Shown one piece after another: positions 1 to 64,000 of a DNA stretch of 64,000 bases (its first letter is position 1; each line of letters starts with the position of its first letter). Made by a program: the position numbers and the translations under genes. The notes beneath the pieces are model-generated. The model had not been told where the DNA came from. It was given only the letters and a program-made list of their open reading frames with translations, and did no database searches. The stretch lies in assembly GCF_020329435.1 (NCBI RefSeq), contig NZ_JAGKJK010000023.1:1-64000 (forward strand), written 5' to 3'. Origin of the DNA: Bradyrhizobium hereditatis (GTDB lineage: Bacteria > Pseudomonadota > Alphaproteobacteria > Rhizobiales > Xanthobacteraceae).

Positions 1-128
1 CGGAACCAGGCGATCAGCGCCTCCGGCTCGCTCGCCACCTTGGCCTCGCGCAAAATCTTGCCGTTGGCATCAACAACACACACGCTCGAGCATTCCAATG
101 ACACGTCGATTCCGGCATAGTGGTTCAT
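1..128 (-). CDS. IS110-family transposase, N-terminal part (cut by window edge)
   Basis: The minus strand from the ATG at 126-128 encodes MNHYAGIDVSLECSSVCVVD and continues to the window edge, about 42 residues. The start (YAGIDVSLE followed by VCVVD) is the first strand and first catalytic Asp of the RuvC-like DEDD domain of IS110 transposases, enzymes that recombine DNA through a serine-containing C-terminal domain guided by an element-encoded RNA. Only the N-terminus is visible, so the DEDD triad, the Tnp_20 domain and intactness cannot be judged. The non-coding end of the element follows at about 129-310. Family assignment is firm; whether the copy is active is unknown. Confidence 0.85.
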   Translation of the reverse strand, partial: MNHYAGIDVSLECSSVCVVDANGKILREAKVASEPEALIAWF

Positions 129-201
129 GGTCGTCTCTCCTCGATGCTTGGAGCGAGGTCCGTCCTCGACTCCGTTTACACCATCAGTGTGAGGGACGAC
201 C

Positions 202-271
202 GCCTCCCAAGCCAGCCGCGCGACGCGCGCTACCACATTGCGCCGTAGCTAGCGCGGCTGGCTTGGGAGGC
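202..271. repeat. Perfect 20-bp inverted repeat in IS110 leader
   Basis: Arms 202-221 (GCCTCCCAAGCCAGCCGCGC) and 252-271 are exact reverse complements, separated by 30 nt. A second small hairpin, CCCGT (279-283) with ACGGG (294-298), follows. The arms could be subterminal repeats of the element or the stem of a structured transcript. They lie outside any supported gene. Confidence 0.75.
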
Positions 272-324
272 CTCGGGGCCCGTTACCCCATCTACGGGTT
301 CACGATTTCAACAGAGAGAAGAGC

Positions 325-1407
325 ATGACAACGCCCCTCGCCGCCAAGATCGCCCGCGAATACGGCACGCCGTGCGCCGTGATCGACATGGACCGGGTCG
401 AACGCAACATCGCCCGGGTCCAGGTCGCTTGCGACAAGGCCGGCGTCGCCAACCGGCCGCACATCAAGACGCACAAGAGCCCGATGCTGGCGCAGATGCA
501 GGTCGCGGCGGGCGCGAAGGGCATCACGTGCCAAAAGCTCGGCGAAGCCGAGGTGATGGCGGAGGCCGGGATCGACGATATCCTGATCAGCTACAATCTG
601 ATCGGCGAGGAGAAGATGGCCCGCCTCGCTGCGCTGCAGGCCAAGGCCACCATGACAGTCGCCGCCGACAATTCGGTCGTCGTCGCCGACCTGCCGAAAG
701 CCGCTGCTGCATCCGGGCGCACGCTCAACGTCGTGGTGGAATGTGACACGGGCCGCAAGCGCGCCGGTGTCGAAACGCCGGCCGAGGCGATTGCACTTGC
801 CCGTGAGATCGCTGGCTCCAAGGGACTGCAGTTTGCAGGCTTCATGCTCTACCCAACCGAGACCGGCTGGGCCGAGGCGCAAAAGTTTTTCGACGAGGCG
901 CTGGCCGGCGTCCGCGCGCATGGGCTTGATGCTGCGATGGTTTCAACCGGCGGCTCGCCGAACCTGAAGAACCTCGGCAAGCTCAAGGGCGCGACCGAGC
1001 ATCGGCCTGGCACCTATATCTATAATGACCGCATGCAGGTCGCTGCCGGCGTCGCCGAATGGGATGATTGCGCGCTCAACATCTACTCCACGGTGGTCAG
1101 CCGCGCTGGGCCAGAGCGCGGCATTCTCGACGCCGGCTCGAAAACGCTGACCTCGGATCCGGGCGGCGGGCTCGACGGTTACGGGCTGATCCTGGAGCAT
1201 CCGGAAGCCAAGATCGCGCGCTTTGCGGAAGAGCACGGCTTTCTCGACCTTACCCGCAGCAACACGCGGCCCAATGTCGGTGACGTCGTGCGGATCGTGC
1301 CCAACCATGTCTGCGTCGTCGTCAACATGATGGACGAGGTGGTAATGGTGCGCGGCGAGGAGATCATCGGCACGCTGCCGGTCGCGGCAAGGGGGAAGTT
1401 GCGGTAG
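325..1407 (+). CDS. DSD1-family PLP enzyme (D-threonine aldolase / D-serine dehydratase-like)
   Basis: A 360-residue fold-type III PLP enzyme with an alanine-racemase-like N-terminal barrel. PLP-lysine motif RPHIKTHK lies at about 45-51 (K48 predicted to bind PLP) and the C-terminal metal motif PNHVC at about 326-330 (H328 and C330), the pair that holds the divalent metal in D-threonine aldolases and eukaryotic-type D-serine dehydratases. The expected reaction is cleavage or dehydration of a D-beta-hydroxy amino acid (D-threonine, D-serine or D-3-hydroxyaspartate) in the cytoplasm; the sequence does not say which. Length is normal. The start at 325 has AGAGAAG about 8 nt upstream. It stands alone between the IS110 end and a convergent flavoprotein gene. 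Confidence 0.85.
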   Translation: MTTPLAAKIAREYGTPCAVIDMDRVERNIARVQVACDKAGVANRPHIKTHKSPMLAQMQVAAGAKGITCQKLGEAEVMAEAGIDDILISYNLIGEEKMARLAALQAKATMTVAADNSVVVADLPKAAAASGRTLNVVVECDTGRKRAGVETPAEAIALAREIAGSKGLQFAGFMLYPTETGWAEAQKFFDEALAGVRAHGLDAAMVSTGGSPNLKNLGKLKGATEHRPGTYIYNDRMQVAAGVAEWDDCALNIYSTVVSRAGPERGILDAGSKTLTSDPGGGLDGYGLILEHPEAKIARFAEEHGFLDLTRSNTRPNVGDVVRIVPNHVCVVVNMMDEVVMVRGEEIIGTLPVAARGKLR

Positions 1408-1426
1408 CGCCCAACATCATCGAGGA

Positions 1427-1517
1427 TTCGTAGGATGGGTAAAGCGCAGCGAAACCCATCATCCATCAGCTCGGCAATTCCCGATGGGTTTCGCTCCGCT
1501 CTACCTATCTTACGAAT
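1427..1517. repeat. Intergenic palindromic repeat, family A (CGTAGGRTGGG type)
   Basis: Left arm begins CGTAGGATGGGTAAAGCG and the right arm is its imperfect reverse complement ending CTATCTTACGA, with another inverted pair (AAACCCATC / GATGGGTTT) inside. A related copy lies at 35655-35751. It overlaps the last codons and stop of the flavoprotein gene that ends at 1510, so that gene's C-terminus derives partly from the repeat. Confidence 0.7.
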
Positions 1518-2739
1518 TGAGCCACTTCAACGCGCCGCGCCCCGCGGCCGCTCCCGTGGCAAAGGACGCCTGCAAGAGATAGCCACCTGTCGGCGCTTCC
1601 CAGTCCAGCATCTCACCCGCCGCGAACACGCCGGGCAAGCGGCGGAGCATGAAAGCGTCGTCGACTTCGTCAAACGATATCCCGCCGGCCGTCGAAATCG
1701 CGCGAGCGATCGGCGCGACACCGTTGAGCTGCACCGGCACCGCTTGGATCAAACGGGCCAAATCGGCGGGAGGAAGCGAAGCTAGCGTCATCCGCGATGC
1801 CTTGGCGGCCTCCTGCAAGAGGCCGATCGCGACGGGTGAAAGATTTGCCGCCTTGCGCAGAAAATTTGAGAAAGACTGCTTGCCCTTTGCAGTCGACAAT
1901 TTCGTCGTCAGTTCGCCGACATCCACGTCAGGACGCAGGGCGATATTAAGCGTGGCTTTTCCATCACGCAGGATCGCCTCGCGCAATGCGGCTGACAGCG
2001 CGTAGATTGCGCCACCTTCGATGCCAGTGCGGGTGATGATGGCTTCTCCGCGAACGCCGTGCCTGCCGAATGCCAGAGCCACGCCCTTGAGCGGCTGGCC
2101 TTCAAAACGTTCGCGGAAAATATCCGACCAAGAGACAGTGAAGCCGGAATTTGCCGGCCTGAGTGGCGATATCTTCACGCCTCTCGCCGAAAGGATCTCC
2201 GCCCACGCGCCATCGGAGCCGAGCCGCGGCCAGCTTGCACCGCCGAGCGCGAGCACCGTTGCATCGGCATCGATGATGCGCGAGCCGCCCGGCGATTGAA
2301 AACACAAGTGGCCCTGCTCGTCCCAGCCGGTCCAGCGGTGACGCAGCTTCAACTTTACGCCCATCGTATCCAGCCGCCGCAGCCAGGCTCGTAGCAAGGG
2401 CGACGCCTTGAAGGCTTTTGGGAACACGCGGCCACTGGAACCGACAAAGGTTTCCTGCCCCAGCACCTCGCTCCAGTCGCGCAAGGCCTGCGACGGAAAT
2501 GCTTCGATCGCGGCTTTCAGATGCGGCGTTGCCTCGCGGTAACGGGCAAGAAATGCGGGCAACGGCTCGCTATGGGTAAGGTTGAGCCCGCCTCGCCCGG
2601 CCATCAGGAATTTGCGGCCGGCCGACGGCATCGCGTCATAGACGGTGACGGCGGCACCGCCCTGCGCGAGCACTTCGGCTGCCATCAGGCCGGCGGGGCC
2701 GGCGCCGATGATGGCGACGTGTTGTGAAGTCGTAGGCAT
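1510..2739 (-). CDS. HI0933/YhiN-like FAD-binding flavoprotein
   Basis: About 409 residues. The dinucleotide-binding motif IIGAGPAGLMAAEV lies at the N-terminus, followed by the family signature AGRGGLNLTHSE and, near the C-terminus, GVFAAGEMLDWEAPTGGYLLQ, which closes the FAD site. This matches the HI0933-like (aminoacetone-oxidase-named) flavoproteins, whose physiological substrate is not established. I take the ATG at 2737-2739 (MPTTSQHV) as start; a longer reading to 2814 only adds translated intergenic repeat. It is the last gene of the minus-strand run starting at mmsA, but a 152-nt repeat-filled gap separates it from the SDR gene, so co-transcription is uncertain. Confidence 0.85.
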   Translation of the reverse strand: MPTTSQHVAIIGAGPAGLMAAEVLAQGGAAVTVYDAMPSAGRKFLMAGRGGLNLTHSEPLPAFLARYREATPHLKAAIEAFPSQALRDWSEVLGQETFVGSSGRVFPKAFKASPLLRAWLRRLDTMGVKLKLRHRWTGWDEQGHLCFQSPGGSRIIDADATVLALGGASWPRLGSDGAWAEILSARGVKISPLRPANSGFTVSWSDIFRERFEGQPLKGVALAFGRHGVRGEAIITRTGIEGGAIYALSAALREAILRDGKATLNIALRPDVDVGELTTKLSTAKGKQSFSNFLRKAANLSPVAIGLLQEAAKASRMTLASLPPADLARLIQAVPVQLNGVAPIARAISTAGGISFDEVDDAFMLRRLPGVFAAGEMLDWEAPTGGYLLQASFATGAAAGRGALKWLNS

Positions 2740-2776
2740 GGTGTGAGTGTAGGCCGAATTGGCCGCCACAATAACA

Positions 2777-2868
2777 GTCGTCATGCCCGGGCTTGACCCG
2801 GGCATCCACGTCAACTTCGGGCGGTGACAGAGACGTGGATGGCCGGGTCAAGCCCGGCCATGACGAGA
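2777..2868. repeat. Intergenic palindromic repeat, family B (GTCATGCCCGGGCTTGACCC)
   Basis: Two nested palindromes: TCATGCCCGGGCTTGACCCG at about 2781-2800 and the mirrored GGCCGGGTCAAGCCCGGCCA near 2841-2860, ending TGACGAG. The unit can fold into a long hairpin between two co-directional genes. The same family recurs at 3829-3940. Confidence 0.8.
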
Positions 2869-2891
2869 GAATGTAACCGACGCAACGGCGC

Positions 2892-3809
2892 TTACAACTT
2901 GATCCCCGCCCGCGCCGCGGCCTGCGCGACATACTTCTGCGTCTGCTCGAACGCGCCCTGCAGTGCCTTGGCGTTGGAAGTGTCGCTGATCTCCGCAAAA
3001 TGCGCCGCGATCGCGTCCGGCGTCCATTCCGACTCCGGCAGGTTGATGCCTTCGGTCTCGATGATCTTGATCACCGCGAAGGAGCCGGCGCCCGCGCCCA
3101 TGATGGTGCGGGTTGGCGCGTCCTCGCTGAGCAGATATTCCACCGCCGGCGTGATCGCCTCGGGCTTCATCAAGGCCAGCGCCTGCGGCGGCAACAGCTC
3201 TTCCGTCATCCGGGTCGCAGCCGTCGGCGAGATCGTGTTCACGCGGATGTTGTTCTTGCGGCCCTCCTCGGCCAGCACGTTCATCAGGCCGACCATGCCG
3301 GCCTTGGCCGCGCCGTAATTGGCCTGGCCGAAATTGCCGAACAGGCCGGACGACGAGGTGGTGACGACGATGCGTCCGTAATTGCGATCGCGCATGCCGG
3401 CCCACACCGCCTTGCAGCAATAGAAAGTGCCGACGAGATGGACGTCCAGCACCTTCTGAAAATCTGCGACTTCCATCTTGCCGAAGGATTTGTCGCGCAG
3501 GATACCGGCATTGGCGCACAAGAGATCGACGCTGCCCCATTCCTTGGTGGCGCGCTCGACCATGGCGGAGACCTGCTCAAAATTCGAGACGTCGGCGCCG
3601 TCGGCCATCGCGGTGCCGCCCGCTTTACGGATTTCCTCGACCACGGCTTCGGCCGGCGACAGCGAGCCGCCGGTGCCGTCACGCGCGCCGCCGAAATCGT
3701 TGACCACCACTTTGGCGCCGCGGCTCGCCAGCCCCAGCGCATGCGCCCGTCCAAGACCATTGCCCGCGCCGGTGACGATTGCGACGCGTCCGTCAAACCC
3801 GATTGCCAT
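2892..3809 (-). CDS. SDR-family 3-hydroxyacyl-CoA dehydrogenase-like protein
   Basis: A 305-residue short-chain dehydrogenase. NAD-binding TGAGNGLGRA lies at residues 13-22, the loop VVVNDFGGARDGTGGS near 34-49, NAG at 100-102, SSSG at 152-155 and the catalytic pair Y165/K169 in YGAAKAG. The NDFGG(A/x)RDG loop and total length match the dehydrogenase half of the peroxisomal multifunctional enzyme type 2 group, which oxidises (3R)-hydroxyacyl-CoA. The next gene upstream in the operon is a MaoC (R)-hydratase, the usual partner step. The chosen ATG (3807-3809) avoids a 23-residue extension made of repeat DNA. Substrate chain type is inferred. Confidence 0.85.
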   Translation of the reverse strand: MAIGFDGRVAIVTGAGNGLGRAHALGLASRGAKVVVNDFGGARDGTGGSLSPAEAVVEEIRKAGGTAMADGADVSNFEQVSAMVERATKEWGSVDLLCANAGILRDKSFGKMEVADFQKVLDVHLVGTFYCCKAVWAGMRDRNYGRIVVTTSSSGLFGNFGQANYGAAKAGMVGLMNVLAEEGRKNNIRVNTISPTAATRMTEELLPPQALALMKPEAITPAVEYLLSEDAPTRTIMGAGAGSFAVIKIIETEGINLPESEWTPDAIAAHFAEISDTSNAKALQGAFEQTQKYVAQAAARAGIKL

Positions 3810-3828
3810 GAGTGGAATTCCCGGATTC

Positions 3829-3940
3829 TCGTCATGCCCCGGGGCCTGCCCCGACTTGATCGGGGGTGACCAGGGCATCCATCAAAATGAAGGGCTTTTT
3901 GAGCAGTGATGGATTGCCGGGTCAAGCCCGGCAATGACGG
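3829..3940. repeat. Intergenic palindromic repeat, family B, second copy
   Basis: It starts GTCATGCCCCGGGGCCTGCC at 3831 and ends with GCCGGGTCAAGCCCGGCAAT and GACGG at about 3917-3940. It lies in the 137-nt gap between the MaoC and SDR genes. Confidence 0.75.
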
Positions 3941-3946
3941 CAGCGG

Positions 3947-4426
3947 TCAGTTGAAATAGATCAGGCCAATCCAGTCAGCGACCAAGGCCGGCTTTTCCTC
4001 GCCCTCGATCTCGACGGTGACGTTGGTGCGCGACAGCAGCTCTTTCGGCTTGCGCAACTTTGCTTCCGCGAGCGTAAACCGGCCGCGGACGCGCGAGCCG
4101 GCCCGCACCGGGGAGAGGAAGCGCAGCTTGTCAAAACCGTAATTGACGCCCATCGACGTGCCCTCGATGACCGGCATCACCTCATAGGACATGATGCTCA
4201 TCAAGGACATCGTCAGGAAGCCGTGCGCGATGGTGTTGCCGAACGCGGTTTCCTTTTTCGCCCTTTCAGGATCGACGTGGATGAACTGATGGTCCTCGAT
4301 CACGTCGGCATAGACGTTGATCCTGTTTTGGTCGATCAGGTGCCACGACGATACGCCGATCTCCTTGCCGACCATGGCCTGATAGGCCGATAGCGAGACC
4401 GGCGGCTTCTTCCAGACTTCGTTCAT
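3947..4426 (-). CDS. MaoC-family (R)-specific enoyl-CoA hydratase
   Basis: A 159-residue single hot-dog-fold protein. The hydratase signature is visible as DVIEDHQFIHVDPE followed by FGNTIAHGFLT, giving the Asp and His that hydrate trans-2-enoyl-CoA to (3R)-hydroxyacyl-CoA. Length is normal for the PhaJ/MaoC single-domain class. Its ATG lies only 3 nt downstream of the acyl-CoA synthetase stop, so the two are surely co-transcribed. With the SDR downstream the three genes give activation, hydration and oxidation of an acyl chain. Confidence 0.9.
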   Translation of the reverse strand: MNEVWKKPPVSLSAYQAMVGKEIGVSSWHLIDQNRINVYADVIEDHQFIHVDPERAKKETAFGNTIAHGFLTMSLMSIMSYEVMPVIEGTSMGVNYGFDKLRFLSPVRAGSRVRGRFTLAEAKLRKPKELLSRTNVTVEIEGEEKPALVADWIGLIYFN

Positions 4427-4429
4427 TCG

Positions 4430-6160
4430 TTAAGTCTCCAGCCCGGCGGTCCGCACCTTCTGCAGCTCCGGGAATTCTTCTTCGCGGAACTCGGCGCCGC
4501 GCAACGCATCGCTGCGATTATTCTCTTGTTCAAGCCGGCGCAACTGCACGCGGCGGATCTTGCCGGAAATCGTCTTCGGCAGTTCCGTCACCAGCTCGAT
4601 CTTCCTGATGCGCTTGAACGGGGCGAGCCTTGTGTGCAGATGCTTGAAGATGGAGAGCGCCGTCTCCGGCGAACGCTCCACGCCCGATGTCAGCAGCACA
4701 TAGGCCTTGGGGATGGCGAGCCTGATCGGATCGGGGCTTGGAACGACCGCGGCTTCCGCAACCTGCTCATGCTCCAGCAAAACGCTTTCCAGCTCGAACG
4801 GGCTGATGCGGTAATCGGAAGATTTGAAGACGTCGTCGGAGCGGCCGACGAAAGTGAGGTAGCCCTCATCATCCGCAAACACGACGTCGCCCGATCGGTA
4901 GAGATCGCCGTCTGCCCCGCTCAATTTGCCGTCCTCTCCTTGATAGCCCTGCATCAGGCCGGCGGGACGGTCGGCGCCCAGCAGCAGCGTCACCTCGCCC
5001 TCCTTGGTGATGTTACCGTCGATATCGGTAATCTGCACGCGATAGCCCGGCAGCGGGCGGCCCATCGAACCGATCTTGACCTTCTGGCCCGGAGAATTGC
5101 CGGCGAGCGCGGTGGTTTCGGTCTGACCGTACCCGTCGCGGATAGTGAGGCCCCACGCCGCCTTCACCTGATCGATCACTTCCGGGTTGAGCGGCTCGCC
5201 GGCGCCGCAGGCCTCGCGCAGGCTGACCTTGAAATCGGCGAGCTTCTCCTGAATGAACAGCCGCCACACCGTCGGCGGTGCGCACAGCGTGGTGACGCCG
5301 CAGCGGCCGATCGTTGCGAGCAACGCCTTGGCGTCGAAGCGCGGCTGGTTGACCACGAAGACGGTAGCCGCTGCATTCCACGGCGCGAAGAAACAGCTCC
5401 AGGCATGCTTGGCCCAGCCCGGCGAAGAAATGTTGAGATGCACGTCGCCCGGCTGCAGGCCGAGCCAGAACATCGTCGAGAGGTGGCCAACCGGATAGCT
5501 GCGCTGACTGTGCCGCACCAGCTTTGGCTTGGCCGTGGTGCCCGAGGTGAAATAGAGCAGCATCGGGTCGTCGGCGTTGGTCGGTCCATCCGGCGCAAAT
5601 GCTTCGGAAGCACTCGCCGCTTCCTCGAAAGGTAGCCAGCCATCGTGCTTCGTCGTCGCGCCGACCACGATCCGCACCAGTCTGTCGCCTCCGATGCCGG
5701 CAAATTTTGTTACTTGATCTTGCGTGGCGACCACCGCCCTCGCCTTGCCGCGGTCGAGCCGGTCGCGCAGTTCGTCAGGCGTGAGCAGCGTGGTGGCGGG
5801 GATCACGACGACGCCGAGCTTCATCGCGGCCAGCATGGTCTCCCACAGCGGCACGACATTGCCGAGCAGGAGGAGCAGATGATCGCCGCGCTTCAGCCCC
5901 TGCGCGCGCAGGAAGTTGGCGACCTGGTTGGAGCGGCGCGATAGATTGCCGAATGAAAGCTTCGTCTCCTTGTCGCCGGGATCGACGATCCAGAGCGCAG
6001 CGCGGTCCCGGCTGTCAGGATTTTGCGCCAGTTCCGCATCGAACCAGTCGAGCGCCCAGTTGAACGGAACCGGATCCGGCCAGCGAAATCCCTTCACGGC
6101 CGCATCGTAGTCGGTGCGGTGCTTGAGCAGAAAGGCGCGCGCTTCCTGGAAGGTCGTCAT
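4430..6160 (-). CDS. AMP-binding acyl-CoA synthetase
   Basis: A 576-residue adenylate-forming ligase. Motifs in order: phosphate loop YFTSGTTAKPKLVRHS, adenine site DGYGQTETT, hinge YRSGDVVFADDEGYLTFVGR with the following DDVFKSSDYRISPFE, and C-terminal lysine motif LPKTISGKIRR. This makes it an acyl- or aryl-CoA synthetase (ATP + CoA + acid to acyl-CoA + AMP + PPi). The medium-chain/benzoate-like layout fits better than acetyl-CoA synthetase, but the acid cannot be named. Start chosen at the ATG 6158-6160 (MTTFQEARAF). A longer frame to 6259 reads through an intergenic repeat. mmsB lies 144 nt upstream across that repeat. Confidence 0.88.
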   Translation of the reverse strand: MTTFQEARAFLLKHRTDYDAAVKGFRWPDPVPFNWALDWFDAELAQNPDSRDRAALWIVDPGDKETKLSFGNLSRRSNQVANFLRAQGLKRGDHLLLLLGNVVPLWETMLAAMKLGVVVIPATTLLTPDELRDRLDRGKARAVVATQDQVTKFAGIGGDRLVRIVVGATTKHDGWLPFEEAASASEAFAPDGPTNADDPMLLYFTSGTTAKPKLVRHSQRSYPVGHLSTMFWLGLQPGDVHLNISSPGWAKHAWSCFFAPWNAAATVFVVNQPRFDAKALLATIGRCGVTTLCAPPTVWRLFIQEKLADFKVSLREACGAGEPLNPEVIDQVKAAWGLTIRDGYGQTETTALAGNSPGQKVKIGSMGRPLPGYRVQITDIDGNITKEGEVTLLLGADRPAGLMQGYQGEDGKLSGADGDLYRSGDVVFADDEGYLTFVGRSDDVFKSSDYRISPFELESVLLEHEQVAEAAVVPSPDPIRLAIPKAYVLLTSGVERSPETALSIFKHLHTRLAPFKRIRKIELVTELPKTISGKIRRVQLRRLEQENNRSDALRGAEFREEEFPELQKVRTAGLET

Positions 6161-6191
6161 ACTCTTCTCTCTGATGCCTCCACACTCACGA

Positions 6192-6298
6192 CCGTCATCC
6201 TGAGGAGCCGCGCCTGCGCGGCATCTCGAAGGATGGGCCACGCACACCGCCTTTATCATCCTTCGAGGCTCGCTGTCGCTCGCACCTCAGGATGACGC
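6192..6298. repeat. Intergenic palindromic repeat, family C (CGTCATCCTGAGGAGC)
   Basis: Left end CCGTCATCCTGAGGAGCCGC, right end CACCTCAGGATGACG, with inner TCTCGAAGGATGGG / CATCCTTCGAGG arms. It separates mmsB from the acyl-CoA synthetase gene. Relatives lie at 18019-18126 and 26287-26402. Confidence 0.8.
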
Positions 6299-6304
6299 CA
6301 TAGA

Positions 6305-7192
6305 TCATTTCGCAGCGAGACTCCTAACGTGCTGGATAATACCGGAAAAATCCACCCCGCCATGGCCGGCGGCGTCGAAGGCCTTGTAAATCTCCTGCGC
6401 ATGCTTGCCGAGTGGCGTCACGGCCCCAGTCGCGTTGGCGGCGTCCTGCGCCAGCGTCAGGTCCTTCACCATCAGATTGGAGGCGAAGCCCGGCTTGTAG
6501 CCGTTGTTGGCGGGCGACGTCGGCACCGGGCCGGGGACTGGGCAATAGGAGGTGAGCGCCCAGCACTGGCCCGAGGAGGTCGAGGCGACGTCGAACAGCG
6601 CCTGATGCGACAGGCCGAGTTTTTCGGCGAGCGCAAAGGCCTCGCCGACGCCGATCATGGTAATGCCGAGGATCATGTTGTTGCAGATCTTGGCCGCCTG
6701 CCCGGCACCCGCGCCGCCGCAATGGACGATCTTCTTGCCCATGTTCTCCAGCACAGGCTTTGCCGCCGCAAAGGCCTTCTCCTCGCCGCCGCACATGAAG
6801 GTCAGCGTCGCGGCCTTGGCGCCGCCGGTGCCGCCCGACACCGGTGCATCCACCGAGAGCATGTCGTTCTTGGCGGCCAGCGCATGCGCCTGCTTGGCGC
6901 TTTCGACGTCGATGGTCGAGCAATCGATGATCAGCGTACCCTTGGACATGACAGGAACGACCTCGTTCCAGACCGACAGCACATGCTTGCCCGCCGGCAG
7001 CATGGTGATGACGACATCGGCGCCCTTCACCGCTGCCGCCGAACTCTCGGCAATATCAGCGCCATCCGCCTTGGCCTGATCGCGCAACGCGGCAACCAGA
7101 TCGAACGCGGTGACCTTGTGGCCAGCCTTGACCAGATTGGCCGTCATCGGCCCGCCCATGTTGCCGAGGCCAATGAATGCGATATTTGCCAT
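6305..7192 (-). CDS. mmsB: 3-Hydroxyisobutyrate dehydrogenase
   Basis: A 295-residue beta-hydroxyacid dehydrogenase oxidising 3-hydroxyisobutyrate to methylmalonate semialdehyde with NAD+. Rossmann motif FIGLGNMGGPM is at residues 6-16, substrate-binding DAPVSGGTGGA at 115-125, and the catalytic lysine K168 lies in GQAAKICNN. The C-terminal helical domain is complete and length is typical. It follows the hydrolase gene by 33 nt, so product and substrate match across the operon. Confidence 0.95.
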   Translation of the reverse strand: MANIAFIGLGNMGGPMTANLVKAGHKVTAFDLVAALRDQAKADGADIAESSAAAVKGADVVITMLPAGKHVLSVWNEVVPVMSKGTLIIDCSTIDVESAKQAHALAAKNDMLSVDAPVSGGTGGAKAATLTFMCGGEEKAFAAAKPVLENMGKKIVHCGGAGAGQAAKICNNMILGITMIGVGEAFALAEKLGLSHQALFDVASTSSGQCWALTSYCPVPGPVPTSPANNGYKPGFASNLMVKDLTLAQDAANATGAVTPLGKHAQEIYKAFDAAGHGGVDFSGIIQHVRSLAAK

Positions 7193-7225
7193 CTCGAATC
7201 CTCCGCTTGCGATTGTTCTGTTTGA

Positions 7226-8299
7226 TCAGGGAAATTTCAGTTCATCGGCGCCGATCTCGGCGAAGTAAGGCGTGACCATTTCAGGCGTCACGTCCTCGAT
7301 CCGAGGCGGCGACCATTTTGGATTGCGGTCCTTGTCGATCACAGCAGCGCGCACGCCTTCGCGGAAATCGTCGCTGGCGAAGACTTCCAGTGCGGCGCGA
7401 TATTCCCTCGCCAAGCACTCCTCGAGCGACGACGCCGTGCGTGCGAGGCGCAATAGCTTCAGCGTCACCACCATCCCGCGCGGCGATTTTTCGCTGAGCG
7501 TCTTCAGCGTCGCCTGCGCGAAATCAGAACCATCGCGCTGCAGCGCCGCGATAATGTCTTCCATGCGATCGTGGGAGAACAGCGCATCGATCTTCGCCCG
7601 CTGCGCAGCGACCGGCCCGGCCGTCTCTCCAGTCGAGAAGCCCTCGATCAGTTTTTTGATGTCGGCCGATGTCGTGCCAAGCGCCACCTCCGTCAGCGCC
7701 GCACGCAAGGCCGGCAGTTTTGCTGACGGTACCACCGCATCAGCGAATTTTGCATGGATAGCATCCGGGCCATTCATGGTCTGCCCGGTCAATCCGAAAT
7801 AGGTGCCGATCTCGCCCGGCGAATGCGACAACAGCCATGTGCCGCCGACATCGGGGAAAAAGCCGAGACCGACCTCGGGCATCGCGAGCTTGGTCTTGTC
7901 GGTCACGACGCGGTGGCTGGAATGCGCAGAGAGCCCGACGCCGCCGCCCATCACGATGCCGTCCATGAAGGCGACATAGGGCTTCGGAAATTTCTTGATG
8001 CGGGCGTTGAGGATGTATTCGTCGCGCCAGAGGATCTTGCCGAGATCGCCCTTCACTTTAGAGCTTTCCCAGAGCGCGCGGATGTCGCCGCCGGCGCACA
8101 GGCCGCGCTCGCCCGCACCCTCCAGCAGAATTACGGCGACCGCGGGATCCGCCTCGAAGACATCGAGCGCCTTGTCGATATCGTGGAACATCTCCAGCGT
8201 CACGGCATTGATGGCCTTCGGCCGGTTCAGCCGGATAATGCCGGCCGAACCTTCCCTGCGCGCAATCAGGTCGCCTTCTGCACTGGCCGCATCCATCAT
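7226..8299 (-). CDS. 3-Hydroxyisobutyryl-CoA hydrolase
   Basis: A 357-residue crotonase-fold protein, longer than enoyl-CoA hydratases (about 260) and as expected for HIBCH enzymes. It has the hydrolase hallmarks GGGVGLSAHSSHR and MPEVGLGFFPDVGGTWLLS, whose Glu and Asp serve thioester hydrolysis, and the oxyanion segment ERGLCAGGDIRAL. It releases free 3-hydroxyisobutyrate, which mmsB next door oxidises. The start overlaps the acyl-CoA dehydrogenase stop (ATGA); two consecutive ATG codons (8297-8299 and 8294-8296) are both possible. Valine catabolism. Confidence 0.93.
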   Translation of the reverse strand: MMDAASAEGDLIARREGSAGIIRLNRPKAINAVTLEMFHDIDKALDVFEADPAVAVILLEGAGERGLCAGGDIRALWESSKVKGDLGKILWRDEYILNARIKKFPKPYVAFMDGIVMGGGVGLSAHSSHRVVTDKTKLAMPEVGLGFFPDVGGTWLLSHSPGEIGTYFGLTGQTMNGPDAIHAKFADAVVPSAKLPALRAALTEVALGTTSADIKKLIEGFSTGETAGPVAAQRAKIDALFSHDRMEDIIAALQRDGSDFAQATLKTLSEKSPRGMVVTLKLLRLARTASSLEECLAREYRAALEVFASDDFREGVRAAVIDKDRNPKWSPPRIEDVTPEMVTPYFAEIGADELKFP

Positions 8300-9441
8300 C
8301 GCGCCCCCTCGATCAGCTTGCGCGACACGATCAGCCGCATGATTTCGTTGGTCCCTTCCAGGATCTGGTGCACGCGCAGGTCCCGCACGATCTTCTCGAT
8401 GCCGTATTCGCTCAGATAGCCGTAGCCGCCATGCAGTTGCAGCGCCTGATTGGCGACCTCAAAACCGACATCGGTGCCGAAGCGTTTGGCCATCGCGCAC
8501 AGCATGTTTGCATCCGGATCCTTGCGGTCGAGCGCGGCGGCCGCGCGCCACAGAAACGTTCGCGCCGCCTCAAGCTCGGTCGCCATGTCGGCGATCCGGA
8601 ACTGCAGCGCCTGGAATTCATCGAGGCGCTTGCCGAAGGCCTTTCGCTCCTTCATATAAGCCAACGACTTGTCGAGTGCGCTTTGCGCGCCGCCGAGCGA
8701 ACAGGCGGCGATGTTGAGGCGGCCACCGTCGAGCCCAGCCATCGCGATTTTGAAGCCGATGCCTTCCTCGCCCAGCCGGTTCTCGACCGGCACCCGGGCA
8801 TTCTCGAACATCACCGCGCGAGTCGGCTGCGCGTTCCAGCCCATCTTGCGCTCGTTGGCGCCGAAAGACACGCCCGGCGTCTTGCCGTCGACGACGAGCG
8901 TTGAGACGCCGCCCGGGCCATCGCCACCGGTCCGCACCATCGCTACGAGGAGATCGGTGCCGCCGGCCCCTGAAATGAACTGCTTCTGCCCGTTTAGGAT
9001 GTAATGATCGCCCTCGCGCACCGCGCGGGTGCGCAGCGCCGCGGCGTCCGAGCCGGCGCCCGGCTCGGTGAGGCAGTAGCTTGCGATCAGCTCCATCGTA
9101 CAAAGCTTCGGCAGCCACTTCTGCCGCTGGGCGTCGTTGCCATAGGCATCGATCATCCAGGACGCCATGTTATGGATCGAGATGAAGGCTGACACGGTCG
9201 GGCAGCCCGTCGCCAGCGCCTCGAAGATTAACGCGGCATCGAAGCGGGTCATCGCCGAGCCGCCGACATCGTCCTTGATGTAGATTCCGCCCATGCCGAG
9301 GGTTGCTGCCTCGCGCATCACGTCAACGGGGAAATGCTTTTCCTCGTCCCAGCGCAACGCATGCGGCGCGATCTTCTCGGCGGCGAATTCGCGCGCCATG
9401 TCGCGAACCGCGATCTGATCCTCGTTGAGAGCGAACTGCAT
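8296..9441 (-). CDS. Acyl-CoA dehydrogenase, probably isobutyryl-CoA dehydrogenase
   Basis: A 381-residue FAD acyl-CoA dehydrogenase. FAD/substrate motifs CLTEPGAGSDAAALRTRA and KQFISGAG lie in the middle domain. The C-terminal segment GYGYLSEYGIEKIVRDLR with HQILEGTNEIMRL includes the canonical catalytic Glu of the short-chain group. Genes on both sides catalyse later valine steps, so isobutyryl-CoA to methacrylyl-CoA is the most likely reaction. It starts 20 nt after mmsA stops and overlaps the hydrolase start by 4 nt. Confidence 0.9.
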   Translation of the reverse strand: MQFALNEDQIAVRDMAREFAAEKIAPHALRWDEEKHFPVDVMREAATLGMGGIYIKDDVGGSAMTRFDAALIFEALATGCPTVSAFISIHNMASWMIDAYGNDAQRQKWLPKLCTMELIASYCLTEPGAGSDAAALRTRAVREGDHYILNGQKQFISGAGGTDLLVAMVRTGGDGPGGVSTLVVDGKTPGVSFGANERKMGWNAQPTRAVMFENARVPVENRLGEEGIGFKIAMAGLDGGRLNIAACSLGGAQSALDKSLAYMKERKAFGKRLDEFQALQFRIADMATELEAARTFLWRAAAALDRKDPDANMLCAMAKRFGTDVGFEVANQALQLHGGYGYLSEYGIEKIVRDLRVHQILEGTNEIMRLIVSRKLIEGAR

Positions 9442-9461
9442 CCTTGCGCTCGCTCGCGCGC

Positions 9462-10958
9462 TTACTTCATCAGCGGGATCGAGAACTCCGCTCCCTCCTT
9501 GACGCCGGACGGCCAGCGCGAGGTCACCGTCTTGGTCTTGGTGTAGAAGCGGACCGAGTCCGGGCCGTGCTGGTTGAGATCGCCAAAACCCGACTTCTTC
9601 CAGCCGCCGAAGGTGTAGTACGCAATCGGGACCGGGATCGGCACGTTGATGCCGACCATGCCGACATTGACCTTGGCGGCGAAGTCGCGCGCAGCGTCGC
9701 CGTCGCGGGTGAAGATCGCGACCCCATTGCCGTAGTCATGCTCGGACGGCAGCGCCAGCGCTTCCTTGTAGTCGTGGGCGCGCACCACCGAGAGCACGGG
9801 GCCGAAGATCTCTTCCTTGTAGATCCGCATGTCCTTGGTGACGTTGTCGAACAGCGAACCGCCGAGATAGAAGCCGTTTTCATAACCCTGCATCTTGAAG
9901 CCGCGGCCGTCGACGGCGAGCGTGGCGCCCTCCTTGATGCCGATATCGATATAATTCTTCACCTTCTCGACGGCTTCGCGCGTGACCAGCGGGCCATAAT
10001 CGGCCGCGGGATCGATCGAGGTGCCGATCTTCAGGCTCTCGACGCGCGGGATCAGCTTTTCCATCAACCTGTCCGCAGTAGTCTTGCCGACGGGAACCGC
10101 GACCGACACCGCCATGCAGCGCTCGCCGGCCGAGCCGTAGCCGGCGCCGATCAGCGCGTCGACGGTCTGGTCCATGTCGGCATCGGGCATCACGATGGCG
10201 TGGTTCTTGGCGCCGCCGAAGCACTGGCAGCGCTTGCCGGTCTGCGCTGCGCGCTCATAGATGTACTGCGCGATCGGGGTCGAGCCGACGAAGCCGATGG
10301 CCTTGATGTCGGGATCGTCGAGGATCGCATCGACGGCTTCCTTGTCGCCATTGACGACGTTGAGGATGCCGGGCGGCAGCCCCGCTTCCATCATAAGCTC
10401 GGCCAGCCGCATCGGCACGCCGGGATCGCGTTCGGAGGGCTTGAGGATAAAGGCGTTGCCACAGGCGATCGCGGGCGCGAATTTCCACATCGGGATCATC
10501 GCCGGGAAATTGAACGGCGTGATGCCGGCGACGACCCCGAGCGGTTGCCGCAGCGAGTAGATGTCGATGCCGGGGCCCGCGCCTTCGGTGTACTCGCCCT
10601 TCATCAGGTGCGGAATGCCGCAAGCGAATTCCACGACTTCGAGGCCGCGCTGGATGTCACCCTTGGCGTCGGGGACGGTCTTGCCGTGCTCGCGCGCCAG
10701 GAGCTCAGCGAGCTTGTCGTAGTCGCGCTGCACCAGTTCGAGGAACTTCATCATGATCCGCGCGCGGCGTTGCGGATTGGTATTGGCCCATTCGGTCTGG
10801 GCCAGCGCGGCGTTCTCGACGGCCGCACGAACTTCCGCCTTAGAAGCCAGCGCCACCTTGGCCTGGACGTCGCCGGTCATCGGCTCGAAAACGTCGGCCG
10901 TCCGGCCCGACGTGCCCTTGACCTCTTTGCCGCCGATGAAGTGTCCGATTGAGCGCAT
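9462..10958 (-). CDS. mmsA: CoA-acylating methylmalonate-semialdehyde dehydrogenase
   Basis: A 498-residue aldehyde dehydrogenase of the MMSDH group. Catalytic Cys281 sits in GSAGERCMA, and the usual general-base Glu region reads KRCQCFGGAKNHAIVMPDAD without the ELGG glutamate, which is diagnostic for CoA-acylating MMSDH. It converts methylmalonate semialdehyde to propionyl-CoA. The start ATG (10956-10958) is preceded by AGGGAG. It is the first gene of the valine operon and diverges from a LysR gene; the 89-nt gap holds candidate operators. Confidence 0.95.
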   Translation of the reverse strand: MRSIGHFIGGKEVKGTSGRTADVFEPMTGDVQAKVALASKAEVRAAVENAALAQTEWANTNPQRRARIMMKFLELVQRDYDKLAELLAREHGKTVPDAKGDIQRGLEVVEFACGIPHLMKGEYTEGAGPGIDIYSLRQPLGVVAGITPFNFPAMIPMWKFAPAIACGNAFILKPSERDPGVPMRLAELMMEAGLPPGILNVVNGDKEAVDAILDDPDIKAIGFVGSTPIAQYIYERAAQTGKRCQCFGGAKNHAIVMPDADMDQTVDALIGAGYGSAGERCMAVSVAVPVGKTTADRLMEKLIPRVESLKIGTSIDPAADYGPLVTREAVEKVKNYIDIGIKEGATLAVDGRGFKMQGYENGFYLGGSLFDNVTKDMRIYKEEIFGPVLSVVRAHDYKEALALPSEHDYGNGVAIFTRDGDAARDFAAKVNVGMVGINVPIPVPIAYYTFGGWKKSGFGDLNQHGPDSVRFYTKTKTVTSRWPSGVKEGAEFSIPLMK

Positions 10959-10970
10959 GGTAATCTCCCT

Positions 10971-10990
10971 AAGAGCCTGTTGAGGCTCTT
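10971..10990. promoter_or_regulatory. Perfect inverted repeat in the mmsA leader
   Basis: AAGAGCCT (10971-10978) and AGGCTCTT (10983-10990) are exact complements around GTTG, directly upstream of the mmsA ribosome binding site. On the plus strand it is followed by TTT and could look like a terminator, but no plus-strand gene ends here. An operator or an mRNA hairpin controlling mmsA is more likely. Confidence 0.45.
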
Positions 10991-11010
10991 TTTGACCCGC
11001 ATTTCTTGGG

Positions 11011-11025
11011 ATACAAGTCCAATAT
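11011..11025. promoter_or_regulatory. Candidate LysR (T-N11-A) box between mmsA and its divergent regulator
   Basis: ATACAAGTCCAATAT has ATA/TAT ends and fits T-N11-A (T at 11012, A at 11024). It lies 23 nt before the LysR ATG in the shared promoter region. Short dyads are common, so this is tentative. Confidence 0.35.
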
Positions 11026-11047
11026 ATTGCACCTTAGATGTGCGGAA

Positions 11048-11962
11048 ATGCTGGATCAAGGCTCCGGGACGATCGACTGGGACGACTTCCGTTTTGTGCT
11101 GGCGATCGTGCGCGGCGGCTCGGTTTCGGCTGCCGCCAAGCAGCTATCGGTCGACCATGCCACTGTGATCCGCCGCGTCGACCGGCTGGAGCGGCACCTT
11201 TCGGCCAAACTGTTCGATCGCCGCAAGACGGGCTACCTCCTGACCGAAGCCGGCCAGCGTGTCGCCGACAGCGCGGAAGCGATGGAATCCACCATCGTCG
11301 CCAACCAGGAGGCCGTTGGCGGCTCGCGCGCCCAGCTCACCGGCACGGTCCGGATCGGCGCGCCCGACGGTTTCGGCAGCCATTTCCTGGCCGCCCGGCT
11401 TCTGAAATTCACCGAGCGGTATCCCGATCTCGACCTGCAGCTCGTCGCCACCGCCCGCCTGTTCAGCCTGTCGAAGCGCGAGGCCGATATCGCGATCAGC
11501 CTCTCGATGCCCAAGGAGGGTCGTATCGTCGGGCGCAAGCTGCTCGACTACAGCCTCGGGCTTTACGCCGCGCCGGCCTATCTTGATCGCGTGCCCATGA
11601 TCAAAAGCCGCGCCGATCTGCCGGAGCATCGCTTCGTCGGCTATATCGAGGAACTACTGTTCACGCCGGAGCTGGATTACCTGCCGCAGGTCTCGCCAAA
11701 GATCTCGGCCAAATTCCGCAGCGCCAACCTGATCGCGCAGCTCAACGCCACCATTGCCGGCTTCGGCATCGCGGTGCTTCCGCACTTCATGGCGACCGCG
11801 CATCCCGAGCTGCGCCCGGTGCTGCCGGACGAGGTCAGGATTTCACGCTCGTTCTGGATGCTGATGCACGCCGACAGCAAGGACTTGGCCCGCATTCGCG
11901 CGGTGGCCGATTATATCCACGAGACAGTGGAGCGCGAACGCGCGCTGTTTGGCGGGCGGTAA
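11048..11962 (+). CDS. LysR-family regulator, divergent from the mms operon
   Basis: About 304 residues. The winged helix-turn-helix reads DWDDFRFVLAIVRGGSVSAA followed by AKQLSVDHATVIRRVDRLE near the N-terminus, and the rest is a LysR effector-binding domain. I favour the ATG at 11048 (MLDQGSGTID), because family members start only a few residues before the helix-turn-helix; an upstream ATG at 11006 would add 14 atypical residues. Divergence from mmsA suggests it controls valine degradation, with a pathway acyl-CoA or acid as possible inducer (inference). Confidence 0.88.
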   Translation: MLDQGSGTIDWDDFRFVLAIVRGGSVSAAAKQLSVDHATVIRRVDRLERHLSAKLFDRRKTGYLLTEAGQRVADSAEAMESTIVANQEAVGGSRAQLTGTVRIGAPDGFGSHFLAARLLKFTERYPDLDLQLVATARLFSLSKREADIAISLSMPKEGRIVGRKLLDYSLGLYAAPAYLDRVPMIKSRADLPEHRFVGYIEELLFTPELDYLPQVSPKISAKFRSANLIAQLNATIAGFGIAVLPHFMATAHPELRPVLPDEVRISRSFWMLMHADSKDLARIRAVADYIHETVERERALFGGR

Positions 11963-11963
11963 G

Positions 11964-12053
11964 CTGTAGGTGGGTTAGGCGAAGCTGCTACCGATCGCGG
12001 GCGTGCCGCTTGTCCTAACTGTCGGCGGGCTACGCAGGCTCGCCCAGCCTACG
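11964..12053. repeat. Degenerate intergenic palindrome, family A-like
   Basis: Left end GTAGGTGGGTTAGGCGAAGC and right end GGCTCGCCCAGCCTACGA are imperfect reverse complements between the convergent LysR and monooxygenase genes. A small hairpin (CCCTTGG 12062-12068 / CCAAGGG 12076-12082) follows without a T-run. Confidence 0.55.
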
Positions 12054-12100
12054 ATTCTGCCCCCTTGGCGCGACCCCAAGGGACCTCTCCGCAGCCGCAC

Positions 12101-13270
12101 CTAAATGCGCGTGGTGCCGGGTTCCAGCCCCAGCATCAGGCGCCCCGCGACGGTGTAATTGTTCGCATTCATCGCCACATGCTTGGCGGCGGCATGGACG
12201 TCGCGAACCGAGCGCTCCAGCGTGCTGGTTTCGAAGATGGCTGCGGTGCCGGCCTCGGCAGCGATCGCATCGACAATTCGGATCGCAGTTTCGGCTGCGT
12301 TGGAGCAAGCGGCACGAAACAAGGCGCGCGCTAGCAAAAGGCGATGGCCTCCGACATCGGTCGCCACCATGAGCTCTGCCATGGCGTCAACGAGGTACGC
12401 GCGCGCGGCCCGCAGCGTTGTATCTGCACGACCCAGCATGCCCTGAACCAGCTCGCGATCGCGCATTAGTACGCTGCTACCCTGGCGCGCTTTCTTGCCG
12501 GCAAGGTCGATGAAGGCATCGATCGCTCCACGTGCGATCCCAAGCGGGACGACTGAAACCGTCCAGGCGAACGCCGATAGCCCGGGCAGGCGATAGAGCA
12601 GCGCCGGTTGCGTCGGCTTGAAGTCGATCAGAGGGTGCGTGTAGTCAATCGGCACAAACGTGTCGCGAACCTCGAAATCGCAGCTGCCGGTGCCACGCAG
12701 TCCTGAGACGAACCATGTATCGTGAAGCTGGACGTCCGACTTGACGAAATAGCAGCAGATGGGCGGCTCATCCCGGCCCTCGGCAGTTTTGACACCAGCC
12801 AGCCCCATAAATCTGGTCGCATGATGGGCTCCGCTGCCAAAAGGCCAGCGCCCGCTGACGCGATAGCCACCCTCGGTGGGCTCCGCTGTGCCGATCGCCC
12901 CAGTGGCGCTAACGATGAATGCGTGCTGGTCGGCGAACCAGTCCCGGGTCACCTTCTCAGGCAAGTAGCCGCCGATCCGGCTCATCCCGCCACCATTTCC
13001 GACCAGCCAACCAATCGAGCCGTCAAGCGCGGAAGCGGCCTCGACTATGGTCATGAAATCGAAGGGAGATAGTTCTGGCCCTCCCACCGCCTTCGGCAGA
13101 TACAGTCGGAAGAGCCCTGCGTCGGCGAGTGCCTCGAACACCTCGTCAGGTATCCTGCGCTGCTCGTCGAAATGGCGTCGCTGGTGCTCAACAAGCGGCG
13201 CCAGTCGCTCGATGGCCGCCAAATATTCCGAGACACCGCCTTGAGCTGTCACGAGCACGAGCGTCTCCAT
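12101..13270 (-). CDS. Acyl-CoA-dehydrogenase-fold flavin-dependent monooxygenase/oxidase
   Basis: About 389 residues with the N-terminal helical domain (RIPDEVFEALADAGLFRLYL, then PKAVGGPELSPFDFMTIVE), middle beta domain (GRWPFGSGAHHATRFMG) and C-terminal helices of the acyl-CoA dehydrogenase superfamily. It lacks the EGTNE-type catalytic Glu segment; the C-terminus ends AAKHVAMNANNYTVAGRLML. This is the pattern of the DszC/HpaB-like class D flavin monooxygenases, which use reduced flavin from a separate reductase. No reductase gene is adjacent. The ATG at 13268-13270 is taken as start; the alternative is TTG at 13312. It diverges from a LysR gene. Substrate unknown. Confidence 0.75.
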   Translation of the reverse strand: METLVLVTAQGGVSEYLAAIERLAPLVEHQRRHFDEQRRIPDEVFEALADAGLFRLYLPKAVGGPELSPFDFMTIVEAASALDGSIGWLVGNGGGMSRIGGYLPEKVTRDWFADQHAFIVSATGAIGTAEPTEGGYRVSGRWPFGSGAHHATRFMGLAGVKTAEGRDEPPICCYFVKSDVQLHDTWFVSGLRGTGSCDFEVRDTFVPIDYTHPLIDFKPTQPALLYRLPGLSAFAWTVSVVPLGIARGAIDAFIDLAGKKARQGSSVLMRDRELVQGMLGRADTTLRAARAYLVDAMAELMVATDVGGHRLLLARALFRAACSNAAETAIRIVDAIAAEAGTAAIFETSTLERSVRDVHAAAKHVAMNANNYTVAGRLMLGLEPGTTRI

Positions 13271-13331
13271 TTTTCCAGCCGGTATCTTAGAGACCGGCAA
13301 CCGGCGCAGCAAATTCGAAGAATTCAGGTGC

Positions 13332-13350
13332 AGATGAAATCAATTCATCT
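13332..13350. promoter_or_regulatory. LysR box in divergent promoter
   Basis: AGATGAA (13332-13338) and TTCATCT (13344-13350) are perfect arms with a 5-nt spacer. The core TGAAATCAATTCA fits the T-N11-A rule exactly. It lies 11 nt before the LysR ATG at 13362 and 61 nt from the monooxygenase start, as expected for an autoregulating LysR protein that also controls the divergent gene. Confidence 0.65.
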
Positions 13351-13361
13351 AGAATATCGGC

Positions 13362-14267
13362 ATGCGCAAATTGCCGCCGCTCACCGAACTGCGTGCGTTT
13401 GAGGCAGCCGCTCGCCATCTCAGTTTCAAGCTGGCCGCCGCCGAGCTGGGCGTCACTCCGACTGCCGTCAGCCATCAGCTGAAATTGTTGGAGCGTCACT
13501 GCGGGCAATCGCTATTTAGACGACGTCCGCGGCCACTGGCGCTCACGCGTGCTGGTCAACAGCTTTTTCCCATAGTTCGCGACGGCTTCGAGACTTTCGC
13601 GGAGGCATTGAACAATATTCGCAGCGGCGGCGCTAGCGGACGGCTTAGCTTGACGGCGACCAATGCCTTCACCGCGCGATGGCTTGTGCCTCGGTTGCCC
13701 GACTGGCGTGCAATTCATCCGCGCCTGAAACTCGACATCATAGGTACCGATGCGGTGATCGATCTCGAGGCCGGCGATGCCGATGTTGCGATCCGCTACG
13801 CCCGCAAAGCTCCGACGATCGGTCCTTCCATCGAGCTGTTTCGCGACGAGTTTTACGCAGTGGCAAGCCCCAAGCTCGTTGGCGGTTTGCGACGATCGCT
13901 CAGTCTAGCTGAGCTCGGCCGGTTTCCTTTGATCGAAGCTGAGTGGCCAGCAACCGATTCCGATGCACCGCGATGGCAACGCTGGCAATTTGTGGCCAGT
14001 CGTCGCCATCGATCCGTGCCGGATATTGCGATGCTTCCCAGCCTCAGCTTTCGCGAGGAGTTACACGCCATCGAAGCAGCCATCGCAGGCCAGGGCATCG
14101 CGATCTGCAGCAATGTCCTCGTGCGGCCCGAACTGGCGAGTGGCGCTCTTGTGCCCGTCTCCCGGATCAAACTGCCGGGTTACGGGTTCTATATCGTACA
14201 CCGCGCAGAACACCCAAAGATGGATTTAATCAAGGCGTTCATCAACTGGGCCCGGCTGATCAATTAG
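13362..14267 (+). CDS. LysR-family (GcvA-type) regulator
   Basis: 301 residues starting MRKLPPLTELRAFEAAARHL with the helix-turn-helix SFKLAAAELGVTPTAVSHQL, the sequence style of the GcvA/AmpR branch of LysR proteins. The effector domain is full length. The start ATG is unambiguous because the helix-turn-helix begins a few residues later. Its divergent neighbour is the flavin monooxygenase gene, the likely target. Inducer unknown. Confidence 0.88.
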   Translation: MRKLPPLTELRAFEAAARHLSFKLAAAELGVTPTAVSHQLKLLERHCGQSLFRRRPRPLALTRAGQQLFPIVRDGFETFAEALNNIRSGGASGRLSLTATNAFTARWLVPRLPDWRAIHPRLKLDIIGTDAVIDLEAGDADVAIRYARKAPTIGPSIELFRDEFYAVASPKLVGGLRRSLSLAELGRFPLIEAEWPATDSDAPRWQRWQFVASRRHRSVPDIAMLPSLSFREELHAIEAAIAGQGIAICSNVLVRPELASGALVPVSRIKLPGYGFYIVHRAEHPKMDLIKAFINWARLIN

Positions 14268-14313
14268 CAAGCTCAATGTGGCGAACGTCGGCAGCCCCGA
14301 CGCGCTCGCGTAC

Positions 14314-14931
14314 CTAGTTCGGCCTGGCGCGGGGCTTTCTTGCCGCCGGCTTCGCCTCGGCGCGCGCCAGCGCCGCCTCGCGGCCGGCGAGAAGAATTTC
14401 GTCGGAGAGCTCACCGCTGCCGGCGACGCGAGACATTACCAGCGTGCCCATCATCGTCGCGAGCGTGCCCATCGCCTGCCGGCGCGCGGTCTTCCGCGGC
14501 ACGTCCGGAATCTGGTCGGCCATCACATCGATCAACTGGTCGAGCTTGGCGGCAAAGGCCTTGCGAGTCTTGGCGCTCTCGCGGGCGATATCGGCGCCGA
14601 GCGCGGGAACGGCGCAGCCGCGGCCGGGATCGTCGCGATGCACCGCCGAGACGTAGGAATCGATGATCGTCGGCAGCCGCTTCTCTGGCGGCGTCTCATC
14701 AGCGATCTTGCGCCAGTGCTCGATCGAGCGGTCCATCGCATAGGCAAAGGCCTCGATCACCAGCGCCTCGCGGGAATCGAAATGCGCGTAGAAGCCGCCA
14801 TGGGTCAGGCCGGCTTCCTTCATCAGGTCGGCCACACCGATGCCATGCGCGCCCTTCTCGCGAAGCCGCACCGAGGCCTTCTTCACGATCCGGGCGTGGG
14901 TTTCCTGCTTGTGCTCTTTCGAATAACGCAT
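14314..14931 (-). CDS. TetR-family repressor
   Basis: 205 residues: MRYSKEHKQETHARIVKKAS, then GIGVADLMKEAGLTHGGFYAHF as the TetR helix-turn-helix, then a helical ligand domain of the AcrR/NemR-like type and a basic C-terminal tail (AKPAARKPRARPN). The ATG at 14929-14931 is favoured; the frame extends to 15015 but that part runs into the thioesterase gene. A 26-bp dyad 10 nt upstream of the start looks like its own operator. It follows the thioesterase gene by 61 nt. Probable target: itself and neighbouring acyl-CoA or efflux genes (inference). Confidence 0.88.
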   Translation of the reverse strand: MRYSKEHKQETHARIVKKASVRLREKGAHGIGVADLMKEAGLTHGGFYAHFDSREALVIEAFAYAMDRSIEHWRKIADETPPEKRLPTIIDSYVSAVHRDDPGRGCAVPALGADIARESAKTRKAFAAKLDQLIDVMADQIPDVPRKTARRQAMGTLATMMGTLVMSRVAGSGELSDEILLAGREAALARAEAKPAARKPRARPN

Positions 14932-14940
14932 GACGCGCCC

Positions 14941-14966
14941 TATTAAATGTCCCTGGTCATATAATA
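14941..14966. promoter_or_regulatory. Candidate TetR operator
   Basis: TATTAAATGTCC (14941-14952) and GGTCATATAATA (14955-14966) are reverse complements at 10 of 12 positions around a 2-nt centre. It sits in the short gap directly upstream of the TetR start codon. Confidence 0.6.
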
Positions 14967-14992
14967 GCAGTTGTGGGTGGGAAAAGCTGCAT

Positions 14993-15532
14993 CTATTTCG
15001 CTTTTCCACCCTCACCGATCATCGAGAAAGTCGCGGTTGCGTGCACCGCAAGATTGGCCGCGCCGTCGCGGACGAAGCCTTCGGCGTAGCTGGTCTGACG
15101 GCCGAGTTTTACCACTTTGCCTTCCGCCGAGATCGTGCCCGACCGTACTGACAACGGCCGCAGAAAGGTCAGCTTGAGGTCCAGCGTGACCGAGGTCTGG
15201 CCTGCCGGCTGCATGGTGGCGATGGCGCATCCCATGGCGGTATCGAGTAGCGCCGCGGCTGTTGCGCCGTGGAGCAGCCCGATGGTGTTCTCAAGGCTCT
15301 CGTCCGGATCGAGTTCCATCACGATCCGGCCGGGCTCGGCGACGGCCATTGTAAAGCCGATCAATCGGGCCATCGGCGGGGGTGGCAGGATTCCGTCGCG
15401 GATCGCACTCATGGTTTGAAGCCCGGACATCCCGAAGGCGGCCTTCGCCACCGGACCCGGCGCCTGCCATTCCACCACCCGGCACCTGCGCGTATCGAGC
15501 GAAAACAGATCGACGGTCTCGGCTATGGTCAT
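14993..15532 (-). CDS. PaaI-family hot-dog acyl-CoA thioesterase
   Basis: 179 residues with the hot-dog motif ENTIGLLHGATAAALLDTAM (the HGG/HGA-Asp region of PaaI thioesterases) and VTLDLKLTFLRPL. Start ATG 15530-15532 has AGGAG upstream. The longer than usual N-terminus (about 60 residues before the domain) is shared by many rhizobial homologues. It is expected to hydrolyse acyl- or aryl-CoA in the cytoplasm. It is upstream of the TetR gene and divergent from an enoyl-CoA hydratase. Confidence 0.85.
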   Translation of the reverse strand: MTIAETVDLFSLDTRRCRVVEWQAPGPVAKAAFGMSGLQTMSAIRDGILPPPPMARLIGFTMAVAEPGRIVMELDPDESLENTIGLLHGATAAALLDTAMGCAIATMQPAGQTSVTLDLKLTFLRPLSVRSGTISAEGKVVKLGRQTSYAEGFVRDGAANLAVHATATFSMIGEGGKAK

Positions 15533-15568
15533 GGCAGCTCCTTTAGATGATGATCATAATTCTATATT

Positions 15569-15578
15569 GGTGCGCACC
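15569..15578. promoter_or_regulatory. 10-bp perfect palindrome in thioesterase / hydratase divergent promoter
   Basis: GGTGCGCACC is its own reverse complement; ATGATCAT (15550-15557) is a second, smaller one. Both are in the 135-nt divergent gap and could bind a dimeric regulator. They do not resemble the dyad at 14941-14966. Weak evidence. Confidence 0.25.
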
Positions 15579-15667
15579 GCCGCGCAATGCCCACCCGCCT
15601 GCCCTTGACAAGCCGGCGCAATGTCCCGGAAGTGGCGGCAACCGCCAGAACCAGTCGGGACAACAAG

Positions 15668-16438
15668 ATGGAAATGCTCAACCCCCACTGCGGCATCGAC
15701 CGCGACGACAGAGGCGTCGTTCGGCTCTCGATCTGCAACGCCGGCTCTCTCAATATCCTCTCTTCCGCCGTCATCAACGGGGTCCGCGAAGGCTTTGAAA
15801 AGCTCGCCGGCGACAAGGACATTCGCGCCGTGATCCTCGCCGGACAGAGCGAGAAGAGCATGATCGGCGGCGCCGATATCAAGGAGATGGCAAAACTCGA
15901 CCAGAAGTCCGCGGAGGCCTTCATCACGCGACTGCGCGACCTCTGCGAGGCCGTGCGCCATTTCCCGGCACCTGTGATCGCCCGCCTGCCCGGCTGGTGC
16001 CTCGGCGGTGGCCTCGAAGTCGCAGCCGCCTGCGATTTCCGGATTGCGGCGCACGATGCCAAATTCGGCATGCCCGAGGTGCGCGTCGGCATCCCCTCGG
16101 TAATCCACGCTGCGCTACTACCACGCCTGATCGGCTGGGGCCGGGCCCGCTGGCTGGTAATGACGGCAGAAAATATCGATGCCCCCACCGCCCTCGCCTG
16201 GGGCCTCATCGATGTCGTCGCGAAGGAAGGCGAATTAGACGCTGCGGTCGAGCACACTGTGAAGGCACTGCTGGAATGCGGTACCGAGGCGCTGCGTTCG
16301 CAAAAGGCGCTGCTGCGCCAATGGGAAGAACTGCCGCTGACGGAGTCGGTCAACTTGAGCGTCGGCGTGTTCGGAAAATCCTTCCTCACCGGCGAGCCGC
16401 AACGGCTGATGCAGGGATTTCTCGATCGGAAGAAATAG
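15668..16438 (+). CDS. Enoyl-CoA hydratase/isomerase family protein
   Basis: 256 residues from the ATG at 15668; an ATG at 15587 in frame would add 27 residues of low-complexity sequence. The crotonase fold shows oxyanion-hole segments MIGGADIKEMAKL and LPGWCLGGGLEVAAACDFRI. The hydratase Glu region reads FGMPEVRVGIPSVIHAALLP. MPEVRVGIPS keeps the first Glu, but the second Glu of hydratases is replaced in this loop, so isomerase or hydrolase activity is possible. The likely partner is the MFS gene downstream (287-nt gap). Confidence 0.82.
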   Translation: MEMLNPHCGIDRDDRGVVRLSICNAGSLNILSSAVINGVREGFEKLAGDKDIRAVILAGQSEKSMIGGADIKEMAKLDQKSAEAFITRLRDLCEAVRHFPAPVIARLPGWCLGGGLEVAAACDFRIAAHDAKFGMPEVRVGIPSVIHAALLPRLIGWGRARWLVMTAENIDAPTALAWGLIDVVAKEGELDAAVEHTVKALLECGTEALRSQKALLRQWEELPLTESVNLSVGVFGKSFLTGEPQRLMQGFLDRKK

Positions 16439-16725
16439 CGACGCAAGTCCCAGGCGCTGGAATAGCGAGAGATCGCGACGTGCGCATGTCGCGCGCCGAT
16501 CAATCAACTTATTTCATGCGAGCACGAGATTTTTTAATGCGATTGTTGGTTGCGATTTCTGGGGCACATAATATTATACCCGTAATTCAATAGCGACGCT
16601 GCGTCGTGGCCAGACCAGCCATGTCCCGAAATGAGGGAAGTATGACATTTAAGTCGAACTGCCCTCACGTCAGAATGCGCGAAGCAAACCAAGCAATCTT
16701 TCTGCCAGAAATTCACTGAGGCCCA
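16439..16725 (+). other. 287-nt gap upstream of MFS gene
   Basis: It contains an AT-rich patch (about 16500-16600) likely to hold the MFS promoter. No open reading frame with coding character, repeat of the intergenic families, or convincing dyad was seen. Confidence 0.5.
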
Positions 16726-18012
16726 ATGATCTCGAACTGGCTGTCAGCCGCCCTTGCCCGCCGCAACATTCATTATGGCTGGGCGATGGTCGCCGTGACC
16801 TTTCTCACCGCCCTGATCGCCGCCGGCACGGTCGGCGCTCCTGGCGTCTTCATCGTGCCGCTGCAGAAGGAATTCGGCTGGACCACCGCGGAGATTTCCT
16901 CAGCGCTGTCGATCCGCTTCATCCTGTTCGGGCTGATGGCGCCGTTTGCGGCAGCGCTGATGAACCGCTACGGCCTGCGCAATGTGACGCTGGCGGCGCA
17001 GCTTGTCGTCGTCTCAGGCCTCGTCGCATCGCTGGCGATGACGGAGGTCTGGCACCTGATGCTGCTGTGGGGCGTGGTGATCGGGATCGGCACCGGCATG
17101 ACGGCGCTGGTGCTGGGCGCAACCATCGCTGCGCGCTGGTTCGTGGCGCGGCGCGGCCTCGTCGTCGGCATCCTGACCGCGAGCGTCGCCACCGGGCAGC
17201 TCGTCTTTCTGCCGCTGCTGGCGAGCCTGACCGACGCCTATGGCTGGAGGCTCGCGCTGACCCTGGTGTGCGTCCTGCTGGGAGTCTCGGCCTTCGCCGT
17301 GCTGATGATCATGCGCGACCGGCCGAGCGATGTCGGCCTGCGCCCGTTCGGCGACGAAGGCACCGAGCCCCTGCCCGCGCCGCCACCGAACAATACGCCG
17401 ATCATGGCGGCCGCGCTCGGCACGCTGCGTGACGCCTCGAAGTCCGGAGTGTTCTGGATCCTGTTCGCGACCTTCTTCATCTGCGGCGCCTCTACCAACG
17501 GCCTGGTCCAGGTTCATTTGATTCCGATGTGCCTCGATTTCGGCATTCCGCAGGTGCAGGCGGCAAGCCTGCTCGCGGCGATGGGCATTTTCGATTTCGT
17601 CGGCACCATCGCCTCCGGCTGGCTGTCCGACCGCTATGACAACCGCTGGCTTCTGTTCTGGTATTACGGGCTGCGCGGCCTGTCGCTATTGTTTCTGCCG
17701 TTCTCCGACTTCACGCTGTACGGCCTTTCGCTGTTCGCGATGTTCTACGGCCTCGACTGGATCGCGACCGTGCCGCCGACGGTGCGGCTCACGACACAGC
17801 GGTTTGGCGCGGAGCGCGCGAACCTCGTGTTCGGCTGGATCTTTGCCGGCCATCAGCTCGGCGCCGGCGTCGCCGCCTTCGGAGCCGGCCTGTCACGCAC
17901 GATGCTGCAGACGTACCTGCCCGCCTTCTTCGTCGCCGGCGCGCTCTGCGTGGTGGCGGCGCTGATTGTGCTCGCGATCTCGCGGGCGCCGGCCAAGACG
18001 GTGCCGGCGTAG
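16726..18012 (+). CDS. MFS transporter (monocarboxylate/oxalate-formate antiporter-like)
   Basis: 428 residues, twelve predicted membrane helices, opening NIHYGWAMVAVTFLTALIAA and followed by GAPGVFIVPLQKEFGW. The start HYGW...P(L/x)..EFGWS/T is typical of the OFA/MCT-like branch of the major facilitator superfamily, which carries small organic acids. The central loop is proline-rich (PLPAPPPNN) near residue 220. Its neighbour is an enoyl-CoA hydratase, so an organic acid degraded through CoA thioesters is a reasonable substrate (inference). Confidence 0.85.
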   Translation: MISNWLSAALARRNIHYGWAMVAVTFLTALIAAGTVGAPGVFIVPLQKEFGWTTAEISSALSIRFILFGLMAPFAAALMNRYGLRNVTLAAQLVVVSGLVASLAMTEVWHLMLLWGVVIGIGTGMTALVLGATIAARWFVARRGLVVGILTASVATGQLVFLPLLASLTDAYGWRLALTLVCVLLGVSAFAVLMIMRDRPSDVGLRPFGDEGTEPLPAPPPNNTPIMAAALGTLRDASKSGVFWILFATFFICGASTNGLVQVHLIPMCLDFGIPQVQAASLLAAMGIFDFVGTIASGWLSDRYDNRWLLFWYYGLRGLSLLFLPFSDFTLYGLSLFAMFYGLDWIATVPPTVRLTTQRFGAERANLVFGWIFAGHQLGAGVAAFGAGLSRTMLQTYLPAFFVAGALCVVAALIVLAISRAPAKTVPA

Positions 18013-18018
18013 GGATTC

Positions 18019-18126
18019 CTCATCCTGAGGAACGGCCACTTGGCCGCGTCTCGAAGGATCGCCGCGGGCGAGAGCCGGGCCTCATGGTTCGAGACTGCGC
18101 AAGTGCGCCTCCTCACCATGAGGAAC
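18019..18126. repeat. Intergenic palindromic repeat, family C, second copy
   Basis: It starts CTCATCCTGAGGAACGGCC and ends CTCCTCACCATGAGGAACTG, with inner TCTCGAAGGATC and GGTTCGAGAC blocks. It fills the gap between two convergent genes (MFS and carboxyltransferase). Confidence 0.75.
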
Positions 18127-18133
18127 TGACAGC

Positions 18134-19693
18134 CTACGGCCGCGTCGACATATTCGTCGGCGGGCCGACGCGCCGAATCGGCTCCGCCAGTCGCGCGAAT
18201 TCGCAGAGCAGCGAACGCGTCTTGCGGGGATCGATCACCTCCTCGACCCAGAATTTTTCAGCCGAGCGGAACGGCGAGCGCAGCTTGTTGAGGCGATCCT
18301 CGATCTCCTTCAGCTTCGCGGCCGGATCCTCTGCTGCGTCGATGTCGGCGCGGTAGGCGGCCTCGATGCCGCCTTCGAGCGGCAGCGAGCCCCAATAGGC
18401 TGACGGCCAGGCATAGCGCATCGAATAGCGGTTGGCGGGCTGGTGCACGACACCCGCCACACCGAACGCGTTGCGCACGATGATGGTGCACCAGGGAACG
18501 GTCGACTGGTTGACCGCCGCCATCGCGCGCACGCCGTGGCGGATGGTCGCCGACTTCTCAGCCTCGAGCCCGATCATGAAGCCGGGGCAGTCCATGAGAT
18601 AGACAACCGGCAGATGGAAGGTCTCGGCGAAATCGACCCAGCGCACCACCTTCTGGCACGCCTCCGCTGTCCACGACCCGCCATAATGGAAGGGATCGCT
18701 CGCCAGCAGCAGCACCGCGCGACCTTCCAGTCGCGCAAGGCCGGTGATGATCGGACGGCCGAAATTGGCATTGACCTCGAAGAACGAGCCCTTGTCGACG
18801 ACCGCGTCGATGATCGGGCGCATCTTGTAGACCTGCCGGCGGTTGCGCGGCACCGCCTTGAGCAGCGATTCCTCCGCGCGTTCGGGATCGTCATCGCAGG
18901 GAATGGTCGGCGGCAGGTCGTAGACCGACGACGGCAGATAGGACAGGAACCGCCGGGCGCGCTCGAACGCCTCCTCCTCGGTGTCGACGGCATCATCGAC
19001 GCCGCCGGCGCGGGTCTGGATCTCGGCGCCGCCAAGCTCCGTCTTCGTCAGATCCTGGCCGAGACGCTTTACGACCGGGGGACCGGCGACGAACATCGCC
19101 GAGCTCCTGGTCATGACGGAATAATGGCTCGCGGCCAGCCGCGCCGCGCCAAGGCCCGCGACCGAGCCGAGCCCGAGCGCGACCACCGGGACGCGCGCCA
19201 TGTTCGCCGTCGTGAACCAGTACCAGCGCGTACCGCCGACGCCGCCGGGCAGATTGGCAGCGCCGCGCGTTTCGATCGTCTTCACCGAGCCGCCGCCGCC
19301 GGAACCTTCGATCACACGGATGATCGGCAGGCGGAAATCATGCGCCATCTCCTCGGCCATCAGCGGCTTGGCCGAGATCGAGGCGTCGGCCGAGCCGCCG
19401 CGCACGGTGAAATCGTCCCCGACCACCACCACGGTACGGCCGTCGATCCTGGCGCGGCCGAACACGCAGTTGGCCGGCGTCAGGTGCTTGAGCTCGCTGT
19501 TTTCGTCGTATTCGGCGATGCCGGAAATCGCGCCGATCTCGTGGAACGAATTCTTGTCGATCAGTCTGTCGATGCGCTCACGAACCGTGAGCCGGCCCTG
19601 GTCATGCTGGCGCTTGACCTTGTCAACGCCTCCCATCTCGCGCGCGAACGCTTCGCGCCGAGCGAGCTCGTCGAGCTCCGGCTTCCAGTTCAT
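18134..19693 (-). CDS. Acyl-CoA carboxylase carboxyltransferase (beta) subunit
   Basis: 519 residues, a full-length PccB/MccB-type carboxyltransferase with two crotonase-like halves. Features are RLTVRERIDRLIDKNSFHEI at the N-terminus, the first-half oxyanion region GSGGGGSVKTIETRGA, and in the second half FLMDCPGFMIGLEAEK-like residues (VYLMDCPGFMIGLEAEKSAT) with GVAGVVHQPANRYSMRYAWP. It transfers CO2 from carboxybiotin to an acyl-CoA; substrate unknown. Start ATG 19691-19693; its first 71 nt overlap the IclR reading frame. A small biotin carrier protein is encoded nearby on the other strand, but no biotin carboxylase is in the window. Confidence 0.88.
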   Translation of the reverse strand: MNWKPELDELARREAFAREMGGVDKVKRQHDQGRLTVRERIDRLIDKNSFHEIGAISGIAEYDENSELKHLTPANCVFGRARIDGRTVVVVGDDFTVRGGSADASISAKPLMAEEMAHDFRLPIIRVIEGSGGGGSVKTIETRGAANLPGGVGGTRWYWFTTANMARVPVVALGLGSVAGLGAARLAASHYSVMTRSSAMFVAGPPVVKRLGQDLTKTELGGAEIQTRAGGVDDAVDTEEEAFERARRFLSYLPSSVYDLPPTIPCDDDPERAEESLLKAVPRNRRQVYKMRPIIDAVVDKGSFFEVNANFGRPIITGLARLEGRAVLLLASDPFHYGGSWTAEACQKVVRWVDFAETFHLPVVYLMDCPGFMIGLEAEKSATIRHGVRAMAAVNQSTVPWCTIIVRNAFGVAGVVHQPANRYSMRYAWPSAYWGSLPLEGGIEAAYRADIDAAEDPAAKLKEIEDRLNKLRSPFRSAEKFWVEEVIDPRKTRSLLCEFARLAEPIRRVGPPTNMSTRP

Positions 19694-20600
19694 TCGTATC
19701 CTCCGTCTTGATGATCTTGTTGTTGTTATGGACCGGCACCGGAAGCGGCTTTCTTTCGATTCGGCTTGCGAAGATGTCGCCCTCCGCGCCTTCCAGCAGG
19801 CTGCCGATCGCCGCGCCAAGTTCGATCATTTGCGGCGCCACTTCCCGGTGCAACCGCTCTTCATCAAACATCGCGGACAGAAGGCCGATCGTCACGACAA
19901 CGAAGGTTTGATACTGCGGCGACCACACCGGCACCGCGCAGCCGTTGATATGCGGGCTCCAGGTGCCGCAGCCGACGACGTAGCCGCGTTCGCGCAAATG
20001 GCGGCGGTTGTCTTCGATGCGCGCCCTCAACAGCGCCGCGTCCGCCGGGATCTCACGTTCCATTTCGGCGATCAGGGCGTCGCCAACCTCGGTATCGAGC
20101 GCTGCGGTGTAGGCAAAGCCGGCCGCGGTGCTCGTCATCGAGATGCGGCTGCCGGTGCCCTCGTGCAGGCCGAGCGCATTCGCCGCGCGCGCGAATTCGA
20201 GATAGACCAGATGATAGCGATCCGGAATCACGAAGCCGACGGTTCCCGGCAATTGATCGGCGACATCCTGCAGCCGCATCCTGATCAGATTGCGAAGCTG
20301 CAACCCCTTCATCATCGAGGTGCTCATCGCTACCGCGCTTGGACCGATGCGGTATTTCTGGTCGCGCGGCAGATAGACGAGCTGGCCCATCCGCGTCAGC
20401 GTGTGGGTGAGTCGCGATACCGTCGAGCGCGGCAGCCCGCAGCGGCTCGAAATTTCGAGGTTCCCCAGTCTCGCTTCATGACCCTCGAAGCAGCGCAAGA
20501 CGTCGAACGCCCGCGACACCACCTGGATCACATCCCCCTCGCCAGACAGATCACTGGCGAGCATTCCCTGCTTGCTAAGCCGTTCCGAGCGTCTTCCCAT
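19623..20600 (-). CDS. IclR-family regulator with C-terminal extension
   Basis: 325 residues from the ATG 20598-20600. The helix-turn-helix is in NLEISSRCGLPRSTVSRLTH and the IclR effector domain follows, ending near SLLEGAEGDI (about residue 275). A basic, low-complexity tail of about 50 residues then reads into the carboxyltransferase gene in another frame. Typical IclR proteins are about 260 residues, so the tail may reflect loss of the original stop. An upstream in-frame start at 20651 would place a perfect operator-like palindrome inside the gene, so the downstream ATG is preferred. It probably regulates the carboxyltransferase and the divergent carrier/TRAP genes. Confidence 0.85.
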   Translation of the reverse strand: MGRRSERLSKQGMLASDLSGEGDVIQVVSRAFDVLRCFEGHEARLGNLEISSRCGLPRSTVSRLTHTLTRMGQLVYLPRDQKYRIGPSAVAMSTSMMKGLQLRNLIRMRLQDVADQLPGTVGFVIPDRYHLVYLEFARAANALGLHEGTGSRISMTSTAAGFAYTAALDTEVGDALIAEMEREIPADAALLRARIEDNRRHLRERGYVVGCGTWSPHINGCAVPVWSPQYQTFVVVTIGLLSAMFDEERLHREVAPQMIELGAAIGSLLEGAEGDIFASRIERKPLPVPVHNNNKIIKTEDTNELEAGARRARSARSVRARDGRR

Positions 20601-20613
20601 TGTTGCTGGCTCC

Positions 20614-20630
20614 ATTCCGCTCTGCGGAAT
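20614..20630. promoter_or_regulatory. IclR-type operator palindrome
   Basis: ATTCCGCTCTGCGGAAT: perfect 7-bp arms with a 3-nt spacer, 14 nt upstream of the IclR start and in front of the divergent carrier gene. The TTCCGC...GCGGAA form resembles operators known for IclR-family proteins. Confidence 0.65.
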
Positions 20631-20734
20631 AAAATTCCACTTGCAGAACAAACTACCTCAGGCAATCTGCGGCCACAACAAAAAGCCGTTCACGAGGACA
20701 GCCAGTCCGTCAGACGGTCCTTGGGAGAACGGAA

Positions 20735-20956
20735 ATGCCAGAAATCAAAATCGTCACCGAAGTCGCCGGGCGCGTGTGCGCGCTTCCCGTCACAACCGGT
20801 GGCCATGTCGGCGACGGCGACGAGATCGCTTTCGTCGAAGCCATGAAAATGGAAATTCCGGTTACGTCGACGGCAGCAGGAAAGATCAAGTCGATCCTGG
20901 TCAAACTCGACGATGTCATTGCCGAAGGACAGGTCGTCGCAATCATCGAAGCTTAG
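20735..20956 (+). CDS. Stand-alone biotin carboxyl carrier protein
   Basis: 73 residues, a bare biotinyl domain. The biotinylation motif EAMKMEIPV is complete, with K38 as the predicted biotin site; the hinge prolines/valines (GRVCALPVTTGGHVGDGDEI) and C-terminal GQVVAIIEA complete the flattened barrel. It lacks the N-terminal extension of AccB. It likely serves the carboxyltransferase encoded divergently at 18134-19693, and would need a biotin carboxylase from elsewhere. Good Shine-Dalgarno GGGAGAACGG precedes the ATG. Confidence 0.92.
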   Translation: MPEIKIVTEVAGRVCALPVTTGGHVGDGDEIAFVEAMKMEIPVTSTAAGKIKSILVKLDDVIAEGQVVAIIEA

Positions 20957-21114
20957 CGAGAATCGCGGCATAGATCTGCGCGACGTATTCCGCGACAATC
21001 TGTCCAGCTTAGATGTTTAGTCGTACGTACCCAACGTTGCTATCGCAAGCAGCCGATGACATGATTGACGGTAACGAAGAGATTTCGCATCGCGAAACAA
21101 TCCGAGGGGAAAAT

Positions 21115-22278
21115 ATGATTCATCGCTTGAAGGCGCTCGCGCCAGTCGCACTCGCAGGCATCTCATGGCTGACCTTGTCAGCGGCATATGCCGAGGACGT
21201 CAAGCTGCCGCCGACCATGGTCGTCACCGCCTATGACACCGGCACCGCCGGCTTCAACATCGCCGTCGGCGTTGGCAAGATGATGAAAGACAAATACGGC
21301 ACCGACGTCCGCGTGCTGCCTGCCGGCAACGACGTGGCGCGACTGGCGCCGCTGCGCGCCAAGCGCGCGGCCATGTCGGCGATGGGCTCCGGCACCTATT
21401 TCGCCCAGGAAGGCGTGTTCGAGTTCGGCACCAAGGAATGGGGTCCCCAACCCCTGCAGCTCGTGCTGTCCACGGTCGATTGCAACGCTGCCTCGCTCGG
21501 CGTCGCCAAGGATACCGGTGTGACCGAGATCAAGCAGCTCAAGGGCAAGCGCGTCGGCTTCGTGGTCGGCTCGCCGGCGCTGAACCAGAACGCGCTCGCC
21601 ATCCTGGCGTTCGGCGATCTCAAGCAGAGCGACGTCAAGGCCGTCGAGTTCTCGAGCTATGGCGCAATGTGGAAGGGCATGATCAACAACGACATCGATG
21701 CGGCCTTCGCCACTACCATCACCGGCCCGGCGAAGGAACTCGAGACCTCCCCGCGCGGCATCATCTGGCCGCCTCTGCCCCACAACGACAAGGCCGGCTG
21801 GGAGCGCGTGAAGAAGGTCGGCTCGTTCTTCTTCCCGCATATGGCGACTTGCGGCGCCGGCATCACCAAGGACAAGCCGATCGAGCTCGGCAACTATCCC
21901 TATCCGATCTTCATGGTCTACGGCTCGCTGCCCGAGGCTGAGGTCTACGCCATTACCAAGGCGATGATTACCGGCTATGACGCCTATAAGGATGCCGCTC
22001 CGGGTGCAGCCGGCCTCGCAGCTGATCGGCAGACCAAGAATTGGGTGGTTCCGGTGCATCCGGGCGCCGCGAGGGCGCTGAAGGAAGCCGGCCAGTGGAC
22101 CGACGCCCAGGAAGCCCATAACAAGGAGCTGCTGAAGCGTCAGCAGGTTCTGGCAGCAGCATGGACGGACTACGGCAAGTCCAATCCGCCGTCGGACGAC
22201 AAGGCGTTTCTCGACGGCTGGATGAAGGCGCGCGCGGCGGCACTGGCTAAGGCGAACATGCCGAACGGGTTTGAATAA
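21115..22278 (+). CDS. TAXI-family TRAP transporter substrate-binding protein
   Basis: 387 residues with a Sec signal peptide (MIHRLKALAPVALAGISWLT, cleavage expected after AYA) and the TAXI-family fold: TAYDTGTAGFNIAVGVGKMM early, KGKRVGFVVGSPALNQNA mid-protein. It captures a substrate in the periplasm and hands it to the fused TRAP permease encoded next. The ATG at 21115 follows GAGGGG; an upstream frame to 21013 lacks signal-peptide character. A hairpin follows its stop. The substrate of TAXI proteins is usually an organic acid or amino acid; not determinable here. Confidence 0.9.
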   Translation: MIHRLKALAPVALAGISWLTLSAAYAEDVKLPPTMVVTAYDTGTAGFNIAVGVGKMMKDKYGTDVRVLPAGNDVARLAPLRAKRAAMSAMGSGTYFAQEGVFEFGTKEWGPQPLQLVLSTVDCNAASLGVAKDTGVTEIKQLKGKRVGFVVGSPALNQNALAILAFGDLKQSDVKAVEFSSYGAMWKGMINNDIDAAFATTITGPAKELETSPRGIIWPPLPHNDKAGWERVKKVGSFFFPHMATCGAGITKDKPIELGNYPYPIFMVYGSLPEAEVYAITKAMITGYDAYKDAAPGAAGLAADRQTKNWVVPVHPGAARALKEAGQWTDAQEAHNKELLKRQQVLAAAWTDYGKSNPPSDDKAFLDGWMKARAAALAKANMPNGFE

Positions 22279-22307
22279 CCTGCCTTATTCGTCGCTCAAA
22301 AGGTAGG
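22279..22307 (+). promoter_or_regulatory. Hairpin between TRAP binding-protein and permease genes
   Basis: CCTGCCTT (22279-22286) pairs with AAGGTAGG (22300-22307) with one G-T wobble, immediately after the stop codon. It could protect the upstream mRNA and lower permease expression, as at 41749-41773. No T-run. Confidence 0.35.
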
Positions 22308-22327
22308 CGAACAGCGTCTCGGGGGAA

Positions 22328-24394
22328 ATGATGTCACCTTCTGCGAGCGACAGCACAGTCGCGCCGGCAAAACGCGTCGAGTTCGACGACCCGCATGCCA
22401 ACATGCAGGAAGCCGAAGTCACGCGCGTACGAACGCTCCGCGGCGGGTGGCGCTGGACACTGGTGGTCGCGACGGCAGTAACCATCCTGCTGTGCATCAA
22501 CCAGCAATTCTCGCTGCGCTTCTTCATCGGCTATACGCAGCTCAACACGGAGTACTTCTATCTCCTGATCGCGCTGATGCTGCCGTTCACGTTCCTGATC
22601 TTTCCGGGAACCACGAGTTCGCCGCTCGATCGAATTCCCTGGTACGATATCCTGCTCTTCCTCGTCACCTTCGCCTGCGCGATCCTCTTGATGCGCAGCG
22701 TTCGCAAGGCGGCGGAAGCCGGCTGGGAATTCGGCGGCGCCCCTACCTACGTGATTGTCGCGGGCGTGATCATGTGGGTCATGCTGATGGAGGCGTTGCG
22801 GCGCACCGGCGGCTGGAGCCTTTTGCTCAGCGTATTGCCCTTTACGGTCTATCCCCTGTTCGCCGATGCGAGCTGGCTCGGACCGTTCCGCGGCACGCAA
22901 TCGACGCTCGAACAGGCGACGGCATATCATGTGCTGTCGGGTGAAAGCCTGCTCGGCATCCCGATCCAGGCTTTCGCCGATACCGTGATCGGCTTTTTGG
23001 TGTTCGGCACGGCGCTGATGATGACGGGCGCCGGAAAATTCTTCATCAACATCGCCTTTGCGCTGTGCGGCACCTTCCGCGGCGGCGCTGCCAAGGTCTG
23101 CATCTTCGCCTCCGGTCTGCTCGGCATGATGTCCGGCTCGATCATCTCCAACGTGCTGACCGCCGGCACGATGACCATTCCAGTCATGAAGAAGAGCGGT
23201 TTCCGCGCCTCCTATGCCGGCGCGATCGAAGCCTGCGCCTCGACCGGTGCGGTGCTGGCGCCGCCGGTGATGGGGGCGACCGCGTTCGTGATCGCGCAGT
23301 TCCTCAACGTCAGCTACGCCGAGGTCGCGGTGGCCGCGATCATTCCGGCAGTGCTCTACTATGCTGGCCTGTTCATGCAGGTGGACTCCTACGCGGCGCG
23401 GCATGGGCTCAAGGGTATTCCGCGCTCCGAGCTGCCGAAGGTGTGGGATACTATCAAGGAAGGCTGGTACTACATCTTCGTCATCGCCCTCCTGATCGTG
23501 ATGCTCCTGTATTTCAAACGCGAGAGCCACGCGCCGTTCTACGCGACCGCGCTGCTGCTCGTGCTGAACCAGCTTTTCTCAAAGGATACGCGCTGGACAT
23601 CGGCGACCATCAGCAAATTCTTTGAAGTCAACGGCCGTACCTTCGTCGAACTGGTCGGCATCCTCGCGGGCTGCGGCCTCCTGATCGGCGCATTCTCGAT
23701 GACCGGCGTGGTCTCCAGCCTTGCCAATGATCTGCTCAGGATCGCCGGCGACAATGCGTTCCTGCTGCTGGTGATGTGCGCCTTTACCAGCCTCGTGCTC
23801 GGGCTCGGACTGACGACGACGGCCTGCTACATCTTCCTTGCCATCCTGGTGGCGCCTGCGTTGGAGAAGCTCGGCCTCAATCGCATGGCCGTGCACATGT
23901 TCATCTTCTACTGGGGCATGCTCTCCTCGATCACGCCGCCTGTCGCAATCGCCTCCTTTGCCGCGGCCGGCATTGCCGGTTCGCCGGCGATGAAGACAGG
24001 ATGGGAGTCGATGTGGGTCGGCAGCATCATCTACTTCATTCCGTTCTTCTTCGTTCTGAACCCGGCGCTGGTGCTGCAGGGGCCGAGCCCGTATCTCGAA
24101 GGCCTCGGACTGATGGCGCTGGCGGGTTTTGGCACGCTGTTCATCTGCGGAGGGATTCAGGGCTATCAGGTGTTCGTCGGCGACCTCAGGGGCACGGGCA
24201 CGCTGGAGTGGCCGCTGCGGGTATTGCTCGTCATCGGCGGGTTCGTGGTGGCCACGCCCGGCGGCGGGATTATGCCGCTGTCGCAAATGCAAGTGACGAT
24301 GCTCGGTCTCGCCATTCTCGTACCCACCACGCTGATCGCGCTGGTGCTGATACGGCGCCGCAGCCCAATGCCGAACCAGTTGCACGCACCCTGA
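22328..24394 (+). CDS. TRAP transporter fused permease (DctQM-type)
   Basis: 688 residues, strongly hydrophobic. The N-terminal part (about 1-180) corresponds to the small four-helix DctQ-like subunit and the remainder to the large DctM-like subunit, with the conserved segments ICIFASGLLGMMSGSIISNV-like (KVCIFASGLLGMMSGSIISN) and TGAVLAPPVMGATAFVIAQF. It uses the sodium gradient to import what the TAXI protein binds. Start is at ATGATG (22328) after GGGGGAA. It lies 49 nt after the binding-protein gene and 22 nt before the glutaminase gene, so the three form one operon. Confidence 0.93.
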   Translation: MMSPSASDSTVAPAKRVEFDDPHANMQEAEVTRVRTLRGGWRWTLVVATAVTILLCINQQFSLRFFIGYTQLNTEYFYLLIALMLPFTFLIFPGTTSSPLDRIPWYDILLFLVTFACAILLMRSVRKAAEAGWEFGGAPTYVIVAGVIMWVMLMEALRRTGGWSLLLSVLPFTVYPLFADASWLGPFRGTQSTLEQATAYHVLSGESLLGIPIQAFADTVIGFLVFGTALMMTGAGKFFINIAFALCGTFRGGAAKVCIFASGLLGMMSGSIISNVLTAGTMTIPVMKKSGFRASYAGAIEACASTGAVLAPPVMGATAFVIAQFLNVSYAEVAVAAIIPAVLYYAGLFMQVDSYAARHGLKGIPRSELPKVWDTIKEGWYYIFVIALLIVMLLYFKRESHAPFYATALLLVLNQLFSKDTRWTSATISKFFEVNGRTFVELVGILAGCGLLIGAFSMTGVVSSLANDLLRIAGDNAFLLLVMCAFTSLVLGLGLTTTACYIFLAILVAPALEKLGLNRMAVHMFIFYWGMLSSITPPVAIASFAAAGIAGSPAMKTGWESMWVGSIIYFIPFFFVLNPALVLQGPSPYLEGLGLMALAGFGTLFICGGIQGYQVFVGDLRGTGTLEWPLRVLLVIGGFVVATPGGGIMPLSQMQVTMLGLAILVPTTLIALVLIRRRSPMPNQLHAP

Positions 24395-24416
24395 TTGCGT
24401 TGCACAAGAGGAGGCG

Positions 24417-26276
24417 ATGAAACCATTGCCTCCTCCGTTCCCGGCTGCGCCCGCAGCCTGGACCAGCTCGAAGCCGCCTTTGCTGCGGTTCCTGACCGCC
24501 TGTCACGCGGACTTCACGCCCGAGACCGGCGGCGCCGTCGCCGACTACATCCCGGAGCTCGGCAAGGCCAACCCTGATCATTTCGGCATCAGCCTCGCCA
24601 CCCTCGACGGCCACATCTACCAGGTCGGCGACACCCAGGTCCCCTTCACCATCCAGTCTATGTCAAAGCCGTTCGTGTTTGCGCTCGCGCTGGACACGCT
24701 GGGCGCGGCACGGGTGGAAAGCGTGATCGGCGTCGAGCCCTCGGGCGATCCCTTCAACTCGATCCGCCTCAACGCCGAAAACCATCCTTTCAACCCGATG
24801 GTTAATGCCGGCGCGATCGCCTGCTCCGGCCTGATCCACGAGGCCAAGGGCGACGCCGCGTTCGAGCATATCCGGCAGGCACTGGGGCGGTTTGCCGGCC
24901 GCGAGCTCGACGTCGATGACGCCGTCTATGCTTCCGAAAGCGCAACCGGCGACCGTAACCGCGCGATCGGCTATCTCCTGCGCACCAACGCCGTCATCAA
25001 GGAAAATGTGGCTGAAGTACTGGAGGTCTATTTCAGGCAATGCGCCATCCTGGTGACGGCGCGAGACATTGCCGTGATGGCCGCGACGCTCGCCAACCGC
25101 GGCATTAATCCGGTGACCGGCGAACGGGTGATGAGCGCCTACGCCATCTCGCGCACGCTCTCGGTGATGACCAGCTCCGGCATGTACGACTATGCCGGCG
25201 AATCGATCTACCGGGTCGGCATCCCCGCCAAGAGCGGCGTCGGCGGCGGCATCCTCGCTGCCCTCCCGGCGCGGCTCGGGCTCGGCAGCTATTCCCCGAG
25301 GCTCGACAAGCACGGTAATAGCGTGCGCGGCATCAAGGTCTGCGAGGCGCTGTCGGCGCATTACGACCTGCATATGCTGAACCGCAGCGACGACGCCCGC
25401 AACAGCATCATCGCCGACTACGACATCGGCAACAGCCCGTCGCGGCGCGTGCGGCGCGCGCACGAACAGAATATCCTTGCCGCCCACCACCAGGACGTCC
25501 GCGTGATCGAGCTGGTCGGAACGCTGTCGTTTTCCAATGTCGATTACGTCTCGCGTCAGCTAGCGGCAAAACCGCGTCCACAACTGGTGATTTTCGACCT
25601 GCGCCGTGTCACGTCCATGACCCGCGCCGGCGCCCGCCTGCTCGCCGAGGAATTCCGCGAGCTTGCGGCACACCACGTCACCGTGATTCTATCCGGCATC
25701 AGGCGTTCGTCGCCGGACTGGAAAATGATCGCGGAATGGACGGAAGGGCTCAGCAACATCCGCAACTACTATCTGCTCGACGCCGCGATCGAATGGGCGG
25801 AAGACCAGGTGGTGTACCGCTACGGCGGCGCAATCGACTTTTTTGAAGCGACCGAGCTCTCCGAACAGTCGCTCCTGGCAGGTCTGACGGATGAGGAATT
25901 GACCGATCTGGCCTCGCTCGCTTCGGTCAGGACCTATCAGGCGAACGAAAAGGTCATCGCCGCAGGCGAACCGGCCGAGTCGCTGTTCTTTCTGAGAAGC
26001 GGTGTGGTGCATGTCACCTTGCCCGACGGCATCAGGCTGGCGACGCTGACGGCCGGAATGCCGTTCGGTGAGATGGCGCTCTTGGAGCCGCGTCGTTCAG
26101 CCGACGTATTCGCCGACATGGCGGCGACGGCTTACGAAATATCGCTCCGCGATTTCGAACGCTTCCGGAAGCAGCATCCGCGCGCCGGCGAACGGATCAT
26201 GCGCAATCTCGCCCAACTATTGGCCGATCGGCTGATTCTCGCCAACGCCAGACTGAACCTGCTGACGTCGGGGTAG
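24417..26276 (+). CDS. glsA: Glutaminase fused to STAS and cyclic-nucleotide-binding domains
   Basis: 619 residues in three parts. Residues about 1-315 are a serine-dependent glutaminase: SMSKPF holds S81 and K84 of the SxxK pair, with ENHPFNPMVNAGAI, SATGDRNRAIGYLL and AKSGVGGGILAALP. About 375-475 is a STAS domain (VIELVGTLSFSNVDYVSRQL; VIFDLRRVTSMTRAGARLLA). About 490-610 is a cAMP-receptor-like domain (NEKVIAAGEPAESLFFLRSG; MPFGEMALLEPRRSADVFAD). The catalytic part makes glutamate and ammonia from glutamine; the added domains suggest allosteric control by a small ligand or partner. Typical glutaminases are about 310 residues. It is the last gene of the TRAP operon (22-nt gap). Confidence 0.92.
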   Translation: MKPLPPPFPAAPAAWTSSKPPLLRFLTACHADFTPETGGAVADYIPELGKANPDHFGISLATLDGHIYQVGDTQVPFTIQSMSKPFVFALALDTLGAARVESVIGVEPSGDPFNSIRLNAENHPFNPMVNAGAIACSGLIHEAKGDAAFEHIRQALGRFAGRELDVDDAVYASESATGDRNRAIGYLLRTNAVIKENVAEVLEVYFRQCAILVTARDIAVMAATLANRGINPVTGERVMSAYAISRTLSVMTSSGMYDYAGESIYRVGIPAKSGVGGGILAALPARLGLGSYSPRLDKHGNSVRGIKVCEALSAHYDLHMLNRSDDARNSIIADYDIGNSPSRRVRRAHEQNILAAHHQDVRVIELVGTLSFSNVDYVSRQLAAKPRPQLVIFDLRRVTSMTRAGARLLAEEFRELAAHHVTVILSGIRRSSPDWKMIAEWTEGLSNIRNYYLLDAAIEWAEDQVVYRYGGAIDFFEATELSEQSLLAGLTDEELTDLASLASVRTYQANEKVIAAGEPAESLFFLRSGVVHVTLPDGIRLATLTAGMPFGEMALLEPRRSADVFADMAATAYEISLRDFERFRKQHPRAGERIMRNLAQLLADRLILANARLNLLTSG

Positions 26277-26286
26277 TTCTGGGCCT

Positions 26287-26402
26287 GCATGGTTCGAGAC
26301 CCCCGGCTTTGCCGGGCTCCTCACCATGAGGGTCTTAGAGCGCATTCTGATTCAGACCTCATCCGAGGAGCATCGCAAAGCGATGCGTCTCGAAGGATGA
26401 AG
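26287..26402. repeat. Intergenic palindromic repeats, family C, third copy
   Basis: Two palindromic blocks: CATGGTTCGAGACCCCCGGC through CTCCTCACCATGAGG (26288-26331), and CCTCATCCGAGGAGCATCGC through GTCTCGAAGGATGA (about 26357-26400). It lies between the convergent glutaminase and tex genes. Confidence 0.75.
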
Positions 26403-26415
26403 CCCCGAACGGCGC

Positions 26416-28749
26416 CTACCCCGCCTTGCCCCGTCCGTTCTTTTCGGCCGCACGCCGCAAGGCCTCGGCGAGCGCACCGCCCTGCTCCTGCGGCTTGCGT
26501 GGCGAGGATGACGTCATCGCCGCCTTAGAATACTCGCGCATCTTGCTATCAGACAGCTTGGGACCCTTGGCGCCGACTTCATCATCGAGCCGCAGCGACA
26601 GTGCGATGCGCTTGCGGGCGACCTCGACCTCCAGCACCTTGACCTTGACGATGTCGCCCGGCTTCACCACCTCGCGCGGGTCCTTGATGAAGTTCTTCGA
26701 CATCGCCGAGATGTGCACGAGGCCATCCTGATGCACGCCGATGTCGACGAAAGCGCCGAATGCCGCGACGTTCGTCACCGTGCCTTCCAGGATCATGCCG
26801 CGCTTGAGATCCTTGATCTCCTCGACGCCTTCCTTGAACACCGCTGCCTTGAACGCCGGACGCGGGTCGCGGCCGGGCTTTTCCAGTTCGCGCAGAATGT
26901 CGGTGACCGTGGGCAGGCCAAAAGTTTCATCGACGAAGGCCTGCGGCTTCAACTGGCGCACGACGTCGGCATTGCCGATCAGTGCCTTGATGTCGCTCTT
27001 GGTCGCGGCGAGAATTCTCCGAACCACAGGATAGGCTTCGGGGTGAACGCCGGACGCGTCGAGCGGATCCTCGCCGTTGTTGATGCGCAAAAATCCGGCG
27101 CATTGCTCGAACGCCTTTGGCCCGAGCCGCGGAACGTTCTTCAGATCCTTTCGCGATTTGAACGGCCCGTTGGCGTCGCGGTGCTGTACGATGCTCTGCG
27201 CGAGCCCAGCACCAATGCCGGACACCCGTGCCAGCAGCGGCGCGGAAGCGGTGTTGGCGTCGACGCCGACGGCGTTCACGCAATCTTCGACCACGGCATC
27301 CAGCGAGCGCGCCAGCTTGGTTTCGCCAAGATCGTGCTGATACTGGCCGACCCCGATCGCCTTCGGATCGATCTTGACGAGCTCTGCAAGCGGATCCTGC
27401 AGCCGCCGCGCGATCGACACGGCACCGCGCAAGGTGACGTCGAGATCCGGCAGTTCCTCGGACGCGAAGGCCGAGGCGGAATAGACCGACGCGCCGGCTT
27501 CCGACACCACGATCTTCGACATCTTCAGATCCGGCAGCATCTTGACCAGCTCGGTCGCCAGCTTGTCGGTCTCGCGCGAGGCGGTGCCGTTGCCGATCGC
27601 GATCAGGTCGACCTTGTGCGTGACCGCGAGCTTGCCGAGAATGGCCAGCGCCTCGTTCCACTGCCGCTGCGGCTCGTGCGGATAGATCGTCGTGGTCGCG
27701 ACCACCTTCCCCGTGGCATCGACCACGGCCGTCTTGACGCCGGAGCGATAGCCGGGATCGAGGCCCATGGTGACGCGCGCGCCGGCCGGCGCAGCCAGCA
27801 AGAGATCGCGCAGGTTCGAGGCGAATACGCGTACGCCCTCGGTCTCTGCCGCGGTCCACAGCCGCATCCGCAGGTCGATGTTGAGATGCACCTGGATCTT
27901 GGTGCGCCAGGCCCAGCGCGCGGTATCGATCAGCCAGCGGTCACCCGGCCGGCCCTGATCGGTGATGCCGAAGCGCTGCATGATCTTGAGCTCATACGTG
28001 CCGGGAACGCCGGCCGCAGGCGGGTTAACCTCGGGCTGGATCTGCAGTTCGAGGATTTCTTCCTTCTCGCCCCGAAACAGCGCGAGAATGCGGTGCGACG
28101 GCAGCTTATGGAGTGCTCCGTTGTAGTCGAAATAATCCTTGAACTTCTCGCCCTCGAGCTTCTTGCCCTTGCGCACAGTCGAGGTCATCAACCCGTTCGT
28201 CCACATCTCCTCGCGCAGCCGGCCGATCAGGTCGGCATCTTCAGCGAATCGCTCGACCAGAATCGCGCGCGCGCCTTCCAGCGCCGCAGCCACATCAGGT
28301 ATCTGCTTCTCGGCGTCGACATAGTTTGCCGCGACGGCCTGCGGATCGTTCTGCGGCTGCGTCAGCAACAATTCAGACAAGGGCTCAAGGCCGGCTTCCT
28401 TGGCAATCTCGGCCTTGGTGCGGCGCTTCGGCTTGAACGGCAGATAGATGTCTTCCAGGCGCCCCTTGCTGTCGGCGGCCATGATCTGAGCTTCCAGCGC
28501 GTCATCGAGCTTGCCCTGCTCGCGGATCGAATTGAGAATCGAAACCCGGCGCTCTTCGAGCTCGCGCAAATAAGTCAGGCGCTCTTCCAGGTTGCGCAGT
28601 TGCGCATCGTCTAATCCGCCCGTGATTTCCTTGCGATAGCGCGCCACGAACGGCACGGTGGCGCCGCCGTCCAGCAGTTCGACGGTTGCCGCGATCTGTT
28701 CCTCGCGAACCCCAAGCTCTTGCGCAATCTGTCGGTTGATGTTTGCCAC
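26416..28749 (-). CDS. tex: Tex-family transcription accessory / RNA-binding protein
   Basis: About 777 residues, the full Tex layout: N-terminal helical domain ([20 protein letters not shown]), YqgF/RuvC-like domain ([20 protein letters not shown]), helix-hairpin-helix region ([20 protein letters not shown], then [20 protein letters not shown]) and a C-terminal S1 RNA-binding domain ([20 protein letters not shown], then GLVHISAMS). The start is best placed at GTG 28747-28749, with AGAGG about 6 nt upstream; the frame opens at a TTG 15 nt earlier. It is a conserved nucleic-acid-binding protein affecting transcription and virulence or stress in other bacteria. The basic C-terminal tail ([11 protein letters not shown]) is typical. 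Confidence 0.95.
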
Positions 28750-28976
28750 GCGACCTCTTTCCAAAGCCGTTTGCGGCGAGATGACCCGCCGCGGGGACGC
28801 AGCTTATGGACCATCTCGGATTGATTTGCCAAGGCACCGGGCGAAAGAAATTGATCTGTGGATCGGCCATATCGGTCAACCACCGGCACGGGGGATTCGT
28901 AGGGAAAACACAGCGAGATAGGGGTGGATTGACGGCCTCCTAATGTGTAAACGGACGCTCCCTCCCGGAGCCTCCC

Positions 28977-30233
28977 ATGTCGATCTGCGGTCTTGATTTC
29001 GGAACGTCGAACACGACGCTCGGCACCATCGAGGGTGCTGCGCCTGTTCTGGCGACACTGGAGGCGGCGCAGACCGCTATTCCGAGCGCAATTTTTTATG
29101 AGGCTGACAGCGGCGTCCGAATCGGCCGCAAGGCCGTGGAAGCCTATGTAGAGGGCGTTCCCGGTCGCCTGTTGCGCAGCCTCAAATCGGTGCTCGGAAC
29201 GTCGCTGATCGACGAAACCACGCGGCTCGGGCGTGAGCGGGTCAGCTTCCGCGACGTGATTGCCTACTATGTGGGCGCGGTCAAACGCCGCGCAGAACAG
29301 GCCACGGGCCGCGAGTTGCGTCACGTTGTCCATGGCCGTCCTGTTCACTTCGTCGACAATGCGCCGAAGGCCGACCGCAAGGCGGAAGAGACCCTGCGAA
29401 CGATTGCCAAGGGAATCGGTTTCGAGGACGTCACGTTCCAGTTCGAGCCGATCGCGGCGGCTCTGGACTATGAGCGACAGATCGCATCCGAGGAAGTCGC
29501 ATTGATCGCCGATATCGGCGGCGGCACATCAGACTTTTCGATCGTGCGTCTCGGGCCGGAGCGACACCGCAACGCTGATCGGGCAGCCGATATTCTTGCC
29601 AATGACGGTGTGCGCGTTGGCGGCACCGATTTCGACCGTCAGCTCAGCCTCGGCGTGGTCATGCCGCTGTTCGGCTTCGGCAGCGCCATGAAGCGTGCCG
29701 GACTTGATGTGCCCTCAAGCTACTTCCACGACCTCGCGACCTGGTCGAGCATTAATCGCATGTATGAACCGCGCGTGCTTGCCGATATCCGCCAGGTACG
29801 GCAGGAAGCCGCCAGGCCGGAACTGCTCGACCGGCTGATCCGCGTGATCCACGAGCAGCGTGGCCACACGCTAGCCATGGACGTCGAAGACGCCAAGATC
29901 GCGCTGTCCGAAAAGTCTCGATCGGAGATCCCGCTCGCATGGGTCGCGCCGGGACTGAGTGCGGTCGTCAGCCAAGGCGACCTCGTCAGTCATACAAAAC
30001 AGCTCGCCGCGCGCATATCGGCGCGCATCAAGAACTGTCTCGTTCAGGCCGGACTGAATGCCGACGCCATCGACGCCGTGTTCCTGACCGGCGGCTCGGT
30101 AAAACTTGCCCATGTGCGCAAGGCGATTACCCAAGCCGTGCCGACGGCGCGGATCGTCGAAGGCGACATCTTCGGCGCCGTCGGCAAGGGGCTGACGCTG
30201 GAAGCCTTGCGGCGATATGGGCCTTTGAACTGA
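28977..30233 (+). CDS. yegD: Short Hsp70-family ATPase (YegD-like)
   Basis: 418 residues containing only the actin-like ATPase of Hsp70. Phosphate 1 GLDFGTSNTTLG is at 5-16, phosphate 2 LIADIGGGTSDFSIVRL at about 178-194 and the adenosine motif VFLTGGSVKLAHVRKAI near 373-389. The peptide-binding and lid domains of DnaK are absent, as in YegD. Its clients and cochaperones are unknown for this branch. Start ATG 28977 has GGAG 8 nt upstream. It is divergent from tex and convergent with the CMD gene. Cytoplasmic; likely a nucleotide-driven chaperone of narrow range (inference). Confidence 0.88.
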   Translation: MSICGLDFGTSNTTLGTIEGAAPVLATLEAAQTAIPSAIFYEADSGVRIGRKAVEAYVEGVPGRLLRSLKSVLGTSLIDETTRLGRERVSFRDVIAYYVGAVKRRAEQATGRELRHVVHGRPVHFVDNAPKADRKAEETLRTIAKGIGFEDVTFQFEPIAAALDYERQIASEEVALIADIGGGTSDFSIVRLGPERHRNADRAADILANDGVRVGGTDFDRQLSLGVVMPLFGFGSAMKRAGLDVPSSYFHDLATWSSINRMYEPRVLADIRQVRQEAARPELLDRLIRVIHEQRGHTLAMDVEDAKIALSEKSRSEIPLAWVAPGLSAVVSQGDLVSHTKQLAARISARIKNCLVQAGLNADAIDAVFLTGGSVKLAHVRKAITQAVPTARIVEGDIFGAVGKGLTLEALRRYGPLN

Positions 30234-30247
30234 GAACGACTGCCCGG

Positions 30248-30775
30248 TCAGCCCACTACTTCGGTCACAGGCTGCATGTCGATGGCAAACGTCTCCAGGA
30301 ACTTCGACGTCATGATGTAAAAGCCGACCGATAGCTGCAGTTCGACCAAGGCGGCCGGGGTCAGCTTCGACGCAATCGCGTTGAAGGTCGCGTCCGTCGG
30401 CTTGTGAAGCCTGACGATTTCATCGGTGAAGGCGAGCGCGGCACGCTGCACGTCATTGAAGCAGGTTGCCGCTTCCCAGTTCTCCAGCGCCTCATTCTGC
30501 TCGTCCGTGACGCCGACATTCTTGCCGATCCGCTTGTGGGCGACGATTTCATACGGCGCCTCGCACAGAATGCCGGTGCGGGTGATGGCAAGCTCCCGCA
30601 CGATCGGGTCCAGTTCGCCCCTGTGCCTGATCGCCCCGCCTAACCGGCAGTACTGTTCGAGATAGCTCGGCGAATGCGCCATCATCCGGAAGATGTTCGC
30701 ATTGCGGTTTTTGCCGAGCAATTCGCGGGTGCGCTCGTTGTGCTTGGCGGGATCGCTGTATTCGATGCGGGCCAT
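30248..30775 (-). CDS. Carboxymuconolactone decarboxylase (CMD)-family protein
   Basis: 175 residues. The family core reads RELAITRTGILCEAPYEIVA followed by HKRIGKNVGVTDEQ. The segment has Cys-x3-Tyr-Glu-x3-His in place of the CxxC of AhpD peroxidases, so it belongs to the non-redox CMD-like group rather than the alkylhydroperoxidase group. Exact reaction unknown. It is downstream of the DUF35/thiolase-like genes on the same strand but 531 nt away, so it may have its own promoter. Confidence 0.85.
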   Translation of the reverse strand: MARIEYSDPAKHNERTRELLGKNRNANIFRMMAHSPSYLEQYCRLGGAIRHRGELDPIVRELAITRTGILCEAPYEIVAHKRIGKNVGVTDEQNEALENWEAATCFNDVQRAALAFTDEIVRLHKPTDATFNAIASKLTPAALVELQLSVGFYIMTSKFLETFAIDMQPVTEVVG

Positions 30776-30992
30776 TCGTCACCTCGGGCTTTCACGATTT
30801 TCTGATTTGTTGACAGAGAGATCATGCACCGCAGCAGCGTGCCGATCAACCACTGAGGCGACTGCGCGGCAGGCTAAGGGCCCGCCTTCAAGCCGATCGA
30901 GACGCGCCAAAAAACTCCCTTTCTCGTGCACAAACCGGCTACGAGCGAGCCAAATTGCCGCCTCAATGCTGGTCGATTTTCGGGGCTGTCGA

Positions 30993-31025
30993 TATTCGCT
31001 GAGTGGGGACTCAAGAGAGCGAATA
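30993..31025. other. Nested hairpin, possible structured RNA
   Basis: TATTCGCT (30993-31000) pairs perfectly with AGCGAATA (31018-31025), and GAGT (31001-31004) continues the stem with ACTC (31009-31012), leaving a GGGG loop and an AAGAG bulge. No T-run follows, so a simple terminator is unlikely. Confidence 0.4.
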
Positions 31026-31115
31026 CTCGTCGCGGGGTGTTCCGAGTAAACCAAACTGAGCTCATCAGGCCTTCACGGGCAAGGATGACTCATGCCCAAG
31101 TCTAGGGAGTTCGGC

Positions 31116-31217
31116 ATGAAGGAAGCCACCAGGAAGGCGGCCTCGGAAGCACTTGCGCAGATGTTGGCGGTAACAGCGATGCTCGTCATCGCCAGCGTTG
31201 TGTTCTACTGGCACTGA
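31116..31217 (+). CDS. Small single-span membrane protein (33 aa, or 41 aa from 31092)
   Basis: From the ATG at 31116: MKEATRKAASEALAQMLAVT, then AMLVIASVVFYWH and stop. AGGGAG lies 6 nt before this ATG, a better ribosome site than that of the in-frame ATG at 31092. The N-terminus is a charged amphipathic helix; the second half is one membrane span with a WH end. No close family is recognised. The layout suits a small regulator or subunit of an inner-membrane complex, but function is unknown and the ORF could be chance. Confidence 0.45.
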   Translation: MKEATRKAASEALAQMLAVTAMLVIASVVFYWH

Positions 31218-31306
31218 ATGTTGACGCGTCGAAGCACTCAGATTTTTCACCCGTTCCGCGTAATCTGGGTTGCTTCGTTGCGTGAGCATTTCGCCTGACG
31301 CTCACC

Positions 31307-31660
31307 TCATTTCTCGAAATACGGCACTAGTCGTCCCGCAAACGGCCGATAGCTCGCAGTAACGGAATCGCCGATCGAAAGATCATTGGCGCCGTGGGCC
31401 ATCATGCGAAACCCTTCGACCGTATCGACCAGCACGATATTGTAAGGAACATGCGCGCGCGTCTCAGGCGTCGCGGCACGACACACCAGCGACGTCGCAT
31501 AAACTGTCCCTGCGCCACTGGCGCGCTTCTCTAGCGGATCAGGCGCACCGCAAGCGGCGCAAAAACTGCGGCGGAAGTACTGCACGTTCCCGCAAGCACC
31601 GCAGGATTGATAGACGATGGCCTCGGCACCCCTGGTCCAGTCGGCGATTCGATCGGTCAT
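31307..31660 (-). CDS. DUF35 zinc-ribbon/OB-fold protein
   Basis: 117 residues. The N-terminal rubredoxin-like zinc ribbon has four cysteines in CGACGNVQYFRRSFCAACGA; the OB-fold follows (GAGTVYATSLVCRAA; YNIVLVDTVEGFRMMAHG). Such proteins bind thiolase-fold partners and hold their CoA substrates. Here its ATG overlaps the stop of the thiolase-like gene (31657-31660), the classic pairing. See that gene for the inferred joint activity. Confidence 0.92.
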   Translation of the reverse strand: MTDRIADWTRGAEAIVYQSCGACGNVQYFRRSFCAACGAPDPLEKRASGAGTVYATSLVCRAATPETRAHVPYNIVLVDTVEGFRMMAHGANDLSIGDSVTASYRPFAGRLVPYFEK

Positions 31661-32793
31661 CGCACGCGCTCCAGGAACATGCTGACATGCGACGACAGCA
31701 CGCCGCCATCGCCATGCAGCAGCGCAATAGAGGCGTCACGGACCTGCCGCGGGCCGGCGCGCTCCGTCATCTGCAGATGCGTCTCAACGAGGTGCGCCAT
31801 CGCACCGCCGACACCGCAATGGCCGTAGCTCAACAGCCCGCCATGCGTGTTGAGCGGCACGACGCCGTCGCGGCCAAAATGCCCTGCCCGCACCCGCGCG
31901 GCCGCCTCGCCGCGGCGGGCCAGGCCGAGATCTTCCAGCAGCATAGCGAGCGTAATGGTGAAGCTGTCATAGACCGCGGCGTACCGTACGTCCGATATCG
32001 CGATACCGGATGCAGCCTTGGCCTTGCCGATCGCGATCTCGGCGCCGAGTTCGCTCAGAGCCGGCGCGGCCGAGACGTGCTGATGGGTATGCGCCTGTGC
32101 GCAGCCGCGCACACGGATGCCCGTTGCACCGGTAGGTTCGCGGCTGACTACGAACGCCGCGCCACCGTCAGAGACCGGGCAGCAATCCAGAAGTTTGAGC
32201 GGCATCGCCACCGGCTTTGAGGCCATCACGTCGGCGACGGTAATGAGCTCTTGGAACTGCGCGCCGGGATGGGTCATTGCATGGGCGCGCATCAGCACCG
32301 CGAATTCGGCGAGGTCTTCCTCCGTCACGCCGTATTCATGCATGTAGCGCGAGGCGACGAGGCCGTAATAGGCGGGTATCGTCGGCCCCAGTGTCACCTC
32401 GTAGTCGGGATGGCCGACCTGCGCCAGCGCCTGGATCGAGGCGTCGCGGCTCTGCCCGGTGAGGCGGTTTTCGCCGCCAACCACCAGCACATGCCTGGCC
32501 ACGCCGGCATCGACCAGATGATGCGCCAGCATGGTCATGGCGAGCCCGGTTGCGCCGCCGACCTGCACGGCGTGGGCATAGGACGGCTGAATGCCGAAAT
32601 GCTCGGCGAACACGGTCGCCAGCATGATATGTGGCGAGACGGTCGAATAGCCGCAGAGAATGCCGTCGATCTCGGATCGCTTGAGACCAGCATCGGCAAT
32701 GGCGAGCTCGGCCGCCTTGCTCATGAGATCGAGCGAGGACGAGCCTTCGTGCTTGCCATAGGACGTCAGTCCGACGCCGGTGATGAAGCTCAT
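31657..32793 (-). CDS. Thiolase-like (SCP2/Ltp2-type) protein lacking the catalytic Cys
   Basis: 378 residues with a thiolase fold. At the nucleophile position, where thiolases have a Cys followed by xSG, it reads AVQVGGATGLAM (about 76-86) with no Cys. The C-terminal motif reads NTHGGLLSYGHCGVGG rather than NxxGGxxAxGHPxGxxG. This pattern, with an overlapping DUF35 gene, matches the Ltp2/ChsH2-type complexes that act as retro-aldolases on beta-hydroxy-acyl-CoA rather than thiolases. So a C-C lyase is more likely than an acyltransferase (inference). Start ATG 32791-32793. Confidence 0.87.
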   Translation of the reverse strand: MSFITGVGLTSYGKHEGSSSLDLMSKAAELAIADAGLKRSEIDGILCGYSTVSPHIMLATVFAEHFGIQPSYAHAVQVGGATGLAMTMLAHHLVDAGVARHVLVVGGENRLTGQSRDASIQALAQVGHPDYEVTLGPTIPAYYGLVASRYMHEYGVTEEDLAEFAVLMRAHAMTHPGAQFQELITVADVMASKPVAMPLKLLDCCPVSDGGAAFVVSREPTGATGIRVRGCAQAHTHQHVSAAPALSELGAEIAIGKAKAASGIAISDVRYAAVYDSFTITLAMLLEDLGLARRGEAAARVRAGHFGRDGVVPLNTHGGLLSYGHCGVGGAMAHLVETHLQMTERAGPRQVRDASIALLHGDGGVLSSHVSMFLERVR

Positions 32794-32815
32794 GGTTCTC
32801 TCACCACGTTGAATG

Positions 32816-32901
32816 CCGTCATTCTGGGATGGTGCGAAGGACCAGACCCGGAATTTCGAGGTTCCGGGTTCGATGCTGCGCATCGCCCCGGAACGACGTT
32901 A
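32816..32901. repeat. Intergenic palindromic repeat, family D
   Basis: It starts CCGTCATTCTGGGATGGTGC and ends CGCCCCGGAACGACG with inner arms AGACCCGGAA / TTCCGGGTTC. It lies between the acyl-CoA dehydrogenase and thiolase-like genes in the operon. Confidence 0.75.
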
Positions 32902-32917
32902 GAGCGCCCTTTCATCC

Positions 32918-34084
32918 TCAGTACGACTTTGGCAGGCCCAGCACCTTCTCCGCGATAAAGCTGAGAATGAGCTGCGGACTGATCGGCGCGATGCGCGGGA
33001 TCAGCGATTCCCGCAAGTAACGCTCGACGTGATATTCTTTCGCATAACCGAAACCGCCATGCGTCATCACCGCCTGCTCGCAGGCGTGGAAACCGGCTTC
33101 GGCGGCGAGATATTTGGCAGCATTGGCGGCGGGACCGCATTGCATGCCCTGGTCGTATTGCCAGCCTGCGCGCAGCACCATCATCCAGGCAGCCTCAAGC
33201 TCCATCCAGTTCTTCGCCAAGGGGTGCTGGATACCCTGGTTCATGCCTATGGGACGATTGAATACGACGCGGTTCTTTGCATAGGCTGCCGCTCGCGACA
33301 GCGCGACCTGGCCGAGCCCGACCGCTTCGGCGGCGATCAGAATGCGCTCGGGATTCATGCCGTGCAGGATATATTCAAAGCCGCGGCCCTCTTCGCCGAG
33401 GCGATCCTCGACCGGGATCTCGAAATTCTCGAAGAACAATTCGTTGGAATCGACCGGCTTGCGGCCCATCTTCTCGATCTCGTGCACGGTAACGCGCTGC
33501 TTGTCGAAATCGGTATAGAACAGGCTCAAGCCGTGAGTCGGGTTCTTCACTTCTTCCAGCGGCGTGGTGCGCGCCAAAAGCAAAATCTTGTTGGCAACCT
33601 GAGCGGTGGAAATCCAGACCTTCTGACCGTTGACGACGTATTTGTCGCCCTTGCGCACGGCGCGGGTCTTCAACTGCGTGGTGTTGAGCCCGGTGTTGGG
33701 CTCCGTCACCGCGAAACACGACTTGTCGCGGCCGTCGATAATCGGCGGCAACATGCGCGTGCATTGCTCCTTGGTGCCGAACACGACGACCGGATTGAGC
33801 CCGAATACGTTCATGTGCACGGCTGACGCACCGGACATGCCGGCGCCCGATTCCGCGATCGTCCGCATCATGATTGCAGCGTCGGTGATGCCGAGACCCG
33901 AGCCGCCATATTCCTCGGGGATGCAGATGCCGAGCCAGCCGGCGTCCGCCAGCGCGCGGTGGAAGTCGGCGGGATAGCCGCCCTCCTTGTCCTTCTTCAA
34001 CCAATAGGCATCGTCGAAGCGCGAGCAGATCTTTCCGACCGCGTCGACGATCGATTCCTGGTTGGCCGACAGCGCAAAATCCAT
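32918..34084 (-). CDS. Acyl-CoA dehydrogenase family protein, non-canonical C-terminus
   Basis: 388 residues. Middle-domain motifs CFAVTEPNTGLNTTQLKTRA and QKVWISTAQVAN are typical and the FAD site is present (FGYAKEYHVERYLRESLIPR near the end). The EGTxx(I/L)Q segment that carries the catalytic Glu in medium-chain enzymes is replaced by PRIAPISPQLILSFIAEKVL, so another residue must act as base. Sequences ending APISPQLIL..FIAEKVLGLP(K/R)SY form a recognisable subfamily. It is 11 nt after the CoA-transferase gene. Confidence 0.85.
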   Translation of the reverse strand: MDFALSANQESIVDAVGKICSRFDDAYWLKKDKEGGYPADFHRALADAGWLGICIPEEYGGSGLGITDAAIMMRTIAESGAGMSGASAVHMNVFGLNPVVVFGTKEQCTRMLPPIIDGRDKSCFAVTEPNTGLNTTQLKTRAVRKGDKYVVNGQKVWISTAQVANKILLLARTTPLEEVKNPTHGLSLFYTDFDKQRVTVHEIEKMGRKPVDSNELFFENFEIPVEDRLGEEGRGFEYILHGMNPERILIAAEAVGLGQVALSRAAAYAKNRVVFNRPIGMNQGIQHPLAKNWMELEAAWMMVLRAGWQYDQGMQCGPAANAAKYLAAEAGFHACEQAVMTHGGFGYAKEYHVERYLRESLIPRIAPISPQLILSFIAEKVLGLPKSY

Positions 34085-34095
34085 CTATCCCGTCC

Positions 34096-35298
34096 TCAAC
34101 TCTTCGCTGCGTTCTTGGTGACGCCATCGCGCAGCAGCGCTGCAATCTCATCCGGCGAAAAGCCGGCCTCCTGCAGAATTTCCGCGCTGTGCTCGCTGAG
34201 GCGCGGCGCCAGCCGCTGCGTCTCGATCGGCGTCTCGGAAAACCGCGCCGATGGCCTCATGTTGCGGATGCGCCCCTCGGTCGGATGATCGACCACGGGG
34301 AAGAAATCGGTCGCGACGATGTGGGGATCACCGAGCAGACTTTCGAGATCATGCATCGGCATAACGGGCACGTCCGCCTTCTCCAGGATAGCCATCCACT
34401 CGGCGGTCGTCTTGGTCTCGAGAATGCGCGCCAGCTCGGCATAAACAGCGTCGATATTGGCGGCGCGACCGGCGAAGGTTGCAAATTTCGGATGGACGCG
34501 CAGATCATCACGGCCGGTGGCGTCGAAGAAATTCTGCCACTGCTTGTCGTTGTAGACGATCACGCAGATGTAGCCGTCTGAGGTCTTGTAGGGCCGGCGG
34601 TCCGGCGAGAGATGACGCGCATAACCGCCCTTGTCGAGCGGGGGCTCATAGGTGAGCCCGCCCATATGGTCGCCCATCACAAAACCGGCCATGGTTTCGA
34701 ACATCGGGATGTCGACGCGCTGGCCGCGTCCGGTGCGGTTGCGATCAACGAGGCTGGCGCAGATCGCGCCCACCGCCGTAAGGCCCACGATCCGGTCGAC
34801 GAGCGCATTGGGGACATAGCGCGGCACGCCGTCGGCGGTTTGCGCCATCAGCGCTGGCAATGCCGTCGCGCCCTGGATGAGATCGTCATAGGCGGGCTTG
34901 GCCGCATAGGGCCCGCCCTGACCAAAGCCGAACACGCCGGCATAGATCAGGCGCGGATTGATTTCCGACACCGCGTCATAGCCAAGGTTCAGCCGCGCCA
35001 TCGCCTGCGGGCGCACATTGTATACCAGAACGTCAGCGGATTTGATCAGCCGCAACACGGCGTCGCGCCCGGCGGGCTTCTTCAAATCGAGGCAGATGGA
35101 GCGCTTGTTGCGGTTCGTGTTGAGGAACACCGGTCCCATGCCGGCATGCCGCGTCGGCCCGATCTGCCGCGTAACATCGCCATCGTGCGATTCAACCTTG
35201 ATGACGTCGGCGCCGTAGTCACCGAGCATCTGGGTTGCATAGGGTCCCATCAGCACGGTCGTCATGTCGATGACCTTGATGCCCGCCAATGGTCCCAT
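34096..35298 (-). CDS. CaiB/BaiF-family (family III) CoA transferase
   Basis: 400 residues. N-terminal GPLAGIKVIDMTTVLMGPYA, then ADVIKVESHDGD, FLNTNRNKRSICLDLKK and FGFGQGGPYAAKPAYDDLIQ. The Asp in YDDLIQG (D138 or D139) is the expected acyl-anhydride nucleophile. It moves CoA from a donor thioester to an organic acid without ATP. Start ATG 35296-35298. It would activate the substrate for the cluster's dehydrogenase and thiolase-like proteins. Confidence 0.92.
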   Translation of the reverse strand: MGPLAGIKVIDMTTVLMGPYATQMLGDYGADVIKVESHDGDVTRQIGPTRHAGMGPVFLNTNRNKRSICLDLKKPAGRDAVLRLIKSADVLVYNVRPQAMARLNLGYDAVSEINPRLIYAGVFGFGQGGPYAAKPAYDDLIQGATALPALMAQTADGVPRYVPNALVDRIVGLTAVGAICASLVDRNRTGRGQRVDIPMFETMAGFVMGDHMGGLTYEPPLDKGGYARHLSPDRRPYKTSDGYICVIVYNDKQWQNFFDATGRDDLRVHPKFATFAGRAANIDAVYAELARILETKTTAEWMAILEKADVPVMPMHDLESLLGDPHIVATDFFPVVDHPTEGRIRNMRPSARFSETPIETQRLAPRLSEHSAEILQEAGFSPDEIAALLRDGVTKNAAKS

Positions 35299-35418
35299 GG
35301 ATCGGCCTGCTCCCGCTACACGGCCATTCCCGGCCGCATTCTTGTGAAGCCAAGTAACGGCAGGCAATCGCGAAGATCAAGGCGCGCCCAGCGTATGGCC
35401 GTATGCGTGCGGCAGCGG

Positions 35419-35634
35419 CTATTTCTTTGACGGCTCGTTTTTGGCTCTGGCGTCGCGCTCCCGGGTCAGGCGCTCCAGTTCTTCATTCTGCTGGCTAAGG
35501 CGGTCGGCGATGCGCGCTTCATTCTGTTCGCCGGAGGCGGCCGCAGCCTGTTCGATCAACTGCCGAATGTTGTCTTCCAGAATCCTGATCCGGTTGTTCA
35601 GTTCTGCCGTGGACAGCGAACTCTCATTCACCAT
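35419..35634 (-). CDS. Small coiled-coil protein (71 aa)
   Basis: MVNESSLSTAELNNRIRILE, then DNIRQLIEQAAAASGEQNEA, then RIADRLSQQNEELERLTRER and a basic tail. Almost the whole protein is one heptad-patterned helix, reminiscent of SlyX/YdcH-like small coiled coils, without a clear family match. GGAG 8-9 nt upstream of the ATG supports the start. No cysteines, no membrane span. Its neighbours are CoA-metabolism genes. Role unknown. Confidence 0.7.
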   Translation of the reverse strand: MVNESSLSTAELNNRIRILEDNIRQLIEQAAAASGEQNEARIADRLSQQNEELERLTRERDARAKNEPSKK

Positions 35635-35654
35635 GATGCACGCTCCGGATGATT

Positions 35655-35751
35655 TCGTAGGGTGGGCAAAGCGACGCCCATCAGCCTCATCTCGCGTCAT
35701 TGACGGTGGGCACGGCGCCAGTGCGCCTTTGCCCACCCTACGATAGCACGT
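35655..35751. repeat. Intergenic palindromic repeat, family A, second copy
   Basis: CGTAGGGTGGGCAAAGCG (from 35658) and its reverse complement CGCCTTTGCCCACCCTACG near the right end form long arms around a 40-nt centre. Same family as 1427-1517. Confidence 0.85.
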
Positions 35752-35758
35752 TTCGCGG

Positions 35759-36928
35759 CTACTTCACGGGCTCCAGCACGGAGACGTAATTGGCCACCGC
35801 CGCGCCGCCCATGTTGAAGATGCCGCCGAGCTTGGCATTCTTGAGCTGCATGCCTTCGGGGGCCTGGCCAACGAGCTGCATGGCGCTCATCACATGCATG
35901 GAAACGCCGGTGGCGCCGATCGGGTGACCCTTGGCTTTCAGGCCGCCGGACGGGTTCACCGGCAGCTTGCCGTCCTTCTGCGTCCAGCCTTCCTTGATGG
36001 CGCGGGCGCCCTGCCCGCGCGGCGTCAGGCCCATCGCTTCATATTCGATCAGTTCGGCGACCGTGAAGCAGTCATGGGTTTCAACAAAGGACAAATCGGA
36101 AAGCTGCACGCCGGCCTGCGCCAGCGCGCGCTGCCAGGCAACGGTGCAGCCTTCGAACTGCAGGATGTCGCGCTTGGACATCGGCAGGAAATCCTGCGCA
36201 TGCGCAGTAGCGCGGAAGTTCACCGCCTTGCCCATGGTTTTCGCGCTCTCCGAATCCATCAGCACCAGCGCGGCTGCGCCGTCCGACACCAGCGAGCAGT
36301 CGGTGCGCTTCAGGGGACCTGCGACGAACGGGTTCTTCTCGCTCTCGGCGCGGCAGAACTCGTAGCCGAAATCCTTGCGCATTTGCGCATAGGGATTGGC
36401 GACGCCGTTCTTGTGATTCTTGGCGGCGATCATCGCGAGCGCGTCCGACTGGTCGCCATATTTCTGGAAATAACTCTGCGCGATCTTGCCGAACACGCCG
36501 GCAAAGCCGCCGACGGTCTCGCCGTCCTCGGGCAGATAGGACGCTTTCAAGAGGTTACGGCCGATCTCGGCCGAGGGCGTCCGCGTCATCTGCTCGACGC
36601 CAACCACCAGCACGGTCCTTGCCGCGCCCGAGGCGATCGCCCTTATGCCCTGATGCACCGCCGCCGAACCGGTGGCGCAGGCGTTCTCGACCCGGGTGGC
36701 CGGCTTGAAGCGCAGCTTGGGATCGGCCTGCAAGACGAGCGAGGCCGTGAAATCCTGTGGCGAGAAGCCGGCGTTGAAATGCCCCAGCACGATCTCGTCG
36801 ACGTCTTCGGCGGTAATTCCGGCATCCGCCAACGCATCGGTCGCAACCTTCACCACGAGGCTTTCGACGGTCTCGGCGTCGAACTTGCCGAATGGCGTGT
36901 GCGCCCATCCCACGATGCTGGCTGTCAT
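35759..36928 (-). CDS. SCP2-type acetyl-CoA acetyltransferase (thiolase)
   Basis: 389 residues with an intact thiolase site: nucleophile C84 in VENACATGSAA, His region FVETHDCFTVAELIEYEAMG and C-terminal GGLKAKGHPIGATGVSMHVM. Length and the HDxF motif fit SCP2-like thiolases. It is expected to cleave beta-ketoacyl-CoA. It lies at the upstream end of the minus-strand acyl-CoA cluster and 56 nt after the KDPG aldolase stop. It gives a useful contrast with the Cys-less homologue at 31657-32793. Confidence 0.9.
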   Translation of the reverse strand: MTASIVGWAHTPFGKFDAETVESLVVKVATDALADAGITAEDVDEIVLGHFNAGFSPQDFTASLVLQADPKLRFKPATRVENACATGSAAVHQGIRAIASGAARTVLVVGVEQMTRTPSAEIGRNLLKASYLPEDGETVGGFAGVFGKIAQSYFQKYGDQSDALAMIAAKNHKNGVANPYAQMRKDFGYEFCRAESEKNPFVAGPLKRTDCSLVSDGAAALVLMDSESAKTMGKAVNFRATAHAQDFLPMSKRDILQFEGCTVAWQRALAQAGVQLSDLSFVETHDCFTVAELIEYEAMGLTPRGQGARAIKEGWTQKDGKLPVNPSGGLKAKGHPIGATGVSMHVMSAMQLVGQAPEGMQLKNAKLGGIFNMGGAAVANYVSVLEPVK

Positions 36929-36984
36929 GGTGTTCTCCCTTTTTTCCGTTTCAGGAGACTATGTAACCTATCGGGGAACAGACT

Positions 36985-37635
36985 TCACGCCGGTTTCAGC
37001 GATTTCAGGGTCCGCGCGCACATGGCGGTTATGCCGGCCCAATTGCCGGACCGTACGTCCGCCGCCGGGCAGAGCCAGGAACCGCCCACCGCTACCACGT
37101 TCGGCTCGGCCAGCCAGGCCGCCGCATTGGCCTCGCCGATACCGCCGGTCGGACATACCCTGATATGCGGAAACGGCCCCGCCAGCGCCCGAAGTGCCTT
37201 GATACCGCCGGCCTGCTCGGCAGGGAAGAATTTGACGATATCGAAGCCGGCCGCCAGCGCCTGCATCAGCTCGGAAGCCGTCGCGATCCCCGGCGCAAAC
37301 GGCAGGTCGCTCGCGGCGGCAGCTTTCAACAGTTCCGGCGTGGCGCCGGGGCTGATGCCGAACTTGGCACCGAGCGCCCTCGCCCGCGTCAGATCGTCGC
37401 CATTCAGGATCGTGCCGATGCCGACAGTGGCGTCCGGTACCTCCGCGATCATGGCCTTGGCGGCCTCAACGGCGACCGGCGTCCGCAGGGTGACTTCCAG
37501 GACGCGCACGCCGCCTGCCACCAGCGCACGCGCCAGTGGCACCGCATCTTCTGGCCGTTCGATCGTGAGCACGGGGATGACGGTCGCGGACTTGAAGATG
37601 GCAGCGAGTTTTTCCTGCCGTGTGGCTGGGGTCAT
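36985..37635 (-). CDS. eda: 2-Keto-3-deoxy-6-phosphogluconate aldolase
   Basis: 216 residues, a class I aldolase. E47 in VLEVTLRT and the Schiff-base K135 in FDIVKFFPAE have the spacing seen in KDPG/KDPGal aldolases (45/133 in E. coli). It splits KDPG into pyruvate and glyceraldehyde 3-phosphate. It starts 9 nt after the KDG kinase stop, so both are one unit. It may also accept KDPGal or pentonate analogues. Confidence 0.95.
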   Translation of the reverse strand: MTPATRQEKLAAIFKSATVIPVLTIERPEDAVPLARALVAGGVRVLEVTLRTPVAVEAAKAMIAEVPDATVGIGTILNGDDLTRARALGAKFGISPGATPELLKAAAASDLPFAPGIATASELMQALAAGFDIVKFFPAEQAGGIKALRALAGPFPHIRVCPTGGIGEANAAAWLAEPNVVAVGGSWLCPAADVRSGNWAGITAMCARTLKSLKPA

Positions 37636-37644
37636 GGCGATGCC

Positions 37645-38577
37645 TCAACGAGAATTGGCGTGGTTCGGGACGAGGCCGGAGGGCATCTCCGCGCGCGGGA
37701 TGATGGCGCCGGGATGACATACCACAACGCCGGCCAGACGATGCCCCGCGCGGGCGGCCTCGATCGGATCCGCGCCCGCAAGGCGCGCCGCTACATACGC
37801 AGCCGCAAAACTGTCGCCCGCCGCCGTGGTATCGACCACGGGAGCCTCGACCGGCTTGGCCTTGATCGGATAAGGGACGCCTTCCAGACGCACGATGCTC
37901 GCCGGCTCCGAAAGTTTTAACACCACCTCAGCGCCTGGAATTCGCGCCAGCAAGCTTTCGTTGCTTAGGCCCGGATAGAGCGGCAGCAAATCCTCCGTAG
38001 AAGCCAGCACGATATCGGCAGCCGTGAAGGCCTCCTGAAAAACGGTGCGCGCGACATCGAGATCGGGCCAGCCGCGGGCGCGGAAATTGGTATCAAACGC
38101 AAAGCGCACCCCGGCTTCACGCGCGCGTTTCAGCGCCGCGAACAGGCGCGTCCTTCCCGCCGGCCCGTACAGCGAGAGCGTGATCGCCGAGAGATAGATC
38201 ACATCATAGCCAGCGAGTGATTCAAGGATGTCCGGCGTCTCCGGCAGATCCATCAGACTGCGCGCAGCCGCGCTGTCGCGCCAGTGGAAGAAGCGCCGCT
38301 CGCCCTTATCGTCGGTCTGGATCATGTAGAGGCCGGGCAGCTTGCCGGCTAGTCGCATCACACGCCCAGTCCCGACTCCCTCAGCCGCCCAGCCGGCGAT
38401 CATCTCATCGCTCAAGGCATCGTCGCCGAGCGCCGTGATGTAGTCGACGCCGACGGCAAGGCGCGCGAGGTAAACAGCCGTGTTGAGCGTGTCCCCGCCA
38501 TAGCCGCGCGAATACAGGCCGTGCTCGGCCTGCTTCAGCTCGACCATGCATTCGCCGATGCAGGCTACCTTGCTCAT
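37645..38577 (-). CDS. kdgK: 2-Keto-3-deoxygluconate kinase (PfkB family)
   Basis: 310 residues, ribokinase/PfkB fold. N-terminal CIGECMVEL and GGDTLNTAVYLARL; C-terminal signature DTTAAGDSFAAAYVAARLAG with catalytic D255. The GE-MVEL start and GGDTLNTA segment are typical of KDG kinases. It phosphorylates KDG (or KDGal) for the adjacent aldolase. DenD-like gene 33 nt upstream. Confidence 0.93.
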   Translation of the reverse strand: MSKVACIGECMVELKQAEHGLYSRGYGGDTLNTAVYLARLAVGVDYITALGDDALSDEMIAGWAAEGVGTGRVMRLAGKLPGLYMIQTDDKGERRFFHWRDSAAARSLMDLPETPDILESLAGYDVIYLSAITLSLYGPAGRTRLFAALKRAREAGVRFAFDTNFRARGWPDLDVARTVFQEAFTAADIVLASTEDLLPLYPGLSNESLLARIPGAEVVLKLSEPASIVRLEGVPYPIKAKPVEAPVVDTTAAGDSFAAAYVAARLAGADPIEAARAGHRLAGVVVCHPGAIIPRAEMPSGLVPNHANSR

Positions 38578-38610
38578 GACCGCATCCGCGCAAATTGGCC
38601 TGAGCTCACC

Positions 38611-39597
38611 TCAAGCCGCGAACTTGCCGCCGAGTTCATCCTCGATATGGATCCGGATGATATCGTCGAACGTCTTTTCCGCGGTGGTGAAGCCGAGTTT
38701 GAGCGCGCGGTCGGTGACGAAATCGCGCGGCCAGCCCGAGACGATGCCGATGATGGTCGGATCGGGCACCCGCTTGATGCGCGCGGTGACGTTCTTGCCG
38801 GCGACGCGATCGAGCGCGGCGATCTGTTCGCCGACGGTCACCGACAGGCCTGGCATGCTGAGATTGCGCCGCGGCCCCATCGCGTTGAGGTCCATGGTGC
38901 CGGCATGAACCAGGAAGCCCACCGCTGATCGCGGCGAAGCGTGCCAGTGGCGCACGTCCTCGGAGACCGGCAACACCGCCTCCTCGCCTGCCAGCGGCTC
39001 GCGGATGATGTTGGAGAAGAAACCGGACGCCGCCTTGTTCGGCTTGCCCGGCCGCACACAGATGGTCGGCAGGCGAATACTGATGCCGTCGAGCAGGCCC
39101 TTGCGGGTGTAGTCGTTGATCAGGAGCTCACAGATCGATTTCTGCGTGCCGTAGCTCGTCAGCGGTGTATGGAAGAACTCGTCGCCGATCTTTTCCGGGA
39201 AGGGCGCGCCGAACACCGCGATCGAAGACGTGAACACCAGCCGCGGCTTGTAACCGCCGCCGGCATGGCGGATGGCGTCGATCAAGTAGCGCGTGCCGTC
39301 GAGATTGATGCGGTAGCCCTTGTCGAACTCGGCCTCGGCCTCGCCCGAGACGATCGCGGCGAGATGAAAGATCACCTCCGGCCGATCAGAGATCAGCGGC
39401 GCGGCCGCGCCGGGATCGGCAAAGTCGGAAGCCACGACGCTGATCGGGATCGAGGCGTTGGCGGGCTTGGTAGGCGCCACCACATCCTGCAGCGTCATGC
39501 GGGTGATTTCGTGGTTGCCAAGGCGCCCCTCGCGCAGCAGCCGTTCGGTCAGCTTGCGGCCCACCATGCCGGCGGCGCCGAGAATCAGAATGTGCAA
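38611..39597 (-). CDS. denD: D-erythronate-dehydrogenase-like NAD-dependent epimerase/dehydratase-family protein
   Basis: 328 residues, extended SDR. NAD motif ILGAAGMVGR is at 5-14, HLAAIVSGEAEAEFDKGYRI at 78-97 and TSSIAVFG at 123-130; the catalytic pair is Y149/K153 in YGTQK. The pattern AAIVSGEAEADFDKGYRIN is typical of DenD, which oxidises D-erythronate to 2-keto-D-erythronate. Its place inside a sugar-acid operon fits a C4 acid side branch or a different aldonate. Start ATG 39595-39597. Confidence 0.85.
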   Translation of the reverse strand: MHILILGAAGMVGRKLTERLLREGRLGNHEITRMTLQDVVAPTKPANASIPISVVASDFADPGAAAPLISDRPEVIFHLAAIVSGEAEAEFDKGYRINLDGTRYLIDAIRHAGGGYKPRLVFTSSIAVFGAPFPEKIGDEFFHTPLTSYGTQKSICELLINDYTRKGLLDGISIRLPTICVRPGKPNKAASGFFSNIIREPLAGEEAVLPVSEDVRHWHASPRSAVGFLVHAGTMDLNAMGPRRNLSMPGLSVTVGEQIAALDRVAGKNVTARIKRVPDPTIIGIVSGWPRDFVTDRALKLGFTTAEKTFDDIIRIHIEDELGGKFAA

Positions 39598-39620
39598 GAC
39601 CCGTCTCCTTTGCGAACTCT

Positions 39621-39672
39621 TCTATAGCGCTTTCAAGCGAAGTGGGATCCGGTTCGCGTGAAGAAAACGCGC
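39621..39672. repeat. Intergenic repeat, family E
   Basis: TATAGCGCTTTCAAGCGAAG (39624-39643) and onward to GTTCGCGTGAAGAAAACGCG is an intergenic sequence seen often in Bradyrhizobium relatives. It lies between permease 2 and denD. Confidence 0.55.
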
Positions 39673-39705
39673 CAAGAGATAATGTTCAGACCGGGCCTCG
39701 AGCGC

Positions 39706-40641
39706 TTACTCTTTCACGGCTCCCGTCATGGCCGACACATAATGCTCGACGAAGAAGGCGTAAAGGATGACCAGCGGCAGCGAGCCGGCCAGCGCCCCCG
39801 CCATCAGCGAGCCCCAGCGATAGACGTCGCCATCGACGAACTCGTTGACGATCGCGACCGGCACGGTCTTGTTCGCCGTCGATTGCAGGAAGGTGAGCGC
39901 GTAGATGAACTCGTTCCAGCACAGCGTGAAGCAGAAGATGAAAGCCGAGATCAGCCCCGGGATCGCCAGCGGCAGCACGATCTTGGTCAGAATCTGCCAG
40001 CGGCTGGCGCCGTCGATCAGCGCGCACTCTTCCAGCTCGAACGGGATCGTCTTGAAGTAGCCCATCAGCAGCCAGGTCGAGAATGGAATCAGGATCGTCG
40101 GATAGGTCAGGATCAGCGCAAGCGGCGAGTCGAACAGGCCATACTGGAACACGACGGTCGCGAGCGGAATGAACAGGATCGACGGGGGCACCAGGTAGGC
40201 GAGGAAGATCAGGCCGCCGACGAGGTTGGCGCCCTTGTAGCGCAGCCGCACGATCGCATAGGCGGCAAGCACGGATGCTACGATCGACAGAAAGGTCGCG
40301 CAGACCGCCACATACATCGTGTTCCAGAGCCACATCGGATAATGGCTCTCGAACAAGAGCTTGTAGAAGTGCTTGAAGGTCGGATTCCAGGTCCAGAACG
40401 GGCTGTAGGTCTCCATATCCAGGAGCTGCGCGTCCGGCTTCACGGCGGTGAGCGCCATCCAGTAGAACGGGAACAGCAGCACGAACACGATAATCGACAG
40501 AGGCAGGTACAGCGTCACCATGCGGCGCGGCACCGACTGCAGATAGCTCATGCCTTCGGAGTGGTCATCCTTGGCGACAGTCGGCGCGGAAGACGTCAGC
40601 ACACCCTTGAGATTCACATGCGTGGTCGGGAGATCAGTCAT
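39706..40641 (-). CDS. Carbohydrate ABC transporter permease (MalG-type)
   Basis: 311 residues, six membrane spans. The EAA-loop is present as EECALIDGASRWQILTKIVL with PLAIPGLISAFIFCF. It forms the second half of the membrane pore and takes up the sugar acid delivered by the binding protein. ATG 40639-40641 is chosen; upstream frame to 40713 translates duplicated DNA. The start ATG lies within a relic copy of the other permease's C-terminus (see 40630-40761). Confidence 0.93.
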   Translation of the reverse strand: MTDLPTTHVNLKGVLTSSAPTVAKDDHSEGMSYLQSVPRRMVTLYLPLSIIVFVLLFPFYWMALTAVKPDAQLLDMETYSPFWTWNPTFKHFYKLLFESHYPMWLWNTMYVAVCATFLSIVASVLAAYAIVRLRYKGANLVGGLIFLAYLVPPSILFIPLATVVFQYGLFDSPLALILTYPTILIPFSTWLLMGYFKTIPFELEECALIDGASRWQILTKIVLPLAIPGLISAFIFCFTLCWNEFIYALTFLQSTANKTVPVAIVNEFVDGDVYRWGSLMAGALAGSLPLVILYAFFVEHYVSAMTGAVKE

Positions 40642-40761
40642 TGTTTTCTCCCTGTTGCCACTTGCGGCGCAGCGCGCGCGAGGCTTGCCTCGTTCGCGCC
40701 AAATACGATGCAACGACGCAGAGATCAGTCATTGTTCTCTCCCTGCTGCCATTTGCGGCGC
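40630..40761. repeat. 41-bp direct repeat pair at permease gene junction
   Basis: 40630-40670 and 40721-40761 match at 38 of 41 positions, 91 bp apart. The second copy is the true 3' end of permease 1 plus its stop. The first is a non-functional copy that contains the permease 2 start. Both encode RRKWQQGENND in the same frame; all three differences are synonymous (K, Q and E codons). Confidence 0.85.
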
Positions 40762-41678
40762 TGCAGACCGAACCAGGAAACCATGATGGCCGCGAGCAGG
40801 AACGGGATCATGGCGCTGGCGATGGCGGCGCCCTCGCCCAGTTGTCCGGCGATGATCGCGCGCTGATAGGACAAGGTTGCCATCAGGTGCGTTGCGTTGA
40901 CCGGACCGCCGCGGGTCATCGCCCAGATCAGCTGGAAGTCGGTGAAGGTGAACAGCACCGAGAAGGTCATTACGACCGCAATGATCGGCGTGAGCAATGG
41001 ATAGGTGATGTGGCGGAACATCTGCCAGCGCGATGCGCCGTCGAGCGTTGCTGCCTCATAGAGCGATGGCGAAACCGTCTGCAGGCCTGCGAGCAGCGTG
41101 ATCGCGACGAACGGCACGCCGCGCCAGATATTGGCGAAGATCACGCAAATCCGCGCCCATGTCGTATCACCGAGGAAATTGATGTTCTCGTTGATGAGAC
41201 CGAGATGCTTCAGCGACCAGGAGATGATCGAGAACTGGGAATCGAAGATCCACCAGAAGGCCAGCGCCGACAGCACGGTCGGCACGATGAAGGGGATCAG
41301 CACGGCGGCGCGCAACAGCGCCTTGAACGGCATGTTCTCGTTGAGCAGCAGCGCCAGATAAAGGCCGATGCCGAATTTAATGGCGCTGGCGACGAAAGTG
41401 TAGAGCAGCGTGTTGAAGACAGAGAGCCAGAAGATGGCGTCGTCCCACAGCCACTCATAGTTCTCGTAGCCGATGAACTGACCGACGCGGCCGATCTTGG
41501 TGTCGGTGAAGGACAGCCAGATGCCGAGGCCCAGCGGATAGGCCAGGAACAGGATCAGGAACGCCATCGCCGGCACCATGAACCAGAAGCCGAGCCAGTT
41601 CCGGTTGTGCTTGAGCTGGTCCCACGACGACGCCTCGCGGATCTGCGATTTTGCCGGCGTGATTGCGATGTCAGCCAT
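40725..41678 (-). CDS. Carbohydrate ABC transporter permease (MalF/UgpA-type)
   Basis: 317 residues, six spans, with EAA-loop EAATLDGASRWQMFRHITYP. N-terminal cytosolic tail before the first span is usual. It pairs with the MalG-type permease. Its C-terminus RRKWQQGENND is repeated out of frame context in the gap to the next gene. It starts 105 nt after the binding-protein stop; the gap has a strong hairpin. Confidence 0.93.
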   Translation of the reverse strand: MADIAITPAKSQIREASSWDQLKHNRNWLGFWFMVPAMAFLILFLAYPLGLGIWLSFTDTKIGRVGQFIGYENYEWLWDDAIFWLSVFNTLLYTFVASAIKFGIGLYLALLLNENMPFKALLRAAVLIPFIVPTVLSALAFWWIFDSQFSIISWSLKHLGLINENINFLGDTTWARICVIFANIWRGVPFVAITLLAGLQTVSPSLYEAATLDGASRWQMFRHITYPLLTPIIAVVMTFSVLFTFTDFQLIWAMTRGGPVNATHLMATLSYQRAIIAGQLGEGAAIASAMIPFLLAAIMVSWFGLQRRKWQQGENND

Positions 41679-41748
41679 GAGCCAGTTTCCTTGGGCCAGC
41701 CGATCCTGGCGATCTTCTGGGCGGTGAACCCGTTAGCCTTAAGTCAAA

Positions 41749-41773
41749 CGGGCGGCGGACGAGCCGCCGCCCG
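41749..41773 (-). promoter_or_regulatory. GC-rich stem-loop between binding-protein and permease genes
   Basis: CGGGCGGCGG (41749-41758) and CCGCCGCCCG (41764-41773) pair perfectly with a 5-nt loop. Position just after the binding-protein stop (41784) fits an mRNA-stabilising or partial-termination hairpin that keeps binding protein in excess over permeases. No T-run. Confidence 0.7.
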
Positions 41774-41783
41774 CTTCCACATC

Positions 41784-43103
41784 TTAGCGATAGATGCGCT
41801 TCAGCTGTCGCTCGGCTTCCGCCATGGCGCTCTTGGCATCCTTGGCGCCGGTGCAGTAGTTGGCGAACATATCGACCACGATGAAGTCGGCGATCGCAGT
41901 CGCGGCCTTCTCGCCGACCTTGCCGATACCGGAAGCCGGCAGCGCGCGTTTGGAGGCCTGAGCGAACACAGCGTTCTTGGGATCGGCGGTCCACACCGGC
42001 GCGGCGTCATAGGAATTGAGCGTGTGGGTCAGATAGCCCCGCGCTCCGCTCAGCCACTTATCGTAGTTTTCCTTCTCCAGCATGAAGGCAACAAAGGCCT
42101 TCGCGGCGTTCGGATATTTCGTGAAGTTGAACGCCAGGATCGGCACCGCAAGCTGCAGCTCCGTCGGCTTGCCGATCGGGCCCACCGGCCACAGACCATG
42201 ATAGGTGTCCTCGGCCAGGTCCTTCTTGCTGGCATCGTCCTTGGCCGCCACATAGATCGAGATGCCGTTGGCGGTGCAGTACAGTTCGCCCGCGAGGAAC
42301 GCCTTGTTATTTGAAGAGTCGTTCCATGACGCCGTGCCGGAGACGAAGGTGTCGGAGAGCGCCTTGCAGTACTCCAGCGCCTTCATCGTTTCCGGCGAGT
42401 TGATGATGACCTTATCGTCCTTGTCGACGGTCCAGGCGTTGTGCCCCCAGAGGACCCAGTGCAGCCAGGCGTTGGCGTCGCCCGAGGCGTGACCGAGCGC
42501 AAAGCCCGCGGGCGTGTTGTTCGCCTTCAGCGCCTTGCACATTTCGAGGAAGCTCGGGAAGTCCTTGGGGAATTCCTTGAAGCCGGCCTTGTCGGTCGCG
42601 GATTTGCGGTAGGTCATGTAGCCGCCGACGGTGGCGACGGGAATGCCCAGCCAGTCATTGCCGAGCATGCAGGTCTTCTGCGCCGCATCAGTCCAGCCGC
42701 CGTACTTCTTGCCGAGGTAATCGGCAACGTCATTCATCTTCAGGACCTTGGTCGGGAACAGCTGCGGCAGCGTGTGCAAGCCCCAGGCGAGATCGAGGCC
42801 CGAGCCGGTGTTGGCGGCAACGGACGCCTTCGGCTGCACGTCCTCGAAGGACTCGGAGAACACGTTCATTTCGGTGCCGGTCGCGGCCTTGAACGCGGCG
42901 ACCATGGCATTGAAGGCCTCGTCTTCTGCCGGCACGAAGCGCTTCCAGCGCATTACCGTCAGCTTGGCGCCCGACTCCGCCTTCCAGGGCGAAGTTTGCG
43001 CCCAGGCCTTGGCGAAATCGAACAGTGCCGGCCCGGTGAGCGCGCCGGCAGCGGCAAGCGCGGTGCCGCCCTTAAGCAGAGAGCGGCGGGTAAAATCGTG
43101 CAT
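41784..43103 (-). CDS. ABC transporter sugar-binding protein (Tat-exported)
   Basis: 439 residues with a twin-arginine signal, TRRSLLKGGTALAAAGAL, and likely cleavage after AWA. Rest is a family-1 extracellular solute-binding protein (LDLAWGLHTLPQLFPTKVLK; TGSGLDLAWG). Tat export suggests folding before secretion. ATG 43101-43103 has GGGAGGAT upstream. It binds the imported sugar or sugar acid; the ligand is inferred only from the downstream enzymes. Confidence 0.92.
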   Translation of the reverse strand: MHDFTRRSLLKGGTALAAAGALTGPALFDFAKAWAQTSPWKAESGAKLTVMRWKRFVPAEDEAFNAMVAAFKAATGTEMNVFSESFEDVQPKASVAANTGSGLDLAWGLHTLPQLFPTKVLKMNDVADYLGKKYGGWTDAAQKTCMLGNDWLGIPVATVGGYMTYRKSATDKAGFKEFPKDFPSFLEMCKALKANNTPAGFALGHASGDANAWLHWVLWGHNAWTVDKDDKVIINSPETMKALEYCKALSDTFVSGTASWNDSSNNKAFLAGELYCTANGISIYVAAKDDASKKDLAEDTYHGLWPVGPIGKPTELQLAVPILAFNFTKYPNAAKAFVAFMLEKENYDKWLSGARGYLTHTLNSYDAAPVWTADPKNAVFAQASKRALPASGIGKVGEKAATAIADFIVVDMFANYCTGAKDAKSAMAEAERQLKRIYR

Positions 43104-43133
43104 AGTCCATCCTCCCTTTGAATATTTTTTAGT

Positions 43134-43166
43134 TATTGCTCAGCCACTTCAGCTATTGCTCAGCCA
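43134..43166. repeat. Tandem repeat at the end of the ABC ATPase gene
   Basis: TATTGCTCAGCCA occurs at 43134-43146 and 43154-43166, a 20-bp period. The second copy holds the final Gly codon and stop of the ATPase gene; the first repeats it in the 3' flank. Confidence 0.65.
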
Positions 43167-44227
43167 TTCAATCGCTTGCCCGTCGTCTCATCGAACAAGT
43201 GCACGAGCGAGGGATCCGGCTTGAGCCGGATCTTGTCGCCCGGACTGAATTGATGCCGCTCACGGAACACGGCGACCACCTGCTCTCCGCCGAGCTTGGC
43301 GAAGACCTGGGTTTCCGAACCGGTCGGCTCGACCACGATGATTTCGGCCTCCGCGCCATCATCGGCGATCGTGAAATGTTCCGGCCGCACGCCGTAGACA
43401 GCCGGCTGACCGTCGGAATTGGCGGGCGCGGTTTTCAGCGGCAGCTTAACGCCGTTCGGGCCTTCAAACCCGGCGCTCCCGTTCGACTTCAACTTGCCTT
43501 TGAGGAAGTTCATTGCCGGCGAACCGATGAAGCCCGCAACGAACTGATTTGCCGGTGTGTCATAGAGCTCCAGCGGCGTCCCCATCTGCTCGACGATACC
43601 GTCATGCATCACCACGATCTTGTCTGCCATGGTCATGGCCTCGATCTGGTCGTGGGTGACGTAGACGGTGGTGGTCTTCAGCCGCTGGTGCAGCTCCTTG
43701 ATCTCGGTACGCATGGCCACGCGCAGCTTGGCGTCAAGGTTCGATAGCGGCTCGTCGAACAGGAACACCTGCGGATCGCGCACGATGGCGCGGCCCATGG
43801 CGACGCGCTGGCGCTGGCCGCCGGAGAGTTGCCGCGGATAACGTTCAAGCAGCGGCGTGAGCGCCAGGATCTCGGCAGCGCGCTTGACGCGGGTTGAGAT
43901 CTCTTCCTGCTTGGCGCCGCGCAGCTTGAGCGAAAAGCCCATATTGTCCGCCACCGTCATGTGCGGATAGAGCGCGTAGTTCTGGAACACCATCGCAATG
44001 TCGCGCTCTTTCGGCTGGACATTGTTGACCACGCGATCGCCGATCGAAATCGTGCCCGAGGTGATGTTTTCGAGGCCCGCGAGCATGCGTAGCAGAGTCG
44101 ATTTGCCACAGCCGGAGGGACCGACCAACACGACGAACTCGCCGTCCTCAATCGGAATCGTCACGCCGTGCAAAACTTCAAAATTGCCGAACGATTTGCG
44201 CACGTCGCGAATCTGTACCGACGACAT
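43160..44227 (-). CDS. ugpC: ABC transporter ATPase (UgpC/MalK type)
   Basis: 355 residues. Walker A GPSGCGKST, Q-loop MVFQNYALYPHM, signature LSGGQRQRVAMGRA, Walker B VFLFDEPLSNLD, H-loop VTHDQIEA, and a C-terminal TOBE/regulatory domain (YGVRPEHFTI). It powers import through the two permeases. The name follows family annotation; glycerol-3-phosphate is not implied. ATG 44225-44227 is chosen over an upstream ATG at 44323. First gene of the operon, divergent from the LacI gene. Confidence 0.93.
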   Translation of the reverse strand: MSSVQIRDVRKSFGNFEVLHGVTIPIEDGEFVVLVGPSGCGKSTLLRMLAGLENITSGTISIGDRVVNNVQPKERDIAMVFQNYALYPHMTVADNMGFSLKLRGAKQEEISTRVKRAAEILALTPLLERYPRQLSGGQRQRVAMGRAIVRDPQVFLFDEPLSNLDAKLRVAMRTEIKELHQRLKTTTVYVTHDQIEAMTMADKIVVMHDGIVEQMGTPLELYDTPANQFVAGFIGSPAMNFLKGKLKSNGSAGFEGPNGVKLPLKTAPANSDGQPAVYGVRPEHFTIADDGAEAEIIVVEPTGSETQVFAKLGGEQVVAVFRERHQFSPGDKIRLKPDPSLVHLFDETTGKRLNG

Positions 44228-44363
44228 CGAATTCACTCCCCTCATTGTCTGTTTTTGGCGCCGCAAGCGGGCAGCGGCGCCCTGCTGTTCTTTTTCGACT
44301 CTAATGCCGGAAGTCGAATTCAACGGTCATTATCATCCGCAGTTTGGCGGTTTTTAGCAATCC

Positions 44364-44379
44364 AATGGTAGCGCTGTCA
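44364..44379. promoter_or_regulatory. LacI-type operator, divergent promoter
   Basis: AATGGTAGCGCTGTCA, centred on AGCGCT, between the ATPase gene and the LacI gene. It shares 14 of 15 bases with the site at 45493-45507. Probably controls the ABC/denD/kdgK/eda operon and lacI itself. Confidence 0.7.
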
Positions 44380-44421
44380 ATAATTGTTCAAACGTCTAAT
44401 CTGGTGTGATATGAGCGCAAG

Positions 44422-45453
44422 ATGGGACGAAAACAGACAAAGTCTGGCAAAATCCGCCTCACCGAAGTCGCCAAGCTCGCTGGCGTCAGCCCGATCACGG
44501 CATCGCGTTTTTTCAGGAATCCCGAAGCGCTGTCGCTAAGCAAGCGGGAACGCGTCGATAGTGCCGTGAAGGAACTGGGTTACGTTCCCAATCTCGCCGC
44601 ACGCGCCCTTGCCTCGCATCGCACCGAAGTCATCGGCGTTGTGATACCTTCGCTCACCAACAACGTGTTCGCCGACGTGTTGCGCGGCATCTACGATTCG
44701 TCCGAAGGTAGCCGTTACACGATCCAGCTGGCCAACACGCGCTACAGCATCCTGCAAGAGGAAAAGCTGCTGCGCCTGTTCCGGGCACAGAAGCCCGCAG
44801 GCTTGATCGTCACCGGCATCAACCAGACCGCGGAATCGCGCAAGATCCTGGAGTCCATGAATTGCCCGGTTACGCAGATCATGGAAATCGGCGACAGTCC
44901 CGTCGACATGATGGTCGGCTTCTCGCATTATGATGCAGCATTTTCGGCCATTTCGCACATCCTCGAACAGGGACGCCGCCGGATCGGCTTTCTCGGCGCG
45001 CGAATGGACCCGCGCGTGCAGCGGCGACTCGACGGATATCGTGATGCCATGAAGGGAGCATCGCTGTTCGATCCCAACCTGGTCGTCACCACGTCGGTGC
45101 CGACCACGGTCACACTCGGCGGAACGCTGTTCACCGATCTGCTCGCCCAGACGCCTGATATCGATGCCGTGTTCTGCGTCAATGACGACCTGGCGCTCGG
45201 GACACTCTTCGAATGCCAACGCCGCCAGATCGCGGTACCCCGCGACCTTGCGATCGTCGGATTTAACGACCTGGAATTCGCCGCTGCCGCCGTTCCGTCG
45301 CTCAGCAGCGTGCGCACCAACCGTTATGAAATGGGCCGCCACGCCGTCACCATGGTGATCGACGCGATCGAGGGCCGCCGTCCGCGGGAGCCGGTGATCG
45401 ACCTTGGTTTTCAGCTGATGGTCCGCGAGAGCTCGACGCCATCGACGATCTGA
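44422..45453 (+). CDS. LacI-family regulator (GntR-like)
   Basis: 343 residues. The helix-turn-helix is in IRLTEVAKLAGVSPITASRF with FRNPEALSLSKRERV and hinge helix NLAARALAS; the periplasmic-binding-protein-like effector domain follows (AVFCVNDDLALGTLFECQRR). The helix-turn-helix and FFRNP segment resemble gluconate-repressor GntR-type LacI proteins, fitting a sugar-acid inducer. It sits between two gene sets that share matching operators. Confidence 0.93.
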   Translation: MGRKQTKSGKIRLTEVAKLAGVSPITASRFFRNPEALSLSKRERVDSAVKELGYVPNLAARALASHRTEVIGVVIPSLTNNVFADVLRGIYDSSEGSRYTIQLANTRYSILQEEKLLRLFRAQKPAGLIVTGINQTAESRKILESMNCPVTQIMEIGDSPVDMMVGFSHYDAAFSAISHILEQGRRRIGFLGARMDPRVQRRLDGYRDAMKGASLFDPNLVVTTSVPTTVTLGGTLFTDLLAQTPDIDAVFCVNDDLALGTLFECQRRQIAVPRDLAIVGFNDLEFAAAAVPSLSSVRTNRYEMGRHAVTMVIDAIEGRRPREPVIDLGFQLMVRESSTPSTI

Positions 45454-45492
45454 CACAGCTTTCACGGCACGCAGCACAGGCGCGCGGCAGAA

Positions 45493-45507
45493 AATGGTAG
45501 CGCTATC
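45493..45507. promoter_or_regulatory. LacI-type operator upstream of dehydratase
   Basis: AATGGTAGCGCTATC in the gap between lacI and the dehydratase gene, nearly identical to the site at 44364. GGTAGC/GCTATC form a palindrome with one mismatch. Confidence 0.7.
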
Positions 45508-45645
45508 TTTTGCGCGAGATTAAGATCGCGTCCGCGAAAATCTGAATTGGGCGCGCGGCTGCGTTGGCAGCAGATGAAATTTTCAGCATGGTGCAAAGGC
45601 TGCCATGCTTCGCGGCCACCAGTTTGCAAGTGCGGGGAGGAAACA

Positions 45646-47466
45646 ATGAAAAAAAGCGACGACAAGGCCTCAACCAATGGCAAGGGCCGCAGACTCCGTT
45701 CCCTCGAATGGTTCGACAATCCGCATAACCCGGGCATGACTGCGCTCTATCTCGAGCGCTACCTGAACTACGGCCTGACGCGCGAGGAATTGCAGTCCGG
45801 CAAGCCGATCATCGGCATCGCCCAGACCGGCAACGACCTATCGCCGTGCAATCGCCATCACCTCGAACTGGCGCACCGAGTGCGCGAAGGCATCCGCGCG
45901 GCCGGCGGCATCGCGATGGAATTCCCGACCCATCCGATTCAGGAGACCGGAAAGCGGCCGACCGCGGCGCTCGACCGCAACCTTGCCTATCTCGGCCTGG
46001 TCGAAGTGCTGTTCGGCTATCCGCTCGATGGCGTGGTGCTGACCACCGGCTGCGACAAGACCACGCCGGCCTGCCTGATGGCGGCGGCGACCGTCAATCT
46101 GCCCGCCATCGTGCTTTCGGGCGGCCCAATGCTGAATGGCTGGTTCAAGGGTGAGCGCACCGGTTCTGGCACCATCGTCTGGAAGGCCCGCGAGATGCTT
46201 GCCGCCGGCGAGATCGACTACAACGGCTTCATCGAAATCGTGGCCTCCTCCACCCCGTCGGTCGGCCATTGCAACACTATGGGCACCGCCTCGACCATGA
46301 ACTCGCTCGCCGAAGCGCTCGGCATGTCGCTGCCGGGCTGCGCGGCAATCCCCGCCCCGCATCGCGAGCGTGGCCAGATCGCCTATGAGACCGGAAAGCG
46401 CATCGTCGAGATGGTCTGGGAAGATCTCAAACCTTCCGACATCCTGACCCGCAAGGCGTTCGAAAACTGCATCGTGGTGAATTCGGCGATCGGCGGCTCG
46501 ACCAACGCGCCGATCCACATCAACGCGTTGGCGCGGCATATCGGCGTCGAGCTCTCGATCGATGACTGGCAGAAGCACGGTCACGACATCCCGCTGCTCG
46601 TGAACATGCAGCCGGCCGGCTTCTATCTCGGCGAGGAATACCATCGCGCCGGCGGCGTGCCGACGGTGGTGCGCGAGTTGATGGCCCACAAGCGCATCCA
46701 CGAAGACGCGCTGACGGTCAACGGCCGCACCATCGGCGAGAACTGCCGCGAGGCGCCCAAGCCCGACGGCGACGTGATCTGGAGCTACGACAAGCCGTTG
46801 GTGAAGGATGCCGGCTTCCTGGTGCTGCGCGGCAATCTCTTTGATTCCGCGATCATGAAGACCTCTGTGATCTCCAAGGAGTTTCGCGACCGTTATCTCA
46901 GTAATCCCCAGGACCCCAACGCGTTCGAAGGCCGGGCGATCGTATTCGAGGGGCCTGAGGATTATCACGAGCGGATCGATGACCCCTCGCTCAATATCGA
47001 CGAACACTGCGTGCTGTTCATCCGCGGCGCCGGACCGATCGGCTATCCCGGCGGCGCCGAGGTCGTGAATATGCAGCCGCCGGCGGCGCTGATCAAACGC
47101 GGCATTCTCTCCCTGCCCTGCATCGGCGACGGACGGCAGTCCGGCACATCAGGCTCGCCGTCGATCCTCAACGCCTCGCCAGAGGCTGCCGCCGATGGCG
47201 GGCTTGCGATCCTGCAGACCGGCGACAAGGTGCGCATCGACCTCAACACGGGCGACGCCAACATCCTGATCACGAGCGACGAATTGAAGAAGCGCCGCGC
47301 CGAATTGAAGGCCAAGGGCGGCTTCCCCTACCCGGCCAACCAGACGCCGTGGCAGGAGCTCTATCGCTCGACCGTCGGCCAGCAGGCGACCGGCGCTTGC
47401 ATGGAGCTCGCCACGCGCTATCAGAATATCGCCGGTACGGTCGGCGTGGCGCGGGACAATCATTAG
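45646..47466 (+). CDS. IlvD/EDD-family sugar-acid dehydratase (D-xylonate/L-arabonate dehydratase type)
   Basis: 606 residues. Opens [20 protein letters not shown], the start seen in pentonate dehydratases such as Caulobacter XylD. Predicted [2Fe-2S] cysteines C68 ([10 protein letters not shown]), C136 ([10 protein letters not shown]) and C209 ([12 protein letters not shown]) have the 68- and 73-residue spacing of structurally known L-arabonate dehydratase. It removes water from an aldonate to give a 2-keto-3-deoxy acid. ATG 45646 has GGGGAGGAAAC upstream. Under LacI-type operator; substrate pentonate or hexonate is open. Confidence 0.9.
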
Positions 47467-47474
47467 CTGGTCGC

Positions 47475-47559
47475 CGTCATTGCGAGCGCAGCGAAGCAAT
47501 CCATGCCTCCGCGCAGGGAACATGGATTGCTTCGTCGCTATCGCCCCTCGCAATGACGA
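47475..47559. repeat. Intergenic palindromic repeat, family F
   Basis: CGTCATTGCGAGCGCAGCGA at the left end and CGCCCCTCGCAATGACGAA at the right, with inner AAGCAATCCATG / CATGGATTGCTT arms. It lies within the gap between dehydratase and SDR genes. Confidence 0.85.
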
Positions 47560-47579
47560 AGAAAAAAGGAAAGAAAAAC

Positions 47580-48311
47580 ATGTCAGATCGACTTAAGGGA
47601 AAACGCGCTGTTGTCACTGCCGCAGCGGCGGGCATTGGGCGAGCATGTGCAGTAGCATTCGCGCGCGAAGGCGCCACGGTGATCGCTACCGACATCAATG
47701 AAAACGGCATCGCCACCCTGGGCAAGGAAGGCGTTGCCGAGACGGCACGGCTCGACGTTCGTAGCACCGCCGAGGTCGACGCCTTCGCCAAGCGCGTTGG
47801 AAAGATCGATATCTTGCTCAATGCAGCAGGCTTCGTACATCACGGAACCATCCTGGACTGTTCGGAGGAGGACTGGGACTTCTCGTTCGACCTCAACGTC
47901 AAATCCATGCACCGGACCATCAAGGCATTTCTGCCGGCGATGCTGGCGGGTGGAGGCGGCAGCATCGTCAACATCTCGTCTTGTGCGGCATTGAGGCCAC
48001 CGGCCAACCGTTATGTCTACAGTGCATCCAAGGCGGCGGTTTCGCTGCTCACGCGCGCGATTGCGCTCGACTTTATTACCCAGGGCATCCGCTGCAACAG
48101 CATCTGCCCCGGTACCGTGGAGACACCCTCGATGCTTGAGCGCGCCGCGGCTGTCGGCCCGCAGGGCAAAGAGATGTTCATCGCCCGCCAGAAGATGGGG
48201 CGGCTGGGCACCGCAGAGGAAATCGCGGCCATGGCGGTCTATCTTGCGAGCGACGAAGCCGCGTTCACCACCGGCGTCGACCTCGTCGTCGATGGCGGCT
48301 ACATGCTCTAA
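47580..48311 (+). CDS. SDR-family dehydrogenase (DHRS6/KDF-dehydrogenase-like)
   Basis: 243 residues. Coenzyme motif TAAAAGIGRA is at 13-22, D38 favours NAD+, NAAG lies at 81-84, Ser133/134 and Y147/K151 form the active site, and VDGGYML ends the protein. The TAAAAGIG variant and length resemble the DHRS6/2-keto-3-deoxy-L-fuconate dehydrogenase group. It would oxidise a hydroxyl of a sugar-acid intermediate. It follows the dehydratase by 113 nt (repeat between). Confidence 0.85.
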   Translation: MSDRLKGKRAVVTAAAAGIGRACAVAFAREGATVIATDINENGIATLGKEGVAETARLDVRSTAEVDAFAKRVGKIDILLNAAGFVHHGTILDCSEEDWDFSFDLNVKSMHRTIKAFLPAMLAGGGGSIVNISSCAALRPPANRYVYSASKAAVSLLTRAIALDFITQGIRCNSICPGTVETPSMLERAAAVGPQGKEMFIARQKMGRLGTAEEIAAMAVYLASDEAAFTTGVDLVVDGGYML

Positions 48312-48334
48312 CGTCCACGCAAAAGGCTTCCAAC

Positions 48335-49081
48335 ATGAACAAGATCGATCTGAACGGCCGCAGCGCCGTCGTCACCGGCGGGGCCCAGGGTTTTGGCCGC
48401 GCGATCACCGAGCGCTTCGTCGCCTCCGGCGCGAAGGTCGCGATCTGGGATTTCGACCTGCCGCTGGCGGAAAAGACCGCCAGGGAAATCGGCCCGGCCG
48501 TCACCGCCTTCAAGGTCAACGTGTCCGATCTCGGTGCTGTCGAGAAGACCCGTGATGAAACGCTGAAGGCGCTCGGCAAGATCGACATCCTCGTCAACAA
48601 TGCCGGCATCGCCGGCGTTAACGCTACCGTGTGGGAAACCGATCTCGAGGAATGGCGCAAGGTGCTGCGCATCAATCTCGACGGTCCCTTCATCTGCTGC
48701 AAGGCGGTGGTGCCGGCGATGATCGCCCAGAAGTACGGCCGTATCGTCAACATCGCCTCGATCGCCGGCAAGGAAGGCAACCCGAATGCCGCGCATTATT
48801 CGGCCTCCAAGGCCGGCCTGATCGCGCTGACCAAATCGCTCGGCAAGGAACTCGCCCAGCACGACATCCTGGTTAATGCGGTGACGCCTGCCGCGGCGAA
48901 GACCGCGATCTTCGACCAGCTCACGCAGCAGCACATCGATTTCATGCTGTCGAAGATTCCGAAGGGCCGTTTTGTTCTGGTGGAAGAACTCGCCGCGATG
49001 GTGGCGTGGCTGGCGTCGGAAGATTGCGCGTTCTCCACCGGCGCGGTGTTCGACATTTCCGGCGGCCGGGCGACCTATTGA
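48335..49081 (+). CDS. SDR-family dehydrogenase (aldose/polyol type)
   Basis: 248 residues. TGGAQGFGRA is at 14-23, D39 suggests NAD+, NNAG at 88-91, S142, Y155 and K159 form the active site in YSASKAG, and FDISGGRATY ends the protein. Similar to rhamnose/arabinose 1-dehydrogenase and threitol dehydrogenase-type SDRs. Likely first or side oxidation of the sugar. Starts 24 nt after the previous SDR. Confidence 0.85.
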   Translation: MNKIDLNGRSAVVTGGAQGFGRAITERFVASGAKVAIWDFDLPLAEKTAREIGPAVTAFKVNVSDLGAVEKTRDETLKALGKIDILVNNAGIAGVNATVWETDLEEWRKVLRINLDGPFICCKAVVPAMIAQKYGRIVNIASIAGKEGNPNAAHYSASKAGLIALTKSLGKELAQHDILVNAVTPAAAKTAIFDQLTQQHIDFMLSKIPKGRFVLVEELAAMVAWLASEDCAFSTGAVFDISGGRATY

Positions 49082-49088
49082 GGCAGCC

Positions 49089-49481
49089 ATGATCCAGGAA
49101 GGCGGATGCCTCTGCGGCGCGGTCCGGTTCAAGACCGAGGGCGAGCCGCTCAATGTTCGCATCTGCCATTGCCGCAACTGCCAGAAGGCGATGGGCTCGC
49201 CGTTCTTTGCTAGGGCACTATTCGATCAGCGCTCACTTTCGGTCGAGGGTGAAACCGCGCGCTGTCCATCATCGGAAGCGCTCGACCGGGTATTTTGCAA
49301 GGTTTGCGGCACGCGGCTGTTCTCCCGGCGCACCAACGGGACCGTGGTCGGCGTTGCGCTTGCCGCCTTCGACGATCGCAACGCCTTTGCACCGACCGAG
49401 CACATCTGGGTCTCCGAGAAGATGTCCTGGGTGCGGCTCGACGACGGCTTGCCGCAATATCAGGAGACGGTTCCCCAATAA
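49089..49481 (+). CDS. GFA-family (glutathione-dependent formaldehyde-activating-like) protein
   Basis: 130 residues. Zinc ligands are in GGCLCGAVRF, CHCRNCQKA and CKVCG. The family is named for Gfa but most members, including short ones, have unknown roles. The ATG at 49089 follows the SDR stop by 7 nt; coupling possible. Confidence 0.9.
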   Translation: MIQEGGCLCGAVRFKTEGEPLNVRICHCRNCQKAMGSPFFARALFDQRSLSVEGETARCPSSEALDRVFCKVCGTRLFSRRTNGTVVGVALAAFDDRNAFAPTEHIWVSEKMSWVRLDDGLPQYQETVPQ

Positions 49482-49531
49482 CGCGGGCGTGCTAGGCTAC
49501 AGGCCTCGAAGCGCAACCGGGGGCGGATCGT

Positions 49532-50212
49532 TTGAACATCTCGCTGTACGACATTTCGGTCTGGATTTTCCCCATCCTCATCGCCATCACCTTTCACGAG
49601 GCCGCCCACGGCTTCGTGGCATACCGGCTCGGGGACGATACCGCTTGGCAGCTCGGCCGGGTCAGCTTCAATCCCTTCAAGCATATCGATCCCTTTGGCA
49701 CCGTGATTCTGCCGGGCGTGCTGTTCCTGGCGCACTCCCCGTTCCTGTTCGGTTATGCCAAGCCGGTCCCGGTGAATTTCAGAAACCTGAACCATCCCCG
49801 GCTCGACATGGTCTGGGTGGCGCTGGCCGGGCCCGCCACCAACATCATTCTGGCTGTCATCGCAGCGTTAGCCTTCCATGCGCTGCCTTGGGTGCCGGCC
49901 GAGGCCGCCAAATGGACGGCGGACAACCTAAAAAATGCTTTCTTGATCAATATCGTGCTGGCGATCTTCAACATGATGCCGATCCCGCCGCTGGACGGCG
50001 GCCGGGTCGCAGTCGGGCTGTTGCCGCGGGTGCTGGCATACCCGCTGTCGCGGCTGGAACCCTATGGAATCCTGATCCTGCTCGGCCTTCTGATCCTGCT
50101 CCCCGTCATCGGCGCGCAGCTCGGCCTAAATCTTGATGTTATTTCGGCGATACTGCGGACACTGATCGGTTATGTTGGCAGCGCGCTTCTCTTCATTACC
50201 GGCAACGCCTAG
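49532..50212 (+). CDS. Site-2 protease-family membrane metalloprotease
   Basis: 226 residues, start at TTG 49532 with GGGGGCGGA upstream. Zinc motif FHEAAH (H22, E23, H26) in the first span and third ligand D155 in MMPIPPLDGGR in a later span; no PDZ domain. This is the small S2P group (YwhC-like), membrane bound with several spans. Substrate unknown. No obvious partner. Confidence 0.92.
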   Translation: MNISLYDISVWIFPILIAITFHEAAHGFVAYRLGDDTAWQLGRVSFNPFKHIDPFGTVILPGVLFLAHSPFLFGYAKPVPVNFRNLNHPRLDMVWVALAGPATNIILAVIAALAFHALPWVPAEAAKWTADNLKNAFLINIVLAIFNMMPIPPLDGGRVAVGLLPRVLAYPLSRLEPYGILILLGLLILLPVIGAQLGLNLDVISAILRTLIGYVGSALLFITGNA

Positions 50213-50252
50213 AGTTCTGATAGAATAACACAGGGAAGAACCGACCCGGGCC

Positions 50253-50684
50253 ATGGCCACAAAAGCTGCCGATATGTTGATTGCACGCCGCGCCGATACC
50301 CGCGCGAGGGCAGATTTTGCAACCTGGAAAATGATAGCCAAGCTGAACGGCTTTTCCGCCCTGCCCCCCGAGGCGCAGAGCTTTCTCGAAGGCTACAGGC
50401 AGCTGCTCGCGAACATGTCGGAGGCCGACGCTTCCGAGGCCACCATTCAGCTGATGTACAAGCGATACTATTCCGAGATGGGCGGCAGCGGAAACCCGCC
50501 GCAGCTGCCTTCGCGTGCGAGCGATCCGACCAAAGACAGCAGTAACGTCACCGCATTCCGCCGCCCGCCCGCCCGGCCAAGACAAACCGCGCCGGATGCA
50601 ACGGCAAGATCTCGGCTGCCCGTGGCGCTGATCTTTATCTGTCTCGCCATCGTTTACGTCAGCATTCGCATGCTCTGGCGCTGA
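50253..50684 (+). CDS. Hypothetical tail-anchored protein (143 aa)
   Basis: A helical N-terminal part (ATWKMIAKLNGFSALPPEAQ; FLEGYRQLLANMSEADASEA), a proline/arginine-rich linker (AFRRPPARPRQTAP) and one C-terminal membrane span (LPVALIFICLAIVYVSIRML). No domain recognised. It lies 40 nt after the protease gene and could be co-transcribed. Confidence 0.75.
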   Translation: MATKAADMLIARRADTRARADFATWKMIAKLNGFSALPPEAQSFLEGYRQLLANMSEADASEATIQLMYKRYYSEMGGSGNPPQLPSRASDPTKDSSNVTAFRRPPARPRQTAPDATARSRLPVALIFICLAIVYVSIRMLWR

Positions 50685-50720
50685 CGCGTTCCCGCCGCGA
50701 ATTTCTGCGATAAAATTTCA

Positions 50721-51632
50721 TCACGGCCACGCCGCGTAGGAAGGGCCGCTGCGCGCATGCTCCAACCGGATCTGCCGGCGATAATTTCCCGGCGACGCGC
50801 CGCGATACTTGCGGAAGAAGCGGTTGAAATAGGCGGGATCGCGGAAGCCGAGGCCGTATCCGATCTGCTCGACGGGAAGATCGAGCTGCTGCAGCCGCGT
50901 GCAGGCTTCGCGCAGCAGGCGCTCGTGGATGATCGCGCGCGGGCCGCAACCCTTCTCGCGCTGGCAATGCGCATGCAGCTTGTCGGAGGTGACGCCAAGC
51001 GCGTTGGCGTAGCGCGCGACCGGCCAGCCGTCGCGGTAGTGCAGTTCGACCATCTGCAGGAAATTACCAACCAGCGCCAGACCGCCGCCACGCACGGCCA
51101 TCTCGTCGCGCGCATCGCGCGAGGCGCTAAGCCGCCAGAGCTGCAAGCACAGTAAAAGCAGATGCGAGGAAATCAGCGTCGCGCCGCCAAAACCGGGCAT
51201 GCGTAGCTCAGTCACGATGGCACGGCAGGATTCAGTGACCGTGTCCAGATATGGCGGCAGCACTTCGCCTGCGATCAGCGCGACGCGCTCGGTGGTCCTG
51301 CGCAGATGCAGCGCCTCGGCATTGCCGGCAACGATCTTGATCAGGAAATCATCCTCGACCGACAGCAGAAATCCTTGCGCGCCCGGGCCCACTTCCACCG
51401 TCGCATCGATACCGCCCGGCAGCCAAAGCAAGCTCGGCGCGTCGAGCGCAACGCCGGTCCCCTGCCATGACGCACGGCCGCGATCCGATTGCAGCAGCAA
51501 CAGATGCGCCCGCCGCTCGGACTTCTGGCGGATCACCCACGATCGGGCGGCCAAGGCAGCCGAAAATGCCTCCGCACGCACCGCCAGCGCGATACCGACC
51601 GGCAGTCCGTTCAGGCCCGATAATGCCGACAT
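50721..51632 (-). CDS. AraC-family regulator
   Basis: 303 residues. C-terminal double helix-turn-helix with ARYANALGVTSDKLHAHCQR and PVEQIGYGLGFRDPAYFNRF followed by FRKYRGASPGNYRRQIR. N-terminal cupin-like part for effector or dimer contacts. ATG 51630-51632 preceded by AGGAGG-type site. Divergent from the branched-chain ABC genes and the likely regulator of them. Confidence 0.9.
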   Translation of the reverse strand: MSALSGLNGLPVGIALAVRAEAFSAALAARSWVIRQKSERRAHLLLLQSDRGRASWQGTGVALDAPSLLWLPGGIDATVEVGPGAQGFLLSVEDDFLIKIVAGNAEALHLRRTTERVALIAGEVLPPYLDTVTESCRAIVTELRMPGFGGATLISSHLLLLCLQLWRLSASRDARDEMAVRGGGLALVGNFLQMVELHYRDGWPVARYANALGVTSDKLHAHCQREKGCGPRAIIHERLLREACTRLQQLDLPVEQIGYGLGFRDPAYFNRFFRKYRGASPGNYRRQIRLEHARSGPSYAAWP

Positions 51633-51801
51633 GACCCCGCCTCCTGAGACAATCCGCCGCCAGTAAACCGGGGCCTTCACCAGAAAAGTACAATCTTTCC
51701 CCGGTTTCGTCCAATTCCAAGCCGCCCAGGACCTCCCCTAACGTCAAGGCGATCACGAGCGCCAGCCAATGGCGCCAATCGAAACACCTGGGGAGGAGAA
51801 C

Positions 51802-53028
51802 ATGACGACATTTCTGACGCGGCGCGTCGCCCTGCTGGCGGCCGCCACCTGCGTCGCCACGCTGGGCCTGTCCGCCGCCGCGGAAGCGCAGACCTCGATC
51901 AAAATCGGCTATGCGATCTCGCGCACCGGCCCCAATACCGGCGGCGCGGCCGTCACCACGATTCCCAACTACGAATTGTGGGTGAAGGAAGTGAACGCCG
52001 GCGGGGGCATCAAGCTCGGCGACAAGCGCGTCCCGATCGAGGTCGTGCAGTATGACGACCGCTCCAACGCCGAAGAGGCGGTGCGCGCGCTCGAGCGGCT
52101 GATCAACCAGGACAAGGTCGATTTCATCCTGCCGCCATGGGGCACCGGCCTCAATCTCGCCGTCGGCCCGACGCTCAACCGCGAAGGCTATCCGCACCTC
52201 GCCGCGACCGCCGTCACCGACCGCGCGCCCGAACTCGCCAAGCGCTGGCCGAACAGTTTCTGGCTGCTCGGCACCAGCGGCGATGCCGCCAAGACGCTGG
52301 TCGACCTGCTATCCAAGCTGCGCGACGAAAAGAAGATCGGCGATACCGTAGCGATGGTCAGCATTGCCGACGGCTTCGGCATCGACCTGTCGACCGCGGC
52401 GCGGCCGGCGCTCACCAACGCGAAATTCAAGCTCGCCTACGACAAGAGCTATCCAATCGGCACGCAGGACCTCGCGCCGATCGTCAATGAGATCAAGGCG
52501 CTCAATCCTGACGTCTTCATCGCGTTCAGCTATCCGCCGGATACGCTGGCGCTGACCGAGCAATCACGGATCGCCGGCTTCAATCCGAAAGTGTTCTATA
52601 CCGGCGTCGGCACCGCCTTCCCGCTCTACAAGCAGAAGTTCGGCAAGAACACCGAAGGCGTCATGGGCATCGGCGGCTGGAGCGGCGACAGCCCGGCGAT
52701 CAAGGACTACCTCGCCCGCCACAAGGCCTCCGCCGCCAACGGCGCCGAGCCGGATCGCTGGGCGAGCGCGGTTACCTATGCCAGCCTGCAGATGCTGCAA
52801 CAGGCGATCGAACGCGTCGGCAAGGTCGACCGCGCCGCCGTCATCAAGGACCTGCAGACCGGCACGTTCGACACCGTGATCGGCAAGGTCAAGCTCGAGA
52901 ACAACATGCCGACCCGCTACTGGTGGGTCGGCCAGTGGCAGGACGGTGAGTTCTACGGCATCGCTCCGGCGAAGAACGAAGGTGCGCGCACCGCGATCGT
53001 GCCGAAGCCGGCGTGGGTGGCGCCCTAA
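51802..53028 (+). CDS. Branched-chain-amino-acid-type ABC transporter binding protein (LivK-like)
   Basis: 408 residues with a Sec signal (MTTFLTRRVALLAAATCVAT; cleavage after AEA). Peripla_BP_6 fold: IKIGYAISRTGPNTGGAAVT and KVDFILPPWGTGLNLAVGPT. Ligand not inferable; such proteins also bind aromatic acids. GGGGAGGAGAAC precedes the ATG. First gene of a five-gene importer followed by aldehyde dehydrogenase. Confidence 0.92.
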   Translation: MTTFLTRRVALLAAATCVATLGLSAAAEAQTSIKIGYAISRTGPNTGGAAVTTIPNYELWVKEVNAGGGIKLGDKRVPIEVVQYDDRSNAEEAVRALERLINQDKVDFILPPWGTGLNLAVGPTLNREGYPHLAATAVTDRAPELAKRWPNSFWLLGTSGDAAKTLVDLLSKLRDEKKIGDTVAMVSIADGFGIDLSTAARPALTNAKFKLAYDKSYPIGTQDLAPIVNEIKALNPDVFIAFSYPPDTLALTEQSRIAGFNPKVFYTGVGTAFPLYKQKFGKNTEGVMGIGGWSGDSPAIKDYLARHKASAANGAEPDRWASAVTYASLQMLQQAIERVGKVDRAAVIKDLQTGTFDTVIGKVKLENNMPTRYWWVGQWQDGEFYGIAPAKNEGARTAIVPKPAWVAP

Positions 53029-53058
53029 CATCACGTTAGCGAGACGGCCGGCCACGCC

Positions 53059-53928
53059 ATGACCAACGCCATTCTGACCGGCCTGATGCTGGGCGGCATG
53101 TATGCGCTCATCGCCATGGGGCTCACGCTCCAGTACGGCGTTGCGCGCATCATGAATCTCTCTTACGGCGAGTTCCTGATCGCCGCCGCCTTTGCATCGC
53201 ACTGGCTGTTCACGGGCTGGGCGGTCAGTCCGTTTGTCGGGCTGGTGTTGGTCGTCCCCCTCGCCTTCGTGCTGAACTTTGCGATCTATAAATTGCTGCT
53301 GACACCGCTGGTGCGTCGCGCGCCGAACCGCGACGCGCTCGAGGTCGACAGCATTCTCGCGACCTTCGGGCTCACCTTCGTGATTCAAGGCTCGATGCTC
53401 GCGCTGTTCGGCGGCGCCTACTACAGCTATTCCTTCCTCGCCTTTCCGGTGCAGTTCCTCGGCGAGACGGTGGCGGCCAACCGGCTCGCCGCGCTCGGGA
53501 TCACCATCCTGCTCGGCCTCGCGCTCTATCTGGCGCTGACACGAACCCGGGCCGGCACGGCGGTTCGCGCCGTCGCCGTCGATCCCTTTGCCGCCCAGCT
53601 CGTCGCCATCAACGTTCCGCAAGCTTCCGCCCTGACCTTTGCACTAGGTGGCGCGCTGGTGGCCGCGGCGGGCGTGCTGGTCAGCACATTCCTCACCTTC
53701 AGCGCGTCATCCGGCGTGGTCTTCACCATGAAGGCTCTGATCGTGGTCGTGATGGGCGGCGTCGGTAACATGCTGGGCTGCCTGGTCGCGGGCCTTGCTC
53801 TTGGCCTCAGCGAGGCGCTGGTCGCCTCCTATGTCGATCCCGGCCTCACGCTGGCCGTCAACTTCGCGCTGTTTCTCGCCGTGCTGCTGGTGAAGCCGGC
53901 CGGCCTGTTTGGCAGGGCGACGCGATGA
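53059..53928 (+). CDS. Branched-chain ABC transporter permease (LivH-type)
   Basis: 289 residues, hydrophobic, opening GLMLGGMYALIAMGLTLQYG, typical for LivH. It ends with an ATGA overlap with the LivM-type gene. Forms half of the inner membrane channel. Confidence 0.93.
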   Translation: MTNAILTGLMLGGMYALIAMGLTLQYGVARIMNLSYGEFLIAAAFASHWLFTGWAVSPFVGLVLVVPLAFVLNFAIYKLLLTPLVRRAPNRDALEVDSILATFGLTFVIQGSMLALFGGAYYSYSFLAFPVQFLGETVAANRLAALGITILLGLALYLALTRTRAGTAVRAVAVDPFAAQLVAINVPQASALTFALGGALVAAAGVLVSTFLTFSASSGVVFTMKALIVVVMGGVGNMLGCLVAGLALGLSEALVASYVDPGLTLAVNFALFLAVLLVKPAGLFGRATR

Positions 53929-54866
53929 GCGCGCGTATTGCCGGTATCGGTTCTCTGGCGCTGGCAGCGATCGCGCTGCTGGCATTCGTGCCGCGTCTTG
54001 GCAACGCCTATTATCTCGCGCTTTCCATCAGCCTGCTGCAGTACACGGTGCTGGCGACCGCCTGGGGAATGTTTTCGGGCCCGACGCGCTACGTTTCGCT
54101 GGCAACGACCGCCTTCTTCGGCGTCGGCGCTTATACCGTGGCCGTGCTTGGCGAGATATTGCCCTGGCCGCTCGTGCTGCTGATCGCCGCGGCGCTCGGC
54201 GCCATGGTGGCAGGCGTCGTCGGACTATCGACGCTGCGCCTGAGCGGCGTCTACTTCGTCATCTTCACGTTTGGATTGACCGAACTGATCCGCCAACTCG
54301 TGGTCTGGTTCGAGGTCAACAAGTCGCGCGTGCTCGGCCGCTATGTCTTCGTCAACATCACCCAAGCCGATATTTACTGGCAGTTGCTGGCGCTGACCGC
54401 CGCGGTGTTCCTGCTTGGCTGGCTGATCGCGCGCTCGCGGCTCGGCTTTGCGCTACGGGTGATCGGCGAAGACGAGACCGTCGCAAAACATTGCGGGATC
54501 AACACCACCTTCGCCAAGGTCGCGCTGTTTACGATCAGCGCCACGATCATGACGCTGGTCGGCGCGATCATGGCGCCGCGCTGGACCTATATCGAACCGT
54601 CGATCGCCTTCAATTCGATGATCTCGTTTCAGGTGCTGATCATGGCGCTGCTCGGCGGCGCGCACCGGCTGTGGGGGCCGGTGCTTGGCGCCATCCCGCT
54701 CACCCTCTTGTTCGAGCTCCTGAGCGCGCGCTTTCCGAACACATTCACGATCATCCTCGGCTGCATCTTCCTTGTGATCGTCTACATGCTGCCGCGGGGT
54801 GTGGCGGGCTTGTTCGAGAGGCGATCGGCGCCATCAGCCAAAACCACGCAACGGGTGACCGCATGA
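53925..54866 (+). CDS. Branched-chain ABC transporter permease (LivM-type)
   Basis: 313 residues with LivM motifs FRGVYF-like LRLSGVYFVIFTFGLTELIR and RWTYIEPSIAFNSMISFQVL. ATGA overlaps link it to both neighbours, so stoichiometric translation is likely. Confidence 0.93.
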   Translation: MSARIAGIGSLALAAIALLAFVPRLGNAYYLALSISLLQYTVLATAWGMFSGPTRYVSLATTAFFGVGAYTVAVLGEILPWPLVLLIAAALGAMVAGVVGLSTLRLSGVYFVIFTFGLTELIRQLVVWFEVNKSRVLGRYVFVNITQADIYWQLLALTAAVFLLGWLIARSRLGFALRVIGEDETVAKHCGINTTFAKVALFTISATIMTLVGAIMAPRWTYIEPSIAFNSMISFQVLIMALLGGAHRLWGPVLGAIPLTLLFELLSARFPNTFTIILGCIFLVIVYMLPRGVAGLFERRSAPSAKTTQRVTA

Positions 54867-55612
54867 GCTCCGACGGCGGGACACCAGTGCTGGCGGTCAA
54901 CGGACTACGGCGCGCGTTCGGCGGGCTCGTCGCGGTCAACGATCTTGGCTTCGAAGTCGCCCTGGGCGAAATCATGGGCCTGCTCGGCCCCAACGGCTCC
55001 GGCAAAACGACGGCGCTCAACCTGATGTCTGGCGTGCTGCGTCCCGATGCCGGCACTATCCGCCTGATGGGCCAGGATATCGCGGGCCTTGCCTCGTACC
55101 GGATCGCGCGGCTTGGCCTGGCGCGAACGTTCCAACTCGTCCGCGTGCTCGATGGCATGGACTGCCGCGAGAACATCAGGGCGGGGCTGGCGTTTCAGAA
55201 ACCTCACTTGACCGCCGCCGAGGCCGAGCTTCGGATCGGCGCCCTACTCGCGCGCGTCGGCCTTGCCGGCCATGACCAGCGGCCGGCGGCCGATCTCACC
55301 TATATCGACCGCAAGCGGCTGGAGCTCGCCCGCGCCCTTGCCGCCAAGCCACGGCTGCTGCTGCTCGACGAATGGCTCGCCGGGCTCAATCCATCCGAGC
55401 TTGCAATCGGCATCGACCTGATCCGATCACTGCGGGCAGACGGCATCACCATCGTGCTGGTCGAGCATGTGATGAGCGCGGTTCGCGCGCTGTGCGACCG
55501 CTGCATCGTCATGAGCAGCGGCCGCAAGATCGCCGAAGGCTTGACCGCGGACGTGCTGAGCGATGCGGCGGTGGTCAAGGCCTATCTCGGCGGAGTGGCC
55601 GCCGATGCTTGA
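54863..55612 (+). CDS. Branched-chain ABC transporter ATPase (LivG-type)
   Basis: 249 residues. Walker A GPNGSGKTT, signature replaced by LTYIDRKRLELARALA, Walker B LLLLDEWLAGLNPSE and H-loop LVEHVM. The altered signature (no SGGQ) is common in this LivG branch. ATG at 54863 overlaps LivM stop. Confidence 0.92.
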   Translation: MSSDGGTPVLAVNGLRRAFGGLVAVNDLGFEVALGEIMGLLGPNGSGKTTALNLMSGVLRPDAGTIRLMGQDIAGLASYRIARLGLARTFQLVRVLDGMDCRENIRAGLAFQKPHLTAAEAELRIGALLARVGLAGHDQRPAADLTYIDRKRLELARALAAKPRLLLLDEWLAGLNPSELAIGIDLIRSLRADGITIVLVEHVMSAVRALCDRCIVMSSGRKIAEGLTADVLSDAAVVKAYLGGVAADA

Positions 55613-56336
55613 GGTCGCAAATCTCAGCCTAACTTACGGCCTCCACCGCGCACTCGACGGTGTCGCCCTCAACGTCGGGCGCGGCGAGATCGTCACGATC
55701 CTCGGCGCCAACGGCGCCGGCAAGACCTCGCTGCTGAAGGCCATCGCCGGCGTGGTGCGTACACTTCCGGGCAAGCAGGTGCGCCTTGGCGGCCGCGATA
55801 TCTCCGCGCTCGCCGCGCACGACATCGTCGAGAACGGACTGGCACTGGTGCCCGAGGGGCGCGGCATCTTCGGCGACCTCACGGTGAAGGAAAATCTCCT
55901 GCTCGGTGCCAATCCGAAGCGCGCGCGCGACGGCGAAGCAGCGCGGCGCGAGCAGGTGCTCGAACTTTTTCCGCGTCTGCGCGAACGCGCCGCCCAGATC
56001 GCGCGCACCATGAGCGGCGGCGAACAGCAGATGCTCGCCATTGGCCGTGCGTTAATGTCCAATCCGGACATCTTGCTGCTCGATGAACCGTCGCTCGGGC
56101 TCTCGCCAGCGATGGTGCAGGAGCTGTTCGCCACGCTGAGACGGGTGCGCGAAGCCGGCGTCGGCTTGCTGCTCGTCGAGCAGAACGCGCAGGAGAGTCT
56201 GCGCATCGCCGACCGCGGCTATGTGCTCGAAAACGGCATCATCGTCGGCCACGGCACGGCCGATCAGCTGAAATCCGATCCCGCCGTCCAGCGCGCCTAT
56301 CTCGGCGGCGCACCGGCCGCCACACCATCATCGTAA
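55605..56336 (+). CDS. Branched-chain ABC transporter ATPase (LivF-type)
   Basis: 243 residues. Walker A GANGAGKTS, LivF-typical ALVPEGRGIFGDLTVKENL, signature MSGGEQQMLAIGRAL, Walker B ILLLDEPSLGLSP. Overlaps LivG by 8 nt. Completes the importer. Confidence 0.94.
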   Translation: MLEVANLSLTYGLHRALDGVALNVGRGEIVTILGANGAGKTSLLKAIAGVVRTLPGKQVRLGGRDISALAAHDIVENGLALVPEGRGIFGDLTVKENLLLGANPKRARDGEAARREQVLELFPRLRERAAQIARTMSGGEQQMLAIGRALMSNPDILLLDEPSLGLSPAMVQELFATLRRVREAGVGLLLVEQNAQESLRIADRGYVLENGIIVGHGTADQLKSDPAVQRAYLGGAPAATPSS

Positions 56337-56358
56337 CGCACAGCCGAAGGAGAGAACC

Positions 56359-57810
56359 ATGTACGAAATCTCGCTGCTGCTCGAGAGCAAGGATGTCCCG
56401 GCGTCGAACGGCGCGACGTTCGATCGCCTCAATCCAGTCACCGGCGATCTCGCCAGCCGCGCCGCGGCGGCCCAGCTCGCGGACGCCAAGCGCGCGGCCG
56501 ATACCGCCGCTGCTGCCTTCCCGGCATGGTCTGCCACCGGCCCTAGCGCCCGCCGTGCGATCCTGCTCAAGGCCGCCGACTTACTGGCGTCGAAGACGTC
56601 GCAATTCGTTGAGCTGATGGCGGCCGAAACTGGGGCGACAGCCGGCTGGGCCGGGTTCAACGTTCATCTCGCCGCCGGCATGCTGCGCGAGGCGGCGGCG
56701 ATGACCACGCAGATCTCGGGCGAAGTCATTCCATCCGATAAGCCGGGCTGCATCGCGATGGCGGTGCGCCAGCCGGCAGGCGTGGTGCTGAGCATGGCGC
56801 CGTGGAATGCACCGGTCATTCTCGGCGTGCGCGCGATCGCGCTGCCGCTCGCCTGCGGCAACACCGTCGTGCTGAAGGCCTCCGAAATCTGCCCGGGCAC
56901 CCATCGGATGATTGCCGAATGCCTGCGCGACGCCGGGTTGCCGCCGGGCGTACTCAACGTCATCACCAACGCGCCGGAAGACGCCCCTGCCCTGATCGAG
57001 ACGCTGATCGGCCATCCCGCGGTACGCCGGGTCAATTTCACGGGCTCAACGCGCGTGGGTCGCATCATCGCGCAGGTGGCGGCGAAATATCTGAAGCCCG
57101 CCCTGCTCGAACTCGGCGGCAAGGCGCCGATGATCGTGCTCGACGATGCCGATATCGACGCGGCGGTTGCCGCTGCGGCCTTCGGCGCCTTCATGAACCA
57201 GGGGCAGATCTGCATGTCGACCGAGCGTCTCGTCGTCGACGAGAAGATCGCCGACGCCTTCGTGACCAAGCTCGCGGCAAAAGCAGGATCGCTGGTCGCC
57301 GGCGATCCCCGCAAGGGCAATGCGCCGCTTGGATCCTTGATCGGCACTGATGCCGCGGCGCGCATCCAGGCCCTGATCAACGATGCCGTCAGCAAGGGCG
57401 CCAAGGTGGTTGCAGGCGGACGCAGCGAGGGCACGCTGATGTCGGCAACCGTGATCGACGGCGTCAACTCGTCGATGCGCATCTATGGCGAGGAGTCGTT
57501 CGGCCCGGTGGTCTGCGTCGTGCGCGTCAACGGCGTGGATGAAGCCGTTCGGGTCGCCAATGACACGGAATATGGGCTGTCGGCCGCTGTGTTCAGCCGC
57601 GACATCCCCCGTGCGTTGGAGGTCGCCAAGCGCATCGATTCCGGTATCTGCCACGTCAACGGGCCCACCGTTCACGACGAGGCGCAAATGCCGTTCGGCG
57701 GCGTCAAGGCTTCAGGCTATGGGCGCTTCGGCGGCAAGGCGGGTATCGCCGAGTTCACCGAGCTGCGCTGGATCACCATCGAGACGGGACCGCAGCACTA
57801 TCCGATCTAG
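56359..57810 (+). CDS. NAD(P)-dependent aldehyde dehydrogenase (vanillin/salicylaldehyde-like)
   Basis: 483 residues. Catalytic C285 in NQGQICMSTER, general base E251 in LLELGGKAPMIV, and NFTGSTRVGR (226-235). MYEISLLLESKD start and the QICMS motif resemble aromatic aldehyde dehydrogenases of the Vdh/DoxF group. Starts 22 nt after LivF; likely processes the imported compound or its product. Its TAG stop shares the bases CTAG with the opposite-strand tonB stop. Confidence 0.88.
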   Translation: MYEISLLLESKDVPASNGATFDRLNPVTGDLASRAAAAQLADAKRAADTAAAAFPAWSATGPSARRAILLKAADLLASKTSQFVELMAAETGATAGWAGFNVHLAAGMLREAAAMTTQISGEVIPSDKPGCIAMAVRQPAGVVLSMAPWNAPVILGVRAIALPLACGNTVVLKASEICPGTHRMIAECLRDAGLPPGVLNVITNAPEDAPALIETLIGHPAVRRVNFTGSTRVGRIIAQVAAKYLKPALLELGGKAPMIVLDDADIDAAVAAAAFGAFMNQGQICMSTERLVVDEKIADAFVTKLAAKAGSLVAGDPRKGNAPLGSLIGTDAAARIQALINDAVSKGAKVVAGGRSEGTLMSATVIDGVNSSMRIYGEESFGPVVCVVRVNGVDEAVRVANDTEYGLSAAVFSRDIPRALEVAKRIDSGICHVNGPTVHDEAQMPFGGVKASGYGRFGGKAGIAEFTELRWITIETGPQHYPI

Positions 57811-58616
57811 CGGGAAGCGCGGGCGTCACTCTTGTTCTTGACGCGGAAAATCACCGGCAGGGTGAAGGTCAGGCCTTCGTCGGCGATGACAGGCGGCGGC
57901 ATCGGCACTGGATCGGAGCGCCGCACCATCGCCAGCGCCGCCTCGTCAAAGGCCGGATCGCCGGAGCCCTTTTCGATGTCGGTCGAGAGCACGTGGCCCA
58001 TGCGGTCGAGGGTAAAGCGAACCTGGATCTCGGCGGATTTCTGCTGCCGCTCCTTCGGATAGCGCTTGTGCTTGTCGAGATGCGCGACCAGCTCCTTCTG
58101 CCATGTCGCGCGTATACGCCGCGCGCTCTCACCGGTGCCGATCGCGGGCGCGACGGAACGTTGCCCTTCCGGCATTTCCTCGGAACTCGGTGTCGCGGTC
58201 GCCTCCGAGGCGACCGACTCGGGGGACGCCTGCGTCTGCACCGCCGCGATCTTCGGGTCGTCCTCTTTCGGTTTCTTGGACTCGGTCTCCGTCACCACCC
58301 GATCGGCCTCTTCGGGCTCGGTCGGCTTGTCCTGCGGCAGATCGGTTTCCTTCGCCTCCGCATTCTGCTCTGGAAGCGGCGGCGAGTGCGCGGCAGCATC
58401 GGTGTCCGGCCCCGGCGGCAGGTCGGTCACCTCGCGGCGCACGGCGGCCATTTCGAGCCCGACCTCGATCGCCGTCGCGCCGAGGGCGTCATCGGCCTCT
58501 ACGGTCTGCAAATGCGCAATCGCCAGCGCTGCGCCGCCGACGTGGAGCGCGAACGCGATCACCGCGGCTGTAATCCAGAGCCGCCGGGAGGGTTTTTGGT
58601 CATCGAGCCCGGTCAA
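57807..58616 (-). CDS. tonB: TonB energy transducer
   Basis: 269 residues: N-terminal span with a His (WITAAVIAFALHVGGAALAI), long Pro/Glu/Lys-rich periplasmic spacer, C-terminal TonB domain (KRYPKERQQKSAEIQVRFTL). Transmits proton-motive force to outer-membrane receptors. ATGA overlap with exbD. Convergent with the aldehyde dehydrogenase gene (4-nt overlap). Confidence 0.92.
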   Translation of the reverse strand: MTGLDDQKPSRRLWITAAVIAFALHVGGAALAIAHLQTVEADDALGATAIEVGLEMAAVRREVTDLPPGPDTDAAAHSPPLPEQNAEAKETDLPQDKPTEPEEADRVVTETESKKPKEDDPKIAAVQTQASPESVASEATATPSSEEMPEGQRSVAPAIGTGESARRIRATWQKELVAHLDKHKRYPKERQQKSAEIQVRFTLDRMGHVLSTDIEKGSGDPAFDEAALAMVRRSDPVPMPPPVIADEGLTFTLPVIFRVKNKSDARASR

Positions 58617-59080
58617 GGTTTTGCCGGCGCAGCTTGCGCCGCCGCTGCTTCGGGAACGCCTTCGAGCGCAACCAGCTTGAGCTTGGAATAGCCGCCGGCG
58701 CGCAGGATTTCGAGCACGTTCATCAACTCGCCATAGGGTACGGCGCGGTCGGCACGCAAGAAGATGTAACGCTCCTTGCTGGCGTCCGGCATCGCATCGA
58801 GCGAGCGCACCAGATCGACGCGCTTGACCATGTCCTCCCCGATCGCAACCGAGAGATCCGGCTTGATGCTCACATAGGTCGGCTTGTCCGGCTTCTTCTG
58901 CGGGGTGGCGGTCGATGTCGGCAGATCGATCGGCAGGTCGACCGTCGAGAGCGGCGCCGCCACCATGAAGATGATCAGGAGAACCAGAATGACGTCGATG
59001 AATGGCGTGACGTTGATCTCGTGCGATTCCGCGAAATCGCTGTCGTCGTCGTGGTCATGTTCTGCGATCGAGGCGCCCAT
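58613..59080 (-). CDS. exbD: ExbD, TonB-system accessory protein
   Basis: 155 residues; one membrane span with the essential Asp, D29, in INVTPFIDVILVLLIIFMVA, then a periplasmic domain. Charged N-terminus DHDDDSDF. Starts 3 nt after exbB ends. Part of the proton channel with ExbB. Confidence 0.93.
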   Translation of the reverse strand: MGASIAEHDHDDDSDFAESHEINVTPFIDVILVLLIIFMVAAPLSTVDLPIDLPTSTATPQKKPDKPTYVSIKPDLSVAIGEDMVKRVDLVRSLDAMPDASKERYIFLRADRAVPYGELMNVLEILRAGGYSKLKLVALEGVPEAAAAQAAPAKP

Positions 59081-59083
59081 CGC

Positions 59084-60045
<962 letters not shown>

Positions 60046-60049
<4 letters not shown>

Positions 60050-60760
60050 ACTTCGGCCCAGTAGCGGATCAGGTTGTGATAGGTACCGGTCAATTTGACC
60101 GTTTCGGGGTCGTCTCGTCCCAGCCGCTCTACCAGGGCCTGAATCGAGGTATCGAGATCGAAGATCAGGCTCCGGGCATGTGCATCCCGTACCACGCTCT
60201 GCAGCCGGAAAAAAGATGCCACCCCCATACACCGGACGACCGGCGTGACCAGATGCAAGCTAGACGCAGGATAAAGCACGTCGTCCCCGGCTGCGAGTTT
60301 GAGTTCGTGGGAACCGGCGAGGTCCTCCATCACCGGCTCGCCGCCCTCGTACTCATCGGGGATCCGCAAGCCAGTGAGCCGATCTCCCCTCACCGCATTG
60401 TCGACATGGAGGCCAAAATGGTGCCCGTCATAGGCCGCGTAGCGGTTAATTAGCGGCGGAACGATCTGCAGCGGGATCGCGCCTCGGTGCGCCGGCGGCG
60501 AACATCGTCGCACCGCGGTGGAGCGCGTCGCAATAGAGCTTGTCGGTGAGTTTCTCGCGCTGAGTTTCATGATCCAGTTCTTGTCGATCTTCTTCTCGAC
60601 AAGGGCGTCGAAGCGCCCAGTCGCTCGGGAGCAGCGTGCCAGCACTGGCACCGAAAGCATCCTTGCACTTCGGCGCCAGAGAACGGCGCCACCAATTCGC
60701 AGCAATCGACATGCTGCGAACGGTCCCGCGGTAGGTACCGAGCGAAAGATTTTGGGTCAA
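60046..60760 (-). pseudogene. piuC: Decayed PiuC/YbiX-type Fe(II)-dependent PKHD hydroxylase
   Basis: The C-terminal part ([60 protein letters not shown]) keeps the HxD iron pair and the distal His. Relative to intact homologues of about 226 residues, about 10-12 residues between [11 protein letters not shown] and PDEYEGG are missing. The N-terminal half is split between two frames: [20 protein letters not shown] and [14 protein letters not shown] read in one frame, [14 protein letters not shown] in the other. Gene order hydroxylase-exbB-exbD-tonB is the usual one, so this was its first gene. Frameshifts could also be sequencing error. Confidence 0.8.
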
Positions 60761-60842
60761 CGCGCTTGGACAAATAGTCCGGTTAAAACCGCAGAGATCA
60801 CAGCGATTCTAATCTGCAGTTTGAAACGGCTCCAAAGAATAC

Positions 60843-60859
60843 TTTGTAAGGGTTCTAAA
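60843..60859 (-). promoter_or_regulatory. Irr-type iron control element
   Basis: TTTGTAAGGGTTCTAAA matches the rhizobial ICE consensus TTTRGAAYNRTTCYAAA at 15 of 17 positions. It is about 80-100 nt upstream of the hydroxylase/exbB/exbD/tonB operon. Suggests regulation by Irr according to heme/iron status. Confidence 0.6.
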
Positions 60860-61087
60860 GAGACAGCTTTGATCTCATCGCGAAGGTCGGTGAGGAATCG
60901 CAAACGATCAGGCAAGTCTTTCGCGCGCCCGCGACCGCGTATTCACCTTGCACAAAAACTCGCGCCACAGATCACGCAAGATTTTTTCGGCGGCGCGGAA
61001 TCATGCCCACCGCAGCGTCAAACCTTTCCAATTGTTTAGGATTCTCAACCCTTAGTGTTTGTACTCGATAAGCGTGCGGACGTTATA

Positions 61088-61100
61088 CCGGCAGTGCCGG
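61088..61100. promoter_or_regulatory. 13-bp palindrome before RND operon
   Basis: CCGGCA and TGCCGG flank a single G, 27 nt before the adaptor ATG. Possible operator or leader hairpin; GGGGGAAC that follows overlaps a weak ribosome site. Confidence 0.3.
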
Positions 61101-61127
61101 GGGAACTCCTTCAATCGATGAGCATGC

Positions 61128-62297
61128 ATGCCGAGGCCGCGCACAATCCTTTGGGCTTTGCTGATCGTGGCGATTGCTGCGCTGGGCTACTTGAGCTGGC
61201 AGCGCTTCCGAAGCGAGGATCATCAGGCGCAAACTGAAACCCAGAAGCGCGCCCCTGTCCGTGCTGCCGTCCCAGTACGGATTGCCCCGGTCGAAAAGGC
61301 CGATTTCCCGGTTTATCTGACCGGTCTCGGCACCGTGCAGGGCTTCAACACCGTCGTCGTCCGTAGCCGCGTCGACGGTCAGATCAACCGGATCGCGTTT
61401 CAGGAGGGCCAGGTCGTCAAGGAAGGCGACACTCTGGTCGAGATCGATCCACGGCCGTTCCAGGCTGCACTCGATCAGGCCAAGGCCAAGAAGGCGCAGG
61501 ACCAAGCCAATCTCGCCAATGCCAACCTCGACCTGCAGCGCTCCACTCGGCTCGGTGAGTTCGCGACCCGCCAGCAAACGGATACTCAGCGTGCTTTGGT
61601 CGCGCAATTGGCGGCGCAGGTGGCCGGCGACGACGCCGCAATTGCCAATGCGCAGACGCAGCTCGATTACGCTACCATCAAGGCGCCGATCTCCGGTGTG
61701 GTCGGCATCCGCCAGGTCGATGTCGGCAACATCGTCAACGCCGCGACGCAGACCGGTATCGTGACCATCGCCCAGATCGAGCCGATCGCAGTGATCTTCA
61801 CCGCGCCGGAAGACCAGTTGCCCGAGATCAAAGCGGCGCTGGCCGCAGGCTCTCCCAAGACCATCGCGCTTTCCACCGACGGCAAACGCGTGCTCTCCAC
61901 CGGCACGCTTTCGCTGATCAATAACCAAGTCGACACGTCGAGCGGCACCGTCAGACTCAAGGCCGTATTCGACAACAAGGATCGCGCACTATGGCCGGGC
62001 CAGTCGGTTTCAACCCGGCTGCTCGTTGCGACGCTGAAGGACGCGACCGTCATTCCCGACGACGCCGTCCAGCATGGACCGAATGGTCTTTACGCATACA
62101 CGGTCAACAAGGAGAACAAGGCTGAACTCCGCAAAATCAAGGTGACGCGCTCGATCGACGGCCGCTCGGTGGTCGATGAAGGGCTGGCGCCCGGCGAGCA
62201 GGTGATCTCGGCAGGCCAGTACAAGGTTCAGCCGGGCACGCTGGTGACGACGGCGGTCGCCAGCTCGGATCAGGCGCAGGCAAAGGCCAGCGAATGA
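61128..62297 (+). CDS. RND efflux periplasmic adaptor (MdtA-like)
   Basis: 389 residues with an N-terminal anchor (TILWALLIVAIAALGYLSW), lipoyl-like half (VRSRVDGQINRIAFQEGQVV), alpha-hairpin, and beta-barrel domains (TIKAPISGVVGIRQVDVGNI). Bridges the pump to an outer-membrane channel. Chosen ATG 61128; the pump gene overlaps its stop. Substrates not inferable. Confidence 0.92.
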   Translation: MPRPRTILWALLIVAIAALGYLSWQRFRSEDHQAQTETQKRAPVRAAVPVRIAPVEKADFPVYLTGLGTVQGFNTVVVRSRVDGQINRIAFQEGQVVKEGDTLVEIDPRPFQAALDQAKAKKAQDQANLANANLDLQRSTRLGEFATRQQTDTQRALVAQLAAQVAGDDAAIANAQTQLDYATIKAPISGVVGIRQVDVGNIVNAATQTGIVTIAQIEPIAVIFTAPEDQLPEIKAALAAGSPKTIALSTDGKRVLSTGTLSLINNQVDTSSGTVRLKAVFDNKDRALWPGQSVSTRLLVATLKDATVIPDDAVQHGPNGLYAYTVNKENKAELRKIKVTRSIDGRSVVDEGLAPGEQVISAGQYKVQPGTLVTTAVASSDQAQAKASE

Positions 62298-64000
62298 GCG
62301 GGGGAATTTCCGCACCCTTCATTCGCTATCCGATCGGCACCTCGCTGATGATGGCCGGCATCATGTTCGTCGGCCTCGTCGCCTATCCCCTGCTGCCGGT
62401 TGCGCCTCTGCCGCAAGTCGACTTTCCGACCATCCAGGTCACCGCCAACCTGCCGGGCGGCAGCCCGGAAACCATGGCCTCGTCGGTGGCGCAGCCGCTT
62501 GAGCGCCAATTCGCGCAGATTCCAGGCGTCGCGCAGATGACGTCTACGAGCTATCTCGGCACGACCGCAGTCAACATCCAGTTCGATCTCAACCGCTCGA
62601 TCGACGCCGCCGCCAACGATGTGCAGGCCGCGATCAATGCCGCCAGCGGCCAATTGCCGAAAAATCTCCCCTCGCCCCCAATCTATCGCAAGGTCAACCC
62701 CGCGGACTCGCCGATCCTGATCCTGTCGGCGACTTCGGACACGCTGCCGCTTACGTCAGTCAGTGACGCCGTAGACGCCCAGCTCGCGCAGCAGATCAGC
62801 CAGATCTCAGGCGTCGCCCAGGTCATCATTGGCGGCCAGCAGAAGCCGGCGATCCGTATTCAGATCGACCCGGCGAAACTCGTGGCCAAGGGCCTGTCGC
62901 TGGAGGACGTGCGCAGCCAGATCGCGATCACGACCGTTGACAGCCCCAAGGGCAACATCGATGGCGAGCGCCGCGCCTACACCATTTACGCCAATGACCA
63001 GTTGCCTGATTCCAAGGACTGGAACGACGTCATCATTGCCTATCGCAACGGCGGCCCCTTGCGTATCAGAGATATCGGCCAAGCCGTCACCGGCCCGGAG
63101 GACGCCAAGCAGGCGGCCTGGGCCAATGGCAAGCGCGGCGTGTTCCTGGTGGTGTTCAAGCAGCCTGGCGCCAACGTCATCGAGACCGTCGACAAGATCA
63201 AGGCGACGCTGCCGCGGCTGGTCACGGCAATCCCGCCGACCGTCAAGGTCGAGGTGATGAGTGATCGCACCACGACCATCCGCGCCGCGGTCGAGGACGT
63301 GCAATTCACCATGCTGCTCACGATCGCGCTGGTCGTGATGGTGATCTTCATCTTCCTGCGCAACTTCTGGGCGACCGTAATCCCGGCGGTGACGGTGCCA
63401 CTTGCGCTGCTCGGCGCGTGCGCGCTGATGTGGTTGTGCGACTATTCGCTCGACAATCTGTCGCTGATGGCGCTCACCATCGCCGTCGGCTTCGTGGTCG
63501 ACGACGCCATCGTGATGCTGGAAAATATCACGCGCTATGTCGAGGAAGGCGAGAAGCCGATGGCCGCCGCCTTCAAGGGCGCCAGAGAAATCGGCTTCAC
63601 CATCGTATCGATCAGCATCTCGCTGATCGCGGTGCTGATCCCGCTATTGCTGATGGGCGGCATCATCGGGCGGCTGTTCCGCGAATTCGCGGTGGTGCTC
63701 GCGATGACCATTTTCGTATCGATGGTCGTATCTCTGACGCTGACGCCGATGATGGCTTCGCGCTTCCTTCGCGCGCACGGAGAAACCAGGCATGGCCGGC
63801 TTTATCAATGGAGCGAGCGCGGTTTCGACGCGATGCTGCGCGTCTACGAGCGCGGTCTCGATCTGGCGCTGCGCTGGAAGCTCACAACGCTGATGATCTT
63901 CTTCGCCACCTTGGGATTATCGGTCTACCTGTTCATGATCATTCCCAAGGGGTTCTTCCCGCAGCAGGACAACGGCCTGATCACGGCCACCTCGGAGGCC
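62294..64000 (+). CDS. RND efflux pump, N-terminal 569 codons (MdtB/C-like; runs off window)
   Basis: Starts at ATG 62294 (ATGA overlap with adaptor): MSGGISAPFIRYPIGTSLMM. Includes first TM, porter domain (ETMASSVAQPLERQFAQIPG) and TM4 proton-relay motif AVGFVVDDAIVMLENITRY with both aspartates. Full-length pumps have about 1030-1040 residues, so about 55% is visible. Uses proton gradient to expel drugs, bile-like or phenolic compounds. Confidence 0.95.
   Translation, partial: MSGGISAPFIRYPIGTSLMMAGIMFVGLVAYPLLPVAPLPQVDFPTIQVTANLPGGSPETMASSVAQPLERQFAQIPGVAQMTSTSYLGTTAVNIQFDLNRSIDAAANDVQAAINAASGQLPKNLPSPPIYRKVNPADSPILILSATSDTLPLTSVSDAVDAQLAQQISQISGVAQVIIGGQQKPAIRIQIDPAKLVAKGLSLEDVRSQIAITTVDSPKGNIDGERRAYTIYANDQLPDSKDWNDVIIAYRNGGPLRIRDIGQAVTGPEDAKQAAWANGKRGVFLVVFKQPGANVIETVDKIKATLPRLVTAIPPTVKVEVMSDRTTTIRAAVEDVQFTMLLTIALVVMVIFIFLRNFWATVIPAVTVPLALLGACALMWLCDYSLDNLSLMALTIAVGFVVDDAIVMLENITRYVEEGEKPMAAAFKGAREIGFTIVSISISLIAVLIPLLLMGGIIGRLFREFAVVLAMTIFVSMVVSLTLTPMMASRFLRAHGETRHGRLYQWSERGFDAMLRVYERGLDLALRWKLTTLMIFFATLGLSVYLFMIIPKGFFPQQDNGLITATSEA

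What the first reader, a model, noticed from the sequence alone, without database searches (positions are those of the whole stretch)
1..310. IS110 end with probable bridge-RNA region
The transposase starts at 128 and about 180 nt of non-coding, structured DNA (perfect 20-bp inverted repeat 202-221/252-271, hairpin 279-298) separates it from the next gene. IS110-group elements are known to encode a guide (bridge) RNA upstream of the transposase, of about this length. The target and donor loops of this copy, if present, would be in this stretch.
Basis: partly seen in the sequence, partly recalled or inferred. Interest (0 to 1): 0.55.

Follow-up and report, generated by a model that had tools for sequence, protein, structure and literature searches.

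The report
RNA-guided jumping gene's leader end
The stretch is the front end of a known kind of RNA-guided mobile element; its guide RNA lies at the opposite end, outside the window, and the structured DNA seen here most likely limits how much transposase is made.

Summary
The transposase ATG is at 128 (minus strand) and the perfect 20-bp inverted repeat lies inside the element. Five copies in this genome, plus host repeats uninterrupted at the same place in 3 of 12 relatives read, put the element end at the AG/CT core, 292-293. The element is IS1111-type: 10-bp subterminal inverted repeats, 7- and 3-bp extensions, 165 nt of non-coding DNA upstream of the transposase and 251 nt downstream. The guide RNA lies downstream, outside the window: a 9-nt guide changes with the target (15 of 20 distinct guide/target pairs have at least 8 of 9 Watson-Crick pairs; 0 of 20,000 permutations reach the observed mean). 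The upstream region shows no such signal (0 of 26 elements, against 24 of 26 downstream). Targets are GTAG tags of palindromic host repeats (REPs), a target type already in print for IS1111. The structured upstream region is best read as a transposase mRNA leader that buries part of the ribosome-binding site, as reported for ISPpu9 (inference). Side result: eight short palindromes in 5 of 265 genomes consist of two facing upstream ends; at two sites here they replace a host repeat. New member of a known kind.

The parts
1..128 (-). 5' part of the transposase gene (about 42 codons; the contig ends inside the gene)
   Evidence: Open frame. The 42-aa fragment matches DEDD_Tnp_IS110 (21 bits, cut-off 29) and NCBIfam IS110 (19.9 bits, cut-off 140), below both cut-offs; a 321-aa product of the C61 copy passes them.
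129..293 (-). Upstream non-coding region (transposase leader), 165 nt
   Evidence: Boundaries; fold z -7.65
202..271 (-). Terminal hairpin: perfect 20-bp arms 202-221 and 252-271
   Evidence: compensatory changes at 7 of 18 positions among 13 distinct elements of the main type
191..201 (-). Segment GGTCGTCCCTC predicted to pair with the ribosome-binding-site region
129..142 (-). Shine-Dalgarno stretch and spacer before the ATG, partly paired in the predicted leader
277..286 (-). Left subterminal inverted repeat GTAACGGGCC
   Evidence: partner GGCCCGTTAC at the other end (L010, L011, L012, L005)
292..293 (-). AG core dinucleotide at the element end
   Evidence: Shared by left junction, right junction and target
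294..295 (.). Remaining outer two bases (GT on the minus strand) of the host repeat's GTAG tag
1430..1513 (.). Uninterrupted two-armed host repeat of the target family
   Evidence: Left arm GTAGGATGGGTAAAGCG with one mismatch; both arms read (right arm diverged: CTTAC)

Best explanation
Window 1-293 is the upstream (left) end of an IS1111-type RNA-guided insertion sequence of about 1.46 kb. The guide RNA is made from the 251-nt region downstream of the transposase, outside the window. Its target loop carries a 9-nt guide complementary to host DNA just right of the AG core and a CGTAG segment matching the left side; two further segments match the element's own ends (donor). The recombinase inserts at GT|AG of GTAG-tagged palindromic REPs. 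In the excised circle a TTGACN hexamer of the right end would lie 17 nt from GAAGAT at the joined core and left end; this probably drives transcription through the 165-nt leader seen here. The leader folds into a terminal hairpin plus a helix that buries part of the ribosome-binding site, keeping transposase synthesis low. Shown: boundaries, inverted repeats, guide/target covariation, covariation of the downstream RNA structure, uninterrupted target repeats at the orthologous place. Inferred: expression of the RNA, the junction promoter, and translational control by the leader.
For: Protein family. Boundaries from 5 left ends and 4 right ends in this genome and 6 full copies in G054. Of 64 loci tested, 49 gave a guide and a target; 15 of 20 distinct pairs have at least 8 of 9 Watson-Crick pairs; mean over 10 guides 7.65 against 4.18 permuted, 0 of 20,000. 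In 26 distinct elements with both regions in hand, a match of at least 8 of 9 to the own target occurs downstream in 24 and upstream in 0; upstream is no better than permuted (2318 of 5000 permutations reach it), downstream is (0 of 5000). Named genomes: 7 of 10 loci with a readable pair reach at least 8 of 9, four of them with one and the same guide. Downstream RNA: 11 of 36 predicted pairs have a compensatory change. Target repeats at the orthologous place. TTGAC at 17-nt spacing in 32 of 33 (the left-end letters were typed in, and are invariant in 27 of 27 leaders). Leader. ISPpu9 precedent PMC8450116, abstract and passages.
Against: Five of 20 distinct pairs fall below 8 of 9: L080 4, L101 5, L107 6, L105 7, L070 7. 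15 of 64 loci gave no pair by the anchors used; in named genomes 20 of 30 gave none and three of ten scored 6, 2 and 2. By energy alone the downstream region is less extreme than the upstream one (z -2.47, 3 of 200 shuffles as stable). The ribosome-binding-site helix is nearly invariant, so covariation says little about it; on the 27-leader alignment only 2 of 36 pairs are compensatory. No sigma-70-type site in window 1-420. No expression data. The window copy's own right end is not assembled; its RNA is taken from the other copies in this genome.
Confidence: 0.93

Rival explanations
1. One reading: an IS110-group element whose bridge RNA is encoded in 129-310, upstream of the transposase.
For: The region is inside the element and strongly structured; IS110-group elements do carry the RNA in the left end (PMC11208160, passages).
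Against: No target-tracking segment upstream (0 of 26 elements) while the downstream region tracks targets; subterminal inverted repeats and the longer downstream region mark IS1111.
Confidence: 0.02
2. The upstream region encodes a second, regulatory RNA (an antisense RNA like Asr9 of ISPpu9), and the hairpin belongs to that RNA rather than to an mRNA leader.
For: ISPpu9, also REP-inserted, has an antisense RNA over its transposase leader (PMC8450116, abstract and passages); an inverted repeat folds on either strand.
Against: No sigma-70-type promoter found on either strand of 1-420, a weak test in this genus; the conserved segments sit at the ribosome-binding site of the sense strand.
Confidence: 0.2
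3. The 20-bp hairpin acts as DNA or as an insulator: it blocks read-through into the transposase, or forms a cruciform at the end used by the recombinase.
For: It lies next to the subterminal repeat and keeps its pairing while its sequence changes.
Against: In three plasmid relatives (Ensifer, Rhizobium) only a small hairpin, seen by eye, takes its place; L057 lacks the hairpin but keeps the end and the transposase start, so it is not strictly needed for the end to exist.
Confidence: 0.25
4. The solo palindromes are a mobile miniature element (MITE) moved by the recombinase, not collapsed pairs of insertions.
For: The two copies in this genome are identical over 114 bp, and both ends carry a left end at a GT|AG site.
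Against: They have no right end, so a circle of one would lack half of the donor sequence that the guide reads (inference). Six of eight match the leader of a resident element of the same genome, and junctions differ (L186, L190), which points to separate local origins.
Confidence: 0.25

Closest known systems
IS1111 family with downstream seekRNA (ISEc11, ISPa11, ISKpn4, ISPst6; PMC11187229, first of nine parts read plus passages)
   Same: DEDD transposase, subterminal inverted repeats, 7- and 3-bp extensions, downstream RNA, top-strand complement before bottom-strand match, natural redirection of the target (ISEc11/ISXne4)
   Different: 10-bp repeats (usual 11-13); a long structured upstream region as well; a series of guides following several REP types within one genus
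IS1111 of Coxiella burnetii in GTAG REPs (PMC5896051, passages)
   Same: Inserts into GTAG repetitive extragenic palindromes; the paper also notes IS1111 copies and a related palindromic stem in Bradyrhizobium and Rhodopseudomonas
   Different: That paper describes the stem as a MITE relative; here a palindromic hairpin is part of the element's own left end, and guides are matched to targets
ISPpu9 (PMC8450116, abstract and passages)
   Same: REP target with AG repeat; long transposase 5'-UTR with a structure that likely covers the ribosome-binding site; an RNA downstream of the transposase
   Different: Antisense RNA Asr9 not shown here; leader 165 nt against a 244-nt 5'-UTR
IS621 / IS110 group (PMC11208160, passages)
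   Same: Bridge RNA with target and donor loops; REP targets; CT core (AG on the other strand; CT core recalled)
   Different: RNA in the left end, upstream of the recombinase gene; only 2-3-bp subterminal repeats
GTAG-tagged REPs of bradyrhizobia (PMC3733652, passages)
   Same: GTAG-tagged palindromes occurring as head-to-head dimers: the host target
   Different: Host repeat, not part of the element

Membership tests
IS1111 family | IS110-type DEDD transposase with Transposase_20 domain | tested here: met
   C61 copy, 321 aa: PF02371 6e-21, PF01548 5.6e-7, NF033542 215.8 bits against cut-off 140. Catalytic residues not checked one by one.
IS1111 family | Subterminal inverted repeats with 7-bp left and 3-bp right extensions | tested here: met
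   GTAACGGGCC / GGCCCGTTAC, perfect 10 bp, AGATGGG and AGA outside them; shorter than the usual 11-13 bp, within the 7-17 bp range
IS1111 family | Longer non-coding region downstream of the transposase | tested here: met
   251 nt downstream, 165 nt upstream
IS1111 family | Guide RNA downstream, top-strand complement before bottom-strand match | tested here: met
   expression not testable here
IS1111 family | Circular intermediate with abutted ends | not testable with these tools
   Only the predicted junction promoter spacing was looked at
IS110 group (sensu stricto) | Bridge RNA in the left end, upstream of the transposase | tested here: not met
   No target match of 8 of 9 or better upstream in 0 of 26 elements
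IS110 group (sensu stricto) | No long subterminal inverted repeat | tested here: not met
   10-bp perfect repeat present
ISPpu9-type leader control | 5'-UTR structure covering the ribosome-binding site | tested here: inconclusive
   Predicted and kept in the 27-leader alignment, nearly invariant; no expression test
ISPpu9-type leader control | Antisense RNA over the leader | tested here: inconclusive
   No sigma-70-type site in 1-420; weak test
GTAG REP (host target) | GTAG tag at the arm of a palindrome | tested here: met
   Insertion at GT|AG; uninterrupted two-armed repeats in relatives; 70 arm matches at up to one mismatch in this genome, control pattern 0

The most novel reading that the evidence does not exclude
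One RNA-guided element lineage follows GTAG REPs across a bacterial genus by changing mainly the 9-nt right-hand guide, because its targets share the GTAG tag that the left match reads. Where both arms of a head-to-head REP dimer are hit, the facing copies collapse into a short palindrome of two left ends, so that the element turns host REPs into new palindromic repeats.
Probability: 0.5. Interest if true: 0.55.

Novelty: new member of a known kind. Interest (0 to 1): 0.38.

Why it matters
It moves the search for this element's guide to the correct end and gives a natural series of guide/target pairs that can be tested directly. It ties together three things usually studied apart: the GTAG tag of REPs, guide retargeting, and leader control of the transposase. 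The solo palindromes suggest one route by which REP-like palindromes could arise from mobile-element ends.

Tried and rejected
Rejected: that the element ends before 202 (five copies share sequence to 293 and beyond to CTAC). Rejected: that the 279-298 hairpin is a feature (it uses host flank). Considered first and dropped: that the 114-bp palindromes in C35 and C7 are the host target into which the element inserted; right-end flanks and relatives show that the target is a different, GTAGGATGGGT repeat. Dropped for the solos: copying back at the hairpin (template switching), because the two outer flanks are not inverted copies of each other.

A first hairpin covariation count used a faulty register and lay inside the shuffled range (188 paired cells, shuffle mean 174.9, maximum 191). 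with exact inner anchors replaces it: of 28 leaders, 18 are of the main type (13 distinct), 9 have another hairpin and were not counted, 1 (L057) was skipped; one counted row (L093) is still out of register; a slid control was written but did not run. Its shuffles do not keep relatedness. No Rfam hit in the window. Search for the expected intermediate, two facing copies around one host repeat: 0 of 265 genomes, with an exact pattern and with many assemblies that break at these copies.

Paper searches were seen as listings; passages were read of PMC11208160, PMC8450116, PMC11187229, PMC1525189, PMC3733652, PMC5082802 and PMC5896051. I saw no account of the solo palindromes in those listings and passages; that is not proof of absence.

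Full report
Observation. The window starts inside an insertion sequence. The transposase ATG lies at 128-126 on the minus strand and the arms 202-221 and 252-271 are exact reverse complements. The next gene starts at 325. Folded as RNA, 126-293 has z -7.65, none of 200 shuffles being as stable. The window is contig C16 of a 7.87-Mb genome in 61 contigs. In named genomes the rows with the highest transposase identity (85-86%) are Bradyrhizobium, so the host is probably of that genus (inference).

Boundaries. In this genome window 1-298 or parts of it recur at the start of C23, C46, C57 and C61. All five left ends share sequence up to ...CCCCATCTAC and then diverge. The far end was found at C61, C14 and both ends of C1. 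In transposase orientation the junctions read GT-AG-ATGGGGTAACGGGCC at the left and GGCCCGTTACAGA-AG-target at the right. Six copies in the complete genome G054 show the same two ends. The core shared by both junctions and the target is AG, window 293-292. The element therefore includes the 202-271 repeat, and its upstream non-coding region is 165 nt; the downstream one is 251 nt. The C61 copy spans 1375 bp and lacks 82 bp (window 64-145, with the start codon), so the full element is about 1.46 kb.

Family. A 321-aa transposase product of C61 matches DEDD_Tnp_IS110 and Transposase_20 and NCBIfam IS110. Perfect 10-bp subterminal repeats with 7- and 3-bp extensions and a longer downstream region are marks of the IS1111 family as described in PMC11187229 (first of nine parts of the text) and PMC11208160 (passages); the repeats are a little shorter than the usual 11-13 bp.

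Where the guide RNA is. A search of 265 genus genomes with the downstream region of the G007 copy matched 79, many only weakly. I tested 64 loci: 49 gave both a guide and the 9 nt right of the core, 15 gave none. Of 20 distinct pairs 15 have at least 8 of 9 Watson-Crick pairs; the others are L080 (4), L101 (5), L107 (6), L105 (7) and L070 (7). The mean over 10 distinct guides is 7.65, against 4.18 with guides permuted, 0 of 20,000 reaching it. Examples: this genome TTACCCATC with GATGGGTAG (8 pairs and one G-U); G054 TTGCCCACC with GGTGGGCAA; G007 TCATCCGGG with CCCGGATGG; L075 TCATGCGGG with CCCGCATGA, a single compensatory change. The left match CGTAG is the commonest form in the RNA and the flank usually reads GTAG. 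Segments matching the element's own ends (ACCCCATC, and GTACAGAAG) follow further downstream. RNAalifold on 33 such regions gives 36 pairs, 11 with a compensatory change, the target guide lying inside a closed loop. By energy alone this region is less striking than the upstream one (z -2.47, 3 of 200 shuffles as stable).

Direct comparison. In 26 distinct elements with both regions in hand, a match of at least 8 of 9 to the own target is found downstream in 24 and upstream in 0. Upstream regions do no better with their own target than with permuted ones (2318 of 5000 permutations reach the observed mean); downstream regions do (0 of 5000). In named genomes 32 loci were fetched and 30 examined; 10 gave a readable pair and 7 of these reach at least 8 of 9, four of the seven with the same guide; L201 (6), L202 (2) and L205 (2) do not.

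Target. Of 24 relatives fetched for the window flank I read 12; 3 (L122, L123, L125) carry a two-armed repeat, GTAGGATGGGT...ACCCATCCTAC, at the place where the element sits here. This genome has 70 matches to one arm at up to one mismatch, and none to the reversed control pattern; an uninterrupted, somewhat diverged copy lies at window 1430-1513. GTAG-tagged REPs with head-to-head dimers are described for bradyrhizobia (PMC3733652, passages). That IS110-type elements hit REPs (PMC1525189, passages), and that IS1111 of Coxiella inserts into GTAG REPs (PMC5896051, passages), is known; the latter also mentions IS1111 copies with a palindromic stem in Bradyrhizobium.

What the stretch does. In the 27-leader alignment GGTCGTC and CT pair with the segment between the Shine-Dalgarno and the ATG, 25 to 27 of 27 keeping each pair; it is nearly invariant, and only 2 of 36 consensus pairs are compensatory. 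The 20-bp hairpin changes sequence but stays paired: 7 of 18 positions with a compensatory change and 220 of 234 cells paired, against a shuffle mean of 203.6 and maximum of 217 (0 of 2000), in 13 distinct elements of the main type; 9 of 28 leaders have another hairpin and were not counted. In three plasmid relatives (one Ensifer, two Rhizobium) a small hairpin, seen by eye, stands in its place while the ribosome-binding-site segments are kept. Across the joined ends of a circle TTGACN lies 17 nt from GAAGAT in 32 of 33, a plausible junction promoter. ISPpu9, another REP-inserted element, has a 5'-UTR whose structure limits transposase translation, an antisense RNA upstream and an RNA downstream (PMC8450116, abstract and passages). 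I therefore read the stretch as a translational leader; this part is inference.

Solo palindromes. C35 and C7 of this genome each carry a 114-bp palindrome made of two facing left ends. A pattern search found eight in 5 of 265 genomes. Eight of eight have GT|AG on the left and seven of eight CT|AC on the right (L189 differs). Six of eight match the leader of a resident element of the same genome: exactly over 92 nt in G000 (two solos), 100 and 93 nt in G109, and to the fourth mismatch at 82 and 79 nt in G116; the G281 solo matches the one G281 leader tested over 18 nt only, and no leader of G280 was in hand. In L186 the match runs past the hairpin, so junctions differ. In G019 the C35 site is a complete two-armed host repeat with both flanks recognisable (1 of 13 relatives read; two more have fragments), and at the C7 site at least five of 13 have one. 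The simplest account is two facing insertions at the two arms of one REP dimer, then deletion between them. The intact intermediate was not found (0 of 265).

Verdict. Real, well bounded and of a known kind. The guide RNA is elsewhere; the added value is the natural guide series, the leader and the solo palindromes.

Noticed in passing
G000:C35:314021-314134 and G000:C7:55685-55798 (L193, L188); also G109, G116, G280, G281 (L186, L187, L189-L192): Short palindromes built of two facing left ends; at C35 and C7 relatives have a two-armed host REP in the same place.
   Followed up: partly
L059 and L060 (G047): About 17-20 nt of the left end fused directly to the right arm of the target repeat: apparent scars of imprecise loss of the element.
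   Followed up: no
L005:1238-1239 (C61 copy): 82-bp internal deletion that removes the start codon; the rest of the frame stays open from a TTG.
   Followed up: no
L057 (G054): Copy whose leader lacks the whole hairpin and the GGTCGTC segment (92-nt leader) but keeps the transposase start: a natural test of the leader's role.
   Followed up: no
L206-L209, L213-L215, L219, L220, L222: More distant alphaproteobacterial relatives show, by eye, GTAGTG or GTAATG in the downstream RNA against CACTAC, CATTAC or similar right of the core, suggesting the same guide logic.
   Followed up: no
L080 (G281): Target register appears shifted by two bases (extra CC after the core), which lowers its fixed-register score.
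   Followed up: no
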